Shown here one piece after another: positions 1 to 64,000 of a DNA stretch of 64,000 nucleotides. This stretch comes from Sphaerospermopsis torques-reginae ITEP-024. GTDB taxonomy: Bacteria; Cyanobacteriota; Cyanobacteriia; Cyanobacteriales; Nostocaceae. The stretch is taken from positions 1,302,001 through 1,366,000 of the forward strand of contig NZ_CP080598.1 in NCBI RefSeq assembly GCF_019598945.1. The letters run 5' to 3'. The notes under the pieces were generated by a model that was not told the origin of the DNA, did not search any database, and worked only from the letters and a program-made list of their open reading frames with translations. Position 1 is the stretch's first letter. Every line of letters begins with the position of its first letter. Both the position numbers and the translations under genes were made by a program.

Positions 1-244
1 AGAGTTTATTTGATTTACTAAAATTCTAGCTGAATATATATCTATATAAATCAATATAACCTAGTAAATTCAGGTAAATATTGCCCTGTTCATTAAATAG
101 GTAAATTTTATGTCAACAGATAAAAAAGCTCAAAACTATCCAGAAAACATAGACAACCAATTGTATATAAATTAATCTACAGGGTGTTTGAATAACTACC
201 AAATTTAACGCCGTGCTAAACAATATCACTGAAAAATTTGAGCG

Positions 245-2011
245 ATGAATAGTTTATTTGGTAATTTTTTCAGCAGCTTGAAAAAAAAATCCTTATTGCT
301 GGTGCTGTCAATTTTGCTGCCGACATTTGGAATAAGTAATTCTGTGATGGCAGCCGAGAAAATTTATGTTTCTTATTCTGTCCTAGAAATTACCATTCCT
401 GTGATGAGTTTAGAAACCTATACAAAAACGGGAATAATTGATGATAAATTAGCGGTTTATCAACAATATATTTCATCTGATAAACTGCAAGAATTACGCC
501 AAATTTTACTCAGGAATGTCAAAATTACTCCCGCAGTTGCATCACAATTTCTCCACACACAGCAAGGTGAATTTATAGTGCAACGTTTGGCTAAACTAAT
601 TACATCTAAATCTCCTGAAAATGAATCAGAAATTGAGGATTTACGTACTGCAATTATTTCAGCATCTGGGCAACCAGAAGGATTAACGTTATTAAATTTA
701 TTACGAAATTATCCTAGTAGTAGTATTCGTCTTAACTTGGCTGATAGCTTGGAAATAGCTGCTGAAATAGAAAATATAATTAATGAAACTCAGCAAGCGA
801 TCGCCATACTTCAACAACAATCAAAAATAGAAGCTGCTACTATCCCCAAGAAAAATTTATCCTTCTTAGCGAATTTACAAAATCCTGGTATTTTTACATT
901 TAAAAAATCTACGCTGGAATTTTTTGATCTCACCAGAGAACGACATTTATTAACGGATATTTATATTCCCAATCTTCAAAATACCACACCAGTAATTGTG
1001 ATTTCTCACGGATTGGGTTTAGATAGCAGTAACTTTCGTTATTTAGCCAAACACTTAGCATCTCATGGATTTTCCGTTGTCGTCCCTAATCATCCTCATC
1101 TATTTTTCAACAATAGAAATAAGAGGAAATTACAAGAAGCAAATGAATTTATCAATAGACCTTTAGATATAAAATATATATTAGATCAACTAGAAAAAAC
1201 TAACCAGTCTGATGGTGAATTTAAAGGTAAATTAAATCTGCAACAAGTGGGAATATTTGGTCAGTCTTTTGGTGGTTATACTGCATTAGCTTTAGCCGGG
1301 GCAAAAATCAATTTTCAACAACTACAACAAGATTGTCAACCAGATGCGCTACAAGATACCTGGAATATGTCTTTATTGTTGCAATGTCGCGCTTTGGAAT
1401 TGCAAAATAAATCTACACAACAAGAGAATATTAATTTACGAGATCAGAGAATAAAAGCCGCGATAGCTGTTAACCCCATCACCAGTTCTATATTTGGTGA
1501 ATCTGGTTTAAATCAAATGCAAACTCCTGTGATGTTTATTGGTAGCAGTGAAGATACTGTAGCACCAGCTTTATATGAACAAATCCTACCTTTTTCTTGG
1601 TTAACTAATCCCCACAAATATCTTGTTATGCTTGTTGGTGCAACTCATTTTTCTAGCATTGGTAATAGTAACCCTGGAAGTCAACAAATAGCATTACCCC
1701 CAGACATGGTTGGTAATGCTTCTCAAGCGCGTGCTTACATCAATTCTTTAAGTTTGCCTTTTTTCCAAACTTTTGTATATCAAAAACCACAATATCTTCC
1801 CTACCTCAACGCTGGTTATGCTCAAACTATTTCCAGTCAATCTTTAGGTTTGAATCTCGTAAAATATCTGAAAAGTCCACAGTTAGCACCAATATTAGAG
1901 CATAATAATCAACCAGCTATACCCAAAAAAAAACTCTCTTTAACAATAGTCAGATGGGGATTTTGGATATTAAATATTGGTGTCTCCCTACTACATTTGT
2001 TGATTTTTTAG
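245..2011 (+). CDS. Secreted/anchored alpha/beta hydrolase, DUF1400 family
   Basis: The first ~36 residues form a signal peptide (basic KKK, hydrophobic stretch, cleavage near VMAAE). Residues ~37-180 match the cyanobacterial DUF1400 domain that precedes an alpha/beta-hydrolase fold. The fold has an oxyanion motif SHGLG, the nucleophile elbow G-Q-S-F-G with Ser341, a likely acid Asp437 (GSSEDT) and His468 (GATHFS). The last ~22 residues are hydrophobic and may anchor the protein. It is probably a periplasmic or membrane-attached esterase or lipase; the substrate is unknown. The ATG start is the only one that leaves the signal peptide intact. It is a single gene with AT-rich DNA upstream. Confidence 0.85.
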   Translation: MNSLFGNFFSSLKKKSLLLVLSILLPTFGISNSVMAAEKIYVSYSVLEITIPVMSLETYTKTGIIDDKLAVYQQYISSDKLQELRQILLRNVKITPAVASQFLHTQQGEFIVQRLAKLITSKSPENESEIEDLRTAIISASGQPEGLTLLNLLRNYPSSSIRLNLADSLEIAAEIENIINETQQAIAILQQQSKIEAATIPKKNLSFLANLQNPGIFTFKKSTLEFFDLTRERHLLTDIYIPNLQNTTPVIVISHGLGLDSSNFRYLAKHLASHGFSVVVPNHPHLFFNNRNKRKLQEANEFINRPLDIKYILDQLEKTNQSDGEFKGKLNLQQVGIFGQSFGGYTALALAGAKINFQQLQQDCQPDALQDTWNMSLLLQCRALELQNKSTQQENINLRDQRIKAAIAVNPITSSIFGESGLNQMQTPVMFIGSSEDTVAPALYEQILPFSWLTNPHKYLVMLVGATHFSSIGNSNPGSQQIALPPDMVGNASQARAYINSLSLPFFQTFVYQKPQYLPYLNAGYAQTISSQSLGLNLVKYLKSPQLAPILEHNNQPAIPKKKLSLTIVRWGFWILNIGVSLLHLLIF

Positions 2012-2133
2012 TGATGTTGTTTGTTTAACTCTTGATTCCTACACTGTAATTAAATAGAAAATGCTATATAATTAATTACGTTCGCGCCAGCGTTCCGTAG
2101 GCTCTATTTCTAATTAACAATTACGAATTATTT
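2012..2133. repeat. Short intergenic gap with a small GC-rich dispersed repeat
   Basis: Around 2080-2104 a short GC-rich block (TTCGCGCCAGCGTTCCGTAG) stands out from AT-rich surroundings and resembles the 20-27 bp small dispersed repeats known from Nostoc. It lies just upstream of truB. Confidence 0.3.
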
Positions 2134-3012
2134 GTGCAGGGTTTTATCAATTTAAACAAACCTTATGACTGGACCTCCCATGACTGCGTAGCACGAGTCA
2201 GAAAACTGTTGCGTTTAAAACGAGTGGGACACGCAGGAACTTTAGATCCAGCAGCTACAGGAGTTTTACCCATCGCTTTGGGTAAAGCCACCAGATTATT
2301 ACAATATTTACCCGGTGAAAAAGCTTATAAAGCCACTGTCCGCTTTGGTCTGCGTACTACTACTGATGATTTGCAAGGGGAAGTTATCACCTCTCAACCT
2401 TGTCCTGGCTTAAATTTAACCGCCATAGAAACCGAAATACCCCAATTTATCGGTCAAATTGAGCAAATTCCCCCTAGTTATAGCGCTATTCAAGTAGAAG
2501 GTAAACGCCTGTATGATTTAGCACGTCAAGGGGAAATTGTACAAGCACCAGTGAGAACGGTAGAAGTATTAAAAATAGAGATTTTAGACTGGCGTAATAG
2601 TGATTTCCCGGAATTGGATCTGGCGATCGCCTGTGGTGCAGGAACATATATTAGAGCGATCGCCCGTGACTTAGGCATAATTTTAAACACAGGTGCAACC
2701 CTCGCCGCCTTAACCAGAACCGAAAGCAGCGGATTTTACTTACAAGATAGTCTTACCTTAACAGACTTAGAAACCCAACTGCAAACCGGCACATTTCAAA
2801 CCATCCCCTCAGATGCAGCATTACAACAACTATCACCCGTAAACCTACCAGACACATTAGCCAAAAAATGGTGTCAAGGTCAAAAAGTTCCTGTAAATCT
2901 TGACGTTTCAGATTTAGTCAGAGTTTATGAACAAGAAAACCGCTTTTTAGGAGTTGGAAAAATCCAAGATCAAATATTAATACCCCAAATGGTTTTTGAA
3001 CCGATTTCCTAA
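2134..3012 (+). CDS. truB: tRNA pseudouridine(55) synthase TruB
   Basis: Converts U55 of the T-arm of tRNAs to pseudouridine. The N-terminus reads [15 protein letters not shown], followed by the TruB catalytic motif [12 protein letters not shown]; Asp38 is the expected catalytic aspartate. Further family motifs are YKATVRFG, the [19 protein letters not shown] block (~residues 113-132) and [14 protein letters not shown] (~residues 168-181). Length 292 aa is normal for bacterial TruB. The start is GTG, chosen because the family begins just before GFINLNKP; no good Shine-Dalgarno is visible. It appears to be monocistronic. Confidence 0.97.
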
Positions 3013-3056
3013 CAGCTATCAGCCATCAGCAAAATCTGAAAACCAGCCATAAAAAA

Positions 3057-3353
3057 TTATTCCCAAGTTGCCACATCCCGTAAAATACTGGGAATCTCAC
3101 CTTGGGATAAAGGAAACTCTAAAATCGTTTCTCTATATCCCAAATATCCCGACTCAGTAAAAGACATTAACATTCTTGCTAAAGCTAACCATACCTCAGA
3201 TTCATATTCCCAATCTTTATCACGTCTAGCACGACCAGCAATAGAACGTAACGCCCAAAAATAAGAATTTCTCACCACAGAACCACCTTTTTTAAATTCC
3301 GGTACATCCTCATGGTGAATAAATAAAACATTATTTTCAATTCTTGCTCTCAT
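3057..3353 (-). CDS. Conserved-type small hypothetical protein
   Basis: A 98-residue soluble protein rich in charged and aromatic residues (ends DVATWE), with no membrane segment, signal peptide or motif I recognise. It converges on truB with a 44-bp gap. A TTTTAGA heptamer repeat lies directly upstream of its start, in the position of its promoter. The open frame, ATG start and even amino-acid use suggest a real gene; the function is unknown. Confidence 0.55.
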   Translation of the reverse strand: MRARIENNVLFIHHEDVPEFKKGGSVVRNSYFWALRSIAGRARRDKDWEYESEVWLALARMLMSFTESGYLGYRETILEFPLSQGEIPSILRDVATWE

Positions 3354-3357
3354 AATA

Positions 3358-3404
3358 ATTTTAGATTTTAGATTTTAGATTTTAGATTTTAGATTTTAGA
3401 TTTT
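3358..3404. repeat. STRR, heptamer TTTTAGA, about six copies
   Basis: A perfect 7-bp tandem repeat, the STRR class typical of heterocystous cyanobacteria. The same heptamer recurs near 25833. Confidence 0.9.
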
Positions 3405-3465
3405 GTAAGCATTCAGCCGTCAGCCATCAGCCATCAGCTATATATTGTAAATTGAATATTTACAT

Positions 3466-3776
3466 AGAGTTTGCTGAAAAAATGCAAAACCCAGATAGAT
3501 CAAAAGTCAATACTGTTCGGTTAAGGATTTTTGTAGGTTGGGTTGAGGAACGAAACCCAACATTTACAAGGGTTTGTTGGGTTTCCACACGGTAAACCCA
3601 ACCTACGTTATTTCGTTGTTTTGGGCTTAACCGAAAAGTATTGGATCAGAAGTTAGAGGTTGATAAACAGAAAAGTAAGTGCAAAGATATAGGGTATTGT
3701 GCCTCAAAAACCTTGCACTTTGTTGGGTTTGAGAGATGGAAAAGAAATTTTGACATCTCCTCCTGACTCCTGACTC
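3466..3776 (-). mobile_element. MITE-like repeat family A, copy D (interrupted, one end missing)
   Basis: Read on the minus strand it matches the copy at 26609-26937: a GGAGTCA-rich start, then the shared blocks CATCTCTCAAACCCAACA, TTTTTGAGGCACA, CTATATCTTTGCAC and ATCTGGGTTTTG, ending in TTTTTTCAGCAAACTCT. The terminal ~30 bp at its beginning are absent where the receptor gene ends. A second element (3507-3644) is inserted into it. Confidence 0.75.
3507..3644. mobile_element. Nested 138-bp hairpin MITE with 8-bp target duplication
   Basis: The ends 3507-3525 and 3626-3644 are 19-bp inverted repeats with two mismatches. Inside lie two more inverted pairs: GTAGGTTGGGTT (3533-3544) with AACCCAACCTAC (3595-3606), and GAAACCCAAC with GTTGGGTTTC, so the whole strand folds into one long hairpin. 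It is flanked by ATCAAAAG (3499-3506) and ATCAGAAG (3645-3652), an 8-bp duplication with one change. No coding capacity. Confidence 0.75.
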
Positions 3777-5879
3777 CTAAATATTAGAAGTTAACCCCAA
3801 ACGAAAAGTAAAACCAGGACTATAGATACGATTCACCTTTTCATATTGTTCACCCAACAAATTTTCCAAGTAAAAAGTCAATCCTAAATTTTGACTCACA
3901 GGAATACGACCACTCAAATCTAAATTCACAAAAGAAGGTGAAAAATCTGTATTTTTCTCACCAGCAGCAGTATTAGTAAAAATAGAACGACGAGTACCAC
4001 TATTATAAGTCAGATACAAATTAGCTTGCCATCCATTCTTTTGATAACCAATACCAGCTTGCAGCAAAGAATAAGGAATCAAACCTAATTGTAAACCTTT
4101 TTCTGTTCCCGTTTTAATTTCGGCATCTGTATAAGTGTAGTTGATAAAAGTAGACCAATCACGAGCTAATTTTAATTGCAAAGCAGCTTCTAAACCATTA
4201 GTATCTACTAAACCTACATTTGTCCATGTTCTAGTACGATTGTCAATAGCCAAACGATTATCCAAACTACTACCAAAATAAGTCAACTGCGCCAGCAAAT
4301 TACTAGATAAATTAAAATCAACTCCCGCAGTCCAAGTAGAACCAGTTTCCGGTTTTAAATTTGGGTTTGGATTCCAATTATGAACAGTGTCAAAAACATA
4401 TAATTGATCTAAACCAGGATTACGTCGCGCCCCTGCCCAACTTCCACGCACAGCAACTACAGAATTAATTCCATAACGGAAACCAACACTGGGATTTAAA
4501 TAACTGTCAAACTGACTATCAAAGCTTTGTCTTAAACCCAAATCAATCAGAACATCATCACTAATTTTCCAAGTATTCACAGCAAACAAAGCCGTATTTA
4601 AAACACTTCTATCTTCCTTTTCATTTTCAACGGCAAGAGGACCTGTACTCACAACATCGCCCATTAAATCAGTATTTTTTAAATCTAAACCCCAACGTAA
4701 TTGATTATTCGCGCTCAGTTTCCACTCATGATCTACCCTAGCAGTAATTTGTTTAGTATCTAAAATTCCCGTGCGGTAAACTGTTCCTCCTGTTCCCGGT
4801 CCATAGGTACTAAAGTAATTTTGGTTATAACCGATAGTAGTTGTCAGATTTGAATCGTTATCCTTACCCAGTCTAGTTTTCCAAGATAAACCAACATTTA
4901 AACTATCATGGTCTAATCTATCTCTTTGCAAAGGAAAACCAAAATAAATTAAACCCCGACGACTGCTAAGAGCAGTAACATCTAAATTCAGAGAATTTTT
5001 AGCATCTAAATCTAAACCAATACTACCAAAATAGGTACTCGTGGCAGTATCAGCATTAAATAAATAACCATCAGCAGGATTACGATTTGCTGCACCCACA
5101 GGAACAGGATAACGGTTATCTATAAAAAATCTTTCAAAGCTAAAATTGTATTTGACTTTATTAGTTGAACCAGCGTAAGTTATCTGTTGATTATTTAAAT
5201 TTAAAGATCCAAATTCTGCACTACCAGTTAATTTTGGTTTACTAAAACCTTCTTTGGTGATAATATTCACAATTCCACCAAAAGCCGAAGAACCATATAA
5301 AGATGAAGCCGCACCGCTATATAATTCTACTCTTTCAATCGCCTCCACAGGAATACTATTTAAGTCAGTTCCACCATGATAAGTGCTGATATCATTATTA
5401 AATGGTCTGCCATTAATTAAGAATACAGATTGATTAATAGAAGCACCACGATAATATGTTCCTGTGTGAATATCTGCTCCATGTCCCACATTATTAATAG
5501 CAAAACCAGGCATTCTTTTTAAGACATCTGCAACGCTGGTAGATCCTTGTTTTGCGATTTCTTCTTTTTCAATTACATGAGTTGGTGTAGATTCGGGTAA
5601 AGCGTCTTTTTCTCCTATTGCTTCAATGGAAATATCAGCTTCATCTGCATCATTGGTAGGATTTAAATCTTCTTCTATTTCTGTTTCTTCTTTAACTTCA
5701 GTTTTCGCAGGTTGTTGAGTTAATAGATTCGCATTTGTGGCAGGTAGTTGAATTTCATTTAAACTAGGAATATCTGAATTTACTACCTGATCTTTAGTTT
5801 TATTATTATTAGCGACAGCAGGAAAAGCTACCAGTAAAGTCAGTAAAAAAACTGGCAGAAAAGCAAAATTGTTATTCAT
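3777..5879 (-). CDS. TonB-dependent outer-membrane receptor
   Basis: Takes up a scarce ligand (iron chelate, cobalamin or similar) across the outer membrane using TonB energy. Residues 1-23 are a signal peptide. A low-complexity acidic linker (~25-90) is followed by a plug domain (~95-210) with THVIEKEEIAKQG, VADVLKRMPGF, a YYRGASINQ block, INGRPFND-type sequence and the VERVELYSGAASSLYGS-type motif. The remainder is a 22-strand-type beta barrel ending in a strand near residue 700. There is no FecA-type signalling domain. The gene for its TonB partner lies 108 bp upstream on the same strand, so the two are probably co-transcribed. The ligand cannot be told from sequence. Confidence 0.93.
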   Translation of the reverse strand: MNNNFAFLPVFLLTLLVAFPAVANNNKTKDQVVNSDIPSLNEIQLPATNANLLTQQPAKTEVKEETEIEEDLNPTNDADEADISIEAIGEKDALPESTPTHVIEKEEIAKQGSTSVADVLKRMPGFAINNVGHGADIHTGTYYRGASINQSVFLINGRPFNNDISTYHGGTDLNSIPVEAIERVELYSGAASSLYGSSAFGGIVNIITKEGFSKPKLTGSAEFGSLNLNNQQITYAGSTNKVKYNFSFERFFIDNRYPVPVGAANRNPADGYLFNADTATSTYFGSIGLDLDAKNSLNLDVTALSSRRGLIYFGFPLQRDRLDHDSLNVGLSWKTRLGKDNDSNLTTTIGYNQNYFSTYGPGTGGTVYRTGILDTKQITARVDHEWKLSANNQLRWGLDLKNTDLMGDVVSTGPLAVENEKEDRSVLNTALFAVNTWKISDDVLIDLGLRQSFDSQFDSYLNPSVGFRYGINSVVAVRGSWAGARRNPGLDQLYVFDTVHNWNPNPNLKPETGSTWTAGVDFNLSSNLLAQLTYFGSSLDNRLAIDNRTRTWTNVGLVDTNGLEAALQLKLARDWSTFINYTYTDAEIKTGTEKGLQLGLIPYSLLQAGIGYQKNGWQANLYLTYNSGTRRSIFTNTAAGEKNTDFSPSFVNLDLSGRIPVSQNLGLTFYLENLLGEQYEKVNRIYSPGFTFRLGLTSNI

Positions 5880-5958
5880 CTTTCTTAACTCACACCCGGT
5901 AAAAACAAATGTAAGTATTTTCTCTATTTATATAAAAACTGTCAAAAGACAAGCTGTC

Positions 5959-5989
5959 ATATTTCAGATCACCTAATTTCAGATCACCT
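5959..5989. repeat. Short direct duplication between tonB and the receptor gene
   Basis: The 15-bp unit ATTTCAGATCACCTA occurs twice in tandem next to the tonB stop codon. Confidence 0.7.
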
Positions 5990-7334
5990 AATTATTTTCT
6001 GGATCACTATGAGATTCAGGAGAGGTAGAATCAGGAAGTGTTACTTCCGGGTTTTTACTTTCATTAACCTGATTTTCTGTATCAGATTTAACTGATTCTA
6101 GTGAAGATGTAGATTCTTGAGAATTGGTGATTTTTGGTTTTGGTTGAGAAACTTCTTGCGGTTTTTCTCTTTTTCTGTCTTTAATTTGACGGTGACGCTG
6201 TGATCCTTTGATCGCAAAATTAATTGATGCTCTCACTCCTTGTCTACCACCATCCAAAGGTGTTAATTTCCACTCTTGTACAGCTTCTTGAGCAGCTTCA
6301 TCTAGTTCGCTATCACCACTAGAACGAATTAACCGCACAAAGGTAACATTACCATTATCATCCGTATCAATAGCAACTTCAGTACGACCTTCTATACCCC
6401 GTCGCCTAGCTCTATTTGGGTATTTAATATTACATCTAATACAATCTGCTCTATTTAATTGTGTACCGTTGACAGGACGTGGTTTTGGGGCGATCGCAAT
6501 ATTTCTCTCACCATTTCCAATACCATCTCCAGTACCGCTACCCTCACCATTTCCAGTCCCGTTTTCTGTACCTTTACTTAAACCAGACCGCAAACGATTA
6601 CCTAAATTACTTAAACTATTTTGACTAGATGAAGTAGTAGAAGTATTGTTGGAACTAACACTAACACTGCTAGGAGTGATTAACTTTGGTGCTGGAACAT
6701 TTGAAAGTTTGGTATCTGGTATGACAGTTTGTTCAGGTTGTTCAACTGTGGGTTGAGTGGTTGTTTCAGTTTCTACTTTTTCAGTTATTTTTTCACTTAT
6801 TTTAGCAATAGGTGTAGTGGTTAAACTTGGTTGTGTTGTCGTCGGTTCAGGAATAGTTTTAGCAATAGGTGTAGTGGTTAAACTTGGTTGTGTTATCGTC
6901 GGTTCAGGAATAGTTAGTGTTTGGCGTTGTTTGACAACAAAATTTTGAGTAGTTTTCAGTTGGGGTTGTTTAACTACAGGTTGAATAGCAGCGTTACTCA
7001 CGCTCAAGGTAGTTTTTTCTGGAAGAGAACTTTTAAAATTGTTATTACCACCACTACCACCACTACCACCACTACCACCACTAGCAGAATTTATCTTTGG
7101 TTGAGAGTTTTTTATCTCTTGTGGTTTGGCTATTATTTCCGGTACAGTTTCAATAAATGTGATTTCAATTGGTTCTTCTTGAGTTTGAGAAACTCTTTGT
7201 ATAAATTGGCCAATCCCTAAAGCTAAAACCCCAATATGAAATACTAAAGAAGCGATGAGACTATAAAATAAAAAAGATTTAAGTGCTTTAGCTTCTTTTT
7301 CTCGCTGCTCTACAATTACAATCGAAAAACCCAT
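5988..7334 (-). CDS. TonB family energy transducer
   Basis: Links the inner-membrane proton gradient to outer-membrane receptors. A single membrane segment at ~20-42 follows a short basic cytoplasmic stretch. The long periplasmic region holds a GGS run (86-96), a 19-residue tandem duplication rich in P, T and Q (142-160 and 161-179) and a Gly-rich segment. The C-terminal TonB domain (~295-375) has YPNRARRRGIEG, VAIDTDDNGNV, SSGDSELDEAA and WKLTPLDGG. A charged, probably disordered tail of ~70 residues after the domain is unusual, because TonB normally ends at the domain. Two cysteines (CIRC) lie just before it. It is 108 bp upstream of the receptor. Confidence 0.92.
   Translation of the reverse strand: MGFSIVIVEQREKEAKALKSFLFYSLIASLVFHIGVLALGIGQFIQRVSQTQEEPIEITFIETVPEIIAKPQEIKNSQPKINSASGGSGGSGGSGGNNNFKSSLPEKTTLSVSNAAIQPVVKQPQLKTTQNFVVKQRQTLTIPEPTITQPSLTTTPIAKTIPEPTTTQPSLTTTPIAKISEKITEKVETETTTQPTVEQPEQTVIPDTKLSNVPAPKLITPSSVSVSSNNTSTTSSSQNSLSNLGNRLRSGLSKGTENGTGNGEGSGTGDGIGNGERNIAIAPKPRPVNGTQLNRADCIRCNIKYPNRARRRGIEGRTEVAIDTDDNGNVTFVRLIRSSGDSELDEAAQEAVQEWKLTPLDGGRQGVRASINFAIKGSQRHRQIKDRKREKPQEVSQPKPKITNSQESTSSLESVKSDTENQVNESKNPEVTLPDSTSPESHSDPENN
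6798..6911. repeat. 57-bp tandem duplication within tonB
   Basis: Two consecutive 57-bp units encode IPEPT-TQPSLTTTPIAK twice. The DNA is nearly identical between units, pointing to recent expansion of the periplasm-spanning linker. Confidence 0.85.
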
Positions 7335-7450
7335 ATTTTAATTATTGCTTATGTTTTTATAATTTATTAGTTGTTTCTACTTATCTAATAATTGGATTAA
7401 TTAGCGAGACAAAAAGCCCCGCCAATAATTATTTCAATTCAGAAATAAAC

Positions 7451-7792
7451 TTACCTCTGCCAGCCTTTTTCTGCTTGTTCCAACACATAAGCAGCTACAT
7501 TGTTAATTTGCTCAGGTTTTAACCGACCTTTGAAAGCTGGCATTGCACCCTTACCATTTGTAACCTGAGCAATAATTTTTTCTGCTGAGTACATACCATT
7601 CGCTTCTAAAGCTTCTTTGAACAAGCTCTTGCTAGGTCCTGCAACTACATTCTTACCACCCAAATGACAAGCATTACAATTAGCTGCAAATACTGCTTTT
7701 CCAGCCGCAGCATCAGCCGCTAAAGCGGGGCTACTGAAGGCAAAAGTGAAGATAGTAATGCCTAACAGTAATACGGAAATAATCTTTTTCAT
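7451..7792 (-). CDS. petJ: Cytochrome c6 (PetJ)
   Basis: A soluble lumenal electron carrier between cytochrome b6f and photosystem I or terminal oxidase, able to replace plastocyanin. The signal peptide ends at ALA-A (residues ~1-25). The heme-binding motif is C39-N-A-C-H43 and the axial ligand Met84 lies in GAMPAF. The mature length of ~88 residues is typical. It ends with KGWQR, as cytochromes c6 do. A second copy lies 350 bp upstream on the same strand with a nearly identical signal peptide. Confidence 0.94.
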
Positions 7793-8061
7793 CTCGTGTT
7801 CTCTCTACAACAATCGTTGAGTTGGTGCAATATGCTCCATAATTTTCTTTGGATTCTGTTGTATGAGTCAAACGACAAGCTGTAAAACTTAGAGGGAATT
7901 TTGGCAAAATTGAGATTAATTTCTTTTCATATCAAGGGTTTGGGAAAGATGTAAATTTATGTAAAGGTCAGCATTCAGGATTCAAAAGTCAGAATTTTTG
8001 AGGAATCATATAGATGAATAAACACTGATTCTGATTCATAATTTTTGAATTATCAAGCATT

Positions 8062-8089
8062 ATTCCCAACTGCCAAAACAGTTGGGAAT
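8062..8089. terminator. Perfect 11-bp hairpin between the two cytochrome genes
   Basis: ATTCCCAACTG (8062-8072) pairs with CAGTTGGGAAT (8079-8089) around a 6-nt loop. The adjacent T-rich tract is on the plus-strand side, so for the upstream cytochrome gene (minus strand) it is at best a hairpin without a downstream U-run. It could also be mRNA-processing or protective structure. Confidence 0.45.
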
Positions 8090-8142
8090 CTTTTGTCTTA
8101 CCCTTTCAGGTATAACTATTATTAACTTACTGACAAACCTAT

Positions 8143-8475
8143 TTACCAGCCAGCTTCCGCTTTTTCCATGACGTAAGCAGCTACATTGGCAATATCATCA
8201 GCTGACAAATTATTTTTGAAAGCTGGCATAGCATTTTTACCGTTTGTAACTTGAGCAATAATAGCAGATTCGGAGTAAATATTGTACTCTTCTAAATCTG
8301 CCTTACTCAAACTTTTAGCAGCATTAACTAAATTTTTACCACCTGCATGACAAGAAGCACAATTAGCTGTAAATATTTTTTCTCCAGCAACAGTGTCAGC
8401 AGCGAAAGCAGGATTAATGAAGGCAAAAGTGAAGATAGTGATGCCTAATAGTAATACAGAAATAATCTTTTTCAT
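8143..8475 (-). CDS. petJ: Cytochrome c6-like protein, second tandem copy
   Basis: Same architecture as the copy downstream: signal peptide ending FAA, heme motif C39-A-S-C-H43 and Met83 in NAMPAF; ends EAGW. The first 19 residues of the precursor are identical to the neighbouring copy while the mature parts differ at many positions. This fits tandem duplication with gene conversion or strong constraint at the 5' end. The sequence lacks the Pro-Ser (GPS) segment seen in the other copy and carries more acidic residues, which would alter docking charge. It is probably a functional c6 or c6-like isoform. Confidence 0.88.
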
Positions 8476-8978
8476 TTTGTGTTCTCTCTACAACGATTGC
8501 TGATGAGGAGGTACTTGCTCCATCATTCTCTTGTTATTGTCTTTTATAAATCCAAAGAATAACTGTAAAAATTGAACTAAATTATTGAGCATAATAGATG
8601 TAAGACTTATGATTGCAATGGTTGGGAATATATATTAATTTATATTAAACATAAATTTAATTAGCCAAAAAATCATTTTTTAACTAAAAATTAAAAATTC
8701 ATATCTAAAAAATGCTAACATTAATGCTAATAATTAGGTTTTTACTGACGGAAATCGACTGATCCAGGCTGAATGCTTAGGTGAAAAGATGGGGAGCATC
8801 CCAAATGTGTAAGTTGATTTTTTGTGCGAGGTAAAGACGTGAAATGAACGAACCACGTACACCGGAGGTGTTCCCTAAGGGTATAGGACACGAAGGACAC
8901 GAAGGGAAGAAGGAAGAAGAGAGTTTTTGGTGTTGCTGCGGTTATTTTTTCTTGTATTGGGATGCTCCCAAAAGATGT
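8476..8978. other. Gene-free stretch holding one repeat element
   Basis: Apart from the inverted-repeat element at 8792-8969 I see only AT-rich sequence, which includes the upstream region of the cytochrome gene. Confidence 0.6.
8792..8969 (+). mobile_element. MITE-like repeat family B, copy 1 (178 bp)
   Basis: Terminal inverted repeats GGGAGCATCCCAA (8792-8804) and TTGGGATGCTCCC (8957-8969) are perfect. The interior matches the reverse complement of 20465-20618 at both ends (CCCAAATGTGTAAGTT and AGAGAGTTTTT blocks). It is ~24 bp longer than that copy because of extra sequence around 8850-8880. Confidence 0.75.
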
Positions 8979-9470
8979 TTATTGATTTGCTAATTTAGTG
9001 ATTGCAGTTTCACTTACGCGACAAATGCGCCAATCTTCTAAAATATCCGCGCCCATACTGCGGTAAAATTCCTGGGCGGAAATATTCCAATCTAAAACAC
9101 TCCATTCTAAGCGTCCACAATTTCTGTCAACAGCTATTTGTGCTAATTTAGTCAGGAGTGCTTTACCAATACCTTGACGACGATATTCTGGTAAAACAAA
9201 AATATCTTCTAAATAAATTCCTGGCTTGGTCAGAAAGGTAGAATAATTGTGAAAAAATAAAGCAAAACCCACAGCTTTACCTGTGACTTCTGCTAAAATT
9301 GCCTCTATATATTTTCGTTCACCAAATAAATGATCGTTTAATGTTTCCGCATTACCAGTAACAGCAGCAGATAATTTTTCATATTCTGCCAAGCCCTGTA
9401 TCAATTCAAACAATACAGCACTATCACCAGGTTCAGCAAACCGGATCATTAAATCACTATCAAAAGTCAT
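8979..9470 (-). CDS. GNAT-family N-acetyltransferase, diamine/spermidine acetyltransferase-like
   Basis: Transfers an acetyl group from acetyl-CoA to an amine. The GNAT fold is clear: IRFAEPGD at the first strand, EDIFVLPEYR (88-97) leading into the acetyl-CoA pyrophosphate loop R97-R-Q-G-I-G-K103, and the WSVLDWN plus FYRSMGA motifs (~123-141) with a probable general acid Tyr136. The LEDIFV...WSVLDWN...FYRSMGA pattern is typical of the spermidine/spermine N1-acetyltransferase (SSAT) branch, but the substrate cannot be fixed from sequence. Length 163 aa is normal for that branch. It is monocistronic. Confidence 0.85.
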   Translation of the reverse strand: MTFDSDLMIRFAEPGDSAVLFELIQGLAEYEKLSAAVTGNAETLNDHLFGERKYIEAILAEVTGKAVGFALFFHNYSTFLTKPGIYLEDIFVLPEYRRQGIGKALLTKLAQIAVDRNCGRLEWSVLDWNISAQEFYRSMGADILEDWRICRVSETAITKLANQ

Positions 9471-9532
9471 TAGTTTTTAGCTTATAGTTCAACGTCTATA
9501 AATAGTTTATAGCTAAGTGTGTAATTTTTCTT

Positions 9533-9578
9533 AACTAATGACTAATGACTAATGACTAATGACTAATGACTAATGACT
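9533..9578. repeat. STRR, heptamer ACTAATG, about six copies
   Basis: Perfect 7-bp tandem repeat immediately downstream of the sigma-factor stop codon, between it and the acetyltransferase gene. Confidence 0.9.
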
Positions 9579-9584
9579 CCTGCC

Positions 9585-10754
9585 CTAAATTAACCAACCC
9601 TTCAAGCGTTTAGCGATATGAGGACGGCGTAATTTTCGCATCGCTTTACTTTGAATTTGCCGCACTCGTTCACGGGAAAGGTTAAACATATTACCCACTT
9701 CTTCCAAAGTACAGGGTTCGCTGGTTGTCAGTCCATAGCGTAAAGAAATTACATCTTTTTCCCTGGGAGTAAGTACATCACCTAAAACTTCCCATATTTC
9801 CTGACGCATCATATTTTCATTCATTTTTGCTTCTGGAGATTGGTTATCTTCGTCTTCTAGCAAGTCCATTAGTTCCGTGTCTTCTTCTTTACCAACACGG
9901 TGGTTAAGGGATAATGCTTGACGGCGTAGTTGTTGCAGTTGACGCAATTGTTGAACGCTTATTTCCAACGACTCGGCCATTTCCGCTTCCGTCGGGTTGC
10001 GAGCGAGTTTTTGTTTAAGTTCCCTTTGAGCTTTTTTCAGCTTGTTGAGTTTTTCAACAATGTGAATTGGTAGGCGGATAGTTCGGGCATCATTAGCTAT
10101 AGCCCGTGTAATCGCCTGTCGAATCCACCAATAAGCATAAGTAGAAAACTTATAGCCCTTATCGGGATCAAACTTTTCTGTAGCGCGATTTAAACCCATA
10201 GCCCCTTCCTGAATTAAATCCAGAAAAGGCACTCCCCGGTTAAGATATCGTTTAGCAATAGATACTACCAATCTCAAGTTAGAGCGAATCATTTTCCGCT
10301 TCGCTACCCTACCTTGATACAACCGACTTTCCAGTTGTTTTTCCGTCATATCAAACTTAGCAGCTACCTCGCTTTTGCTGGGGTTGTGTCCCAGTTCTGC
10401 TTCTAAAGCCGCTTGTAAGTCTTTTACTTCTTCTAAAAATCTTACCCGATGCGCCAACTCTACTTCTTCGTCAGGTTTAAGGAGAGGATAACGCGCCATT
10501 TCCTTAAAAAAAGCGCCCACAGCATCGTCATGTTCGGTTTTATTATATCCCGAAGGACGTGCCGCTGCCATTTCATCCCCATCTCGTTCATCTGACTCCA
10601 AATTTTCCACAATTGAAGAGTCTTCAAATACTACTGCATCTAAACTATCAAGTGATGGTTCTTCATGATCAGCAGCGTTATCCAGTATTTCCATTGTTCC
10701 CAATTCAGCAAGATTCATAGTTTCCTTTTGGGATAGTTGCTTGGTTTGGTACAT
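9585..10754 (-). CDS. Group 2 RNA polymerase sigma factor (RpoD family)
   Basis: A sigma-70 factor directing RNA polymerase to promoters. It has an acidic N-terminus (1-75), region 1.2 (~78-108), region 2 (~155-228) with IRSNLRLVVSIAKRYLNRG, FLDLIQEG and YKFSTYAYWWIRQAITRAI, region 3 (~233-312) and region 4 (~316-380) with HTH TLEEVGNMFNLSRERVRQI. It differs from cyanobacterial SigA: region 1.2 reads FFKEMARYPLLKPDEE rather than LYLQEIGRIRLL, region 2.2 has GLNRA, and the C-terminus ends KRLKGWLI. I therefore place it among the alternative group 2 factors; SigC is my best guess but not established. An alternative ATG lies 12 codons downstream. Confidence 0.85.
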   Translation of the reverse strand: MYQTKQLSQKETMNLAELGTMEILDNAADHEEPSLDSLDAVVFEDSSIVENLESDERDGDEMAAARPSGYNKTEHDDAVGAFFKEMARYPLLKPDEEVELAHRVRFLEEVKDLQAALEAELGHNPSKSEVAAKFDMTEKQLESRLYQGRVAKRKMIRSNLRLVVSIAKRYLNRGVPFLDLIQEGAMGLNRATEKFDPDKGYKFSTYAYWWIRQAITRAIANDARTIRLPIHIVEKLNKLKKAQRELKQKLARNPTEAEMAESLEISVQQLRQLQQLRRQALSLNHRVGKEEDTELMDLLEDEDNQSPEAKMNENMMRQEIWEVLGDVLTPREKDVISLRYGLTTSEPCTLEEVGNMFNLSRERVRQIQSKAMRKLRRPHIAKRLKGWLI

Positions 10755-11711
10755 AAATTTAGTGACAGCTGCTCGTTTGAGAATAGTTAGTTTTTACCGA
10801 CATATACACCCATTTACCCAGCCAAATACAATTTTCTTGAAAATTCTTGATTCGGAAGGAAAATATGTATCTGTCTGCCATATTTTGGTTACATCTAGAT
10901 ACAATTTATATGGTCTTTGCACCCAAAATACCATCTTTCCCCACTACCAGCAGACATATTTCTAATTTTTTTCTTCATCACCAAATATGTCAAACCCCCC
11001 TCAAACATTCTCCAGCTTAACAAATATAAAAATTCCATCTAAAGACCCTATACGTTAAATTTTCATGTATTTTCATGAAGTTTTGTTGGATTTACAGTTA
11101 GAAAGTTAAAGCTTCCCAAATGATCTAAATTACAAAAATCTTAGCTTAAAATCCGGACAATCTTGATTGCATAAAAGCATCTCATATACAAAAACTATTG
11201 AATATCTATCAATAGGTGGAAAATCTCTACTGCTTATTTAGTAGATAAAAAAAAATCATTAATAGTAAGCATTTAGCTATCAGTAATCAGTAATCAGTAA
11301 TTAGTAATCAGCTTACACCTATAATCTAGATAGCTCTTGTAGTAAGCATTCAGCTATCAGTAATCAGTAATCAGTAATCAGTAATCAGCTTATAACAGAA
11401 AAAACAAAGATTTAGCAGCATTAATTGAGGAAATTTACACTCTGTGCATTTGTTATTGTTCTTTGTATTTTAGCGTTTAAAGCTGAAAGCTGACGGCTGA
11501 ATACTTGCCATTAATATCTAAGATACTGCCATTTGTGTAGTTAGCATCAAATATTTATTGCACATACTGTAGAAATTAATTTGTCTAGTAGATTACACCT
11601 AATTAAAATTATCAAGTCTCCAGAGTAATAAAAGTATTGCCAAATACAGTTTACTTGTAGTAAACTTAAAAAGTTACAGTTAAGTAATCCAGGTTAATTT
11701 TATCCATTTGG
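10755..11711. other. Long AT-rich gap between the sigma gene and priA
   Basis: No credible gene. It should contain the divergent promoters of the sigma factor and priA. Two paralogous blocks, 11265-11312 and 11341-11391, start GTAAGCATT(T/C)AGCTATCAG and continue as AGTAATC heptamers. A related block lies in the opposite sense near 11480-11506. Confidence 0.7.
11279..11391. repeat. STRR, heptamer AGTAATC, two arrays
   Basis: Two arrays (about 11279-11310 and 11353-11388) of 7-bp units, each preceded by the same GTAAGCATT-AGCTATC leader. The pair looks like a local duplication. Confidence 0.85.
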
Positions 11712-14405
11712 GTGAGCAAATATCTATTTAAAAAGCCAAAAAGTATGTATATTCAGGATGTAAGTTTATCTTCTCTCGTAGTTGCTGAACCAGGATCATC
11801 ATATCAGTCCAAAACAAATCTTTATCCTTGGATTGAAGTATTGGTAGATTTGTCAAAACCTTTAGCGCCAAAGACAAATAAGACACCAGAAGAGAATGTA
11901 GCAAATGATGAAACAGTAGAAAAAGACTTATTAAATGATGTAATACCAGAACAGGAATTATTAGTTGATGAAATAGCTAACAAAGACCTATTGATTTATA
12001 AGATACCAGAACATTTAGATATTAAACCAGGGGACATTTTAACAGTTCCCATTGGAGCGCAACAGGTAGGAGGAATAGCGATTCGTTTATTATCCCAACC
12101 ACCAGCAAATTTAGGACTAGAGAAAATTCGGGAAGTACAAGATGTAGTCAGCAAAGAATTTTTCTCTAGGACTTATTGGGAATTACTGAATCGCATCGCC
12201 GCTTATTACTACACACCATTAATTCAAGTCATTCGGGTAGCATTACCACCAGGATTATTAGGGCGATCGCAAAGTCGTTTACGACTAAAACCAGAAAATA
12301 TTCCCAATGGTGCAGCCGAATTTTTACGTTCTCAAGCTGCCAAAGAAATCCTGAAAATACTTGAATCGCAACCAGATGGAGATTACAGTTTTCAATACCT
12401 CAAACGTCAAGTCAAAGGTTTTTATTGGGCAAAAAAACAATTAATAGATAGAAACTGGGCAGAAAGCTATTTCAAATTCACCCAATCTAAACCACAGATG
12501 AAACTAGCAGTAACGCTAGTTGATCATGGAAGATACATGAATCTCTCTCAAAGGCAACAAGAAATATTGAAAATACTGGGAGATCATGGTGGTGAATTAT
12601 GGGTGACAGAGTGTGTAGAGATATGTCAAACTACACTACCAACTTTAAGAGGATTAGAACAAAAAGGTTGTATTGTCATTGAAGAAAGGGAAAAATTACG
12701 CAGAGAACAAGGACCCAAAATAGCCGGGGATCAAGCCAAATTATTAACACCAGCCCAAACTAATGCTTTAGAAAGCATCAAATCATTAAATGGATTTGCA
12801 CAAATTTTATTACATGGGGTAACAGGTTCAGGAAAAACCGAAGTTTACCTACAGGCGATCGCCCCCCTCCTCAACCAAGGAAAATCAGCATTAGTATTAG
12901 TCCCAGAAATTGGCCTCACACCCCAACTCACAGACAGATTTCGCGCCCGTTTTGGTAACAAAGTGCAAGTTTATCACAGCGCCCTTTCCGACGGTGAACG
13001 CTACGACACCTGGCGACAAATGTTTACCGGAGAACCGCAAGTAGTCATAGGAACACGCAGCGCCATTTTTTCCCCATTACCCAACTTAGGATTAATCATC
13101 CTCGACGAAGAACACGACAGCAGCTTTAAACAAGACTCACCCATCCCCACCTACCACGCCCGCACAGTAGCCCAATGGCGTGCAGAATTAGAAAATTGTC
13201 CTTTAATTCTGGGATCAGCTACCCCCTCCCTTGAAAGTTGGGTAAGTATCAAAGAAAGCAGAGAACAAGGGGAGATCAATAACCCAATCACCAATCACCA
13301 ATCACCAATCACCAATCACCAATACCTCTCCCTTCCTGAACGCATCAACTCCAAACCCCTACCACCTATAGAAATAGTGGATATGCGTCAAGAGTTGAAA
13401 GAAGGAAATAGATCAATATTTAGTAGATCCCTACAACAAGCTTTAGAAGAATTAAAAGAAAGAAAACAACAAGGAATATTATTTATTCATCGTCGGGGAC
13501 ATAGCACCTTTGTTTCCTGTCGTAGCTGTGGTTATGTGCTGGAATGTCCAAACTGTGATGTTTCCCTAGCTTATCATCATGTAGAAGAAGGCGCACCCCA
13601 GTTATTAAAATGTCATTATTGTAATTATGGTCAACCACACCCTAAACACTGTCCTCAATGTAGTTCACCCTACCTCAAATTCTTTGGTAGTGGTACTCAA
13701 AGAGTAACCCAGGAACTACAACGCCAATTTCCCCACATTAAACCAATTCGTTTTGATAGCGACACCACCCGCAAAAAAGGCGCACATCGCAGCCTGATCA
13801 GCCAATTTGCCAACGGTGAAGCTGACTTATTAGTGGGTACACAAATGTTAACTAAAGGTTTAGACTTACCCCAAGTTACCCTAGTAGGAGTAGTTGCGGC
13901 TGATGGGTTACTACATTTATCAGATTATCGCGCTAGTGAAAGAGCTTTTCAAACCTTAACCCAAGTTGCAGGAAGGGCGGGAAGAGGAGAAGATCCAGGT
14001 AGAGTAATTATTCAAACCTACACCCCAGAACATCCAGTTATTGAAGCGGTGAAAACCCATGATTATCAATCTTTTTGTGATGCAGAATTAGAACAAAGAG
14101 AAGCACTTAATTATCCCCCCTATGGCAGATTAATATTATTGCGTTTGAGTAGTTCTGATCCCATAAAAGTGGAAAATACAGCCCAACTAATAGCGACAAA
14201 TTTTAGCGAACAAGAAGGATTAGAGATATTAGGACCAGCACCAGCTAGTATATTACGAGTAGCTAATCGTTATCGCTGGCAAATATTATTAAAATTTGCC
14301 CCTGATGCACTGCCTAATTTACCAGATTGGGAAGAAATCAGAAAGATTAGTAATTCTGCCTCAGTCAGCTTAACAATTGATGTTGATCCCATCAATATCA
14401 TGTAA
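11712..14405 (+). CDS. priA: Primosomal protein N' (replication restart helicase PriA)
   Basis: A 3'-5' superfamily 2 DNA helicase that reloads the replisome at stalled forks. Numbering from the GTG: N-terminal 3'-DNA-binding domain ~12-130, Walker A GVTGSGKT (369-376), DEEH box D465-E-E-H468, motif III GSATPSLES, a zinc-binding insert with four CxxC pairs (~605-665), GTQMLTKGLD and QVAGRAGRG (motifs V-VI). Homologs usually begin near MY(I/V)..SLSSLVVAEPG, so the ATG at 11745 is a likely alternative start. Two oddities: an acidic insertion with repeated KDLL-IPE wording at ~60-98, and a heptanucleotide array read as PITNHQS-PITNHQY at 525-538. All helicase motifs are intact. Confidence 0.96.
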   Translation: MSKYLFKKPKSMYIQDVSLSSLVVAEPGSSYQSKTNLYPWIEVLVDLSKPLAPKTNKTPEENVANDETVEKDLLNDVIPEQELLVDEIANKDLLIYKIPEHLDIKPGDILTVPIGAQQVGGIAIRLLSQPPANLGLEKIREVQDVVSKEFFSRTYWELLNRIAAYYYTPLIQVIRVALPPGLLGRSQSRLRLKPENIPNGAAEFLRSQAAKEILKILESQPDGDYSFQYLKRQVKGFYWAKKQLIDRNWAESYFKFTQSKPQMKLAVTLVDHGRYMNLSQRQQEILKILGDHGGELWVTECVEICQTTLPTLRGLEQKGCIVIEEREKLRREQGPKIAGDQAKLLTPAQTNALESIKSLNGFAQILLHGVTGSGKTEVYLQAIAPLLNQGKSALVLVPEIGLTPQLTDRFRARFGNKVQVYHSALSDGERYDTWRQMFTGEPQVVIGTRSAIFSPLPNLGLIILDEEHDSSFKQDSPIPTYHARTVAQWRAELENCPLILGSATPSLESWVSIKESREQGEINNPITNHQSPITNHQYLSLPERINSKPLPPIEIVDMRQELKEGNRSIFSRSLQQALEELKERKQQGILFIHRRGHSTFVSCRSCGYVLECPNCDVSLAYHHVEEGAPQLLKCHYCNYGQPHPKHCPQCSSPYLKFFGSGTQRVTQELQRQFPHIKPIRFDSDTTRKKGAHRSLISQFANGEADLLVGTQMLTKGLDLPQVTLVGVVAADGLLHLSDYRASERAFQTLTQVAGRAGRGEDPGRVIIQTYTPEHPVIEAVKTHDYQSFCDAELEQREALNYPPYGRLILLRLSSSDPIKVENTAQLIATNFSEQEGLEILGPAPASILRVANRYRWQILLKFAPDALPNLPDWEEIRKISNSASVSLTIDVDPINIM
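13283..13325 (+). repeat. STRR (CAATCAC heptamer) inside the priA reading frame
   Basis: Five tandem 7-bp units, with 42 nt covering two heptapeptide repeats. Because 7 is not a multiple of 3, three DNA units give one 7-residue repeat, seen twice here. The frame stays open. Confidence 0.9.
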
Positions 14406-14423
14406 TTAAAACAGATGATCTCG

Positions 14424-14468
14424 TTCCCAGTCTCTGACTGGGAATGCTATTCAGAGGATCTGCCTCTG
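14424..14468. terminator. Double hairpin between convergent priA and kdpD
   Basis: TTCCCAGTC (14424-14432) pairs with GACTGGGAA (14436-14444) over a 3-nt loop, followed by CAGAGG (14452-14457) with CCTCTG (14463-14468). Sitting between convergent stop codons it could act as a two-way terminator, although neither stem is followed by a clear T-run. The sequence also looks like a dispersed cyanobacterial palindrome. Confidence 0.5.
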
Positions 14469-14488
14469 CTTTAATTGCTATTAATCTT

Positions 14489-15610
14489 CTATTTTTCAGT
14501 AGCGATAATGTGCAAATCTATTTTTTTATCTCTAATTAAATCCATTAATCGCTGAGTAAAAGAACCTTTAATAAATCTTTTCCATCTGGGTTGTTGACTT
14601 TCACCAATAACGATTTGTGTAATGTGATGGGTAGCAGCAACCTGAGCTATTTCTTTAGGAACATTACTACTTTTAACGTGCAGAAACTCACCACCAAACT
14701 CTCGACAAAGTTTTTCACAAGTATCTATGTGTAAACTTTCTTGTTTAGTGAGAAATCTTTCAGGATCAGCTATAAATACAGCATAAAGTGGGGCATTCAT
14801 ATAATTGGCAAGTCGCGCCCCACGGCGTAATAATTGTAGAGAATTAGGATAAGTAGATATACAAACTAAAACTCGTTCATGAATATTATAAATTTGTCCA
14901 ACAACAGTTGAAGTATTTGCTTCCTCCTCCACTGTATCTGCTACTTCTCTTAATGCTAATTCCCGCAAAGCAATCAAATTTCGACGCTGAAAAAAGTTTT
15001 CTAAAGATTGCTCAATTTTGTTAGCAGCATAGATTTTTCCTTCAAGCAAACGCTCTTCCAAAGTCTCTGGAGTCACATCAATTACAACCACCTCATCTGC
15101 TTCATCCAGCACCCGATCTGGAATGCGTTCTCGCACTACAACACCTGTTATTCTTGCCACCAAATCATTTAAACTTTCCAAATGTTGAATATTTAAAGTC
15201 GAGTAAACATCTATGCCAGATTCTAAAATTACTGCCACATCTTGATAGCGTTTTTCTCTATCAGAACCCGGTATATTTGTATGTGCTAATTCGTCAATTA
15301 ACACCAGTTGGGGAGAGCGTTCTAAAATTGCCTCCGTGTCCATTTCTAGCAGTTTGATATTCTGTTTAATAATGGATTTTCTGGTAATTACTTCTAATCC
15401 TTCAGCTTTGAGAGCAGTTTCTTTGCGTCCATGAGTTTCTAAAATGCCAATAACAACATCAATCCCCTCTTGTTTCAGTTGATGTGCTTCCTCTAGCATT
15501 TTATAAGTTTTACCCACACCGGGAGCCATACCAATAAAAATTTTATGTTTCCCTCGACGAGCAGGACGGATATAAGAACTATCAGGGGAGCGAGTAGAAG
15601 AATAAAACAT
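14489..15610 (-). CDS. kdpD: Short KdpD: N-terminal sensor domain without histidine kinase
   Basis: Matches only the cytoplasmic N-terminal half of KdpD. Walker A-like GMAPGVGKT (27-35), DELAHTNIPGS, a KRYQDV block and GIDVYSTLNIQHLESLND are canonical. A universal-stress-protein domain follows (~245-372; VLVCISTYPNS, IVIGESQQPRWKRF, DLHIIATEK). There are no transmembrane helices and no HisKA/HATPase, against ~890 aa for E. coli KdpD. Kinase-less KdpD encoded at the end of a kdp operon is known from Anabaena. It is last in kdpABFCD, 18 bp after kdpC. How it signals is unclear; it may bind a nucleotide or partner kinase. Confidence 0.92.
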   Translation of the reverse strand: MFYSSTRSPDSSYIRPARRGKHKIFIGMAPGVGKTYKMLEEAHQLKQEGIDVVIGILETHGRKETALKAEGLEVITRKSIIKQNIKLLEMDTEAILERSPQLVLIDELAHTNIPGSDREKRYQDVAVILESGIDVYSTLNIQHLESLNDLVARITGVVVRERIPDRVLDEADEVVVIDVTPETLEERLLEGKIYAANKIEQSLENFFQRRNLIALRELALREVADTVEEEANTSTVVGQIYNIHERVLVCISTYPNSLQLLRRGARLANYMNAPLYAVFIADPERFLTKQESLHIDTCEKLCREFGGEFLHVKSSNVPKEIAQVAATHHITQIVIGESQQPRWKRFIKGSFTQRLMDLIRDKKIDLHIIATEK

Positions 15611-15628
15611 GAGTTAATTTCCTAATAA

Positions 15629-16237
15629 TTACCTGATTTTATCTAATGCAAGATTCAATTTTAAAACATTCATTCCAGGTTCACCAAATATACCCAAAAA
15701 ACGCCTATCTGTGTTTTGAGAAATTAAAATTTCTAGTTGCTGTGATTCAATTCCTCTTGCTTTAGCAATGCGTGAAATTTGCACCTTTGCACTTTCAGGA
15801 GTAATGTGAGGATCAAGACTAGAACCAGAAGTATAAACTAAATCAGCCGTTGGTTGAATTTCTGCTTTTCTTAGTTTATTAATTTCACCTTCATTACCAT
15901 TAATTCTTGCTAACAATGCGGGATTACTAGGAGCTAAATTACTAGCACCAGATACACCAGTTTTCAAAATTCCAGCTTCATCATTTTTCGGGTTTGTGGT
16001 GCTATAGTTAGTAGTGCTAGGACGACTCCAAAAATACTTTTCACTGGTAAAAGGTTGACCAATCAAAGCAGAACCAATCACCACACCTTGGGAATTTGTA
16101 ATTAAACTGCCATTTGCTTGAAAAGAAAAAGCAACCTGTCCTGAAATTAACATAAATAAGGGATAGATAAAGGTTGTTATCACCCATAAAACTAAAGTTG
16201 AACGAATAGCTTTACTAATTTGGTGTCTCTGACTCAT
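15629..16237 (-). CDS. kdpC: K+-transporting ATPase subunit KdpC, operon 1
   Basis: Small membrane-anchored subunit that stabilises the KdpA-KdpB complex and raises ATP affinity. One N-terminal membrane helix (STLVLWVITTFIYPLFMLI), then the periplasmic domain with GSALIGQPF, YFWSRPS, GASNLAPSNP, ADLVYTSGSSLDPHITPESA and RFLGIFGEPGMNVLKLNLAL, all family hallmarks. I chose the ATG at 16237 because GGAGAG lies ~9 nt before it; an in-frame start at 16258 would bury this ribosome-binding site. 202 aa. Followed by kdpD after 18 bp. Confidence 0.94.
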   Translation of the reverse strand: MSQRHQISKAIRSTLVLWVITTFIYPLFMLISGQVAFSFQANGSLITNSQGVVIGSALIGQPFTSEKYFWSRPSTTNYSTTNPKNDEAGILKTGVSGASNLAPSNPALLARINGNEGEINKLRKAEIQPTADLVYTSGSSLDPHITPESAKVQISRIAKARGIESQQLEILISQNTDRRFLGIFGEPGMNVLKLNLALDKIR

Positions 16238-16269
16238 ATTAAAATCTCTCCATTTCAAAAATATTAAAG

Positions 16270-16308
16270 TTTTTGTTGGGTTGCGCTATCGCTTAACCCA
16301 ACCTACGA
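16270..16308. repeat. Palindrome between kdpF and kdpC
   Basis: GTTGGGTTGCG and the downstream TTAACCCAACC form an inverted repeat related to the GTAGGTTGGGTT hairpin at 3533-3606. Located just upstream of the kdpC ribosome-binding site. Confidence 0.6.
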
Positions 16309-16323
16309 ATTACAAATTAGTAA

Positions 16324-16557
16324 TTAAAACCTCTCAGGTTGAAAAATCACAACAAACAAATAAACACAAAGACAGAGAGTAACAAGTCCTAATAAAGTAA
16401 TTGTGTAAGCAGAAAAACGTGATTCTGTTCCAGGTATCGCTGCTTGAACTGCTGGAGCTAATAATACATTAACGCAAAGCAGTAAAAACAAAATCAGAGG
16501 AAGACGATGACCTTTAGAAAATGCCATTTGTAAATATTCCATAATTCTAAAATCCAA
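16324..16557 (-). CDS. kdpF: Small Kdp membrane subunit (KdpF-type, cyanobacterial KdpG)
   Basis: A 77-residue protein with two hydrophobic segments. The C-terminal one ends CVYLFVVIFQPERF, matching the single-helix KdpF consensus (membrane helix then PERF). The extra N-terminal segment ends in PAVQAA and resembles a signal peptide or second helix; this is the form called KdpG in Anabaena kdp operons. KdpF stabilises the KdpABC complex. The gene sits 21 bp after kdpB and 86 bp before kdpC. Met6 and Met11 are possible alternative starts. Confidence 0.85.
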   Translation of the reverse strand: MDFRIMEYLQMAFSKGHRLPLILFLLLCVNVLLAPAVQAAIPGTESRFSAYTITLLGLVTLCLCVYLFVVIFQPERF

Positions 16558-16578
16558 AATCTAAAATTCTAAAATTGA

Positions 16579-18645
16579 TTAAGCTAAACCCACAGACACA
16601 ATTAAAACATCAATAATTTTGATAGCGATAAAAGGAGCAAGCACACCACCCAAACCATAAATAAAGATATTTCTTTGCAAAAGTTGGTCAGCAGTTAAAG
16701 GACGAAATTTCACACCAGTTAATGCTAAAGGAATCAAATCCGGAATAATTAAAGCATTGTAAATTAAAGCTGATAAAACAGCAGATTGGGTACTAGCTAA
16801 ACCCATAATATTTAATCCACTCACACCAATACCAGGGAAAATTGCCGGAATAATTGCAAAGTATTTAGCGACATCATTAGCAATAGAAAAAGTGGTTAAA
16901 GCTCCACGAGTAATGAGTAATTGTTTGCCAATAGTCACGATATCAATTAATTTTGTGGGATCAGAATCTAAGTCTACCATATTAGCAGCTTCCTTTGCCG
17001 CTTGTGTACCAGAATTCATCGCTACACCCACATTTGCTTGAGCTAAAGCTGGTGCATCATTAGTACCATCTCCAGTCATAGCAACTAATTTTCCTTGAGC
17101 TTGTTCAGCGCGAATTACTTCAATTTTATCCTCTGGAGTTGCTTCGGCAATAAAATCATCTACCCCTGCTTCTTGGGCAATAACTGAAGCTGTAAGGCGG
17201 TTATCTCCTGTTAACATTATAGTTTTAATACCCATTCTTCGCATTTGGGCAAATCGTTCTTTAATCCCTGGTTTGATAATATCTTTGAGATAAATTACAC
17301 CGTAAATCTCATCATTTTGACAAACTGCTAAAGGTGTACCACCTAACTTAGAAACTCGCTCATAAGCAGCATCAAGTTCTGGTGTGAATTGTCCATTCCG
17401 AGAACGCACAAATCCTTTAATTGCATCTACAGCACCTTTGCGAATTTCCACACCATTGGGTAAATTAATGCCACTCATTCGCGTTTTAGCAGAAAATTCT
17501 ATACCCTCCGCAGTTTGGGGGTTAAAATCTAATTTTGCTCCTAATGATTCTGCTAATTTAACAATAGATTTTCCTTCAGGAGTTTCATCAAAAATACTGG
17601 ATGCTAAACAAATTTTTGCAACTTCATCTAAAGAATGATCTTTGACCGGAATAAATTCTTCAGCCATGCGGTTTCCTAAAGTAATAGTTCCCGTTTTATC
17701 TAAAACCAAAGTATTAATATCTCCACAGGCTTCTACAGCCCTACCAGATGTGGCTATGACGTTAAATTGAGCGACTCTATCCATACCGGCGATACCAATA
17801 GCACTCAATAAACCGCCAATTGTGGTAGGAATTAACGCCACTAATAAAGCAATTAATACCGCAATACTCACAGGTGATTTAACATAAACTGACACAGTTG
17901 GTAAAGTGGCAATTACCACTAAAAAAACCTGAGTTAAAACTGCTAAAAGCACAGTTAAAGCAATTTCATTAGGGGTTTTAGTTCTCGCTGCACCCTCAAC
18001 TAAAGAAATCATTCGATCAATAAAACTTTGTCCCGGATCTGATGTAACTTTAATGATTAATTCATCAGAAATAATGCGTGTTCCTCCGGTGACAGAACTA
18101 GCAATATCTGTTCCCGGTTGTTTTAATACTGGTGCAGATTCTCCAGTAATAGCAGATTCATCTACAGAAGCTACTCCAGAAATTACTTCTCCGTCTGCGG
18201 GGATCACATCACCAGCGATAACTTTAATTTGGTCGCCACGACGCAAAGTAGTAGAATTAACTTCTTGAATAGAACCATCAGGGAGAAGTTTTTTAGCTGT
18301 AACATCTGATTTTGTCGCTCTTAAAGAATCAGCTTGAGCTTTTCCTCTACCTTCTGCAACTGCTTCTGCAAAATTGGCAAAAATAAGAGTAAAGAACAAA
18401 ATCAAGGTAATTAAACCATTAAAAAATCGCGGATTATTCCCAGATGTAACACCAAAAAGATTAGGTTCAATAGTCACTAAAGCTGTAATAATTGTCCCCA
18501 CCCACACCAAAAACATCACGGGATTTTTGATTAGATGGCGGGGGTTTAATTTAACAAATGCTTGTGTAAATGCCCTAGAATACAGCCCAGAACTTTTAAT
18601 TTTGGGTGTATGTTTACGTTGTTGTCGAGTTTTTGTAATTTTCAT
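16579..18645 (-). CDS. kdpB: K+-transporting P-type ATPase KdpB, operon 1
   Basis: Catalytic P-type ATPase subunit of the Kdp pump. Motifs: [12 protein letters not shown] at helix 1, actuator [12 protein letters not shown], phosphorylation site D316-K-T-G-T-I, nucleotide-binding KTRMSG and KGAVDAI, hinge MLTGDN and [15 protein letters not shown]. Length 688 aa is typical. The N-terminal ~30 residues are basic and variable. It lies between kdpA (93 bp upstream) and kdpF (21 bp downstream). Very similar to the second copy on the plus strand. Confidence 0.97.
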
Positions 18646-18667
18646 ATCTTTTTTATTAGTGAGGTTA

Positions 18668-18733
18668 AGATCCCCGACTTCTTGATTAAATCTTTTCTAT
18701 AAATTCTGATTTTTTCTCAGAAGTCGGGGATCT
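18668..18733. repeat. Perfect 15-bp inverted repeat between kdpA and kdpB (operon 1)
   Basis: AGATCCCCGACTTCT (18668-18682) and AGAAGTCGGGGATCT (18719-18733) can form a strong hairpin with a 36-nt loop in the operon mRNA. A degenerate relative lies near 32857-32927, so this is a dispersed palindrome. It could modulate the kdpA:kdpB expression ratio. Confidence 0.75.
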
Positions 18734-18738
18734 GAAGT

Positions 18739-20418
18739 TTATTTAGCAAGTAAAAACCATTCAGCAATCGGACCCAAAACTAATACCGGAAAGAAAGTTA
18801 ACGCCCCTAGAATTAAAATTACTCCCCCTGTAACTCCAGTAAATAAAGCAGTGTCAGTTCTCAAAGTACCTGCGGTTATGGGTACTGGTTGTTTTCTAGA
18901 AATACCATCTGCTAATAACAATAATGCGATAATGGGAATATAACGACCGACTAAAATACTGACACTGGTGCTAAGATTCCACCACAGAGTATTATCTGCC
19001 AAACCTTCAAAACCAGAACCATTATTTGCAGCAGCAGAAGCGTATTCATAAACTACTTGAGAAACGCCATGAAATCCTGGGTTATTAATACCTGAAAGCT
19101 GATCAGGAAAGGCAAAAACTATTGCCCAAGGAATCAAAACAGCGAAAGGATGAACTAATAAAACTACACTAGATAAAACTATTTCTTGTTTTTCAATTTT
19201 TCGCCCTAAAAATTCTGGTGTTCTTCCTACCATTAATCCTGTTAGGAATACTGCTAAAATTAAGTAGATAAATAAGTAGGCTGTACCTGTTCCCTGTCCT
19301 CCCCAAATAATTTGTAAAAACAGATTAGAAAGGGTGGAAAATCCCCCCGTAGGCATAAATGAATCTAGCATTCCGTTAACTGCGCCACACATTGTTGCTG
19401 TTGTCATCACTGCCCAAATTGCTGTTTGCGCCCAACCAAATCTTACTTCTTTTCCTTCTAAATTAGGTTGTTGTGAACCTAAGAGGGAATTAACAAGAGG
19501 ATTTCCTTGATATTCACCAATAGCTGTTATTCCTACTAGGAAAACAAAGATAATAAATACCATCGAATATACTAACCATGCTTGTTTGATATTATTAGCA
19601 AATACCCCATAGGTGTAAATCAAAGCTGAGGGAATAGAAATCATTGCCCAAGTTTCTAATAAGTTAGAAAAACCATTGGGATTTTCAAATGGGTGGGCTG
19701 AGTTAACACCAAAAAAACCACCGCCATTTTCGCCAATTTGTTTGATAATTTCAAAATGGGCAACTGGTCCGCGAGCTATAGCTTGTGTTGCTCCTTCTAA
19801 TGTTGTTGCTGTTGCTACTCCTGCTAGAGTTTCCGGTACACCAGACATAATTAATAATAATCCCCCCACCACAGACATAGGTAATAAAATTCGGGTAATT
19901 GATTTGGTTAAATCAATATAAAAATTACCTAATTTTCTACCAGTTAAACCGCGAATAAAGGCAATTCCTACAGCTAAACCTGTAGCGGCTGAGGTGAACA
20001 TTAAAAAACCAATAGCAAAGGTTTGACTGGCATAACTAAAGGTTGTTTCTCCAGAGTAATGTTGTTGATCTGTATTAGTTAAAAACGAAATAGTAGTGTG
20101 TAATGCTAAATCCCAACTCGGTGTTTTTAGTCCTGTAGGATTAAGTGGTAAAAATCCTTGAATCATGAATATACAAAATACCAAAATTGCCATGACCAGA
20201 TTGCTAGAAAGTATGGCTTTTGCATATTGCCAACCCGTCATTTCATCTTCAATATTGACTCCAATTAATTTGTAAATTATTCTGTCTATGGGATTTAATA
20301 CCTTGTCTAATAATGTTCTTTGTCCTAGAAAAACACAAGCAATATATTTTCCTAGTAAGGGCGTGGTGGCAATAACAATTATTAATGTCAATGCTATTTG
20401 TAATAAACCTTGTATCAT
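18739..20418 (-). CDS. kdpA: K+-transporting ATPase K+-binding subunit KdpA, operon 1
   Basis: Channel-like subunit that binds and translocates K+. 559 aa with about ten membrane helices. Four selectivity-loop regions are recognisable: [13 protein letters not shown], the [19 protein letters not shown] loop, [11 protein letters not shown] and the [17 protein letters not shown] loop. It is the first gene of the minus-strand operon kdpABFCD. The start is ATG 20418. The promoter should lie in the gap to 21872, next to a repeat element at 20465-20618. Confidence 0.97.
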
Positions 20419-20464
20419 GAATGATTAAAACTCCTTAAAGACTAAATTAAATAGCTGTGATCTG

Positions 20465-20618
20465 GGGAGCATCCCAATTAAAAAAATGAACACAGCGATA
20501 CTAAAAACTCTCTTAAACCTTCTTACCTTTGTGTCCTTTGCGTTCTTTGCGGTTCAATCGTATCAAGTAGTAATTTCAAGATTCCAAAACAATAAACTTA
20601 CACATTTGGGATACTCCC
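20465..20618 (-). mobile_element. MITE-like repeat family B, copy 2 (154 bp)
   Basis: Ends GGGAGCATCCCAA (20465-20477) and TTGGGATACTCCC (20606-20618) are inverted repeats with one mismatch. The reverse complement matches 8792-8969 at both ends. It begins 47 bp upstream of kdpA, in the place where the operon promoter or leader would be. Confidence 0.75.
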
Positions 20619-20885
20619 GTGATCTGGGCTTGATGAATTTATATGATTATTGATTTTGAGGTAGAAAACAAGGGATACAAGGATATAAAAAATGTTTATT
20701 TTTTCTATTTATGTGTTTATTGCCAGGTATATATCATTGTTTAGGGTGTTTAGTTAAAATCTAAACGCTACAGCAGAAGTCAGGAGTCAGAAGTAAAAGG
20801 GATCGTTTTTCTATAAAATGTAAATTAATGTCGTGATTTCAGTTAGGTGCAAAATGAGAAATTTACAACTTAAATTATTAACTAA
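20619..20885. other. AT-rich gap, nothing recognised
   Basis: Contains only a degenerate AGTCAGGAGTCAG repeat near 20780; no gene or structured RNA seen. Confidence 0.5.
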
Positions 20886-21245
20886 TCAATTACATTGATT
20901 TTAGCTCTCCGTTCTGTCGCTGCTGGTGCATCTTGGTGGGATGAAATAGCAACTCAAGAAATTCGTTCTTCCTTGACTTTAAATTCTGCTCATTTATCTT
21001 CAGAACATAACGTTAAAACTCTCAATCCTCTCACCCATCGAGAAATAGAAATTCTCCAACTTTTAGCAGCAGGAAAAACTAATCATCAAATAGCGGAAAT
21101 TCTGTATATTACCACTGGTACTGTGAGGGTTCATGTTCATGCAATTTTACATAAATTGGGAGTTGACGATCGCCAGACTGCTGTTACCGTAGGTTTACAA
21201 AAACAGTTAATTAGTCCTCCAATAAGAATTCACGAGTCAAGATAA
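20886..21245 (+). pseudogene. C-terminal remnant of a NarL/FixJ-type response regulator
   Basis: The reading frame opens after a stop at 20883 and has no good ATG (TTG at 20895 only). It starts in the last helix of a receiver domain (LALRSVAAGASW) and continues into an intact LuxR-type HTH: LTHREIEILQLLAAGKTNHQIAEIL and TVRVHVHAILHKLGVDDR. The phospho-acceptor half of the receiver is missing, so this looks like a 5'-deleted gene. It lies between the two divergent kdp operons. An expressed HTH-only protein cannot be excluded. Confidence 0.75.
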
Positions 21246-21871
21246 TGTAAAATCAAAAATCAATAATAGTATAAGTAAAAACCAGTATATTTTTATTGAA
21301 AATCTCTGTGTGCTAACATATCTAATCTGGCAATATATTGCACAACTCATCATTTTCACCAAAATTCTGAAATATAGAATATAATCATCAGCTAACCTCT
21401 ACGGTTAGCAGCAAATATATTGACAAGTGTAATCCTATACTATAAACCAATGAGTATGTAATAAAATTATGATCGAAACAATTAGGTCTAAAACCGGACT
21501 TCGTACCGCTACGCTAATGCCTTTAAAGGCGAAAATTTGTGGGAGTGGGGTATAAATCTCTGTTACAAAAAAGGACTCCTATCTTCTCCCTCCTGCCTTC
21601 GTTATGAGTTTTTGTATGATTGAAAGCATAAACTTGCGGAATCTAATGTATAAATAGATAACTCTAACCAGCAAAATAGATGATTAAGAATAAAATTGAA
21701 ATATTCTTAAATACAAATTCAACAAACATCCAGAAACGAGTGCAACAAGATTGATAAATTGAGGTGATATTAAGACATCATCCAATCTTAGCAATCAAAT
21801 TTACCAGTAGTTTAGGTATTATTTTTCAAAATTGACTGGCTATAACTTCAGTGTAATCGAGTAATAAATAA
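21246..21871. other. Upstream region of the second kdp operon
   Basis: 626 bp without a gene. A perfect hairpin GCTAACC-TCTAC-GGTTAGC lies at 21393-21411, not followed by a T-run. A GC-richer block around 21498-21535 resembles small dispersed repeats. I do not see a c-di-AMP (ydaO) riboswitch core. Confidence 0.5.
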
Positions 21872-23672
<1,801 letters not shown>

Positions 23673-23677
23673 TTCCT

Positions 23678-25786
23678 ATGAACTCTGCTGCAACTACCCC
23701 AAGACCTAAATCTTCTCGTCCCCGTCCTAGCGATCGCCGTCTCAAACGTAAAAAAACACGGCGAATTAGTACCAAAGGACTCTACATCAGGGCAATTAGA
23801 GATGCCTTTGTTAAGTTACATCCCCAATATGCCATTAAAAATCCCATCATGTTTTTGGTGTGGTTGGGAACAATCATTACCCTAGCCGCCACAATTTATC
23901 CCCCCATATTTGGACCCGTCACCCAGAAAAACCCCCAGCTTTTCAACGGTTTAGTCACAATTATCTTATTTTTCACTGTGCTTTTTGCCAATTTCGCCGA
24001 AGCATTGGCACAAGGAAGAGGTAAAGCCCAAGCTGATGCTTTACGATCTACCCGTTCAGAAACCATCGCCAAAAAAATTGTCGTTGATGGCACAATCACA
24101 GAAATCCCTTCTACTGACCTTAAAAAAGGTGATACCGTCTACGTTGTTGCCGGTGATATCATCCCCGCAGATGGGGAAGTAATATTGGGTGTCGCTTCTG
24201 TTGATGAATCAGCCATTACCGGTGAATCTGCACCAGTCCTTAAAGAATCAGGTTCAGATGTTGCCAGTTCTGTTACTGGTGGTACGCGCATCATCTCCGA
24301 TGAGTTAATCATCCGTATTACTGCTGACCCCGGTAAAGGATTTATTGACCGGATGATCAACTTAGTAGAAGGGGCAGAACGCACTAAAACACCTAATGAA
24401 ATTGCTTTAACCATTTTGCTGTCAGTGCTGACCCTAGCCTTTTTATTTGTGGTCGCAACCCTGCCCGCCTTTGCCTATTATGTCAACAGTCCCGTTAGCG
24501 TTACCGTATTAATTGCCCTGTTGGTAGCACTTATCCCTACTACAATTGGCAGTTTACTTAGTGCTATTGGTATTGCAGGTATGGATAGAGTCGCCCAATT
24601 TAACATTATTGCTACTTCAGGACGGGCAGTGGAAGCCTGTGGAGATATCAATACTTTAGTTTTGGATAAAACAGGTACAATCACTCTGGGAAACCGATTA
24701 GCAGAAGCTTTTATCCCCATCAACGGTCACTCAATGGTGGAAATTGCTAATGTGGCTTTAGCAGCTAGTATCTTTGACGATACTCCAGAAGGTCGGTCTA
24801 TTGTCCGACTAGCAGAAAAATTTGGCGCAAAATTTGATGTAGACCGCAAACAAGCCCAAGGAATAGAATTTTCCGCCAAAACCCGCATGAGTGGTACTAA
24901 CTTTCCTGGTGGACATGAGGCGCGAAAAGGTGCGGTGGGAGCAATTAAAGGCTTTGTTCGTTCTCGCAATGGACGGGAAACCCCAGAATTAGATACTGCT
25001 TATGAGGAAGTTTCTCATCAAGGAGGTACGCCTTTAGCTGTTTGTCTCGATAATGAAATCTATGGGGTGATTTATCTCAAAGATATTGTTAAACCCGGTA
25101 TCCGCGAACGTTTTGAGCAACTGCGGCGCATGGGAGTGCGTACCGTGATGTTAACTGGAGATAACCGCATCACTGCCTATGTTATTGCTAAAGAAGCGGG
25201 AGTAGATGAATTTATCGCCGAAGCTACACCAGAAGATAAAATCAGCGTCATTCAAGGGGAACAAGCAGAAGGTAAATTGGTGGCCATGACAGGAGATGGA
25301 ACTAATGACGCTCCTGCTTTGGCACAGGCTAATGTTGGTGTAGCCATGAATACAGGGACTCAAGCTGCTAAGGAAGCTGCTAATATGGTGGATTTGGATT
25401 CTGATCCTACCAAACTTATTGATATCGTCAGTATTGGTAAACAATTATTGATTACTCGTGGGGCATTGACGACATTTTCCATTGCTAATGATATTGCTAA
25501 ATATTTTGCCATTATCCCGGTAATTTTTGCCGCTGCTAATTTACAAAGCTTGAATATTATGAAGTTAACCAGTGTTAATTCAGCGGTATTGTCGGCACTG
25601 ATTTATAATGCTTTGATTATTCCGGTTTTGATTCCTTTAGCATTGAAGGGTGTCAAATTTCGACCTTTGACTGCTAATCAACTTCTGCAACGCAATCTTT
25701 TTCTTTATGGCTTAGGTGGGGTGATTGCTCCATTTATTGCTATTAAATTCATAGATATGTTAATTACAGTTGTTGGTTTAGCTTAA
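23678..25786 (+). CDS. kdpB: K+-transporting P-type ATPase KdpB, operon 2
   Basis: Second KdpB with complete motifs: [24 protein letters not shown], phosphorylation site D330-K-T-G-T-I, KTRMSG, MLTGDN and [16 protein letters not shown] place the start at ATG 23678; the open frame extends upstream to a TTG at 23624, but that extension is encoded by tandem repeats and has no counterpart in the other KdpB. The basic, Pro/Arg-rich N-terminus (residues ~5-35) is longer than in copy 1. 702 aa. Confidence 0.96.
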
Positions 25787-25999
25787 TCGGTGACTGGTGA
25801 CTGGTGACTGTTGACTGGGGAAGAAAATTTTAGATTTTAGATTTTAGATTTTAGATTGGAATTGACAAAAACAATCCAAAATCCAAAATCCAAAATCCTT
25901 TCATTGAATTACCAATTACCAATTACCAATTACCAATTACCAATTACCAATTTAAAATCCAAAATCCAAAATCCAAAATCTAAAATCTAAAATTAAATT
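25787..25999. repeat. Block of four different STRRs in place of kdpF, operon 2
   Basis: In order: GGTGACT units (25789-25812), TTTTAGA units (25828-25855), AATCCAA units (25873-25899), ATTACCA units (25912-25950) and AATCCAA/AATCTAA units (25953-25993). No open frame for the small PERF-ending subunit remains between kdpB and kdpC. Confidence 0.9.
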
Positions 26000-26602
26000 A
26001 TGGTGTTGATTAGAGAAACTATCCGTGCTATGCGGATGATTTTATTACTTTGGTTGTTAACAGCAATTATTTATCCTTTGGCAATATTAGGGTTTGGTCA
26101 GTTGGCATTCCCTTCTTCAGCTAATGGTAGTATTGTTTTAAATATAGATGCTCAAGCCATAGGTTCATCTTTGATTGGTCAAGTTTTTACATCAGATAAA
26201 TATTTTCACACCCGTCCCAGTGCGGTAAGATATAGTCAAGGTAGCAAAGCCAGACCAACTGGTATATCTGGCGGTAGTAATCTTGCTCCTAGTAATTCAG
26301 AACTAACTAATAGAATTATTAAAGAAGCAACTCAATTTGAAGATGAGAATATACAACCAGTAGCTGATTTAATTTACACCTCTGGTTCTGGTTTAGACCC
26401 CCATATTTCTTTGAAAGCCACACGACAACAGTTAACAAGAGTCACACAGGCGCGGGGTATCAAAGAATCTGATATCATCCCTTTAATTAATAAGTATACT
26501 GATGGCAGATTTTTGGGTATTTTTGGTGAACCAGGAGTTAATGTTTTACGTTTAAATTATGCTCTTGATCTACAAGAAATCAACCTTCAGCAAAATCAAT
26601 AA
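26000..26602 (+). CDS. kdpC: K+-transporting ATPase subunit KdpC, operon 2
   Basis: Second KdpC, 200 aa. N-terminal membrane helix MILLLWLLTAIIYPLAILGFG, then GSSLIGQVF, YFHTRPSAV, GGSNLAPSN, ADLIYTSGSGLDPHIS and RFLGIFGEPGVNVLRLNYAL. All family motifs are present. It follows kdpB after a 213-bp block of tandem repeats and is the last intact gene of the operon; a kdpD scrap lies ~470 bp further on. Confidence 0.94.
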   Translation: MVLIRETIRAMRMILLLWLLTAIIYPLAILGFGQLAFPSSANGSIVLNIDAQAIGSSLIGQVFTSDKYFHTRPSAVRYSQGSKARPTGISGGSNLAPSNSELTNRIIKEATQFEDENIQPVADLIYTSGSGLDPHISLKATRQQLTRVTQARGIKESDIIPLINKYTDGRFLGIFGEPGVNVLRLNYALDLQEINLQQNQ

Positions 26603-26656
26603 TTAGTTAGGGGTTGCTGAGAAAGTTTTGTCGTGAAGGCATAGGAGTCAGGAGTG

Positions 26657-26762
<106 letters not shown>

Positions 26763-26812
26763 GAGATTTCAAAATTTATTTTCCATCTCTCAAACCCAAC
26801 AAAAGTGTAAGG

Positions 26813-26838
26813 CTTCGCCGTGAGCGTCAGCCGAACGG
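26813..26838. repeat. 26-bp insertion of small dispersed repeat type
   Basis: The related copy at 3466-3776 reads ...GTGCAAGG-TTTTTGAGGC... without interruption, whereas here 26 GC-rich bases (starting CTTCGCCGTGAGCG) separate AAGG from TTTTTGAGG, with GG repeated at both edges. Size and composition fit the small dispersed repeats of Nostoc. Confidence 0.65.
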
Positions 26839-27075
26839 TTTTTGAGGCACAAGACGCTATATCTTTGCACCTACTTTCCTGTTTATCCACCTCCAACCTT
26901 TGATTTATCTGGGTTTTGGGTTTTTTCAGCAAACCCTAGTTATCAGTTATCAGTTGCAAAAGGCACTCATGCAAAAGGCACTCATGCAAAAGTTCAACGG
27001 CGAATATAATTCGCTACTACATAATCAAAGTCCACCGGAGTGGACTTGATGAAAGAACCCGCGCAGCAGGGTTTC

Positions 27076-27207
27076 GTCTGTATAGCCGCGATTTATAATC
27101 TCATTGGTGAGAGTAGGCGTTATCGTTGGGAAATTCTGCTGAAAGGTTCTTTAATTCAAAAGTTGGTGGGTTTGCTCAAAAATATTGATTTACATATTAT
27201 TGCTATA
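27076..27207 (+). pseudogene. kdpD remnant (end of the universal-stress domain)
   Basis: The open stretch ending HIIA reads NLIGESRRYRW...LLKGSLIQKLVGLL...IDLHIIA and aligns with the last ~45 residues of the minus-strand KdpD (QIVIGESQQPRWKRFIKGSF...DKKIDLHIIA). The rest of kdpD is absent and the frame runs on to an unrelated end. It lies downstream of kdpC of operon 2, in the same relative place that intact kdpD has in operon 1, so it appears to be the relic of a second kdpD. Confidence 0.75.
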
Positions 27208-27228
27208 GGACTCATATTTGATTTTTGA

Positions 27229-27977
27229 AAAAAAATCCGTACACCTAAATTTTCTGAAACCCTTTTGCCTATTACCTTTTGCGTTTTATCTGACTACGCA
27301 AACAATTTCAAATATCAAATATTATTCCTATACTGGGAAAAATTAAAAATTTAAAAGTCAGGAGTCAGTCGTAGGGGCAACCTCCTGTGGTTGCCCTCTT
27401 GAGTAGAAGTCAGGAGTCAGGAATCAGAATATAGCGTTTCCCAGTCTAATGAAGTACACACCAATTTATTCACTGTTCCGTGTTAAGAGTTCCCTGTTCC
27501 CTAAAACGAAAAAACTTTGTACCTCACTAGCATGGGAATGGCTATAATTGTTAAGTACCTAGGGGTTGCTGAGAAAGTCTTGTCGTGATGACAGGTGACA
27601 GGTGACAGTTTCAAGAGTTGGATAGGAACGATTTTTCCTTTGAGTAGGAATTAAATGCAAGGTTTTTAAGTTTCCACCCCGTAAAAGCTTGCACTTTTTG
27701 AAAGTCAAAATAGCTAAAAACCTTTACCTGTAAAGTTTTCGGATTTATTCAGCAAGCCCTAAGTACCTAAGCAAAATTAAGTCAACATATTGAGTGAAAA
27801 CAAAAATGTCTGTTTTCCTTAATTCCTATTCCCTGATCATTCCACTGCCAAATATAAAATTTATTTTGCACGACTACTTAAATCAGGACTTAACAGATTC
27901 ACGATTTTATAAATGATTTTCATCAAGGTAACATTTAAGTTAAACTATCTGTTGCAATCACACCAAAATCTCTGTAA
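27229..27977. other. Gene-free repeat-rich stretch before anmK
   Basis: Contains scattered GGAGTCA and GGTGACA heptamers and the 200-bp repeat at 27561-27760. No gene seen. Confidence 0.6.
27561..27760 (+). mobile_element. MITE-like repeat family A, copy B, with perfect 8-bp target duplication
   Basis: Begins AGGGGTTGCTGAGAAAG and ends TTCAGCAAGCCCT. The 8 bp AAGTACCT occur on both sides (27553-27560 and 27761-27768). 200 bp, non-coding. The interior is diverged from the other copies. Confidence 0.8.
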
Positions 27978-29144
27978 ATGCACCCGACTCGTGTTGTAGG
28001 TTTAATGAGTGGCACATCTGTGGATGGGATAGATGCTGCCTTGGTAGAAATTGTTGGTACAGATTTGAATCTCAAAGTTGAATTATTAGCCGGGGAAACC
28101 TATCCTTACCCTGCTGAACTAAGAGAAAAAATATTGGCTATCTGTGCCGGTGCGTCTATCTCAATAGCAGAACTGGCAGCCATAGATGATGCGATCGCTG
28201 TCGTTTTTGCCCAGGCTGTCCAAAATATTCAAGTCGGTTATCCCCCAGCCTCCCTTATCGGTTCTCACGGTCAAACTGTTTACCACCGACCACCTCAGCA
28301 GCAATCTCTCGGTTACAGTTTGCAACTTGGTCGGGGTGCTTTAATTTCTCGCCTGACTGGTATTACTACTATTAGTAATTTCCGTGTAGCTGATATTGCT
28401 GTTGGTGGTCATGGTGCGCCTCTTGTTCCTAGAGTTGATGCCTATTTACTCAGTCATCCCCAAGAAGCACGTTGTATTCAAAATATAGGTGGTATTGGTA
28501 ATGTAACTTATCTACCTCCCCGGCGTGATGACTGGCTGGCTCAAATTCGTGGTTGGGATACTGGTCCTGGAAATAGTCTCTTGGATTTGGCTGTACAATA
28601 CTTTACTAATGGTGATAAAAGTTACGATGAAAATGGTAGTTGGGCTGCTAGTGGTAGTCCCTGCTATCCATTGGTAGAAAAATGGCTCAGTCAAGATTAT
28701 TTTCGTTTACCACCCCCTAAATCTACTGGTCGGGAGTTATTTGGTGTAACTTATCTACATCAGTGTTTACAGGACTGCCAAGCCTACCAACTTAGTCCCG
28801 CAGATGTGTTGGCAACAATTACAGAACTCACAGCTGCTTCGATTGTTAATAGTTACCGTGCTTTTTTACCGCAAATGCCAGAACGGGTATTATTATGTGG
28901 GGGCGGTAGTCAGAATCTTTACTTAAAACACAGGTTAGAGTTATTGTTGAGATCAGTAAAAGTTTTAACTACAGATGAAGTCGGTTTAAGTGCAACGTTT
29001 AAAGAAGCGATCGCTTTCGCTGTTTTAGCCTACTGGAGACAGTTAGGTCTTTCTGGTAATTTACGCGTTGCAACTGGAGCAGATCAAGAAGTGGTTTTAG
29101 GAGAAATACATCAGGTGAGAGCTTGTCCTAAGTTGACAATTTAA
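27978..29144 (+). CDS. anmK: Anhydro-N-acetylmuramic acid kinase
   Basis: Phosphorylates and opens 1,6-anhydro-MurNAc released during peptidoglycan turnover, giving MurNAc-6-phosphate. The family signature [20 protein letters not shown] opens the protein. [10 protein letters not shown] (~95-104), [21 protein letters not shown], the phosphate loop [25 protein letters not shown] and LLCGGGSQN complete it. 388 aa, normal length. ATG start. No recycling partner genes adjoin it. Confidence 0.96.
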
Positions 29145-29146
29145 TA

Positions 29147-29370
29147 GACAAACCTGTACACTCATAAACAAACCTATGAGTGACTTTATGTTTAAACCTC
29201 ATGAATTTGCTAAAAAAATCGGAGTTTCAGTCAAGACCTTGCAAAGATGGGATGTTGAAGGAAGACTTCCAGCCAAAAGAACATTGTCGGGGCATCGTTT
29301 TTATACTGAAGATGATTTACTGATTACCCAGGGATTAAAACCTGTAGACTCAAATTGACAAACCTGTACA
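29147..29370. repeat. Direct repeats GACAAACCTGTACA flanking the tnpA stub
   Basis: The 14-bp sequence is at 29147-29160 and again at 29357-29370; the core ACAAACCT also occurs at 29168-29175. The first lies before the stub's start, the second overlaps its stop. They could be binding sites for the encoded HTH domain or scars of element ends. Confidence 0.65.
29176..29358 (+). pseudogene. IS607-type TnpA stub: MerR-like HTH only
   Basis: 60 residues beginning near FKPHEFAKKIGVSVKTLQRW and continuing to GHRFYTEDDLL, the DNA-binding domain that precedes the serine-recombinase domain in IS607 TnpA. The catalytic domain (YCRVS motif) is completely absent; the frame ends shortly after the HTH at the second 14-bp direct repeat. 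It is either a deletion remnant or a stand-alone HTH protein. tnpB follows 61 bp downstream. Confidence 0.75.
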
Positions 29371-29419
29371 AGATATGTCAGTTTTAGACAGCAAAGAAAT
29401 ACAGTGTTGAGGTCGAGCA

Positions 29420-30501
29420 ATGCTTTTATCTATCAAAACAAAACTCAAGTTAAACAAAACCCAGGAAATATTCATGGCTAAACACGCTGGTATAGCAAGG
29501 TTTACCTATAATTGGGGTTTAGCTACTTGGCAGGATTTGTATAAAGATGGATTAAAGCCAAACAAATATATGCTCAAAAAATTCTTTAATAACCATGTAA
29601 AACCTGAATTGGCATGGATTAAAGAAAAAGGTATTTGTCAGAAAATCACTCAATACGCCTTTGATAGTTTAGGTGAGGCTTTCCAGAGATTTTTTAAAGG
29701 ACAGTCTAAATATCCCAACTTCAAAAAGAAAGGGAAAAATGATAGTTTTACAATTGATAATGGTGGTAAACCAATTCCTGTAGGTGGTACATCAATAAAA
29801 CTACCAACAATTGGATGGGTAAAAACTTATGAAGGATTACCTCACACCACCTGCAAAAGTATTACTATTTCCAGGACTGCTGATAGCTGGTACATAGCCT
29901 TTTCTTATGAACAAGAATGTCAGCCAACTATTAAAAAACATGATGCTGTTGGTGTTGATTTGGGAGTAAAGGAACTAGCTACACTAAGCACTGGTGTTAC
30001 TATTTGCTAATCCTAAACACTACAAACAGAACTCTAGCTAAACTGCAAAGATTATCTAATATCTACTCTAGAAAGGCTAAAGGTTCAAGCAATAAGCATA
30101 AAGCCAAAATTAAACTAGCTAGACATCATGCGAGAATAGCAAACCTGAGAAAAGATACTCTTCACCAAATCACTACTTACTTATGCAAAAACCACGCTCA
30201 GATAGTAGTAGAAGATTTGAATGTTTCAGGGATGTTATCAAACCATAAATTAGCCCAAGCAATAGCTGATTGTGGGTTTCATGAGTTTAAGCGTCAGCTA
30301 GAATATAAAGCTAAAAAGTTTGGTTGTGAAATTATAATTGCTGATAGATTTTATCCATCAAGTAAAACCTGTTCTCACTGTGGACATAGAAAAGATAGTC
30401 TTTCTTTATCTGAAAGAATTTATCACTGCGAGAACTGTAGTTTTGAGATGGATAGGGATCTGAATGCTGCAATTAATTTATCGCGTTTGGCTAAAGCGTG
30501 A
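29420..30501 (+). pseudogene. TnpB (RuvC-like RNA-guided nuclease family), frame-broken
   Basis: The first part (29420-30010) has the N-terminal TnpB region and the first RuvC motif GVDLGVKELA (Asp180). The second part (30004-30501, frame +2) resumes at TLAKLQRL and holds IVVEDLNVSGML (catalytic Glu), the zinc ribbon CSHCGHRK...CENC and DRDLNAAINLS (last RuvC Asp). Between them the expected ANPKHYK is readable in the third frame at 30006-30026, so two small indels are needed to explain the break. All catalytic residues survive, but on separate frames. Confidence 0.88.
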
Positions 30502-30550
30502 AAGTCTACCGAGGGATAACTGCTCCCATGCTCCCGTTGAAGTAGAAAGT
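30380..30550 (+). ncRNA. Candidate omega RNA / right end of the tnpB element
   Basis: In IS605/IS607 elements the guide RNA overlaps the end of tnpB and runs to the element's right end. Here the sequence after the stop, GAGGGATAACTGCTCCCATG then CTCCCGTTGAAGTAGAAAG (30511-30549), has a GGGA/TCCC stem and the wording often seen at cyanobacterial tnpB ends. The exact ends are not determined. Confidence 0.45.
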
Positions 30551-31289
30551 AAAGTCTAGTTTTGTCTAGGTTTTATATAGCAGATGACAGTGAAGAAGGT
30601 AGGGGAAGCAAAATTAAGTCTTTATCCTGACTCCTAAGATTATTGTTGTTGAAAAAATCAAAGGAATTTATAACCCACATTCCGCACTTCAATTTGTAGT
30701 ACACATACAAGTATCATAAGCAGCATAAATGCTTAAATATAAATACGGAATTAATACAGTAAAAATATAAACTTTACTTTCTATTTGACTACTAAAGAGA
30801 AATTCATAAGGCATTACGTCCTTGTTTTGGTATTTTGTGATTGTACAGTTTCATCAATATTTAAAACTTAGTGATCAAGGATTATTTGATGGTAGAAAAT
30901 TCCAGTTTATACCACTGTTTGTTGATGAATTAGTATAAGCCTAAGCCCTATGTTGGTGCTAACATCCAAAAATTTCCGGTGGTGTGGGACGAAAAGCCCG
31001 CTAATCAAGGACGGGCGGGATGCCCACTCACAAGGGTAGGTATTTTACATTGTCGTCAGGGCAAGACTTGGATGACTTGGAAGGACTGTGGACAAGGGAG
31101 GAAAACCGTACAAAATCAGATGCTCTTGGTAACAAGAACAGCCCGTCAAAATACCATTGTGCGTATCAAATCTTCCTTGTCTACCTAGTCCTGCCTTCAC
31201 AGTTAATATTAAAAACCTACCCCTGTGAGCGGGATGCCCATCCCACAAGATTAGATACTCTATTTTTTGGCGTAACCTCACAAGGTCAT
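30551..31289. other. Gene-free stretch with an inverted-repeat element
   Basis: No gene is supported. The right part is the repeat at 30983-31247; open frames there are by-products of the repeat. Confidence 0.5.
30983..31247. mobile_element. MITE-like element with imperfect inverted ends, ~265 bp
   Basis: CTCACAAGGGTAGGTATTT (31027-31045) pairs with AAAAACCTACCCCTGTGAG (31211-31229) with two mismatches. An outer TGTGGGA (30983) matches TCCCACA (31241). No protein similarity recognised inside. Confidence 0.55.
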
Positions 31290-32828
31290 TTACACACCTA
31301 CTAAGGTTTTGTTCTCTACTTGAGATTCGGTCTTAGGTAGTTTGGATTCTACTGCTGTACCTTTGAAGAAATCAGGATTGGCTTCGGTGTAGAATTTATA
31401 GGGATTGCCGAATACATAGGCTTTGAAGTCATCTTCAGAAATTACGCCTTCTCTGACCAAATCCCAGCTTTCAGCTAAGGGTGTGGTGAGATCGGGTACA
31501 TCCCAGTGACCAACATCGGAGGAATAAATGGCGTTGATCTTCACTCCCAAGGGGTTGGCTTTATCGTTGAATGCCGCAGCGATAGTACGATCATCTGATT
31601 CAGAACCAAAGAAGAAACTATTCACCCAGCGATCGCGTATATCTTCAATTGATTGAATCCCAGCTGCACCAAAATCTTCTAATTCACTACCCACTGGTGA
31701 ACGACTATGACGGTTGAAGGAAGCACCCAATACACTCTTGGTCAATTCTTCTTTGCTGAGAGAATATCCTTGAGTAATTTCTCCACCATACTCTGCAAAC
31801 AACTCAAACAACTCATCGGGGTTAGCTAAATCTGGGTTGTAATTTTGCAGTCCTTCTAAATTGCGTTTGGAGAAACGATCCACTAAATGAATGTAGACGT
31901 GAGCGCCCCAATCTGCACCACCTTCTAGCATACCAACGCGCAATTGTGGGAAGCGTCTGGTTACACCACCAAAGAATAATGCTTTCGCAAATGCTTGTGA
32001 ACCATCGGCAAAGTGACCGATGTGGTTGTTCATGTAGTTACTGATGGAGGAGCGTCCTGTCCATCCTTGGCTACCATAATGGGTGGTGAGAGGTACGCCT
32101 AATTCAACGGCTTTAGCCCAGAAGGGATCGTAGTCGTATTCACTATCTAATCCGAAAAAGTCAATGTAAGAGGCATATTTACCAATTTCGGGGAATTGAT
32201 CGGCTGGGTATTTATCAGCGATCGCTTTAATTGGCCGTCTCACACCACCAGGAATATTTGCCACCTTCAATCCTAGTGTTTTTACAGCAAATTCTAACTC
32301 TTCAATTGCTTCTTGGGGGGTAGTCATGGGGATACCAGCTACCACAGTCAGGCGATCGCTATATTGACGGTAAATATCGGCATGATAGTGATTAATCGCC
32401 CGTTGCAATAATTGACGATTCTCTTTACTTGCACCAGCCGCAGCTAAAGCATTATTGGGAAATAATACCGAATAATCTGATCCTTGCTCCGCTTGACGTT
32501 CATAGAGTAATGCAGGGAGAGTGTAAGTAGCTAAATCTAAGGTATTACGAGTAACTCTAGCCCACCAAGGCGATCGCAATGTCCGATTATATTGACGCTC
32601 TTCAGGGGTTTGTTGATACCAGTCTTTACCTTCACTCTTGGGATTAAGACGAGAAGATTCAGCCTTGCGTAATTCATCTACCAGTTTTACACCGCCGTAG
32701 TGAGCAATATAATCCTCAAGGGCAGGAGTAAAGTCATTAGTGTGAACATCAGTATCAATGACAGGATAATCCAGATTGGCTCTAACTGCAGCGGAGGGAG
32801 AGCTTTTCAACTTGCTATATTTACTCAT
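31290..32828 (-). CDS. Amidohydrolase family protein (amidohydrolase-2/ACMSD-like)
   Basis: Metal-dependent TIM-barrel hydrolase or decarboxylase. The N-terminus carries the metal motif VIDTDVHTND (D-x-H variant). Further on are IPMTTPQEAIEELEFAV, a histidine in PLTTHYGSQGW, GGVTRRFPQLRVGMLEGGADW and, near the end, the metal-binding aspartate motif AIYSSDVGHWDVPD with FGNPYKFY, all typical of the amidohydrolase-2 superfamily. I chose ATG 32828 because AAGGA lies 6 nt upstream; the longer frame starts at 32876 without a site. 512 aa, long for the family because of inserts. Substrate unknown. Divergent or independent of the monooxygenase upstream. Confidence 0.87.
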   Translation of the reverse strand: MSKYSKLKSSPSAAVRANLDYPVIDTDVHTNDFTPALEDYIAHYGGVKLVDELRKAESSRLNPKSEGKDWYQQTPEERQYNRTLRSPWWARVTRNTLDLATYTLPALLYERQAEQGSDYSVLFPNNALAAAGASKENRQLLQRAINHYHADIYRQYSDRLTVVAGIPMTTPQEAIEELEFAVKTLGLKVANIPGGVRRPIKAIADKYPADQFPEIGKYASYIDFFGLDSEYDYDPFWAKAVELGVPLTTHYGSQGWTGRSSISNYMNNHIGHFADGSQAFAKALFFGGVTRRFPQLRVGMLEGGADWGAHVYIHLVDRFSKRNLEGLQNYNPDLANPDELFELFAEYGGEITQGYSLSKEELTKSVLGASFNRHSRSPVGSELEDFGAAGIQSIEDIRDRWVNSFFFGSESDDRTIAAAFNDKANPLGVKINAIYSSDVGHWDVPDLTTPLAESWDLVREGVISEDDFKAYVFGNPYKFYTEANPDFFKGTAVESKLPKTESQVENKTLVGV

Positions 32829-33358
32829 ATTTTCCTTAGAAAAGTTACAAGACAATTTAGATCCCTGATTTCTCAAACAATTGCAGAATCTAAAAGTTAT
32901 GAATTTTCAAAAAATCGGGTATCTGAGGGAAATCGTGCTGTTGATTTTGACTTGAGTTTAATCCGTGAAATTGAAGATTCTTGTCTTTTTGACAAGCATA
33001 ACTTTCCGATAGTTTGCATGGACTCCGGTAGGCTTTTAACGTCTGTGCTGACGGTCTCTTGTAGGGTGCGTCAGATGTGATAAATTGGTTATTGTGAACA
33101 AATTTTCTACTGACGCACCATACTTTTTTATTTACACCAACACCATCTTTTGTTTGTATAAAGTTAAAAATTCTGGCGGTGCTGAATTGAGGTATGAAAA
33201 TTGAAAATTCCATTTCTCAAGCTCTTACTCTTTGCGCCTCTGCGTGAGACAAATTTCAGGACTTACGCACGAATTATGGAATAACGAACCACTCCAGGCA
33301 CAGAGGACACAGAGAAAGGAGGTTTTGAGAGAGATTTTGCGTAATTCCTTAAATTTAT
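32829..33358. repeat. Repeat-rich gap: four short palindromic or dispersed elements
   Basis: (1) A degenerate AGATCCCTGATTTCT...AAAATCGGGTATCT palindrome at 32857-32927, related to 18668-18733. (2) GTAGGGTGCGTCAG (33061-33074) with CTGACGCACCATAC (33110-33123), a hairpin. (3) CTTTGCGCCTCTGCGTGAGAC (33230-33250), a dispersed sequence with relatives at 43703 and 56567. (4) A 92-bp element at 33258-33349. No gene seen. Confidence 0.65.
33258..33349. mobile_element. 92-bp MITE-like element, ends AGGACTTACGCA / TGCGTAATTCCT
   Basis: Terminal 12-bp inverted repeats with one mismatch (33258-33269 and 33338-33349). Non-coding. Such AGGACTTACGCA ends recur in Nostocales intergenic DNA. Confidence 0.6.
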
Positions 33359-34702
33359 TTAAACTGCTGCTAATACCTTTTGAAATTGATTAACTGGACG
33401 AGATAAACCGAGATTTTCCCGCAGAGTTGTACCTTCATACTCAGTGCGGAATAAACCCCGACGTTGTAATTCAGGAATTACTAAATCAACAAAATCATCT
33501 AGTCCACCGGGAAGATAAGGAGGCATAATATTGAAACCATCAGCAGCATCATTAACAAACCAGCTTTCAAGTTGATCTGCAATTTGTACTGGTGTACCAA
33601 TAATTGTCCAATGACCACGCGCTCCTGCAATCCATTGATAAAGCTCACGAATGGTAAAATTGTGTTTGCGAGCAATATCAATTAATAATGCTTGGCGGCT
33701 TTTGTTATCATTGGTTTCTGGTAACTCTGGCAGTGGTCCATCAAGGGGATAACCGGAAAGATCCGTGCCTATGAGTCCTTGCAATAAAGCCAAACCAACC
33801 TGGGGATGAATTAAATCTTGTAGTTCTTGATATTTGGCTTTTGCGTCTGCTTCTGTTAGTCCCACGACTGGAAAAACACCAGGCATAACCTTGAGTTGAT
33901 CCGGGGTACGTCCATATTTTGCTAATCTACCTTTAACATCTGCATAGAAGGCTTGGGCATCTTCTAGGGTTTGTTGAGCAGTAAATATAACTTCGGCAGT
34001 TTTACCAGCCAGTTCTTTACCATCTTCAGAAGAACCAGCTTGCACAATTACAGGATAACCTTGGGGCGGACGGGCAATGTTCAATGGTCCGCGCACGGAG
34101 AAAAATCTGCCTTTATGGTTAAGTTGATGTATTTTGTTGGGGTCGTAGTAAAAAGCTGTTTCTTTATCACGGACAAAAGCATCATCTTCCCAGCTATCCC
34201 ACAAACCTTTGACTACATCAATAAATTCATGGGCGCGGATGTACCGTTCTGCATGAATAGGATGGGCTTCTAGACCGAAGTTCCCAGCAGCTTCACTACT
34301 ACCCGTTGTGACTACGTTCCAGCCTGCTCTTCCCCCAGAAATATGATCTAAAGAAGCAAATTTGCGTGCCAGAATATACGGATCTTCGTAGGTGGTAGAG
34401 GCAGTGGCGATAAAACCAATCTTTTCTGTCACCGCAGACAAAGCTGAAAATAGGGTAACAGGTTCAAAGTCGCCACCGAAGGCTGTACGCCCTTCTGCAC
34501 CGGGACGTTGTTGTAAGGCTAAACCGTCGGCTAGAAAAAATGCGTCAAATTTACCACGCTCGGCTGTCTGGGCTATTTGTTTATAATGCTCAAAGTTGAG
34601 AGCGCCATTACTCCGTGCTTGAGGATGTCTCCAAGCTGCTACGTGCTGACCTGCTCCGGGTAAAAATGCACCTAGTCTTAGTTGTTTTTGTTGTTTGCCC
34701 AT
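33359..34702 (-). CDS. LLM-class flavin-dependent monooxygenase (NtaA/SnaA/DszA family)
   Basis: FMNH2-dependent TIM-barrel monooxygenase acting on sulfur- or nitrogen-containing organics. Signatures: LGAFLPGAGQHVAAWRHP, FDAFFLADG, EPVTLFSALSAVTEKIGFIATASTT, the SLDHISGGRAGWNVVTTG core, GPLNIARPPQGYPVIVQAGSS and GFNIMPPYLPGGLDDFVD. These define the NtaA/SnaA/SoxA(DszA) group. I chose ATG 34702 because GGAG lies 6 nt upstream; the open frame continues to 34780. 447 aa. The nearby GST and TauD genes suggest organosulfur or xenobiotic use, but the substrate is not shown. Confidence 0.93.
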   Translation of the reverse strand: MGKQQKQLRLGAFLPGAGQHVAAWRHPQARSNGALNFEHYKQIAQTAERGKFDAFFLADGLALQQRPGAEGRTAFGGDFEPVTLFSALSAVTEKIGFIATASTTYEDPYILARKFASLDHISGGRAGWNVVTTGSSEAAGNFGLEAHPIHAERYIRAHEFIDVVKGLWDSWEDDAFVRDKETAFYYDPNKIHQLNHKGRFFSVRGPLNIARPPQGYPVIVQAGSSEDGKELAGKTAEVIFTAQQTLEDAQAFYADVKGRLAKYGRTPDQLKVMPGVFPVVGLTEADAKAKYQELQDLIHPQVGLALLQGLIGTDLSGYPLDGPLPELPETNDNKSRQALLIDIARKHNFTIRELYQWIAGARGHWTIIGTPVQIADQLESWFVNDAADGFNIMPPYLPGGLDDFVDLVIPELQRRGLFRTEYEGTTLRENLGLSRPVNQFQKVLAAV

Positions 34703-35475
34703 ATCAGACTCCAAGTAATATTTTTTACTAAATGAATATAGGATGATAAAAACTGGTATGGCAGTTGTCATATATATCAATGTGACTACCGCATATTTAT
34801 TTTTTGAGAAAGCTTTTTCAACTCCTTAGCCATAGCTATAGGCATTAGCGTTAGTGGTGGGTTGCTGATCAAACTACTGTATCTCGACTGATTTATCGTA
34901 AATTAATAGTAGAATCTCATAACTCTCCTGAAAAAGCAAGTACCTTTTCATAAAAATATGGTGAACTAAATTTGTTGGTGGCTAATTGTTAGATATTCAA
35001 AGTATTTGATGGCTTTGGAGTGTGCAAAGTAGGCGATCGCCTCCGGCACTGGCGTAGCCAATCGCCTCTGGTGTGCGGAATGCCATCGCTGAATTTGAAT
35101 ACAACATATAAAACAAATGTACTTATATTTGACTACTGGGTAAGAGCAAAGTAGCTTAAAATATAAGTATGGAAACTCTAGAGTATCAGTCCGTCAGGAG
35201 TACGAACTGCACAATGGAATTTTGCTGCTGCTTTATTATAGGTACGAGCAATTTTGATGATCCGAATGTGATAAGTGTGATTATGGGGATAAGTTACCAG
35301 AATTAGATCAAGGATAGAGTGTAGATTTAGAAAAGGTAGAAGTTTTGTAAGCAAGACAACTAAATAAATAGTAAATAGTTAGATGCAGGTGTGTGTTATG
35401 CTCAAGGTGAAACGATGTATTGACGAAATCAATGCATTTGTGGCAGAAACCACTACACTCTCGAAAGGAGTTGCA
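34703..35475. other. Gene-free stretch with a HIP1-rich dispersed repeat
   Basis: At 35033-35088 two variants of a GCGATCGCCTC(C/T)GG unit follow each other, a common Nostoc-type repeat. The rest is AT-rich and I see nothing else. The monooxygenase promoter should lie at the left edge. Confidence 0.5.
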
Positions 35476-35976
35476 ATGAACAAGTATTTAGAATTCTTCC
35501 AAACTCTTCACGATGAGGTTGCACCAACAGGTTATTTAGGTCGGGGTTCGCATTATTCAGTGCTTCGATCTGTTGTCTGGCATAACAATTTGCAGCATCC
35601 ATTAACCAAGGCTGTTTACCATGATTTAGCTATTATTTGGGATGAAGATCACGATATCAGGGTAATTGAAGTTGTTAAGTTGCTTTATTTTGCAGGACTT
35701 CTCACACCCGCTATTATTGTTGGAGAACGGAAAGGTAGTTTCACACTGCTAGTTTCTGAACAGACCGTTGAAGAGGCTGGTAAAAAGTGGCTTTGTGCCT
35801 ATCAAAAAGCGGTTGAAAAAATAACACAATCACTTTATGATCCTTGGGCGGCTACAGTTGCATCCATTAATTCACGCGATTATGGCATTATTAATGATGA
35901 CTCGGAAAAAGTTGTTCAGTACCTTCAAACAATAAATATGCTGTGGCAACTTGGCATCAAACCAAGTGAAGTGTAG
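35476..35976 (+). CDS. Hypothetical protein
   Basis: 166 residues starting MNKYLEFFQTLHDE. The start is well supported by AAAGGAG with a 5-nt spacer; the open frame continues upstream to 35383 but without a comparable site. Soluble, mixed alpha/beta composition, no signal peptide, membrane segment or motif I recognise. It stands alone between a repeat-rich gap and the two-gene unit at 36086-37008. It could be a small accessory or immunity-type protein, but nothing shows that. Confidence 0.6.
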   Translation: MNKYLEFFQTLHDEVAPTGYLGRGSHYSVLRSVVWHNNLQHPLTKAVYHDLAIIWDEDHDIRVIEVVKLLYFAGLLTPAIIVGERKGSFTLLVSEQTVEEAGKKWLCAYQKAVEKITQSLYDPWAATVASINSRDYGIINDDSEKVVQYLQTINMLWQLGIKPSEV

Positions 35977-36085
35977 TAAGGAGCATATAACAATCATCTA
36001 ACAGAAGTAAGATGTGTAGTTGCAACGCGAAACGCACTATCATCTTAAAAGTTTAAGATATTACAATTAAAATATTCATTAACTG

Positions 36086-36628
36086 ATGAATTCAAACTCG
36101 AAAGAATTGGTAATCACCAAACTTGAACAAGGATTACCCGCTATTACTCCAGCCTTTGGTGCAACATTAGCAGAAGCCTGTGCGGTTTGTTTAAACAATC
36201 AAGGTTATATTCAGGGTATAGAACTCACAGTCAAAGGAGAGTTTACCGCCGTTTTTAAACTATATTGGCAAGAGGTAACAGACCAAATGCTACGTTGTTG
36301 GAACGATAGCGAATATACTACAGAACAGGCGGCTTATGGAATTGCTTTTTTAATTATACAAGAACTTACGGACTATACAGTTATCGAACGTTCTCGCAGA
36401 GGAACAGGATTTGATTACTGGTTGGGTAAAAAAGGTGATAACAATGAACTACCATTTCAAAATGCAGTGCGTTTAGAAGTTTCCGGCATTCGTAAAGGCG
36501 ACGACAGCCGAATAAAAGCTAGAATTAAACAGAAACTTGAGCAAGTCAGCCCCACAGATGGTACACTCCCAGCTTACATCGTGGTAGTTGAATTTAGTAA
36601 TCCTTTAGCGTTCGTAGTAAAAAAATGA
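36086..36628 (+). CDS. Hypothetical protein, first of a translationally coupled pair
   Basis: 180 residues. The middle has RGTGFDYWLG (~102-111), then ~18 residues later AVRLEVSGIRKGDDSRI, followed by KARIKQKLEQV and a hydrophobic strand AYIVVVEFSNP. A conserved-looking Asp followed by E-V-S-G on a strand recalls the D...E-x-K/S pattern of PD-(D/E)xK nuclease folds, but the lysine is absent and I cannot confirm the fold. The stop codon overlaps the next start as ATGA, so both products are probably made together. Confidence 0.6.
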   Translation: MNSNSKELVITKLEQGLPAITPAFGATLAEACAVCLNNQGYIQGIELTVKGEFTAVFKLYWQEVTDQMLRCWNDSEYTTEQAAYGIAFLIIQELTDYTVIERSRRGTGFDYWLGKKGDNNELPFQNAVRLEVSGIRKGDDSRIKARIKQKLEQVSPTDGTLPAYIVVVEFSNPLAFVVKK

Positions 36629-37008
36629 GTCAGATTCAAGAATTACATAAACAAGCTATGGATTTAGCCGAAATGGCACAAGTTGCTAAACTTAAAAATA
36701 ACTTAGATTTAGCTTCTCAATTATCCCGACAAGCATTTGAAAAAGAACGATTAGCAGCAGAATTAATAACAAATGATTTTGCAGCAGAACCAACTCGTTC
36801 AATATTGTATCGTAGTGCTGCCAGCCTAGCAATTGACTGTGGAGAAATTCACATTGCAGAACGTTTAATTACAACTGCTTTATCAGGAAATCCACCATCT
36901 GAAATTGCCGAAGAACTCAGAGATTTATTTGTACAAATCAATATTCATAAATATTTTGCTCGTCGAGGTTTGGTATTTGATGAATCTAAACTTCAGATTT
37001 TTAGCTAG
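36625..37008 (+). CDS. Small helical hypothetical protein, second of the coupled pair
   Basis: 127 residues, almost entirely alpha-helical by composition, with alanine- and leucine-rich stretches like tetratricopeptide-type helix pairs (MDLAEMAQVAKLKNNLDLA, SAASLAIDCGEIHIAERLI). No catalytic motif. The ATG overlaps the upstream stop by 4 bp. It is likely a binding partner or scaffold for the upstream protein; the function is unknown. Confidence 0.6.
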   Translation: MSQIQELHKQAMDLAEMAQVAKLKNNLDLASQLSRQAFEKERLAAELITNDFAAEPTRSILYRSAASLAIDCGEIHIAERLITTALSGNPPSEIAEELRDLFVQINIHKYFARRGLVFDESKLQIFS

Positions 37009-37049
37009 GAATTAGCTGTTAATAAATAGGTTTAAATTTGCTATCTTAA

Positions 37050-37703
37050 TCAAATCAAAGGTAGTAATATAGGAATCTCATCTGGACAATCAGCAATTAA
37101 ATCAGCTTTGTGAGTTTCCAACTCTTCCCTGCTTCCATAGCCATAAGTCACACCAATTGAAGTTATATTATTTTTCTTAGCTCCGATGATATCATGAGAG
37201 CGATCGCCTACCATAACAACAGTAGAAGCTAAAAGACTTTCCCTCTCTATAATGTAGGAAATTAAATCACCTTTCACACTTCTATTCCCATCCAACTCAC
37301 TACCATAAACACCATCAAATAAAGGTGCTAAATCAAAATATTCAATAATGCGTGCAGCATAAATCTGAGGTTTGGAAGTAGCTACAAAAGTTTGATAACC
37401 AGCAGCACGAATAATTTTTAGGGTTTCGGGAATTTGCGGATAAAGGGAGTTTTCAAATAACCCAATTGTAGAAAAGCGACTACGATATAGTAAAACTGCC
37501 TCCTCAAGCAATGTATCATCAGAGGTTTGCAATAATTGGGAAAAACTGCTTTTCAGTGGTGGTCCAATACACCAAAGCAATTCCTCAGCATCCGGTGGTT
37601 TATAACCAAGTTCCGATAAAGCATACTGAATACAGCAAGTAATTCCCGGTTTAGGATCAGTTAGAGTTCCATCTAGGTCAAAAAGGACTGTGCGAAAAAG
37701 CAT
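37050..37703 (-). CDS. HAD-family hydrolase, phosphoglycolate-phosphatase-like
   Basis: Haloacid-dehalogenase fold phosphatase with a C1-type helical cap. Motif I F-D9-L-D11-GTLTD, motif II ATSKP (~105), motif III Lys in VKGDLI and motif IV MVGDRSHDIIGAKKNN are present. The GDRxHDxxGA wording and 217 aa length match the Gph/PpaX subgroup, which hydrolyses 2-phosphoglycolate or small phosphate esters; the true substrate is unproven. It converges on the 36086-37008 pair with a 41-bp gap. Confidence 0.9.
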   Translation of the reverse strand: MLFRTVLFDLDGTLTDPKPGITCCIQYALSELGYKPPDAEELLWCIGPPLKSSFSQLLQTSDDTLLEEAVLLYRSRFSTIGLFENSLYPQIPETLKIIRAAGYQTFVATSKPQIYAARIIEYFDLAPLFDGVYGSELDGNRSVKGDLISYIIERESLLASTVVMVGDRSHDIIGAKKNNITSIGVTYGYGSREELETHKADLIADCPDEIPILLPLI

Positions 37704-37714
37704 TTTGGTGAAAT

Positions 37715-37849
37715 TAGATAGTTTTTATAGCAACCACTAAGGGGGTTAAGATATCAAATGATAGCGCACGTTGACGTAAGGTCGTTGATAAAACTTAGAC
37801 TCCAAGAAACTTTTAACACTGTCACCTGTCACCTGTTCCCTGTCACCTG
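37715..37849. repeat. STRR, TGTCACC units
   Basis: TGTCACC heptamers (about 37819-37848, one interrupted) lie directly downstream of the dioxygenase-family stop codon. Confidence 0.75.
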
Positions 37850-38209
37850 CTATAACCTTTGCAGAAACTCAATATTCAACGGTAGTTTTTCCCCTAACCA
37901 CAGAGAATTATCTGTATGATCTTTGACATCATCTCCCGTTTCTGGATGAACCAAAATATCTAAACCTTCTCTATTAAGCATTAACCAAGGCACAACTTCA
38001 CCAAACTGATGTGGTAAAAAAGCTACTTGATACATTGATTTTGGGTGTGGTCCTACAGGCTGTTCATGCCAGCGTCCCAATCTTACATCAAATTTAGCAC
38101 CTAAACCTTCTCTTATACGAGCAGCAGCTTCACGACTAACAGTATCAAAATAAATATGTGCATGAAACCCAGTAATATCAGTATTTTTATTCATAGTTCT
38201 TGATTTCAC
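37850..38209 (-). CDS. DOPA 4,5-dioxygenase family protein
   Basis: Small single-domain extradiol-type protein. The motifs GFHAHIYFD (~14-22), PHPKSMYQVAF and DILVHPETGDDVKDHTDNSLWLG supply the histidines expected for metal binding in this family. 119 aa is typical. The family includes plant/fungal DOPA ring-cleaving enzymes; bacterial members are mostly uncharacterised, so the reaction is uncertain. The frame opens with GTG at 38209; ATG at 38194 is an alternative with GAGGTG upstream. Confidence 0.85.
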   Translation of the reverse strand: MKSRTMNKNTDITGFHAHIYFDTVSREAAARIREGLGAKFDVRLGRWHEQPVGPHPKSMYQVAFLPHQFGEVVPWLMLNREGLDILVHPETGDDVKDHTDNSLWLGEKLPLNIEFLQRL

Positions 38210-38601
38210 CTCTTCCTATGAAGTATAGCTCAATAATTATTTAGATATACTAATCATTCGTAAGCCATAAATTTAGTGAAACACAGATTTTTTGTCAAAC
38301 CACTTGAATTTTCTTTCTGGTCATGTAATACTACTAAAACAATCACCAGTAACTCGGTCAATAAACTGTAGTTTCTATTTTGTCTCAAGCCGTCCATAAA
38401 TTATTCAAACCCGTCAAGGGTGATACACAGATAACTGGCAATAGTTATGTCTGCGCTGATCTTGGTATTGGAAGTAACTATTGAGTCAAGGGGTGAAAGC
38501 TAGTGAGCATAAATCAATTAGCTACTGACTATTTAAGATTTGGGTTTTTGATGTAAACAAATTCCCCAAGCACAAATCCTAATTTACTAAGGAATTTAAA
38601 C
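38210..38601. other. AT-rich gap, nothing firmly recognised
   Basis: Holds the divergent promoters of the dioxygenase-family gene and the GST gene. An open 39-codon stretch at 38367-38484 has protein-like composition but no start codon. Confidence 0.4.
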
Positions 38602-39273
38602 ATGGCTGACATTAAGATTTATAGTGCGGTTGTTTGTCCTTATGCTCACCGTACCCGCTTGGTACTTCAAGAAAAGGGTATTGATTTTGATTTGATTGAA
38701 ATTGATTTACAGAATAAACCAGAAGGTTTTACAAAAGTTTCTCCTTATGGAAAAGTACCTGCAATTACTCATGGAGAAAATCGGATTTGGGAATCAGCAG
38801 TTATTAATGAATATCTGGATGAAGTATTTCCTAACCCACCGCTTTTACCTAGTAACCCCATTGCAAAAGCTCAGGCTCGAATTTGGATAGATTTTGCTAA
38901 TACTAGATTAGTTCCTGCTTTTTCTACTCTTTTACGCAGTCCAGATTTCCAAAAACAAGAAGAAGCCAAACAAGAACTCTACAAACATCTAGAATTTATT
39001 GAAAATGAAGGTTTAGGAAAACTTTCTGGAGATGGTCCATACTGGTTTGGTGAATCTATCAGTTTAGTTGATTTTACCTTTTTCCCCTGGTTTGAAAGAT
39101 GGGCTGCTCTTAAACATTATCGTGGCTTTGGTATCCCTGCTGAATTTACTCGTTTGAAACAGTGGAAACACGCGCTCAAGGAACGTGAATCTGTAAAGGC
39201 GATCGCTAACTCCAAAGAGTTCTATATTGAGCGATATGCTAAATTTGCTGCTCCTGTTCCTGTCGCTGCTTAG
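38602..39273 (+). CDS. Glutathione S-transferase family protein
   Basis: Thioredoxin-like N-terminal domain with active-site motif C12-P-Y-A (omega/lambda-like class that uses Cys) and the glutathione-binding FTKVSPYGKVPAI (cis-Pro) and ESAVINEYLDE (~64-74). An all-helical C-terminal domain contains the N-cap box SLVDFTFFPWFERW. 223 aa is normal. The Cys-type site favours thiol transfer or reductive deglutathionylation over classical conjugation. It lies 44 bp upstream of the TauD-like gene and is probably co-transcribed. Confidence 0.9.
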   Translation: MADIKIYSAVVCPYAHRTRLVLQEKGIDFDLIEIDLQNKPEGFTKVSPYGKVPAITHGENRIWESAVINEYLDEVFPNPPLLPSNPIAKAQARIWIDFANTRLVPAFSTLLRSPDFQKQEEAKQELYKHLEFIENEGLGKLSGDGPYWFGESISLVDFTFFPWFERWAALKHYRGFGIPAEFTRLKQWKHALKERESVKAIANSKEFYIERYAKFAAPVPVAA

Positions 39274-39317
39274 TCAAACGCTGCATTCAAATATTCCTAA
39301 ATTGAGAAGACAAATTT

Positions 39318-40226
39318 ATGAGTTATCAAAACATAGAAATCAAACCCATTGCTGGACGCATCGGTGCAAAAATTAAAGGTGTTAATCTAGCTGAAAACCT
39401 CAGTGATGAAATCATCAGCGAAATTAGAAAAGCCTTAGTTCAATATAAAGTTATTTTCTTCCGTAACCAAGAACTTGATGCCGATGGACAAGTAGCTTTT
39501 GCACGGCGTTTTGGTGAAATCACTACCGCACATCCGACAGTTCCATCACTTCCTGGACATCCAGAAGTATTAGATTTAGATTACAGCCGTACCGTTGCCC
39601 GTGCTAATAGCTGGCACACCGATGTTACATTTGTAGATCGTCCGCCCCTTGGCTCAGTCTTGCGGGCATTGGTAATTCCGCCGGCGGGAGGGGATACTAT
39701 TTGGGCAAATTCGGTGACTGCATACCAAGATTTACCGGAGCATTTGCGGAATTTAGCGGATCAACTTTGGGCTGTACATAGTAATGCTTATGATTATGCC
39801 ACAGCCTTTGATATACCTGAAGAAGTGAAATCTTACCGGGATGTGTTTACTTCAACGGTGTATGAAACCTTGCATCCAGTGGTGAGAATTCATCCTGAAT
39901 CTGGGGAAAAAGGTTTATTTATTGGTGGTTTTGTGCGTCAAATTCGCGGTTTATCTCCAACTGAATCAGGGGATATTATTCGCTTATTGCAATCTTATAT
40001 TACACGACCTGAGAATACAGTGCGTTGGCGTTGGCAGGTTGGGGATGTGGCATTTTGGGATAACCGTGCTACTCAACATTATGCGATCGCCGACTACGGA
40101 GATCAACCTCGTCGCGTGCAGCGTGTAACCATTGCCGGTGATCTTCCTTTAGGTATTGATGGTAAATATAGTCAAGCCATTAAAGGCGATTCTGCGGCAT
40201 ATATTCCCAATCTTGTAGCAGCTTAA
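39318..40226 (+). CDS. TauD/TfdA-family 2-oxoglutarate Fe(II) dioxygenase
   Basis: Oxidative cleavage of substrates such as taurine, alkanesulfonates or alkylsulfates, releasing sulfite or sulfate. The Fe(II) facial triad is visible: H100-T-D102 in SWHTDVTF and H254 in RATQHYAI. The C-terminal Arg-rich RRVQRVTI supplies the 2-oxoglutarate-binding arginine. The N-terminus IEIKPIAGRIGAKIKGVNLAE is standard. 302 aa. It sits between the GST and thioredoxin-fold genes on the same strand, supporting a sulfur-scavenging role; the exact substrate is unknown. Confidence 0.93.
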   Translation: MSYQNIEIKPIAGRIGAKIKGVNLAENLSDEIISEIRKALVQYKVIFFRNQELDADGQVAFARRFGEITTAHPTVPSLPGHPEVLDLDYSRTVARANSWHTDVTFVDRPPLGSVLRALVIPPAGGDTIWANSVTAYQDLPEHLRNLADQLWAVHSNAYDYATAFDIPEEVKSYRDVFTSTVYETLHPVVRIHPESGEKGLFIGGFVRQIRGLSPTESGDIIRLLQSYITRPENTVRWRWQVGDVAFWDNRATQHYAIADYGDQPRRVQRVTIAGDLPLGIDGKYSQAIKGDSAAYIPNLVAA

Positions 40227-40240
40227 TCACTGGCTAAATG

Positions 40241-40276
40241 TAGGGTGTGTTACCGCAAAAGGTAATGCACCACTTT
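40241..40276. repeat. Small hairpin, GTAGGGTGTGTTACC / GGTAATGCACCAC
   Basis: Imperfect inverted repeat downstream of the dioxygenase gene, related in wording to the hairpin at 33061-33123. Possibly acts as a weak terminator. Confidence 0.5.
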
Positions 40277-40311
40277 GAGCATGAATTTGATAATTTAAGG
40301 AGTTGGATTTT

Positions 40312-40911
40312 ATGGCTTTAACACCTTCGACAATGTTACCTTTGGGGACTTTAGCACCTAATTTTTCTCTCCCAGATGTGGTTTCAGGGAAAACTATTTC
40401 ATTGGCAAACTTTGCTGATAAAAAAGCTTTAGTAGTTATCTTTGTTAGTCGTCATTGTCCTTTTGTGCAGCATATAAAATTTGAATTAGCAAAATTAGGA
40501 CAAGATTACAAAAATAAAAATGTGGGTATTGTAGCCATTAGTTCTAATGATATTAATACTCATCCTGATGATGCACCAGAATTACTTAAAGAGTTTGCCC
40601 AAGAAATAGATTTATCCTATCCTTTGCTTTATGATAAAAGTCAAAAAGCGGCTAAAGATTTTTTTGCAGCTTGTACTCCTGACTTTTTTGTATTTGATAG
40701 AAACAGAAAGCTGGCTTATCGAGGACAATTAGATGATAGTCGTCCAAAAAATGGTTTACCTGTAACTGGACAAGATTTGCGGAAAGCGATTAATTATGTT
40801 TTAGCAGATGAGGTAATTACTTGGGAACAAAAGCCGAGTATTGGTTGTAATATTAAATGGAAAGCAGGGAATGAGCCGGTTTATTATAAAGTTTCGGTAG
40901 CGGTGGGGTAG
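40312..40911 (+). CDS. Thioredoxin-fold (AhpC/TSA-like) protein with CPFV motif
   Basis: Starts LPLGTLAPNFSLPDVVSGK, the peroxiredoxin/TlpA opening, and has a single active-site cysteine in SRHCPFVQHIK instead of the CxxC of thioredoxins. FFAACTPDFFVFDRNRKLAYRGQLDD follows, typical of the bacterial thioredoxin-family redoxins that resemble AhpC/TSA. Start ATG 40312 has AAGGAG 9 nt upstream; a TTG at 40303 is less likely. ~199 aa. It is likely a thiol peroxidase or reductase working with the neighbouring GST and dioxygenase. Confidence 0.87.
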   Translation: MALTPSTMLPLGTLAPNFSLPDVVSGKTISLANFADKKALVVIFVSRHCPFVQHIKFELAKLGQDYKNKNVGIVAISSNDINTHPDDAPELLKEFAQEIDLSYPLLYDKSQKAAKDFFAACTPDFFVFDRNRKLAYRGQLDDSRPKNGLPVTGQDLRKAINYVLADEVITWEQKPSIGCNIKWKAGNEPVYYKVSVAVG

Positions 40912-41267
40912 TTAGGGATTTTCAGTCGAAAGGTGATTATTTCAGCCTCTCTTCCATCAGCCAGGAAGTTATCCTGGCCTTTACTGCTGTAAAATTTGGG
41001 AAAATTTATTTATACAGTGCGATCGCTTAATAGATAACCTTCAAATTTTATATACGTAGATCAGATTGCTAGATATTACCTGCTGTCATATACACCTTAT
41101 AATGTTGAGTTTAGTGACAGGATTCTGTCTTAGATAAATTTTGTTTAAACTTCACACTATACTTCACACTTTTGCTCTATTATAGATTCACGAGACTAAA
41201 GGCAGTATTTCCTGCTTTGGGAGCATACACAGTTTCCTGAAAACCAACAAACAAAGGATGGAGAGCA
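40912..41267. other. Gap with a hairpin, otherwise nothing recognised
   Basis: GCCAGGA-AGTTA-TCCTGGC at 40960-40978 is a perfect 7-bp stem after the redoxin gene and may be a weak terminator. The rest is AT-rich and should hold the promoter of the three-gene cassette that follows. Confidence 0.5.
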
Positions 41268-42062
41268 GTGGCCATAATCAATCCACTTATTGCACAACCG
41301 CCAAACGAGGTGTCTTTAAAAAAAGCACCTCTAGTTCGTGTTATTGCACAAATACGCTTTCCTCTGATTACGTCAATTGAAAATAAAAGCTTTATAGGAG
41401 GATTTCAAGAAGCTATTAGAGATAAGTATCCAATATTACAACAAGAGCAGACCCGCAGCTTAGTTTTTGGTTCTCAAGGTGTTACGCAGTCTGAACAAGT
41501 AACTTGGAGATTTGTAGATGCTCAAGGTAATTGGCGCTTATCACTATCACCTGACTTCGTAGCACTTGAAACAACTGCTTATACAAGTCGTAGTGATTTT
41601 ATAGCACGGTTAGAAAACTTGCTAATAGCACTTAATGAACACATTAAACCTAAAATTGTTCAACGATTCGGTGTGAGATATATTGATCGGCTCGTTGGAC
41701 AAGCAGTAAATGATATATCTAAGCTTGTACGCTCAGAAATTACAGGTATTGTAGCATTAGACTTTGGAGAATATATTCATCAGAGTATCAATGAATCTTT
41801 GTTTAGTTTACCTGGGGGAGAAGACCAGATAATTGCGCGTTGGGGGTTAATTTCTCCTAATGGAACTTTTGATCCAGATGCAATTGAACCAGTTGATGAA
41901 CCTAGCTGGATACTTGATTTAGATATGTCTCTTTCAAAACAACGAGATTTTGATGTTGAAGAACTTCTGAATGAAGCACAGCGTTTTGCTGAAAGAATTT
42001 ATACTTTTTTCAGATGGGCAGTAACTGATGAATTTTTGCAGCATTTTGGAGGTGAACCATGA
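41268..42062 (+). CDS. TIGR04255 family protein, first gene of a three-gene cassette
   Basis: 264 residues. The opening LKKAPLVRVIAQIRFP, the mid-part WRFVDAQGNWRLSLSPDFVALETTAYTSR, RFGVRYIDRL and the ending FRWAVTDEFLQHFG are characteristic of the TIGR04255 family, which is sporadically distributed in bacteria and has no established function. No membrane segment or catalytic motif is obvious. GTG start with GGAG 5-6 nt upstream. The stop overlaps the next start by 4 bp (ATGA), and a strong GGAGGTG just before it serves the next gene. Confidence 0.8.
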   Translation: MAIINPLIAQPPNEVSLKKAPLVRVIAQIRFPLITSIENKSFIGGFQEAIRDKYPILQQEQTRSLVFGSQGVTQSEQVTWRFVDAQGNWRLSLSPDFVALETTAYTSRSDFIARLENLLIALNEHIKPKIVQRFGVRYIDRLVGQAVNDISKLVRSEITGIVALDFGEYIHQSINESLFSLPGGEDQIIARWGLISPNGTFDPDAIEPVDEPSWILDLDMSLSKQRDFDVEELLNEAQRFAERIYTFFRWAVTDEFLQHFGGEP

Positions 42063-42748
42063 CTTCTCTTTTAGATAGAAAACCTGAGCAGTTATCGGGT
42101 ACTTCTGCCCGTGGCTCAATGTGTCCTCAACATAATTACCGCCCCACTATTATATATAAAATTTTTTCAACTATTCCTATTACAGCAAGTACGACAGCAA
42201 CATTTGATCGAAATTTATTACCTACTTTGGAGATGACAACGAGTGGGTTGACTTTTCCATCAACTAATTCTGCGGAAACAACACAAATTGCTCTTAACCA
42301 ACTGAGAAAGTTAAGTGGATTGACCTGGGATCAACTTGCTAGGCTTTTTAATGTTTCACGTAGAAGTATTCACTTTTGGGCTAGTGGCCAGCCATTATCT
42401 CGTTTTAATGAGGAGAAGCTTAATCGCCTTTTGGCTACTGTTCAGTATATTAATCGGGGAAGTGCCAGTCTTAATCGTAGTCTTTTATTAACTCCTGGTA
42501 GTGATAGTCAACTTCCTTTCGATCTCTTGGTAGCTGATGAATATGAAGAGGTAAAACGAATTATTGGTTATGGTAATGCTCCTGAAAGACCACAATTAGC
42601 TCCCTTATCTGAGGATGCACGTGCGTCACGTAGACCACCCAATCCGGCTGATCTAGTTGATGCTCTACAAGAGCCTATCCATCGTGAAGTTGGACGATCC
42701 AAACCTGCTAGAGCGGTAAGGAGCCGCAAAAACGGTAGTGGACAATGA
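42059..42748 (+). CDS. HTH protein, second gene of the cassette
   Basis: 229 residues. An unstructured N-terminal ~70 residues lead into an XRE-like helix-turn-helix (76-126; LNQLRKLSGLTWDQLARLF, NVSRRSIHFWASG). A helical segment follows (LLVADEYEEVKRII) and then a Pro/Arg-rich basic tail ending in a cluster of Arg and Lys. This reads as a DNA-binding regulator or antitoxin-like protein. It is translationally coupled to both neighbours (4-bp and 11-bp overlaps). Confidence 0.75.
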   Translation: MTSLLDRKPEQLSGTSARGSMCPQHNYRPTIIYKIFSTIPITASTTATFDRNLLPTLEMTTSGLTFPSTNSAETTQIALNQLRKLSGLTWDQLARLFNVSRRSIHFWASGQPLSRFNEEKLNRLLATVQYINRGSASLNRSLLLTPGSDSQLPFDLLVADEYEEVKRIIGYGNAPERPQLAPLSEDARASRRPPNPADLVDALQEPIHREVGRSKPARAVRSRKNGSGQ

Positions 42749-43577
42749 GCGTGATGTTTTGATTAAGGAAGTGGATGCTGCTCTTCAAGAATGGCAGCAA
42801 GGTGATTATGTGCTTGGCGAACATTGGTTTGTACAACGTTTTCACCCTCAGCGTCCTCTGACACAAGAATCTACTGGTGTAGCACAAGAGGAGACTGATC
42901 TTGCTGAGTCAGAAGTCAGGGGTTTTGTAGTGGTTACGCAAACTTGCGATATTGTGCGTACTTGTGGCACTCGTCCGTTTGTTGAAGTAGTTCCTTTGGT
43001 GGAGGTTGATGAAGAACAATTATATCAAATTCAACGAAATAGACGACCTCAATATGCTTATATTCCAGGAGTAGCAGAACTGAATCTAGTGGCTGATCTT
43101 GATCGTGTGATGACAGTGGAGAAAGCCGTTGTTGCAGAATGGGAGCGCAAGTCTGGATGCCAAAATGATCAAGAGATTAGGGCATTAGGGCAAGCATTAG
43201 CCCGGAAGCGAGCTAGATTTGCTTTTCCTGATGACTTCAATCAATTTTCTAAAAAGTTGCAAATACGAATGCAAGATAAGCATGATAAATCTAGCCCTGA
43301 AGGTGAAGCTCTTCGTGCTTTACGTGAAATTAGAGTATATGCAGAACCTTCTTGGAATGACACTGCAATCAACCTAACTTTTTTGTTTATCCGTGATGAA
43401 GAACAAGTTCAGTTTCAAGATATAAGATGGGATCAACTTTGTGAAAATTGGTTGAAATTAATTCCACCATCCGGCCGTTTTCAATCTGTAGATGGCTTGG
43501 TAGTATCTTTGGAAGACATGACAGCAAAGGAATATGTTGAGAGTGATCCGCTAGATTTGGATAACTTATCATCCTGA
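42738..43577 (+). CDS. Hypothetical protein with VTQTCDIVR motif, third gene of the cassette
   Basis: 279 residues. The most distinctive segment is VVVTQTCDIVRTCG (~64-77), a hydrophobic strand followed by two cysteines and an aspartate. A long charged helix region (WERKSG...ALARKRARFAFP) and LTFLFIRDEEQVQF follow. No recognised family. GTG start overlapping the upstream stop by 11 bp. Given its position it is likely an effector or partner in the cassette; no enzymatic motif can be assigned. Confidence 0.7.
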   Translation: MDNERDVLIKEVDAALQEWQQGDYVLGEHWFVQRFHPQRPLTQESTGVAQEETDLAESEVRGFVVVTQTCDIVRTCGTRPFVEVVPLVEVDEEQLYQIQRNRRPQYAYIPGVAELNLVADLDRVMTVEKAVVAEWERKSGCQNDQEIRALGQALARKRARFAFPDDFNQFSKKLQIRMQDKHDKSSPEGEALRALREIRVYAEPSWNDTAINLTFLFIRDEEQVQFQDIRWDQLCENWLKLIPPSGRFQSVDGLVVSLEDMTAKEYVESDPLDLDNLSS

Positions 43578-43702
43578 AATCTGAAATCATTCTCGACATA
43601 AACAGCCCATATCAAGTTACAGGCTAAGAGCCAAAGTTCGTTGAAATAGACTAAATTTGTGAGCAGCTATGTAGATTACTATTTTTGTGTCTAGATTTCT
43701 TC

Positions 43703-43725
43703 CTCTCTGCGTCTTTGCGTGAGAC
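43703..43725. repeat. Dispersed repeat of type CTCTGCGTCTTTGCGTGAGAC
   Basis: Related to sequences at 33230-33250 and, inverted, 56567-56599. Confidence 0.6.
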
Positions 43726-43733
43726 TATTTCCC

Positions 43734-44999
43734 CTATAAATCCTCATGCAACGCCCCCAACTTGCGTATCTCCGGCCAAATCAACGCCGTAGCAACTACC
43801 ACCAAAATTGTACCTATTCCCCCGCTAACCACAGAGAAAACAGGCCCAAATAAAGCCGCAACTGCACCAGACTCAAAACCCCCCAACTCATTAGAAGCAC
43901 TGATAAACACACTGTTAATAGCCGCAACTCGACCCCGTAAATGATCAGGGGTTTTAATTTGCACCAAAGTATGGCGAATCACCACACTAATACTATCTAA
44001 CGCCCCACTTAATGCCAACATCAACAACGACAACCACACCCAACGAGACAAACCAAAGATAATTGTTACAACCCCAAATCCCACAACTGACCACAGTAAT
44101 GCTGGTCCAGCTTTGCTGATAGGTGGTAAATATACTAGCAAGGCTGCCATAATTAATGCACCTATGGATGGTGCTGCTTGTAAATAGCCTAGTTCCACTG
44201 GCCCAACTTGCAAAATATCTTTGGCATAGACGGGTAATAATGCCACAGCACCACCAAATAAAACTGCAAATAAATCTAAGGTAATAGCAGCCAGAATAAT
44301 TTGATTATTCCAAACAAACTCAGCACCAGCAGCTAAGGATTTTAAAGATATTGGTTCTTTGGCAAAGTTGGTTTTTTGAGGTTTAATAGCTGCAACTGAG
44401 GCTAAACATAATAAAGAGGCGATCGCAGCTACTATATACACTGGGGTGGCACTCTTGAAAATAGCAATGGCAAATCCTCCCAAGGCTGGACCAATCACTG
44501 ATGCTAACTGAAAGCTACTACTTACCCAAGTCGCGGCATTAGCAAACACATTAGTTGGTATCAATTGCCACATTAAAGCATCACTGGCAGGTTTAAGAAA
44601 TGCCCTTGCTACACCCATTAACACTAAACAAGCATAAACTAGGAAAATTGCCCCTTTAGTGTAGGAAATCACTCCTAAACCCAGTGAACAAACAGCCAGC
44701 AGGAAAATTGCTAGTAAAGTAGTGCGTTGGCGATTATACTTGTCAGCAACATGACCTGCTATTAATGTCAGTAAAATCATGGGTGTTACTTGGGCTAATC
44801 CCACTCCACCTAACGCCAAAGGGGAATGGGTGCGCTCATAAAGTTCCCAACCAATGGCCACCGTTTGCATTTGTCCCCCTGTAAACAAGAGAACACGCCC
44901 AATAGTAAATAACCGATAATCTCGAAATCTCATGGCTGCAAAAGGATCGTGTGCAGCCTTAGTATTAGGGGGGATTTGTTTCTGTTTGCTCGAAGACAT
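43734..44999 (-). CDS. MFS transporter, EntS/MFS_3-like exporter
   Basis: 421 residues with about twelve membrane helices. The opening FRDYRLFTIGRVLLFTGGQMQTVAIGW, the loop GHVADKYNRQRTT (A-type MFS motif between helices 2 and 3) and TPDHLRGRVAAINSVFI later in the chain match the EntS-like MFS_3 family of multidrug or siderophore exporters. It overlaps the upstream marR gene by 35 bp, so it is likely under that regulator. An internal Met23 is a possible start. Substrate unknown. Confidence 0.9.
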   Translation of the reverse strand: MSSSKQKQIPPNTKAAHDPFAAMRFRDYRLFTIGRVLLFTGGQMQTVAIGWELYERTHSPLALGGVGLAQVTPMILLTLIAGHVADKYNRQRTTLLAIFLLAVCSLGLGVISYTKGAIFLVYACLVLMGVARAFLKPASDALMWQLIPTNVFANAATWVSSSFQLASVIGPALGGFAIAIFKSATPVYIVAAIASLLCLASVAAIKPQKTNFAKEPISLKSLAAGAEFVWNNQIILAAITLDLFAVLFGGAVALLPVYAKDILQVGPVELGYLQAAPSIGALIMAALLVYLPPISKAGPALLWSVVGFGVVTIIFGLSRWVWLSLLMLALSGALDSISVVIRHTLVQIKTPDHLRGRVAAINSVFISASNELGGFESGAVAALFGPVFSVVSGGIGTILVVVATALIWPEIRKLGALHEDL

Positions 45000-45423
45000 T
45001 TTTTAGTAGACTTAACCCTTCTTCAATTTTTGATACTTGTTCTGGTGTTAAACTCTCTATAATTTCCGCAATTTCCCCGCGAGTTTTTTCCTGGGATTGC
45101 TCTAAAAGCAGTTTTCCCTCTCTCGTCAAATTCAGGACTACTCGCCGTCGTTCTTGAGGATTATCTGTACGTTGCACCAGATTTCGTTGGACTAATTTTT
45201 CTATAGTTGTGGATGCTGTAGCACAGGTGACACCTAAATGATCTGCTACCTCAGACAAGGAAGCACCAGGATTGCGATTCAGAAAAGCGAGCGATCGCAA
45301 TTGTGGTATAGATAAAGAGTCAGAACTGTGCGATCGCATTTCGGCTCGGATAAACCGCATCAATAAGGGGACAGTTTCCATCACCCTAGCGGCACATTTT
45401 TCAGAGGGTTTATCCAAACTCAT
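44965..45423 (-). CDS. MarR-family transcriptional regulator
   Basis: Winged-helix regulator of about 153 residues: SIPQLRSLAFLNRNPGASLSEVADHLGVTCATASTTIEKL forms the HTH and NPQERRRVVLNLTREGKLLLEQS is the wing. I chose ATG 45423 (GGAG ~12 nt upstream); the open frame runs to 45474 and would overlap the permease gene. The position between exporter genes fits local control of drug or metabolite efflux. Confidence 0.9.
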   Translation of the reverse strand: MSLDKPSEKCAARVMETVPLLMRFIRAEMRSHSSDSLSIPQLRSLAFLNRNPGASLSEVADHLGVTCATASTTIEKLVQRNLVQRTDNPQERRRVVLNLTREGKLLLEQSQEKTRGEIAEIIESLTPEQVSKIEEGLSLLKNVFEQTETNPP

Positions 45424-45442
45424 AAGACCGTTTTTCTCCAGA

Positions 45443-46297
45443 TTACATCGCCACCCGTGGATAAAGTCGTCCACAGATGTAGATTAAACCTATTAATGTT
45501 AGCAAGAGAATTGTACAATCTAACCCGAACCCATAAATACTTGAGCCATTAGCCAGCATCGCACCGCGTAAAGCATCCACTTCATAAGTCAAAGGATTAA
45601 TGTGAGAAATGACCTTTAACCAACCTGGCATCAATGAAATAGGATAGATCGCGTTGCTGGCAAAAAATAACGGCATTGTAATTAATTGTCCTATTCCCGT
45701 AAATCTTTCCCGTGATTTCACTAAACAGCCGATAATTAACGAAAATGTGCAAAAACACCCAGCACCTAAAAACACAATCAAAACTACTTGTAAAAAAGCT
45801 ATAGGATTGTGATTGAGGTGTACGCCTAAAAACAAAGCTAAAAGGTAAATAAACACTACTTGGGAAAAGCAACGCACACCAGAAGCCACACCTTTACCTA
45901 AAACTATTGCTGCGCGGGGGATAGGTGCAGCTAGGAACTTGTGGACAACCCCTAAATCACGTTCCCAGATTAACGTCATCCCCCCGGTAAAAATGGCGAT
46001 AAACAGCGCACTTTGAGCCAGAATACCAGGAGTCATGAAATCCAAGTAAGGTATATCACCTGTAGGAATAGCACGAGTCCGAGTAAACACTTGCCCAAAA
46101 ATGATCAGCCATAAAGCTGGTTGTACAGCCCTGATAATTAAATCACTGGGATCATGGCGGAGTTTTCTTACCTCTAACTCAGTAATTACCAGGGTTTTAG
46201 TAAATAGTTCTTGGATGCCAAAAAAAATCCCTTTAGGGCGATTATATCTGGGTTCAGCCCAACCGTTGAGAGGTACGTCTGGTTCTTGCGGTTTCAC
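45443..46297 (-). CDS. ABC-2 type exporter permease (DrrB-like)
   Basis: 284 residues with about six membrane helices: WLIIFGQVFTRT, the ABC-2 signature region ILAQSALFIAIFTGGMTLIWERDLG (~91-115), FLAAPIPR, and MPLFFASNAIYPISLMPGWL followed by NPLTYEVDALRG, all characteristic of DrrB-type permeases. It overlaps the ATPase gene by 44 bp, so the two are made together. It probably exports a hydrophobic compound; the identity is unknown. Confidence 0.92.
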   Translation of the reverse strand: MKPQEPDVPLNGWAEPRYNRPKGIFFGIQELFTKTLVITELEVRKLRHDPSDLIIRAVQPALWLIIFGQVFTRTRAIPTGDIPYLDFMTPGILAQSALFIAIFTGGMTLIWERDLGVVHKFLAAPIPRAAIVLGKGVASGVRCFSQVVFIYLLALFLGVHLNHNPIAFLQVVLIVFLGAGCFCTFSLIIGCLVKSRERFTGIGQLITMPLFFASNAIYPISLMPGWLKVISHINPLTYEVDALRGAMLANGSSIYGFGLDCTILLLTLIGLIYICGRLYPRVAM

Positions 46298-47108
46298 TGT
46301 AGCTCACTCCTGATACTAATTGATTACCTGCGTAGTGGATGAACACATCATCTAAAGTTGCGTCTGGTTTTCCTATGGCTGCTTTTAATTCTGATGGTGA
46401 ACCAGTGATAATTTCTTTACCCTGATTCATAATTACTACTCGATGACACAGAGTATCTGCTTCTTCTAAAAAATGGGTAGTTAAAAAGATGGTTGTACCG
46501 TACTCAATTCGCAATTGTTCCATCAGCTGCCAAACTTGCGATCGCGCTACAGGATCTAATCCCACTGTCGGCTCATCCAAAAATAAAATCTGCGGTTGAT
46601 GTAAAATAGCCTGGGCAATTTCTAATTTACGAATCATCCCCCCAGAGTAATTTCTCACTAAGCGATGTGCAGCATCCTCCAAACCCATAAATTCCAACAC
46701 ATCCTTAATTTGCTGTTGTCGTCTTCGAGTCGGTAGATCGTATAACTTGGCAAATATTAAAAGGTTTTCATAACCCGTCAAAGTTCCATCTGCTGATAAA
46801 GCTTGAGGTACATAACCTATCACCCTTCTCACAGCATCAGGTTGACGAGTCACATCATAACCAGCTAAGTATGCTTTCCCGCTACTGACTGGTAGCAAGG
46901 TGGTTAACATTTTAATTACTGTGCTTTTACCAGCACCATTAGGACCAAGTAAACCGAAAACTTCTCCCGATGTTACGGATATATTTAAGCCATCAACGGC
47001 GGTGAAGTTGTCAAAGCGTCGCGTCAGTTCCAGGGTTTGCAATATCACTGATGGCGAAACTTGTGCAGATTTTAACGAAGAGTCTACGCTTCCCCTTTGT
47101 TTACTCAC
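46254..47108 (-). CDS. ABC transporter ATP-binding protein (DrrA-like)
   Basis: Walker A GPNGAGKST, Q-loop GYVPQALSADGTLTG, signature YSGGMIRKLEIAQAIL, Walker B ILFLDEPTVGLD and switch His in TTHFLEEAD are all present. The C-terminal domain with GKPDATLDDVFIHYAG is typical of the DrrA subfamily. First gene of an apparent operon: ATPase, permease, marR and MFS exporter on the minus strand (47108 to 43734). Confidence 0.94.
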   Translation of the reverse strand: MSKQRGSVDSSLKSAQVSPSVILQTLELTRRFDNFTAVDGLNISVTSGEVFGLLGPNGAGKSTVIKMLTTLLPVSSGKAYLAGYDVTRQPDAVRRVIGYVPQALSADGTLTGYENLLIFAKLYDLPTRRRQQQIKDVLEFMGLEDAAHRLVRNYSGGMIRKLEIAQAILHQPQILFLDEPTVGLDPVARSQVWQLMEQLRIEYGTTIFLTTHFLEEADTLCHRVVIMNQGKEIITGSPSELKAAIGKPDATLDDVFIHYAGNQLVSGVSYSETARTRRTSQRLG

Positions 47109-47179
47109 GATTGGGAGACACTTCCTTTTTCAAATATTTAGATTGCCTAAATATTAGTTTGGCATATTTTTTCTAAAAG

Positions 47180-47599
47180 TCAAGACCAAGGATTAATGAT
47201 GACAACCCCAGTACCAGCAAAATCATTTTCGTTACGAGTGACAAGTGATAGAGAGTGTTGAAGTGCGATCGCTGCAATGAGAGAATCCATAGCGGGTATA
47301 GGTCGGCCATTCTGTTCAAGTGACGCAACCAAATTTCCCCATAAGACCATTGTTGAAACATCTACAGTTAAGATTCTGTGTTCAAAGCGATTGGGTAGGG
47401 TTTCGTTTAGCCAAGTTGTGAGAGAGTCTTTTCTCTTAGATGGAGTAAGTTGGCAGATGCCTTTAGCGATTTCGCCAACAGTAATTACACTGAGGTAAAG
47501 TGTTTCTGGAACTTGGGCATCTACCCAATCTAAAACTTTTTGATTTGGTTGTTTGGCAACAAGTTCAGAAATTAGACAAGTATCAAGGAGGTAGGTCAT
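47180..47599 (-). CDS. PIN-domain ribonuclease toxin (VapC/FitB type)
   Basis: 139 residues with the PIN-domain acidic set: D6 (LLDTCLISEL), E43 (TVGEIAKG), D105 (PAMDSLIAA) and D126 (RNENDFAG). These coordinate Mg2+ for RNA cleavage. The ending TGVVIINPW is the usual VapC/FitB C-terminus. It overlaps the antitoxin gene by 4 bp and follows it, the standard order for this type II toxin-antitoxin class. Confidence 0.93.
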   Translation of the reverse strand: MTYLLDTCLISELVAKQPNQKVLDWVDAQVPETLYLSVITVGEIAKGICQLTPSKRKDSLTTWLNETLPNRFEHRILTVDVSTMVLWGNLVASLEQNGRPIPAMDSLIAAIALQHSLSLVTRNENDFAGTGVVIINPWS

Positions 47600-47817
47600 G
47601 GGGTAAAGGTATCGCGGGGTAGACTGCGATCGCGGTTTAAGTCGAGTTCTTCAGCGAGTTCAGCCAAGGGGGATTGACGGAAAAATTCTGAGATTTTAGT
47701 AGGTTGTTCTGAGTTGGTATTGCTTGTAGTTAGGCTTTGGGCAAGGAGTTGAATAATATACAGTTTATCGTTATGTGAAAGCTGAAGGAGTTGTTGTTCG
47801 AGTTCTGGGATAACCAT
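47596..47817 (-). CDS. Antitoxin partner of the PIN toxin
   Basis: 73 residues: an N-terminal helical part (IPELEQQLLQLSHNDKLYIIQLL) and an acidic C-terminal tail (EFFRQSPLAELAEELDLNRD) likely to wrap the toxin active site. It resembles the short uncharacterised antitoxins paired with cyanobacterial PIN toxins rather than AbrB-type VapB. Identified mainly by its position and 4-bp overlap with the toxin gene. Confidence 0.82.
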   Translation of the reverse strand: MVIPELEQQLLQLSHNDKLYIIQLLAQSLTTSNTNSEQPTKISEFFRQSPLAELAEELDLNRDRSLPRDTFTP

Positions 47818-47878
47818 GATGGGGTTTAAATGCAGGATAATTTTATTGTACTTTCAGCGTCTACTCAATTTAAATAGA

Positions 47879-47913
47879 GCGATCGCCTCTAGCAGTGCTG
47901 GAAGCGATCGCTA
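47879..47913. repeat. Palindromic repeat bounded by two HIP1 octamers
   Basis: GCGATCGC occurs at both edges of a ~33-bp unit between the antitoxin and HNH genes. Confidence 0.6.
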
Positions 47914-47992
47914 TACTTACTGAGCGATCACGTATAATGTAAGTACAAATATTTATAAATTAGTTAGTTGAAAAATAAGGAAGGTTTTTAAT

Positions 47993-48787
47993 TTGACTGA
48001 CTACAATAAACACGGACTTTCAAGAGATATACCAGAAGATGTAAAGAGAAAAGTGAGACAGAGATGTGGATTTGGTTGTGTAATCTGTGGTAATGCTATA
48101 GTTCAATATGAACATTTTAATCCTCCTTTTACACAAGCAAAACAACACGACCCAGATGGTATTGCCTTACTTTGTGGAGGTTGTCATAATGAAGTAACAA
48201 CAGGATTTGGATCTAAACTTCTGGTTAGTGAGAATTCAAAGAATCCATTTTGTTTAAGAAGAGGTTATACTGCTCATAGATTGAAAATGGAGAATGATTA
48301 TCCAGTAGTTGTGGTAGGGACAACAAGATGGGAAAAAACTATAACTATATTTGAAGTGTTTGGAGAACCTATACTCCAGATTGAACCACCGGAAAAAGCT
48401 CATACTCCTTACTTGATAACAGGTGTATTCTGTGACGAGGAAGGTAATGAACTTTTTCGCATTGTTAAGAATGAGTGGATTGGTTCAACTAGTAACTGGG
48501 ACATAACATTTTCTGGAGGTAAAGTTACTATAAGAAGAAAATTGCGTGACATAGCACTTCAACTTCAATACAAACCGCCCAGTGAAATAATTATCACTAA
48601 AATCAATATGTACTATAAAGGAGCTAGAATTTTTGGAGATCAAAATGGATTGAGGGCAACTGCTCCAGATAAATCTACTATTTCAATTGGTAGTTCAAAT
48701 TTTAAAGGAGTTTCATGCCGTACAGCATTTTCAATTGATTATTCAAGTGTCATAGTAGGTTATATGTGTGGGTATACTGGCTTTTGA
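47993..48787 (+). CDS. HNH-type nuclease-like protein
   Basis: 264 residues. The N-terminal part matches an HNH/zinc module: C29-V-I-C32, Y-E40-H41-F, then LLC61-GGC64-H65-NE. The two cysteine pairs can bind zinc and the E-H / H-N residues fit an HNH active site. The C-terminal ~170 residues look beta-rich without a recognised domain, perhaps for DNA or substrate binding. TTG start at 47993; an ATG is not available near the domain. It neighbours the PIN toxin-antitoxin pair, suggesting a small accessory or defence spot. Confidence 0.72.
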   Translation: MTDYNKHGLSRDIPEDVKRKVRQRCGFGCVICGNAIVQYEHFNPPFTQAKQHDPDGIALLCGGCHNEVTTGFGSKLLVSENSKNPFCLRRGYTAHRLKMENDYPVVVVGTTRWEKTITIFEVFGEPILQIEPPEKAHTPYLITGVFCDEEGNELFRIVKNEWIGSTSNWDITFSGGKVTIRRKLRDIALQLQYKPPSEIIITKINMYYKGARIFGDQNGLRATAPDKSTISIGSSNFKGVSCRTAFSIDYSSVIVGYMCGYTGF

Positions 48788-48852
48788 GTCAGGAGTTCTA
48801 TTTAGGTTCAAAATTTTCCTGATGAAATTAGATTCCTAATGAAATTAGATTC
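48788..48852. repeat. Tandem 17-bp duplication
   Basis: TGAAATTAGATTCCTAA occurs twice in a row (48822-48855) around the DUF4058 stop codon. Confidence 0.75.
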
Positions 48853-49623
48853 CTAAAGCAATACCTTCATCAATATCTCCCTTACCCAAGCTTCCTGATC
48901 AGAAGATAAACCAGGTTTTAGAACTTGTGAATAATCAATTGCTAAATCAAATCTAGCCCGTTCATAGATTTCATTAAGTAACCTCTGTAAATCAATCACA
49001 GGTTCATTTTCTCCCGAACGCAAAGGAACGGGAAAAACAGGAATAGGATCTTGTAAATCAAAACTGTAAAGGTCTGCATCTGGTCGTTGATGACTGCGGC
49101 TAACTAAAATGTGATAATCGCTTTTATTTGCTCCTATAATTGGCAAAGATTCACCTAATCTCAATAGGTCAATTTCCACTAAATTAGTAGCAGATGCTAA
49201 AATTTTCTGTCTCTTATTTTCGTAAACTGTTCTACCTTCCTTAGACCGTTTATTTCTGGGAGAAAGTATTTCAATTACAGTCACTACTTCCCGGCTTTGT
49301 GTGGCTTTCACTTCCAAAAATCGCTCAATTACTTCTTCATACATGGGAACTTTAACTTTACTAGGTTCTGCTAGTTTTGTAGTAGTTAAAGTTGTCCCAG
49401 TTTCTGCATTATTATTTCTTTTCGCAACAGCTACATCAGCAATTCCCACTAGGAAAATATCATCCACACTTGTGTAAACTCGCTCCTCAATAGAAACCCT
49501 GTATTGAGGGGCAATTTGAGGAGTTAAATCATCAGCTATAGCGACAATTAAACGATTATGTACTTGATGCCATAATTCAGGTTGTTCTAAATACGGATTC
49601 ATACCAGGAAACGGATTTTGCAT
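48853..49623 (-). CDS. DUF4058 family protein
   Basis: Begins MQNPFPGMNPYLEQPELWHQVHNRLI, the hallmark of the DUF4058 family, which is abundant in cyanobacteria and of unknown function. VIEILSPRNKR followed by GRTVYENKRQKIL recalls a Uma2/PD-(D/E)xK-like core, but I do not assert nuclease activity. The ATG at 49623 has GGAG 9 nt upstream and fits the family start; a TTG at 49638 extends the frame. ~256 aa. Confidence 0.9.
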   Translation of the reverse strand: MQNPFPGMNPYLEQPELWHQVHNRLIVAIADDLTPQIAPQYRVSIEERVYTSVDDIFLVGIADVAVAKRNNNAETGTTLTTTKLAEPSKVKVPMYEEVIERFLEVKATQSREVVTVIEILSPRNKRSKEGRTVYENKRQKILASATNLVEIDLLRLGESLPIIGANKSDYHILVSRSHQRPDADLYSFDLQDPIPVFPVPLRSGENEPVIDLQRLLNEIYERARFDLAIDYSQVLKPGLSSDQEAWVREILMKVLL

Positions 49624-49937
49624 TTGCACTGTCTCCAACTTATTTACATCTCCTTTGATAGAATTATTTTATCGCTCTGTAGGTTGGCTTGACAATTTTT
49701 TTGGATTATGCTTGGATTGTGCGATGCCTGGGGCGAGTTTAGCGATCGCATAACCTAAAGTATATTTAGTTAAGTGAGCAGTATTGCGATATAACCTCTC
49801 ATTTAATCCACCTAATCAGATAGGAATTAGGACGATTAAAATTAACTAATATGTGTAATTATTAGTGACTTCCACTTGCTAAACTAAAAGAGTGTAATTC
49901 AATATAAAAACCCATTTAAAACATCCAATTCAAAAAT
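49624..49937. other. Upstream gap, nothing recognised
   Basis: AT-rich with one HIP1 site near 49743. Should contain divergent promoters for the DUF4058 and DUF2808 genes. Confidence 0.4.
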
Positions 49938-50480
49938 ATGAACAGCTTTCAAACTTTATGTAAAACCCTAGCTATTAGTACAGGAATCTTTTTGTTATCT
50001 GTACCTGCTACTTATGGAATACCAGCAACAAAATTATTGACTGCCAAAACAACTTACAATCAAACAGGTTCTTGGAACGCAACTTATTATTTTACAATCA
50101 AATTACCAGAATCTCTGGCTAATTGGCAATTAAAACAAGTTGTTTTGACACAAATAGAAGGTGTAGAAAATATCAAATTCAATCAGAAAAACAGTTTTGC
50201 TTTTGTAGAAGCAGATGGACAAAAAGAAAAGCTAGGTATTACCCTAACCAAAAGTTCAACTCAACCACAAACTATCATTGCTACTTTTGATAAACCAATT
50301 TCTGCAAATCAAACAATTACTATTGCTTTAAAACCTTTTTATAATCCCGTCAGTGAAGGTATTTATCTATTTCGAGTTCATGTTATTTCCTCTGGTGAAA
50401 AGACGAATAATTTAGTTGTGGGAACTGGTCGGTTGCAATTTTACAATGATTTTGATAATCACCTATTTTATCAAAGGTAA
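49938..50480 (+). CDS. Secreted DUF2808-type protein
   Basis: 180 residues with a signal peptide (1-27, cleavage near ATYGI). The mature part is beta-rich: WNATYYFTIKLPESL, WQLKQVVLTQIEGVENI, ITIALKPFYNPVSEGIYLFRVHV, the pattern of DUF2808 proteins exported by cyanobacteria. The function is unknown; it is presumably periplasmic or extracellular. It converges on the phosphatase gene with a 46-bp gap. Confidence 0.82.
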   Translation: MNSFQTLCKTLAISTGIFLLSVPATYGIPATKLLTAKTTYNQTGSWNATYYFTIKLPESLANWQLKQVVLTQIEGVENIKFNQKNSFAFVEADGQKEKLGITLTKSSTQPQTIIATFDKPISANQTITIALKPFYNPVSEGIYLFRVHVISSGEKTNNLVVGTGRLQFYNDFDNHLFYQR

Positions 50481-50526
50481 AGTGTTGATAAATTGCTGAT
50501 TTTTCAGACAAATTCAGCAATATCCA

Positions 50527-51057
50527 TCAATTAGTTAAGAATGCTAGACGACAATTATTCAGCAGCACATTTAATTCTCGTGCAACTTGTAATGGATTTT
50601 CACTTAACATTACAGCTTCATGAGGATTTCTTCCTGTTCTTATAACAGCAGAAATTGCATCTTGATTAGAAAATCCCCGCATAGTAACTAACCACGCTGC
50701 TAATATATGTCCAGTGCGGCCAATTCCACCAGCACAATGCACAACTACTTTTTCATTTTGTTGATTTGCTGTGATCAAAAAAGGTATAATTTTCTCTGTG
50801 AGTGTTTCTAAATCAGATAAATAAAAATCTTCAATTGGTGTCCAACAAATTTTTTTATTACCAAATTCTTGCCGATATTTATCTAAAAGGTGGGCATAAT
50901 TAGCTAGTTGTTTTTCACTAAGTAAACAGCAAACTCGCCTGATATTTTGGAATTTCATAAACTCAATCCAATCATATACCTGATTATCAGTATATCCAGG
51001 TCGAGAAGCACCAAAAACTATTGTTTCTTGTTCCCAAGCAGGGGCAAATTTGTACAT
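50527..51057 (-). CDS. Dual-specificity/tyrosine phosphatase-like protein
   Basis: Signature H-C108-A-G-G-I-G-R114-T-G is the CX5R active site of cysteine-based phosphatases. A probable general acid is Asp in the EDFYLSDLE segment (~77-85). 176 residues, no membrane segment. It is the last gene of a tightly packed minus-strand run: only 2 bp separate it from the HEAT-repeat gene. It may regulate or modify a component of that module, or act on a small phosphate metabolite. Confidence 0.9.
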   Translation of the reverse strand: MYKFAPAWEQETIVFGASRPGYTDNQVYDWIEFMKFQNIRRVCCLLSEKQLANYAHLLDKYRQEFGNKKICWTPIEDFYLSDLETLTEKIIPFLITANQQNEKVVVHCAGGIGRTGHILAAWLVTMRGFSNQDAISAVIRTGRNPHEAVMLSENPLQVARELNVLLNNCRLAFLTN

Positions 51058-51059
51058 CT

Positions 51060-52019
51060 TTAAATAGCCAAATTTTCAATCTTTTTAATTGCTCTTTCCG
51101 CGTAAATAGAAACATCTCTATCAGGATCATCTAGTGCTTGTTGAAGTGCATTTAAAGCATCAGCATTTTCTAAGTTACCAAGTGCTATAGCTGCCTCTTT
51201 TCTGACATCAGAATATTCGTCTGTTAGTGCTTTAATCAAATCAGGCAATAAATTTTGATCTGGCATTTTTTGTAATACTTGAAGCGTGAATTTTCGCACT
51301 TGCCAATGTTCATCTTCTAGAGCAATTTTCAAAGCTGTAATTGCTTCTGAATTAGCGTGAATTGCTAGAGATTTAGCTGCATTGCGTCGTACTTGCCAAT
51401 CAGGATCGGAAGTTAATAATTGACTCAATAATGTGACAATTTCTTGATCTACTAAATGTCCTAAAGTTAATGCTGTTGCACGACGGACATTATCATCAGA
51501 ATCATTAATTAAAGATAAAGCTGGTGGACAGATTTGTACTTGGTTTAAATAACGTAAAGTTGTCACAGCAGCTTCTCGGAGTTCTGAATATTTGGAATCA
51601 AAAAAAGATAACACCGCAGGTAAAGATTGAATATCATGTATCTTCCGCAATAAGATTAAGATGTTAATTTGGAGATTGATATTTTCTTGATTCAGTGCAT
51701 CCAATAAAAGCAATAAATGATCTGTGGTGACTAATTCACCTAATGCTGATAATGCTTCAGTGCGAACTTCTATATCTGGGGAAGCGAGAGTTTTTAATAA
51801 AGCGGGTACAGCAACAGGATTAGCAAGTTCCCAAAGTGCAGATACGGCTATTTTTTGTACTGCGGTGCTTTCATCTTGGAGAGCGATAATTAAAGCGTCA
51901 ACTGCTGCGTCTTCTCCTAGATGTTGTAGAGATTTTACCGCAACTAGGCGATCGCTCACATCAGGCGATCGCAACATTTCCAACCATTGATTTAATTCTG
52001 AATCTGTATCTGTAAACAT
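51060..52019 (-). CDS. HEAT-repeat protein
   Basis: About eight consecutive ~31-residue HEAT/PBS-type helical repeats with the D-x-(D/E)-x-x-V-R-x-x-A-(A/V)-x-x-L consensus (for example DVRKEAAIALGNL, NVRRATALTLGHL, WQVRRNAAKSL). Such solenoids bind proteins, and in cyanobacteria relatives include phycobilin-lyase factors, although no lyase motif is visible. ATG 52019 (MFTDTDSEL) has GAGGTG upstream and avoids overlap with the ferredoxin gene; the open frame extends to 52115. 320 aa. 10 bp after the ferredoxin gene. Confidence 0.9.
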   Translation of the reverse strand: MFTDTDSELNQWLEMLRSPDVSDRLVAVKSLQHLGEDAAVDALIIALQDESTAVQKIAVSALWELANPVAVPALLKTLASPDIEVRTEALSALGELVTTDHLLLLLDALNQENINLQINILILLRKIHDIQSLPAVLSFFDSKYSELREAAVTTLRYLNQVQICPPALSLINDSDDNVRRATALTLGHLVDQEIVTLLSQLLTSDPDWQVRRNAAKSLAIHANSEAITALKIALEDEHWQVRKFTLQVLQKMPDQNLLPDLIKALTDEYSDVRKEAAIALGNLENADALNALQQALDDPDRDVSIYAERAIKKIENLAI

Positions 52020-52029
52020 TTCTGCACCT

Positions 52030-52257
52030 CTACCGCAATAAAAAAGGAATTTGTACTGTAATCGCATTTGTTGGACATTCTTTCTCACAGGGTAGACAGA
52101 ACCAACATTCATCATATTTCATGTACGCTTTTCCTGTTTCTGGATTTTTTGCTAACACATCCAAAGGACAAACTTCAATACAAGCAACACATTTTTCTAA
52201 ACATTTAGATTCATCCACAATTACTGGGACATCTACTCTTTGATTAATTAAAGCCAT
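52030..52257 (-). CDS. 2x[4Fe-4S] ferredoxin, APS-reductase beta-subunit-like
   Basis: 75 residues with two cluster motifs: C19-x3-C23-x2-C26-x3-C30-P and C51-x2-C54-x2-C57-x3-C61-P. The wording between them (VLAKNPETGKAYMKYDECWFC) and the end (ECPTNAITVQIPF) resemble the beta subunit (AprB) of dissimilatory APS reductase, minus its C-terminal extension. A flavoprotein resembling the alpha subunit is encoded three genes upstream on the same strand, so the two probably form one redox enzyme. Confidence 0.9.
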   Translation of the reverse strand: MALINQRVDVPVIVDESKCLEKCVACIEVCPLDVLAKNPETGKAYMKYDECWFCLPCEKECPTNAITVQIPFLLR

Positions 52258-52287
52258 AATTGTGTAACTTCCTAATTTGATTAAAAA

Positions 52288-53342
52288 TTAAACAAAAAAT
52301 TCCAATTCTTCCCTAAAAGAAACCACCATTTCATTCAATGCTTCCAGATCAATTAAAAAAGCATCATGTCCGTGGATTGATTTGAGCAAACCCAATTGAG
52401 CATGAGGAATTAAATCTACTAATTCTTGTTGTTCTACTGGAGGATAAAGAACATCAGAATCAATGGAGATAATTAAAGTTGGTTGATTGATACTTTGCAA
52501 AACCGATTGATAATCTTTTCTATTCCATCCCACATCATGACTATCCATTGCATGAGTTAATGTAATATAAGTATTAGCATCAAAACGTTCTATTAGTTTT
52601 TGACCTTGATAATGTAAATAACTAGCCATAGCAAACTGATTGGATTCATCCTGCTGTCTGCCAAAACGATTTGAAAAACTCTCCCAATAACGATAGGTAA
52701 TCATTGCCATCATTCGTGCTACAGCTAGTCCTTGGTTCGGTGGTGCATCACTTGTATAGTTTCCCCCTTGCCAATTTGGATCTGTATAAATTGCCTGTCT
52801 TTGTGCTTCACTTAAACCAATAGACCATGCTGAATGTTTTCCAGGTGATGCCATTGGTGCGATCGCTCTCACCTTTTCTGGATATAATAAAGCCCATTCT
52901 AAAACTTGCATTCCACCCAATGAACCACCAATTACCAACTGTAGAAATTTAACTTCTAAATATTCTAAAAGTGCAGCTTGGAGGTGAACCATATCCCGAA
53001 TTGTAATTCTGGGAAAAGATGCACCATAAACCTTTCCTGTATTTGGGTTAATAGAAGTTGCTCCAGTTGTACCGTAACAACTTCCTAAAATGTTGCTGCA
53101 CACGATAAAATCCTGAGCAGGATCAAAGGCTTTCCCAGAACCAAACAAATCTCCCCACCAGTCGTCAGCGTCCGCAGAACCAGTAAGCGCGTGACAAATT
53201 AAGACTCCATTATCGCGGTTTATGTTTAATTTTCCCCAAGTACGGTAAGCAACCTGAACATTAATTAATACTTCACCAGATTCTAATGGAAATGGTTTTG
53301 ATAACTGGTAAAACTGGGTTTGTGGTGAAATGAAGTCTAGGT

Positions 53343-53349
<7 letters not shown>
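52288..53349 (-). CDS. metX: Homoserine O-acetyltransferase
   Basis: Acetylates homoserine for direct sulfhydrylation. Alpha/beta-hydrolase fold with nucleophile Ser143 in GGSLGGMQ, the oxyanion-region motif CHALTGSADADDWWGD, CSNILGSCYGTTGATS, and C-terminal acid and base in SIDSDVLYPPVEQQEL and HGHDAFLID. 353 aa is standard for MetX. MetX enzymes of some lineages use succinyl-CoA, so acyl specificity is not certain. It follows metY by 77 bp, forming the classical MetX-MetY pair. Confidence 0.95.
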
Positions 53350-54749
<1,400 letters not shown>

Positions 54750-54819
54750 TTATTCAAGTAGGTTGACTATCAAAAAATAAGGAGGTTTTTAATTAGTTTC
54801 TGATTTACTAATTATCTAA

Positions 54820-56535
54820 TTATCTAACCGCAACATCATAAACTTCTTGCTGTAAATCAACCTCCACAACATAAGGCTCAATTTGACGTTTGAATAAAAT
54901 CATTTCTCCTAATTCATTCTTTTTCAAATTTACATGACAAAACCACTCTTCATTATTTTTATCTGGAAAATCCAACCGATAATGATATAAACCCCAACGA
55001 CTTTCCCGACGATATAAAGATGCTCGTGCTGCCATTTCTGCACAATCACGGATAAAATGTACTTCCATACACCGCATCAGTTCATGAGGGTCACGCGCTC
55101 CCATTTGGGCTAATATTTCATGATAACGCACAAAATTATTTAGTCCAATTTCCATTTTATTACCGGATTTTGGTGGTTGTAGATAATCATTCACTATTCG
55201 GCGTAACTTATATTCAACTTGAGTATGAGGAATACCATTTGGTTGATTTAATGGTTCATAAATTCTCGCTTTTTCTGTTTCCAGAAAATCAGGATCAGGT
55301 TCTATATGTTCTAAATTTTCAATATAATTAATGGCATTTTCTCCTGCTAACCGACCAAAGACAAATGCACCAATCATATAATTATGAGGAACGCTGGCCA
55401 TATCTCCGGCTGCATAAAGTCCGGGTACTGTAGTTTCTGCTTTTTCATTCACCCACACACCAGAAGCACTATGTCCACTACATAATCCTATTTCTGAAAT
55501 ATTCATTTCTACGCCATGAGTACGGTAATTTTCACCTCTACCCTCATGAAAACGTTCTCTACTCGGTCTTTCATTTGCCCATAAAACGGACTCAATTTCG
55601 GAAATTGTATCCTCATCCAAATGAGTCATTTTCATTTGAATTGGTCCTTTACCAGAGTTTAATTCTTTCCAAATCTCTAACATCATTTGCCCACTCCAAT
55701 AATCGCAATTAATGAAGCGGTTTCCTTCAGCATTGGCTGTATACGCACCAAATGGACCCGCAACATAGGCACAGGCTGGACCATTATAATCTTTGATTAA
55801 TGGGTTGATCTGGAAACATTCAATATTGCTTAATTCTGCTCCTGCATGATAAGCCATTGAATAACCATCTCCGGCATTTGTAGGATTTTCATAAGTTCCA
55901 TAAAGATAGCCAGATGCAGGCAAACCCAAACGTCCACAAGCACCTGTAGAAAGTATAACAGCTTTAGCTTGAATAACTACAAAATCTCCACCGCGCACAT
56001 CAAACCCAACTGCACCAATGGCTCTACCATTTTTTACTAATATTCTAGTTGCCATAACGCGGTTTGTAACCTTCACTTTATGGCGTTTAACTTGGCGGGT
56101 AAGAATGGTTTTTAAGTCTTTACCTTCTGGCATGGGTAAGACATATTTTCCTACCCGATGCACTTGTTTAACGTCATAATTCCCTTGGGGATCTTTTTGG
56201 AATTTAACGCCCCAATTCTCTAATTCTTGAATGGTTTCAAAACCTAATTTACCTGTTTGATAAACGGCTTTTTGGTGCAGAATACCATCGTTAGCAATGG
56301 TGACTTCGCGGGTATATTGTTCTGGGGTGGAATTGCCAGGAATAACGGCTGTATTAACTCCATCCATTCCCATTGCGATCGCCCCACTACGGCGAATATT
56401 TGCTTTTTCTAAAATTAACACCTCAGCATCAGGATTTGCTTGTTTGGCTTTAATTCCTGCCATTGTCCCCGCAGTCCCACCACCAATTACTAAAACGTCG
56501 GTTTTTAGCCACTGTGTATTGATGTTTGTTACCAT
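54820..56535 (-). CDS. FAD-dependent APS-reductase-alpha-like / fumarate-reductase-type flavoprotein
   Basis: 571 residues with the FAD-binding VLVIGGGTAGTMAG (14-27), EKANIRRSGAIAMGMDGVN, ILSTGACGRLG, NAGDGYSMAYHAGAEL, the catalytic-region CSGHSASGVWVNEK and the C-terminal FAD contact GLYAAGDMASVPHNYMIGAFVFGRLAGENA. The INPLIKDYNGPACAYVAGPFG stretch and overall plan resemble the APS reductase alpha subunit more than succinate dehydrogenase. Together with the small ferredoxin (52030-52257) it may be an AprAB-like oxidoreductase acting on a sulfur compound; the substrate is not established. 82 bp upstream of metY. Confidence 0.88.
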   Translation of the reverse strand: MVTNINTQWLKTDVLVIGGGTAGTMAGIKAKQANPDAEVLILEKANIRRSGAIAMGMDGVNTAVIPGNSTPEQYTREVTIANDGILHQKAVYQTGKLGFETIQELENWGVKFQKDPQGNYDVKQVHRVGKYVLPMPEGKDLKTILTRQVKRHKVKVTNRVMATRILVKNGRAIGAVGFDVRGGDFVVIQAKAVILSTGACGRLGLPASGYLYGTYENPTNAGDGYSMAYHAGAELSNIECFQINPLIKDYNGPACAYVAGPFGAYTANAEGNRFINCDYWSGQMMLEIWKELNSGKGPIQMKMTHLDEDTISEIESVLWANERPSRERFHEGRGENYRTHGVEMNISEIGLCSGHSASGVWVNEKAETTVPGLYAAGDMASVPHNYMIGAFVFGRLAGENAINYIENLEHIEPDPDFLETEKARIYEPLNQPNGIPHTQVEYKLRRIVNDYLQPPKSGNKMEIGLNNFVRYHEILAQMGARDPHELMRCMEVHFIRDCAEMAARASLYRRESRWGLYHYRLDFPDKNNEEWFCHVNLKKNELGEMILFKRQIEPYVVEVDLQQEVYDVAVR

Positions 56536-56566
56536 ATACCACTCTTTTAAGAATTCAAAATTTTTT

Positions 56567-56599
56567 TCTCACGCAGAGGCGCAGAGAGCGCAGAGAAAG
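56567..56599. repeat. Dispersed repeat TCTCACGCAGAGGCGCAGAG
   Basis: Inverted relative of the 33230 and 43703 sequences, lying between the lipoprotein and flavoprotein genes of the sulfur operon. Confidence 0.6.
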
Positions 56600-56665
56600 T
56601 CAAGGAAGATTTTTAGAAATAATTGATAATTAGTAATTTTTCTATTACCAATTACCAACTATAAA

Positions 56666-57721
56666 TTATTTCTTTTCTTGCCAAACTACTTCTTTAACCT
56701 TAATTTCTTTAGGAATCAATTTGATTTGATAAAAAGTATCAGCAATTTCTTGTTGTTTGCTAATTACTTCCTCTGTCAGAGGTAGTACACCATAATCACG
56801 CCGCTTTTCTGCTGTTTCTAAAACAGCCGCATCTATACCCAATACAGGTGAAAGTAACTGAGCTACTTCAGTAGGATTATTTTTTGCCCAATCGCTAACT
56901 TTATTTACCCCATCCAAAACTGTTTTTAAACCTTCTGGATTTTTATCTACAAAAGATTTAGCAGCCAGATAATAACCTAAATTGGGAGCTAATCCAGTGG
57001 CATCTGTGAGAGTGCGTGCGCCAGTTGCTTTTTCGGCTGCGGCTAAAAATGGGTCCCAAATTGCCCAAGCATCAACATTTCTACCTTCAAATGCTACACG
57101 AGCATCTGCTGGAGGAAGGAAAGTTGGTTTGATATCGGTGTATTTTAATCCAGCTTTTTCTAGGGCTTTGACTACTAAATAGTTAGTATTTGATCCTTTC
57201 GCAAAAGCAACTTTTTTACCTTTAAGATCAGCCACATTTTTAATAGGTGAATCCTTATGAACAATAATCGCTTCTGCTTTGGGAGTCCAAGGATCATAGG
57301 CAACATATACAAATGGTGTACCTGCTGCTTGAGCAAAAATTGGTGGTGCTTCTCCCGTGTAACCAAAGTCAATACTACCAGCATTTAAAGCTTCTAACAT
57401 CGGTGGACCTGCGGGAAATTCAGTCCATGTCACAGAAGCACCAGAGGCTTTTAACGCTTTTTCTAATTCCCCTTTTGCTTTGAGTGCGTAAAGAACAGTT
57501 GCAGCTTTTTGGTAGCCAATGCGAATTACGGTATTGCTATTTGCTGCATTAGAAGTTGGATTTGGACTAGCTGTTTCGGTTGTGTTGGGAGAACAAGCAG
57601 AAATAGCTAAAGTCAAGCTTAATCCAACTGCAAACAGTAAGAAAAAATTGCGAAAGTTCGATTTTTTAAGAAAAGTGATTCCAACTTCAAATAATCGGAA
57701 TAGAGAGAATTTACTCAACAT
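56666..57721 (-). CDS. Sulfonate-type ABC transporter substrate-binding lipoprotein (SsuA-like)
   Basis: Lipobox AISAC with Cys43 as lipid site after a long hydrophobic leader, then a Thr/Asn/Pro-rich linker. The binding domain has RIGYQKAATVLYALKAKG, TWTEFPAGPPMLEALNAGSIDFGYTGEAPPIFAQAAG, GKKVAFAKGSNTNYLVVKALEKAGL, FLPPADARVAFEGRNVDAWAIWDPF, all typical of the SsuA/TauA family for aliphatic sulfonates. I take ATG 57721; a TTG at 57754 extends the frame. No permease or ATPase gene lies beside it, so it must work with a transporter encoded elsewhere. First gene of the putative sulfur operon. Confidence 0.92.
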   Translation of the reverse strand: MLSKFSLFRLFEVGITFLKKSNFRNFFLLFAVGLSLTLAISACSPNTTETASPNPTSNAANSNTVIRIGYQKAATVLYALKAKGELEKALKASGASVTWTEFPAGPPMLEALNAGSIDFGYTGEAPPIFAQAAGTPFVYVAYDPWTPKAEAIIVHKDSPIKNVADLKGKKVAFAKGSNTNYLVVKALEKAGLKYTDIKPTFLPPADARVAFEGRNVDAWAIWDPFLAAAEKATGARTLTDATGLAPNLGYYLAAKSFVDKNPEGLKTVLDGVNKVSDWAKNNPTEVAQLLSPVLGIDAAVLETAEKRRDYGVLPLTEEVISKQQEIADTFYQIKLIPKEIKVKEVVWQEKK

Positions 57722-57922
57722 TACCCTACTTGTAAAGGTCAATAAAATATTCAAACTTTAAGTCAATTCATGATAAAACTACAGTATGTCAATCGAGTTA
57801 CCGTATTTTACTCTTAAAATATCACATAGAGGAAATTGAAATGCAAGCTTTTCTTTAAAAAAAGTAATTATTCTGTCATTTAGTTATTCACTTCGTAATT
57901 TTATATACCAGATCGCCGTGAA

Positions 57923-58993
57923 ATGCTGAAAAAATCAGATTTGAACAATAGCCTTTTGCAAGAGGAAGTACAAACAGATTCTTCCCATCTCCCACAAGAA
58001 GAAGTTATTCAACTCCTGAAACAAGTAATTGAACCTACCCTAAAAAACGACATCGTTAGTTTAGGAATGGTACGAAATCTGCGGATAGTTGATCAATATA
58101 TTTATTTGCGCTTGTATATAGGTTCTCGTCAGCAGCACTTAGAAGCAGAAATAGAAACCGTTTTATCATCATTAACTTGGTGTAAAAAAACCTACATTCA
58201 AGTTTGTACAATTCCAGGGGTAAAAACGACATTAGCCATATCTAGCGGTAAAGGGGGTGTGGGTAAATCCACAACCGCAGTTAATTTAGCCGCGGCTTTG
58301 AGGTTAACAGGAGCGAAAGTTGGGTTATTAGATGCTGATGTTTATGGTCCTAATGTTCCTCAGATGTTGGGATTAGGACAATCGGAAGTTACAGTTATTG
58401 ATACTGCTAATGGTCAGAAATTTTTACCTTTAGAAGTTCATGGTATCAAAGTCATATCTGTAGGATTGTTGGCAGAACCGGATCATCCTCTAGCATGGCG
58501 TGGACCCGTCTTACATAAAATCATTACTCAATTTATCCATGCAGTTGAGTGGGGAGAATTGGACTATCTGTTGATAGACTTGCCTCCCGGTACTGGTGAT
58601 GCTCAAATCACGATTGTGCAAGAAAGCCCGATTTGTGGGGTGATATTGGTAACAACACCTCAACAAGTGGCTGTTGCTGATGTGCGTCGCAGTATCTATA
58701 TGTTTCGTCAAGTGGGTGTTCCTGTTCTCGGTATTATCGAGAATATGAGCTATTTTATCGGCGTAAATGGGGAAGAAACTGCGATTTTTGGCAGTGGCGG
58801 CGGTGAAAAGTTATCAAATGAACTCCAAGCACCGCTTTTAGGCAAAATTCCCCTCGATCCGCGTATTTGTAATGGTGGTGATACTGGTCAACCTCTTACC
58901 CTTGCTGACTCTAGTTTAGCTACAAGTCAGGTATTTATAGATATTGCTGCGGCTTTAGAGAATACTTTTCTTGCTTTTTCTAGTGATCTATGA
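57923..58993 (+). CDS. mrp: Mrp/ApbC-family iron-sulfur cluster carrier ATPase
   Basis: P-loop NTPase (deviant Walker A GKGGVGKST, 109-117) preceded by a MIP18/DUF59-type domain (~25-100; VIQLLKQVIEPTLKNDI). LLDADVYGPNVPQMLGL, LIDLPPGTGDAQ, TTPQQVAVADVRRSIYMF and IENMSYF are present, then IFGSGGGEKL. The CxxC found in many Mrp proteins is absent, as is usual in cyanobacterial members. 356 aa. Probably carries and transfers Fe-S clusters. It diverges from the sulfur operon and is followed by the SDR gene. Confidence 0.94.
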   Translation: MLKKSDLNNSLLQEEVQTDSSHLPQEEVIQLLKQVIEPTLKNDIVSLGMVRNLRIVDQYIYLRLYIGSRQQHLEAEIETVLSSLTWCKKTYIQVCTIPGVKTTLAISSGKGGVGKSTTAVNLAAALRLTGAKVGLLDADVYGPNVPQMLGLGQSEVTVIDTANGQKFLPLEVHGIKVISVGLLAEPDHPLAWRGPVLHKIITQFIHAVEWGELDYLLIDLPPGTGDAQITIVQESPICGVILVTTPQQVAVADVRRSIYMFRQVGVPVLGIIENMSYFIGVNGEETAIFGSGGGEKLSNELQAPLLGKIPLDPRICNGGDTGQPLTLADSSLATSQVFIDIAAALENTFLAFSSDL

Positions 58994-59066
58994 GATGCTT
59001 GATTTTAAATCTACAAAATCTCTATCAAGTTACCGTATTTTATTAATTAATCAATGGGTGTTTACT

Positions 59067-59816
59067 ATGGCAGGTAAATTAGATGGTAAAGTGGCTATTA
59101 TTACCGGAGCTTCTTCGGGAATTGGTAAAGCTACGGCTATTTCATTAGCAGCAGAAGGGGCAAAAGTAGTAATTGCTGCCAGAAGGGGAGAGCGTTTAGA
59201 AGCAGTAGCAAAACATATTACTGAAAATGGTAGACAAGCATTACCTGTTGTTGCAGATATTACCGATGAAGTACAGGTTAAAAATTTGATCCAAAAAGCT
59301 AATGCAGAATTTGGGCGCGTAGATATTTTGGTAAACAATGCAGGTATATCATTTCCAGGCAGGATTGAAAATGCAGATCCCGCAAACTGGCGAAAAATGA
59401 TTGATATTAATGTTCTGGCGTTAATGTACGCAACTTACACAGTTTTACCTATATTCAAAGCGCAGAAATCAGGACATATCGTTAATATTTCATCCGTAGC
59501 TGGTCGCATCGCTCGTGCAGGAATGGCTGGTTATAATGTGACTAAATGGGGTGTAAACGCCTTTTCGGAAGCATTACGGCAAGAAGTGTATCAAGATAAT
59601 ATCCGTGTTACTATTATTGAGCCTGGTTTGGTAGAAACAGAAATTGATCAGCATATTACCGATGTAGTGGCAAAGCAGGAAATTGAAACCAGACGAAAAG
59701 CAATTACACCATTACAAAGTGAAGATATAGCAGCAGCAATAATTTATGCTGTTACCCAACCACAGCACGTAAATGTGAATGAAATCTTGATTCGGCCTAC
59801 TCTGCAAGATCGATAA
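59067..59816 (+). CDS. Short-chain dehydrogenase/reductase
   Basis: Classical SDR of 249 residues: cofactor loop TGASSGIG (13-20), NNAGISFPGR, catalytic Ser in VNISSVAGR, and Y156-N-V-T-K160. Arg residues after strand 2 (AARRGERLE) favour NADP(H). It resembles the YdfG / serine-type dehydrogenase group of cyanobacteria; the substrate is unknown. I chose ATG 59067 because the fold begins there; the open frame reaches back to 58971, overlapping mrp. 35 bp before the MFS gene. Confidence 0.93.
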   Translation: MAGKLDGKVAIITGASSGIGKATAISLAAEGAKVVIAARRGERLEAVAKHITENGRQALPVVADITDEVQVKNLIQKANAEFGRVDILVNNAGISFPGRIENADPANWRKMIDINVLALMYATYTVLPIFKAQKSGHIVNISSVAGRIARAGMAGYNVTKWGVNAFSEALRQEVYQDNIRVTIIEPGLVETEIDQHITDVVAKQEIETRRKAITPLQSEDIAAAIIYAVTQPQHVNVNEILIRPTLQDR

Positions 59817-59850
59817 TCACCAAAATCATATCAAAAATTAGGTAGTTTTA

Positions 59851-61153
59851 ATGTTAAAACAAAATAGAACTTCTTTCAAGAAAAGTAACAAAATAGTTGC
59901 TTTTTTGGAAGCTCTACCTGCAATTAAATCACCCAACTTAGCTTGTTTTGTGATTGGTGAAAGCCTGTCTTTTTTTGGATCTTGGATGACACAAATTGCT
60001 TTAGTATGGATGGTTTATCAATTAACAAATTCACCAATGTTAGTTGGTATCGCTGGCTTTACAAATCAAGCTATGGGTTTGGTTATTACACCAATAATAG
60101 GAGTATTACTAGATAGATGGAATTTAAGATATGTGTTATTAACTACTCAGATAGTTTCTATTTTTCTATCTTTGTTATTAACCTTTTTAACTGTTAGTAA
60201 TCATATTAATTTTATAGCTATTATTATCATTGGTACTCTTCAAGGAATTGTCAAAGCTTTTGATTTACCAGCACGTCAAGTAACAATTCCCAGATTAGTA
60301 GAAAATAGAAGTGATACATATAGTGCGATGGCTGTGCATTCATTTTTAATTAATACCGCTAAATTTGTTAGTCCCATGATTGGGGGTTTGATGATTGCAA
60401 AAAATGGTGCAGCTTCATGCTTTTTAGTAGATGCTATTAGCTACTTACCTTTTATATCAGCTATTTTAACAATGAAAATTAACCTCAGCATTAATACAGA
60501 ATCTTCCTCTAAAAAAAATTTGGCATAACCTTAAAGAAGGATTTATTTTTGCATATAATTTTACACCGATTAAATTCATTTTAATCTTGCAAATTATAGT
60601 TTGTTTTATGGCAATGACTTATATAAATATGATGCCAATATTTGCCAAGGAAGTATTAAAAGGCAATGCAGAAACAATGGGTTTTCTCATGACTGCTACA
60701 GCTTTTGGTTCTATATTTTCCGGTATTTATCTAATGCAGCGTAAACAAGCAATAGGATTAGAGAAAGTTATGGCAATTTCTACTCTAGTGCTGGGATTAT
60801 CGTTAATATTATTTTCTCGCTCCACACAGCTAGAAATTTGTTTGGTATTAATCTTTATTGTGGGATTAACAAACACCCTGACTCTAGCTTCTATTAGTAA
60901 TTTTCTGCAAGTAATTTTAGTGGAAGAAGATAAAAGAGGACGAGTAACCAGTATATTTATGACTACTTTTTTGGGAATATTACCTTTTGGTAATTTATTT
61001 TTCGGAGGATTAGCAAATTATATTGGGGTTGATAATGCTTTATTATTTGGCGGTATTTGTTGTATTTTGGGAACTTATTTTTTTGCTAGACAATTATCAA
61101 ATATTAGAAAATTGGTAAATCCAATATATCAAGAAATGGGATTACTTTCTTAA
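59851..61153 (+). pseudogene. MFS transporter interrupted by a frameshift at an A8 run
   Basis: The first part (59851-60528) has helices 1-6 with SLSFFGSWMTQIALVWMVYQLT, GVLLDRWNLRYVL and PARQVTIPRLVENR. After the run of eight A at 60511-60518 the sequence continues in the +1 frame (KKIWHNLKEGFIFAYN...), which leads directly into the second half (60587-61153) with QIIVCFMAMTYINMMPIFAKEVLKG and NFLQVILVEEDKRGRVTSIFM. Together they make one EntS-like MFS exporter of ~430 residues. The break could be true inactivation, slippage decoding or a base-calling error in the homopolymer. Confidence 0.85.
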
Positions 61154-61244
61154 TGAGCATTCAGTTATAATATTCGGTTATATACTAAGTGAGATAGTCC
61201 AAATGCGCCGATTAGCAATCCAATAGTAAATTTGAGGTAACAAT

Positions 61245-61889
61245 ATGGGTGAAACTGGGTTCAAACTTGTAATTTTTGATTGTGATGGAGTGTTAGTTGA
61301 TAGCGAACCAATTATCAATCGCATTTTTGCAGAAACGCTCACTGAATTTGGTTTTCCTATCACCCATGCAGAAGTGACTCAAAAATTTATAGGCAAGTCT
61401 TTGAAAACCTGTTTAGAAATTATTGAGCAATCCTACCAGAAACCATTGCCCAAAAACTTTATCAAAATTTGTAAGGAAAGAGAATTTCCTGCATTGCAGC
61501 AGGAATTACAGGCAGTTTCAGGCATTACCGAACTATTGGAACAAATTACATTACCAAAATGTGTGGCATCGAATAGCAGCCACCGTCATATTCAACTGGT
61601 TTTGAAATTAACAGGACTTCTACATCAATTTGAAGGAAAAATATATAGCTGTTATGATGTTCCGCGTCCTAAACCTTTTCCTGATGTGTATTTTCATGCA
61701 GCCGAGCAAATGAACACAAATCCAGAACATTGTGTTGTGATTGAAGATTCTGTACCAGGTGTGCAAGCCGGATGTGCGGCAGGAATGACTGTTTTTGGTT
61801 ATGCCCAACATAGCTATGCTACCGCTCTTACTGCTGCTGGAGCGAAGATAGTTTTTAATGATATGCGGCAGCTTTCTCAATTGCTGTAG
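61245..61889 (+). CDS. HAD-family phosphatase, beta-phosphoglucomutase/YieH-like
   Basis: Motif I F-D12-C-D14-GVLVDSEP, motif II VASNSSHRHI (~107), motif III Lys in RPKPFPDVY and motif IV VIEDSVPGVQAG. A C1 helical cap lies between motifs I and II. The DCDGVLVDSEP and EDSxxGxxAG wording is that of the beta-phosphoglucomutase / YieH / GPH-like subgroup acting on sugar phosphates. 214 aa. Independent of neighbours (91 bp after the MFS remnant). Confidence 0.92.
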   Translation: MGETGFKLVIFDCDGVLVDSEPIINRIFAETLTEFGFPITHAEVTQKFIGKSLKTCLEIIEQSYQKPLPKNFIKICKEREFPALQQELQAVSGITELLEQITLPKCVASNSSHRHIQLVLKLTGLLHQFEGKIYSCYDVPRPKPFPDVYFHAAEQMNTNPEHCVVIEDSVPGVQAGCAAGMTVFGYAQHSYATALTAAGAKIVFNDMRQLSQLL

Positions 61890-62066
61890 CTATTGGGCGT
61901 ACCTCAGTTATTTTACTTATTTTTAATTTTCTGCTAAAGTAGCAACAAACTACTTTAAGCCTATCAACTTACCGGAGTTGGACTGACACCGATGACGAGT
62001 GGGTAATCTTTCGCCCTGCGGGTAATAGGTGCAAAACTCCGTTCCATCTTACAGAGGAATCAATCC
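61890..62066 (+). promoter_or_regulatory. Structured 5' leader of the MgtC-type gene
   Basis: Two stems stand out: TAAAGTAG (61935-61942) with CTACTTTA (61950-61957), loop of 7, and CGGAGTT (61973-61979) with AACTCCG (62035-62041), enclosing 55 nt with smaller pairings (CACC/GGTG, CCC-TGC-GGG). AGAGGA (62053-62058) is the ribosome-binding site, 8 nt before the ATG. No riboswitch class is recognised; the M-box core is not seen. Confidence 0.45.
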
Positions 62067-62597
62067 ATGAGTGCAATGTTTTTGGCTGCCGATGATTGGA
62101 TACATATAGGTTTTAGACTAATACTGGCTCTTTTAGTCGGTTGCATCATTGGATTGAACCGTCAGAAAGGTGGTAGACCAGCAGGGATGAGGACATTCAT
62201 GTTAGTGAGTATGGGAGCAGCACTATTTGTGATGATTCCTTTGCAAGCTGAAGGTGAAAGTTCCTTCGCTGCGACTAATGCCCTAAGTCGTACCATTCAA
62301 GGTGTAACTACTGGTATAGGCTTTCTTGGTGCAGGATTAATTTTGCAAGAATCTCCTAGAAAATCTGAAGTGCCAAAAGTCCGGGGTTTGACTACAGCGG
62401 CCTGTGTTTGGACAGCAGCAGGATTAGGAGCAGCCATTGGTTGTGGTTTGTGGCAAATGGGATTATTGGGAGGATTTTTAACTTTAATTACTCTGAGTGG
62501 TATGAAGCGACTTAATCGTTTTTTGAGATTTTTAACTGGTCAAAATAGTCAACCAATTGCTTCACAGCTAAATGATCCTGCTGATGATGATGATTAA
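62067..62597 (+). CDS. MgtC/SapB-family membrane protein
   Basis: 176 residues. Four or five membrane helices with the MgtC signatures GFRLILALLVGCIIGLNRQKGGRPAGMRT (17-45), GVTTGIGFLGAGLIL and VRGLTTAACVWTAAGLG (~116-132). The C-terminus is a short acidic tail. MgtC-type proteins are linked to growth in low Mg2+ and membrane-potential control; the bacterial C-terminal ACT domain of Salmonella MgtC is missing, as in most environmental homologs. A structured leader precedes it. Confidence 0.92.
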   Translation: MSAMFLAADDWIHIGFRLILALLVGCIIGLNRQKGGRPAGMRTFMLVSMGAALFVMIPLQAEGESSFAATNALSRTIQGVTTGIGFLGAGLILQESPRKSEVPKVRGLTTAACVWTAAGLGAAIGCGLWQMGLLGGFLTLITLSGMKRLNRFLRFLTGQNSQPIASQLNDPADDDD

Positions 62598-62629
62598 CAG
62601 TAAATAAGTCAAAAAATACTGGTCTAATT

Positions 62630-62837
62630 AGGGTTTGCTGAAAAAGTCTTTTCATGAAGGAATAGGAGTCAGGAGTCAGGAGTCAGGAGGAGGTTTGAAA
62701 ATTTCTTTGCCATCTCTCGAAATCCCAAAAAATGCACACTTTTTCCGGTATACCCTTCACAAACCTTGCATTTTTTTCCTCTTTATCAGCCTGTAACCTT
62801 TGATTTATCTGGGTTTTACATTTTTTCAGCATCCCCT
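62630..62837 (+). mobile_element. MITE-like repeat family A, copy C (208 bp)
   Basis: Begins AGGGTTTGCTGAAAAAGTC and ends TTTTTTCAGCATCCCCT. It contains GGAGTCA heptamers, CATCTCTCGAAATCCCA, an extra TTTTTCCGGTATACCC block and ATCTGGGTTTTAC. Shares order of blocks with copies A and D. Confidence 0.8.
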
Positions 62838-62930
62838 AATTAACAATTAATATCTCGTGATTCTATCAGCATAACAGCAAATATTATGCCCGGAGGCTCA
62901 ATTCCATTATTATACAATTAATACTAAGCA

Positions 62931-64000
62931 ATGAAACTCCTGATTAAAATCGGTGTTTTAGCACATCGAGATATCCAGAATACTCTACAAACTTGGCAAA
63001 AAACAGCAGATTATCTTACCTCTGAACTATCTGAATATCACTTTACTATTGTTCCTCTAAATTTCACCCAGATTGAGGCTGCTATTGAACAGAATGTTGT
63101 GAAGTTTGTGATTACGAGTCCGGCTATATATGTGGAATTTGAAGCCCTTTATGGAGTAAATCGGCTGGCAACTTTAAAGCATTTGCGAATGGGACGAGCT
63201 TACACTATGTTTGGTGGGGTAATTTTCTGTAAGGCTGATTGTGATAATATTCAAAATCTTACAGATTTACGGGGTAAAAACTTTGTTGCTGTTGCGGAAA
63301 ATTCTTTTGGAGGTTGGCGTTCAGCATGGCGAGAAATTGTAGAAGCAGGGATCAATCCTTACCGGGATTTTCAAAGTTTGCAATTTACGAATAGTCATGA
63401 TGCAGTGATATATGCTGTTGGAGAAGGTAAGGCAGATGCGGGGACTATTTCTACAAATGTATTTGGAACAGATGGCTTTAGAGGGAAAAGTTGATTTAAA
63501 AAACTTCAAAATTATCAATCAGCAGACGCAGTATGGAGAAAAGTTTCCTTTTGCTTTAAGTACGCGATTATATCCTGAATGGACGTTTGCAGTTACTCAA
63601 AAAACTTCGAGTGAATTGGCTGAACAAGTGGCGATCGCCCTGCTAAAATTACCAAAGGATCATCCAGCAGCAAAAGCCGCAGAATCTGAAGGCTGGACAA
63701 TTCCCCTCAATTATCAATCCATTCATGAGTGCTTTCAAGTTTTGCAAGTTCATCCTTATAAAGATTTTGGTAAAATAACTTCCAGTTTTCAACTAGCTGT
63801 TAAAGGATCAAATGATGGGCTGTGGGACTGGAATTTAGACACTAATGAAGTCTTATTTTCTACTCGCTGGAAAGAAATGTTAGGGTATACAGAAGCTGAA
63901 ATCCCAAATCATTTTCAAGAATGGAAACAGCGGTTACATCCAGATGATAGCGATCGCGTTTTAACAACTTTTCGGCAATATTTTGAAGGGCAACTTGCCA
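62931..64000 (+). pseudogene. PhnD-like sensor plus PAS protein, apparent frameshift, truncated by window end
   Basis: The N-terminal part (62931-63460) resembles a periplasmic phosphate/phosphonate-binding domain of the PhnD type used as a sensor: IKIGVLAHRDIQNTLQTWQKTADYL, FVITSPAIYVEFEALYG, LRGKNFVAVAENSFGGW, EGKADAGTISTNV. After NV the frame reads FGTDGFRGKS then stops at 63494; removing one T from TTT at 63462-63464 restores NVLEQMALEGKVDLKNFKII and the frame stays open to the window end. A PAS domain follows (~63810-63990; GSNDGLWDWNLDT, RWKEMLGYTEAEI, HPDDSDRV). The output domain, probably a kinase or cyclase, lies outside. Confidence 0.8.

Follow-up and report, generated by a model that had tools for sequence, protein, structure and literature searches.

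A relic of a second kdpD in Sphaerospermopsis torques-reginae ITEP-024 and recurrent loss of kdpD2 in Nostocaceae

Two kdp operons and one intact kdpD

The DNA analysed here is a stretch of 64,000 nucleotides from Sphaerospermopsis torques-reginae ITEP-024, referred to as the window. It contains two divergent kdp operons, and an intact kdpD closes operon 1 only. On the minus strand, operon 1 reads kdpA1-B1-(77-residue ORF with a KdpF domain)-C1-D1. On the plus strand, operon 2 reads kdpA2-B2-C2. Note that the names kdpA and kdpB, in the window, rest on matches to other kdpA and kdpB copies. The features are listed in Table 1. According to Pfam, KdpD1 consists of domains PF02702 and PF00582, with no histidine kinase domain; the sole other match, ResIII, is below the cut-off. 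The host genome is a single contig of 5.25 Mb and a search of all of it recovered one full-length KdpD, which is KdpD1. The second match (E 1.3e-4) is the stretch considered below. The third, elsewhere in the genome, is weak and has 24% identity. A diadenylate cyclase domain is also encoded in the genome (family match 1.1e-37). Both window KdpBs, KdpB1 and KdpB2, keep the motif TGES, the serine of which we take to be S162 of E. coli KdpB.

Some smaller features accompany the operons. The 77-residue ORF, between kdpB1 and kdpC1, is at 16324-16557 on the minus strand and has its KdpF domain at the ORF end (Pfam 5.2e-11). The kdpB2-kdpC2 gap (25787-25999) contains short repeats, and the operon 1 KdpF ORF has no good match there, either in the window or in L034, the equivalent locus of the sister species described below. 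Between the divergent operons, a 116-residue protein is encoded at 20895-21245 on the plus strand. It has a LuxR-type DNA-binding domain (Pfam GerE 6.2e-19) and could be a regulator of one or both kdp operons.

Table 1. Positions in the window of the kdpD2 relic, the sequences that interrupt or replace kdpD2, and nearby or related genes
Feature	Position	Strand	Remarks
kdpD1, intact short KdpD, 373 residues	14489..15610	-	Pfam KdpD 2.3e-95, Usp 6.2e-09
kdpC1	15629..16258	-	91% identical over 209 residues to the sister's copy beside kdpD1
kdpC2, last intact gene of operon 2	26000..26602	+	Pfam KdpC 2.4e-62; 90% DNA identity to sister locus L034 8001-8603
Interspersed repeats in place of lost 5' kdpD2	26606..27100	.	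80 own-genome matches to 26600-27560, self included
kdpD2 relic, main piece	27103..27205	+	Codons 322-355 plus base 1 of codon 356 (numbering of the 359-codon sister kdpD2); end of Usp region
MITE-like insertion, splits off last kdpD2 codons	27206..27330	.	125 bases; TA at 27204-27205 and 27331-27332; inverted ends
kdpD2 relic, last codons and stop	27333..27346	+	Beyond the insertion; matches the sister kdpD2 end and bases after it
anmK, downstream neighbour common to window and sister, fixes the position	27978..29144	+	Pfam AnmK 8.5e-108; 93-94% identical in DNA to the gene that follows kdpD2 in L034

The 3' end of kdpD2 lies between kdpC2 and anmK

The kdpC2-anmK gap is 1375 bases (26603-27977). 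The earlier note had recognised the end of a KdpD in this gap. We aligned the gap with KdpD1, locally and in six frames. One plus-strand frame scored 99, compared to 26-31 in the other five. Among 1000 dinucleotide-preserving shuffles of the gap, the mean score was 35.8, the maximum was 53, and none reached 99. Hence, the similarity is real and a chance match to a Usp-like sequence is ruled out. Note that the score of 99 takes in an upstream stretch, with two stops and repeat sequence, that we do not count as kdpD.

An intact counterpart is present in Sphaerospermopsis kisseleviana NIES-73, the sole other Sphaerospermopsis genome in our comparison set. Here, the gene order is kdpA2-B2-C2-D2-anmK. 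The kdpD2 gene (359 residues, L034 8622-9701) starts 21 bases behind kdpC2 and encodes KdpD and Usp Pfam domains, without a histidine kinase domain. The relic tail is 89% identical, at the protein level, to residues 321-357 of this KdpD2 (37 residues, E 4.8e-14). At the DNA level, 27103-27202 matches L034 9585-9684 at 96 of 100 bases. Thus, the proposal that both operons once ended in kdpD, the second copy being mostly lost from its place behind kdpC2, is borne out by an intact gene in that very place, and by similarity that survives scoring. Since the sister keeps the intact gene, the relic is an unusually well resolved pseudogene.

The borders differ somewhat from those first given. Within the interval originally marked (27076-27207), kdpD sequence occupies 27103-27205, and resumes at 27333-27346 past an insertion; 27076-27100 is instead interspersed repeat. 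On the 5' side, homology to kdpD2 ends at 27103 (codon 322), and homology of the kdpC2 region ends just past the kdpC2 stop codon. We rule out kdpD sequence before 27103, since the stretch upstream consists of stops and repeats. Hence, the first ~321 of 359 codons are missing and a 38-codon tail is left. With these codons gone, the end split by the insertion, and an open frame lacking any Pfam match, the relic cannot encode KdpD. The relic differs from the sister at 4 of 100 bases, and the identity between window and sister is 90% for kdpC2, 93% for kdpA2 and kdpB2, and 93-94% for anmK. The relic is thus not more diverged than its neighbours, on a comparison that, at 100 bases, is too short for dating. 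We conclude that the stretch is almost certainly a pseudogene fragment, the 3' end of the kdpD2 that once closed operon 2.

Because the tail sits among repeats, it might be a partial duplicate of the kdpD1 end, brought there by those repeats, rather than a remnant of a resident gene. We give this next to no credence: identity is 89% to the sister KdpD2 and 38% to the host's own KdpD1 (in an alignment that is partly repeat), and the DNA past the insertion is the sister's kdpD2 3' flank, followed in both species by anmK. It is also very improbable that the 62-residue open frame at 27040-27228 encodes a functional small protein derived from the Usp tail. The frame is open, and several relatives likewise retain a 3' tail, but it starts in a repeat, ends in the inserted element and has no Pfam domain. 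Moreover, the homologous tails have different 5' ends, and some, those in G108, G133 and G097, carry frameshifts or stops. The same differences led us to reject the tail as a conserved mini-gene.

Other signals were also sought. An Rfam scan of 25700-28100 gave no RNA family match at the gathering threshold. There is no support for a promoter or terminator retained in the tail, since 5 promoter-like sites (shuffle mean 4.0) and 1 terminator-like site (shuffle mean 1.3) were counted. One promoter-like site overlaps the relic end.

An inserted element and repeats surround the relic

The insertion that splits the end of the pseudogene has the ends TATAGGA and TCCTATA, spanning 27204-27332. The sister has uninterrupted sequence here; aligned to it, the element stands out as a clean insertion, and kdpD2 codons resume at 27333. 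Copies elsewhere in the genome have, at best, 93%, 83% and 81% identity. In total, the genome search gave 28 matches, including the element itself, and some of these are inverted ends of one copy. With its inverted ends, TA on both sides and multiple copies, this short element resembles TA-targeting MITEs, a class we take to be of the IS630/Tc1-mariner type. The likeness is one of structure.

That the tail lies amid repeats, as had been remarked before, is confirmed by the own-genome matches in Table 1. The repeat at 26999-27100, which takes in 27076-27100, has an 86% identical copy elsewhere in the genome. Near 26943-26998, no copy was found in the loci compared for repeat borders. A further repeat (27560-27763, borders by eye) lies between the kdpD2 tail and anmK, and its ends resemble those of the element at ~26609-26940.

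These borders point to two events. A deletion or replacement took out everything between the kdpC2 stop codon and about codon 321, where interspersed repeats are found today. The TA-flanked MITE-like element also entered the last kdpD2 codons, either before or after that event. Loss of kdpD2 would have been tolerable if the surviving short KdpD1 acts in trans on both pumps.

Most Nostocaceae with two kdpC genes have one kdpD

We searched 217 Nostocaceae genomes with KdpD1, KdpC2, KdpD2 and KdpC1. KdpD presence was called at E 1e-10 and type was assigned by score; D1 comprises the 71 top listed KdpD1 matches and D2 the 124 top listed KdpD2 matches (123 genomes). Hence, the labels D1/D2 and C1/C2 apply among the matches listed only. 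Note also that two or more matches in a genome may be pieces of one gene.

The earlier note had suggested looking for intact kdpD at this position in relatives. Of 88 genomes that list both kdpC2 and kdpD2, 82 have the kdpD2-type gene shortly after kdpC2; in the other 6, the two are not within 6 kb on one strand. Among the matches listed, we looked for any kdpD that follows a kdpC on its strand at a distance of at most 6 kb. This gave 82 genomes with a kdpC2-kdpD2 pair, 22 with a kdpC1-kdpD1 pair and none with a crossed pair. The 22 are from 42 genomes that list both kdpC1 and kdpD1. In the other 20, the two genes are not within 6 kb on one strand, being on one contig in 11 cases (G014, G015, G020, G049, G058, G062, G064, G067, G091, G171 and G211) and on different contigs in 9. 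Judging by the 11 cases, kdpD1 has often become separated from an operon that itself persists. Behind kdpC1, two genomes, G039 and G027, have KdpD-like genes (L104 838-1977 and L102 2825-3628) that are only 57-61% identical to either type, in neither D list, and possibly represent a third KdpD lineage.

Exactly two KdpC matches were found in 166 genomes, of which 132 have one KdpD match; another 32 have two or three of them, and 2 lack any. For the 40 genomes with one KdpC match, the equivalent numbers are 22 with one KdpD, 1 with two and 17 with none. No KdpD match was detected in 21 of 217 genomes; these include the 17 and the 2 just mentioned. One of the 21, outside the matches listed, we infer to be G215. 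Among the matches listed, the 174 genomes with at least two KdpC divide into 107 with D2-type only, 47 with D1-type only, 8 with both and 12 with neither. Both single-type outcomes occur within genera g4, g32, g38 and g53. A single KdpD is thus not the upper limit, as 32 of 166 genomes have more matches and 8 of 174 list D1 together with D2, nor is it an absolute requirement, as 21 of 217 have no match.

The genomes without KdpD raise the idea that losses are neutral decay, without sharing. Here, two KdpDs would be redundant, either could go, and so could the last. This is an unlikely account, though one to be taken seriously. Of the 166 genomes with two KdpC matches, no more than 2 have no KdpD match, against 132 with one, and of the 2, G096 is listed as 38% contaminated. 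Furthermore, kdpD1 outlives its own operon in ten genomes, as described below.

Other kdpD2 relics and their retained 3' ends

In 62 loci with no intact kdpD2 following kdpC2, we scanned the sequence after kdpC2 for up to 3 kb. These are from 50 D1-only genomes (window included), 6 without a listed KdpD, and 6 more. In the last group, the G093 contig ends after ~150 bases and G201 has D2 elsewhere. Pieces of kdpD2 were found in 13 loci, in the window and 12 other genomes. Nine copies are truncated (window, G077, G097, G108, G112, G115, G132, G133 and G147) and four have most of kdpD2 present but broken (G090, G158, G212 and G213, the last also cut by the contig end). The other 49 loci gave no kdpD2 match up to 3 kb behind kdpC2. 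In control scans, all five intact kdpD2 loci tested were recovered and reversed sequences gave no match. In G212 (L087) and G213 (L088), where kdpD2 behind kdpC2 is degraded, full-length KdpD is absent among the matches listed. For kdpD1, we examined the sequence following kdpC1 in 20 loci that have no listed kdpD1 (19 of 97 D2-only genomes and G213) and found no relic; 18 gave no match and two, in G027 and G039, have the divergent KdpD-like gene noted above. Compared with the earlier note, the new points are the insertion at the relic end, the revised borders, the intact gene of the sister, and the repeated loss of kdpD2 and retention of one kdpD of two in the family.

All nine truncated copies retain 3' sequence and none retains kinase-domain residues 29-153. 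Matches start at residues ~154, 253, 263-265, 292, 313, 321 and 323. G077 is an exception in that residues 6-28 are kept too. For G097 and G133 the scored match ends before the last residues, and the KdpD1 query extends further in G097. No 5' fragment without a 3' part was found in the loci scanned. When 22 intact KdpD2s were used as test cases, pieces of 40-60 residues from the N-terminus were matched with median E-values no higher than those for tails of equal length. Hence, the 3' bias is not a detection effect. An 11-residue gap is common to G108, G133 and G115, the truncations of which probably derive from one ancestor, so that independent truncations number fewer than nine.

The isolated KdpD N-terminal domain still phosphorylates KdpB in vitro, according to a passage of PMC11018627. 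Hence, if a 5' fragment survived, it could inhibit the pump in an unregulated manner, which suggests that deletions sparing this domain might be selected against. Alternatively, and more simply, the 3' end may be retained because the end of the operon transcript, or the promoter of the neighbour, is kept.

Changes in kdpD state on KdpC2 trees

The kdpD states were mapped to two KdpC2 trees. The tree of 81 rows requires at least 14 changes in the state 'intact kdpD2 behind kdpC2', and 12 of these are forced by well-supported branches. The same tree provides 12 independent pairs differing in kdpD2. On average, kdpD1 is opposite in 8.3, the same in 0.1 and without difference in 3.6. The median p-value is 0.008 (range 0.002-0.07), for rows chosen partly on kdpD state, which favours the paired test. 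The tree of 149 rows includes every genome with a listed kdpC2, and was built by a quick method with fewer supported branches. It yields 7 pairs, with kdpD1 opposite in 3.6, the same in 0.0 and undecided in 3.4; here, G112 and G115 are counted as neither type, though their E-values suggest D1-type. The direction is the same, though without significance (median p 0.125). For the kdpD1 state, we count 17 changes on the 81-row tree and 19 on the 149-row tree. Such counts do not separate gain from loss. However, the truncated and broken kdpD2 relics mean that at least part of the state changes are losses.

Whole kdp operons, some already without kdpD, could also have been transferred between genomes, and this might explain the one-of-two pattern more than repeated loss in place. 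The strict type-matching of close kdpC and kdpD neighbours, among the matches listed, fits such transfers, and movement of operon 1 could explain part of the 17 or 19 kdpD1 changes. We nevertheless consider this quite unlikely as the main explanation, since 13 genomes carry kdpD2 in truncated or broken form, which shows that the gene was lost where it stood, and gene order around kdpD2 is common to window and sister.

One short KdpD may serve two pumps

In eleven genomes, the only KdpC is of type 2 and the KdpD is of the D1 type. In ten of these there is no kdpA1, kdpB1 or kdpC1 around kdpD1 (6 kb on each side; less in G052, because of a contig end). Each of the ten has one KdpB match (E 1e-100), located near kdpC2, and the 3 kb following kdpC2 contain no kdpD2 in any of them. 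All ten lie within one clade of the KdpC2 tree and may represent one event. The eleventh genome, G010, still has kdpA1-B1. In G097, fragments of kdpB1 and kdpC1 lie beside an intact kdpD1, and kdpD2 is a relic. Judged from gene content, the genomes with a stray kdpD1 are most simply explained by KdpD1 acting on the pump of operon 2.

Biochemical work makes such an action plausible. As described in parts of PMC11018627, E. coli KdpB is phosphorylated at S162, and the short KdpD of Deinococcus geothermalis (KdpD and Usp, no histidine kinase) is a c-di-AMP-stimulated serine kinase that phosphorylates KdpB; in related systems, short KdpD is a serine kinase that inhibits KdpB. Hence, one copy could serve two KdpBs. 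KdpD1 and the sister KdpD2 have the same two domains, and no histidine kinase, as this protein and the truncated kdpD described for Deinococcus-Thermus and cyanobacteria in sections of PMC5716572. Both window KdpBs also keep TGES. Unlike in the D. geothermalis case, the second kdpD is only a 38-codon tail, and the system is known here from sequence. From genome patterns, and work with Deinococcus and E. coli proteins, we lean towards KdpD1 acting in trans on both pumps.

According to PMC5716572, two kdp operons are present in cyanobacteria, one of them responsive to K+ limitation, high osmolarity or desiccation. The account of Anabaena given there (citing Ballal and Apte 2005) has two operons and a truncated kdpD, as in the window, and its passages on these genes mention neither relics nor alternative retention. 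Our searches, which covered open-licence papers, gave no title or opening of an abstract on kdpD loss in cyanobacteria, and no account of one-of-two kdpD retention; PMC4369082 does not mention kdp, and kdpD appears in PMC5986932 only in the reference list.

By itself, the relic is an ordinary pseudogene. The recurrent retention of one kdpD of two, of which it is a snapshot, is the more interesting part: two potassium pumps and one regulator gene left. In one clade, kdpD1 persists although its own operon is gone, and presumably acts on the other pump. A broader model would be that Nostocaceae with two Kdp pumps share one short KdpD, that the operon keeping it has been settled many times, and that selection passes only deletions that remove the kinase first. 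We put this forward tentatively, as a possibility that may well not hold in full. The testable claims it raises are that short KdpD works in trans on either KdpB, and that a kinase domain without Usp is harmful.

Finally, TGES is present in 19 of 21 KdpB loci (17 genomes). One partial locus is without the region. The other exception is the second KdpB of G010, a divergent protein encoded near kdpC2 (L177) that is 61% identical to KdpB1 and reads TGET for TGES.
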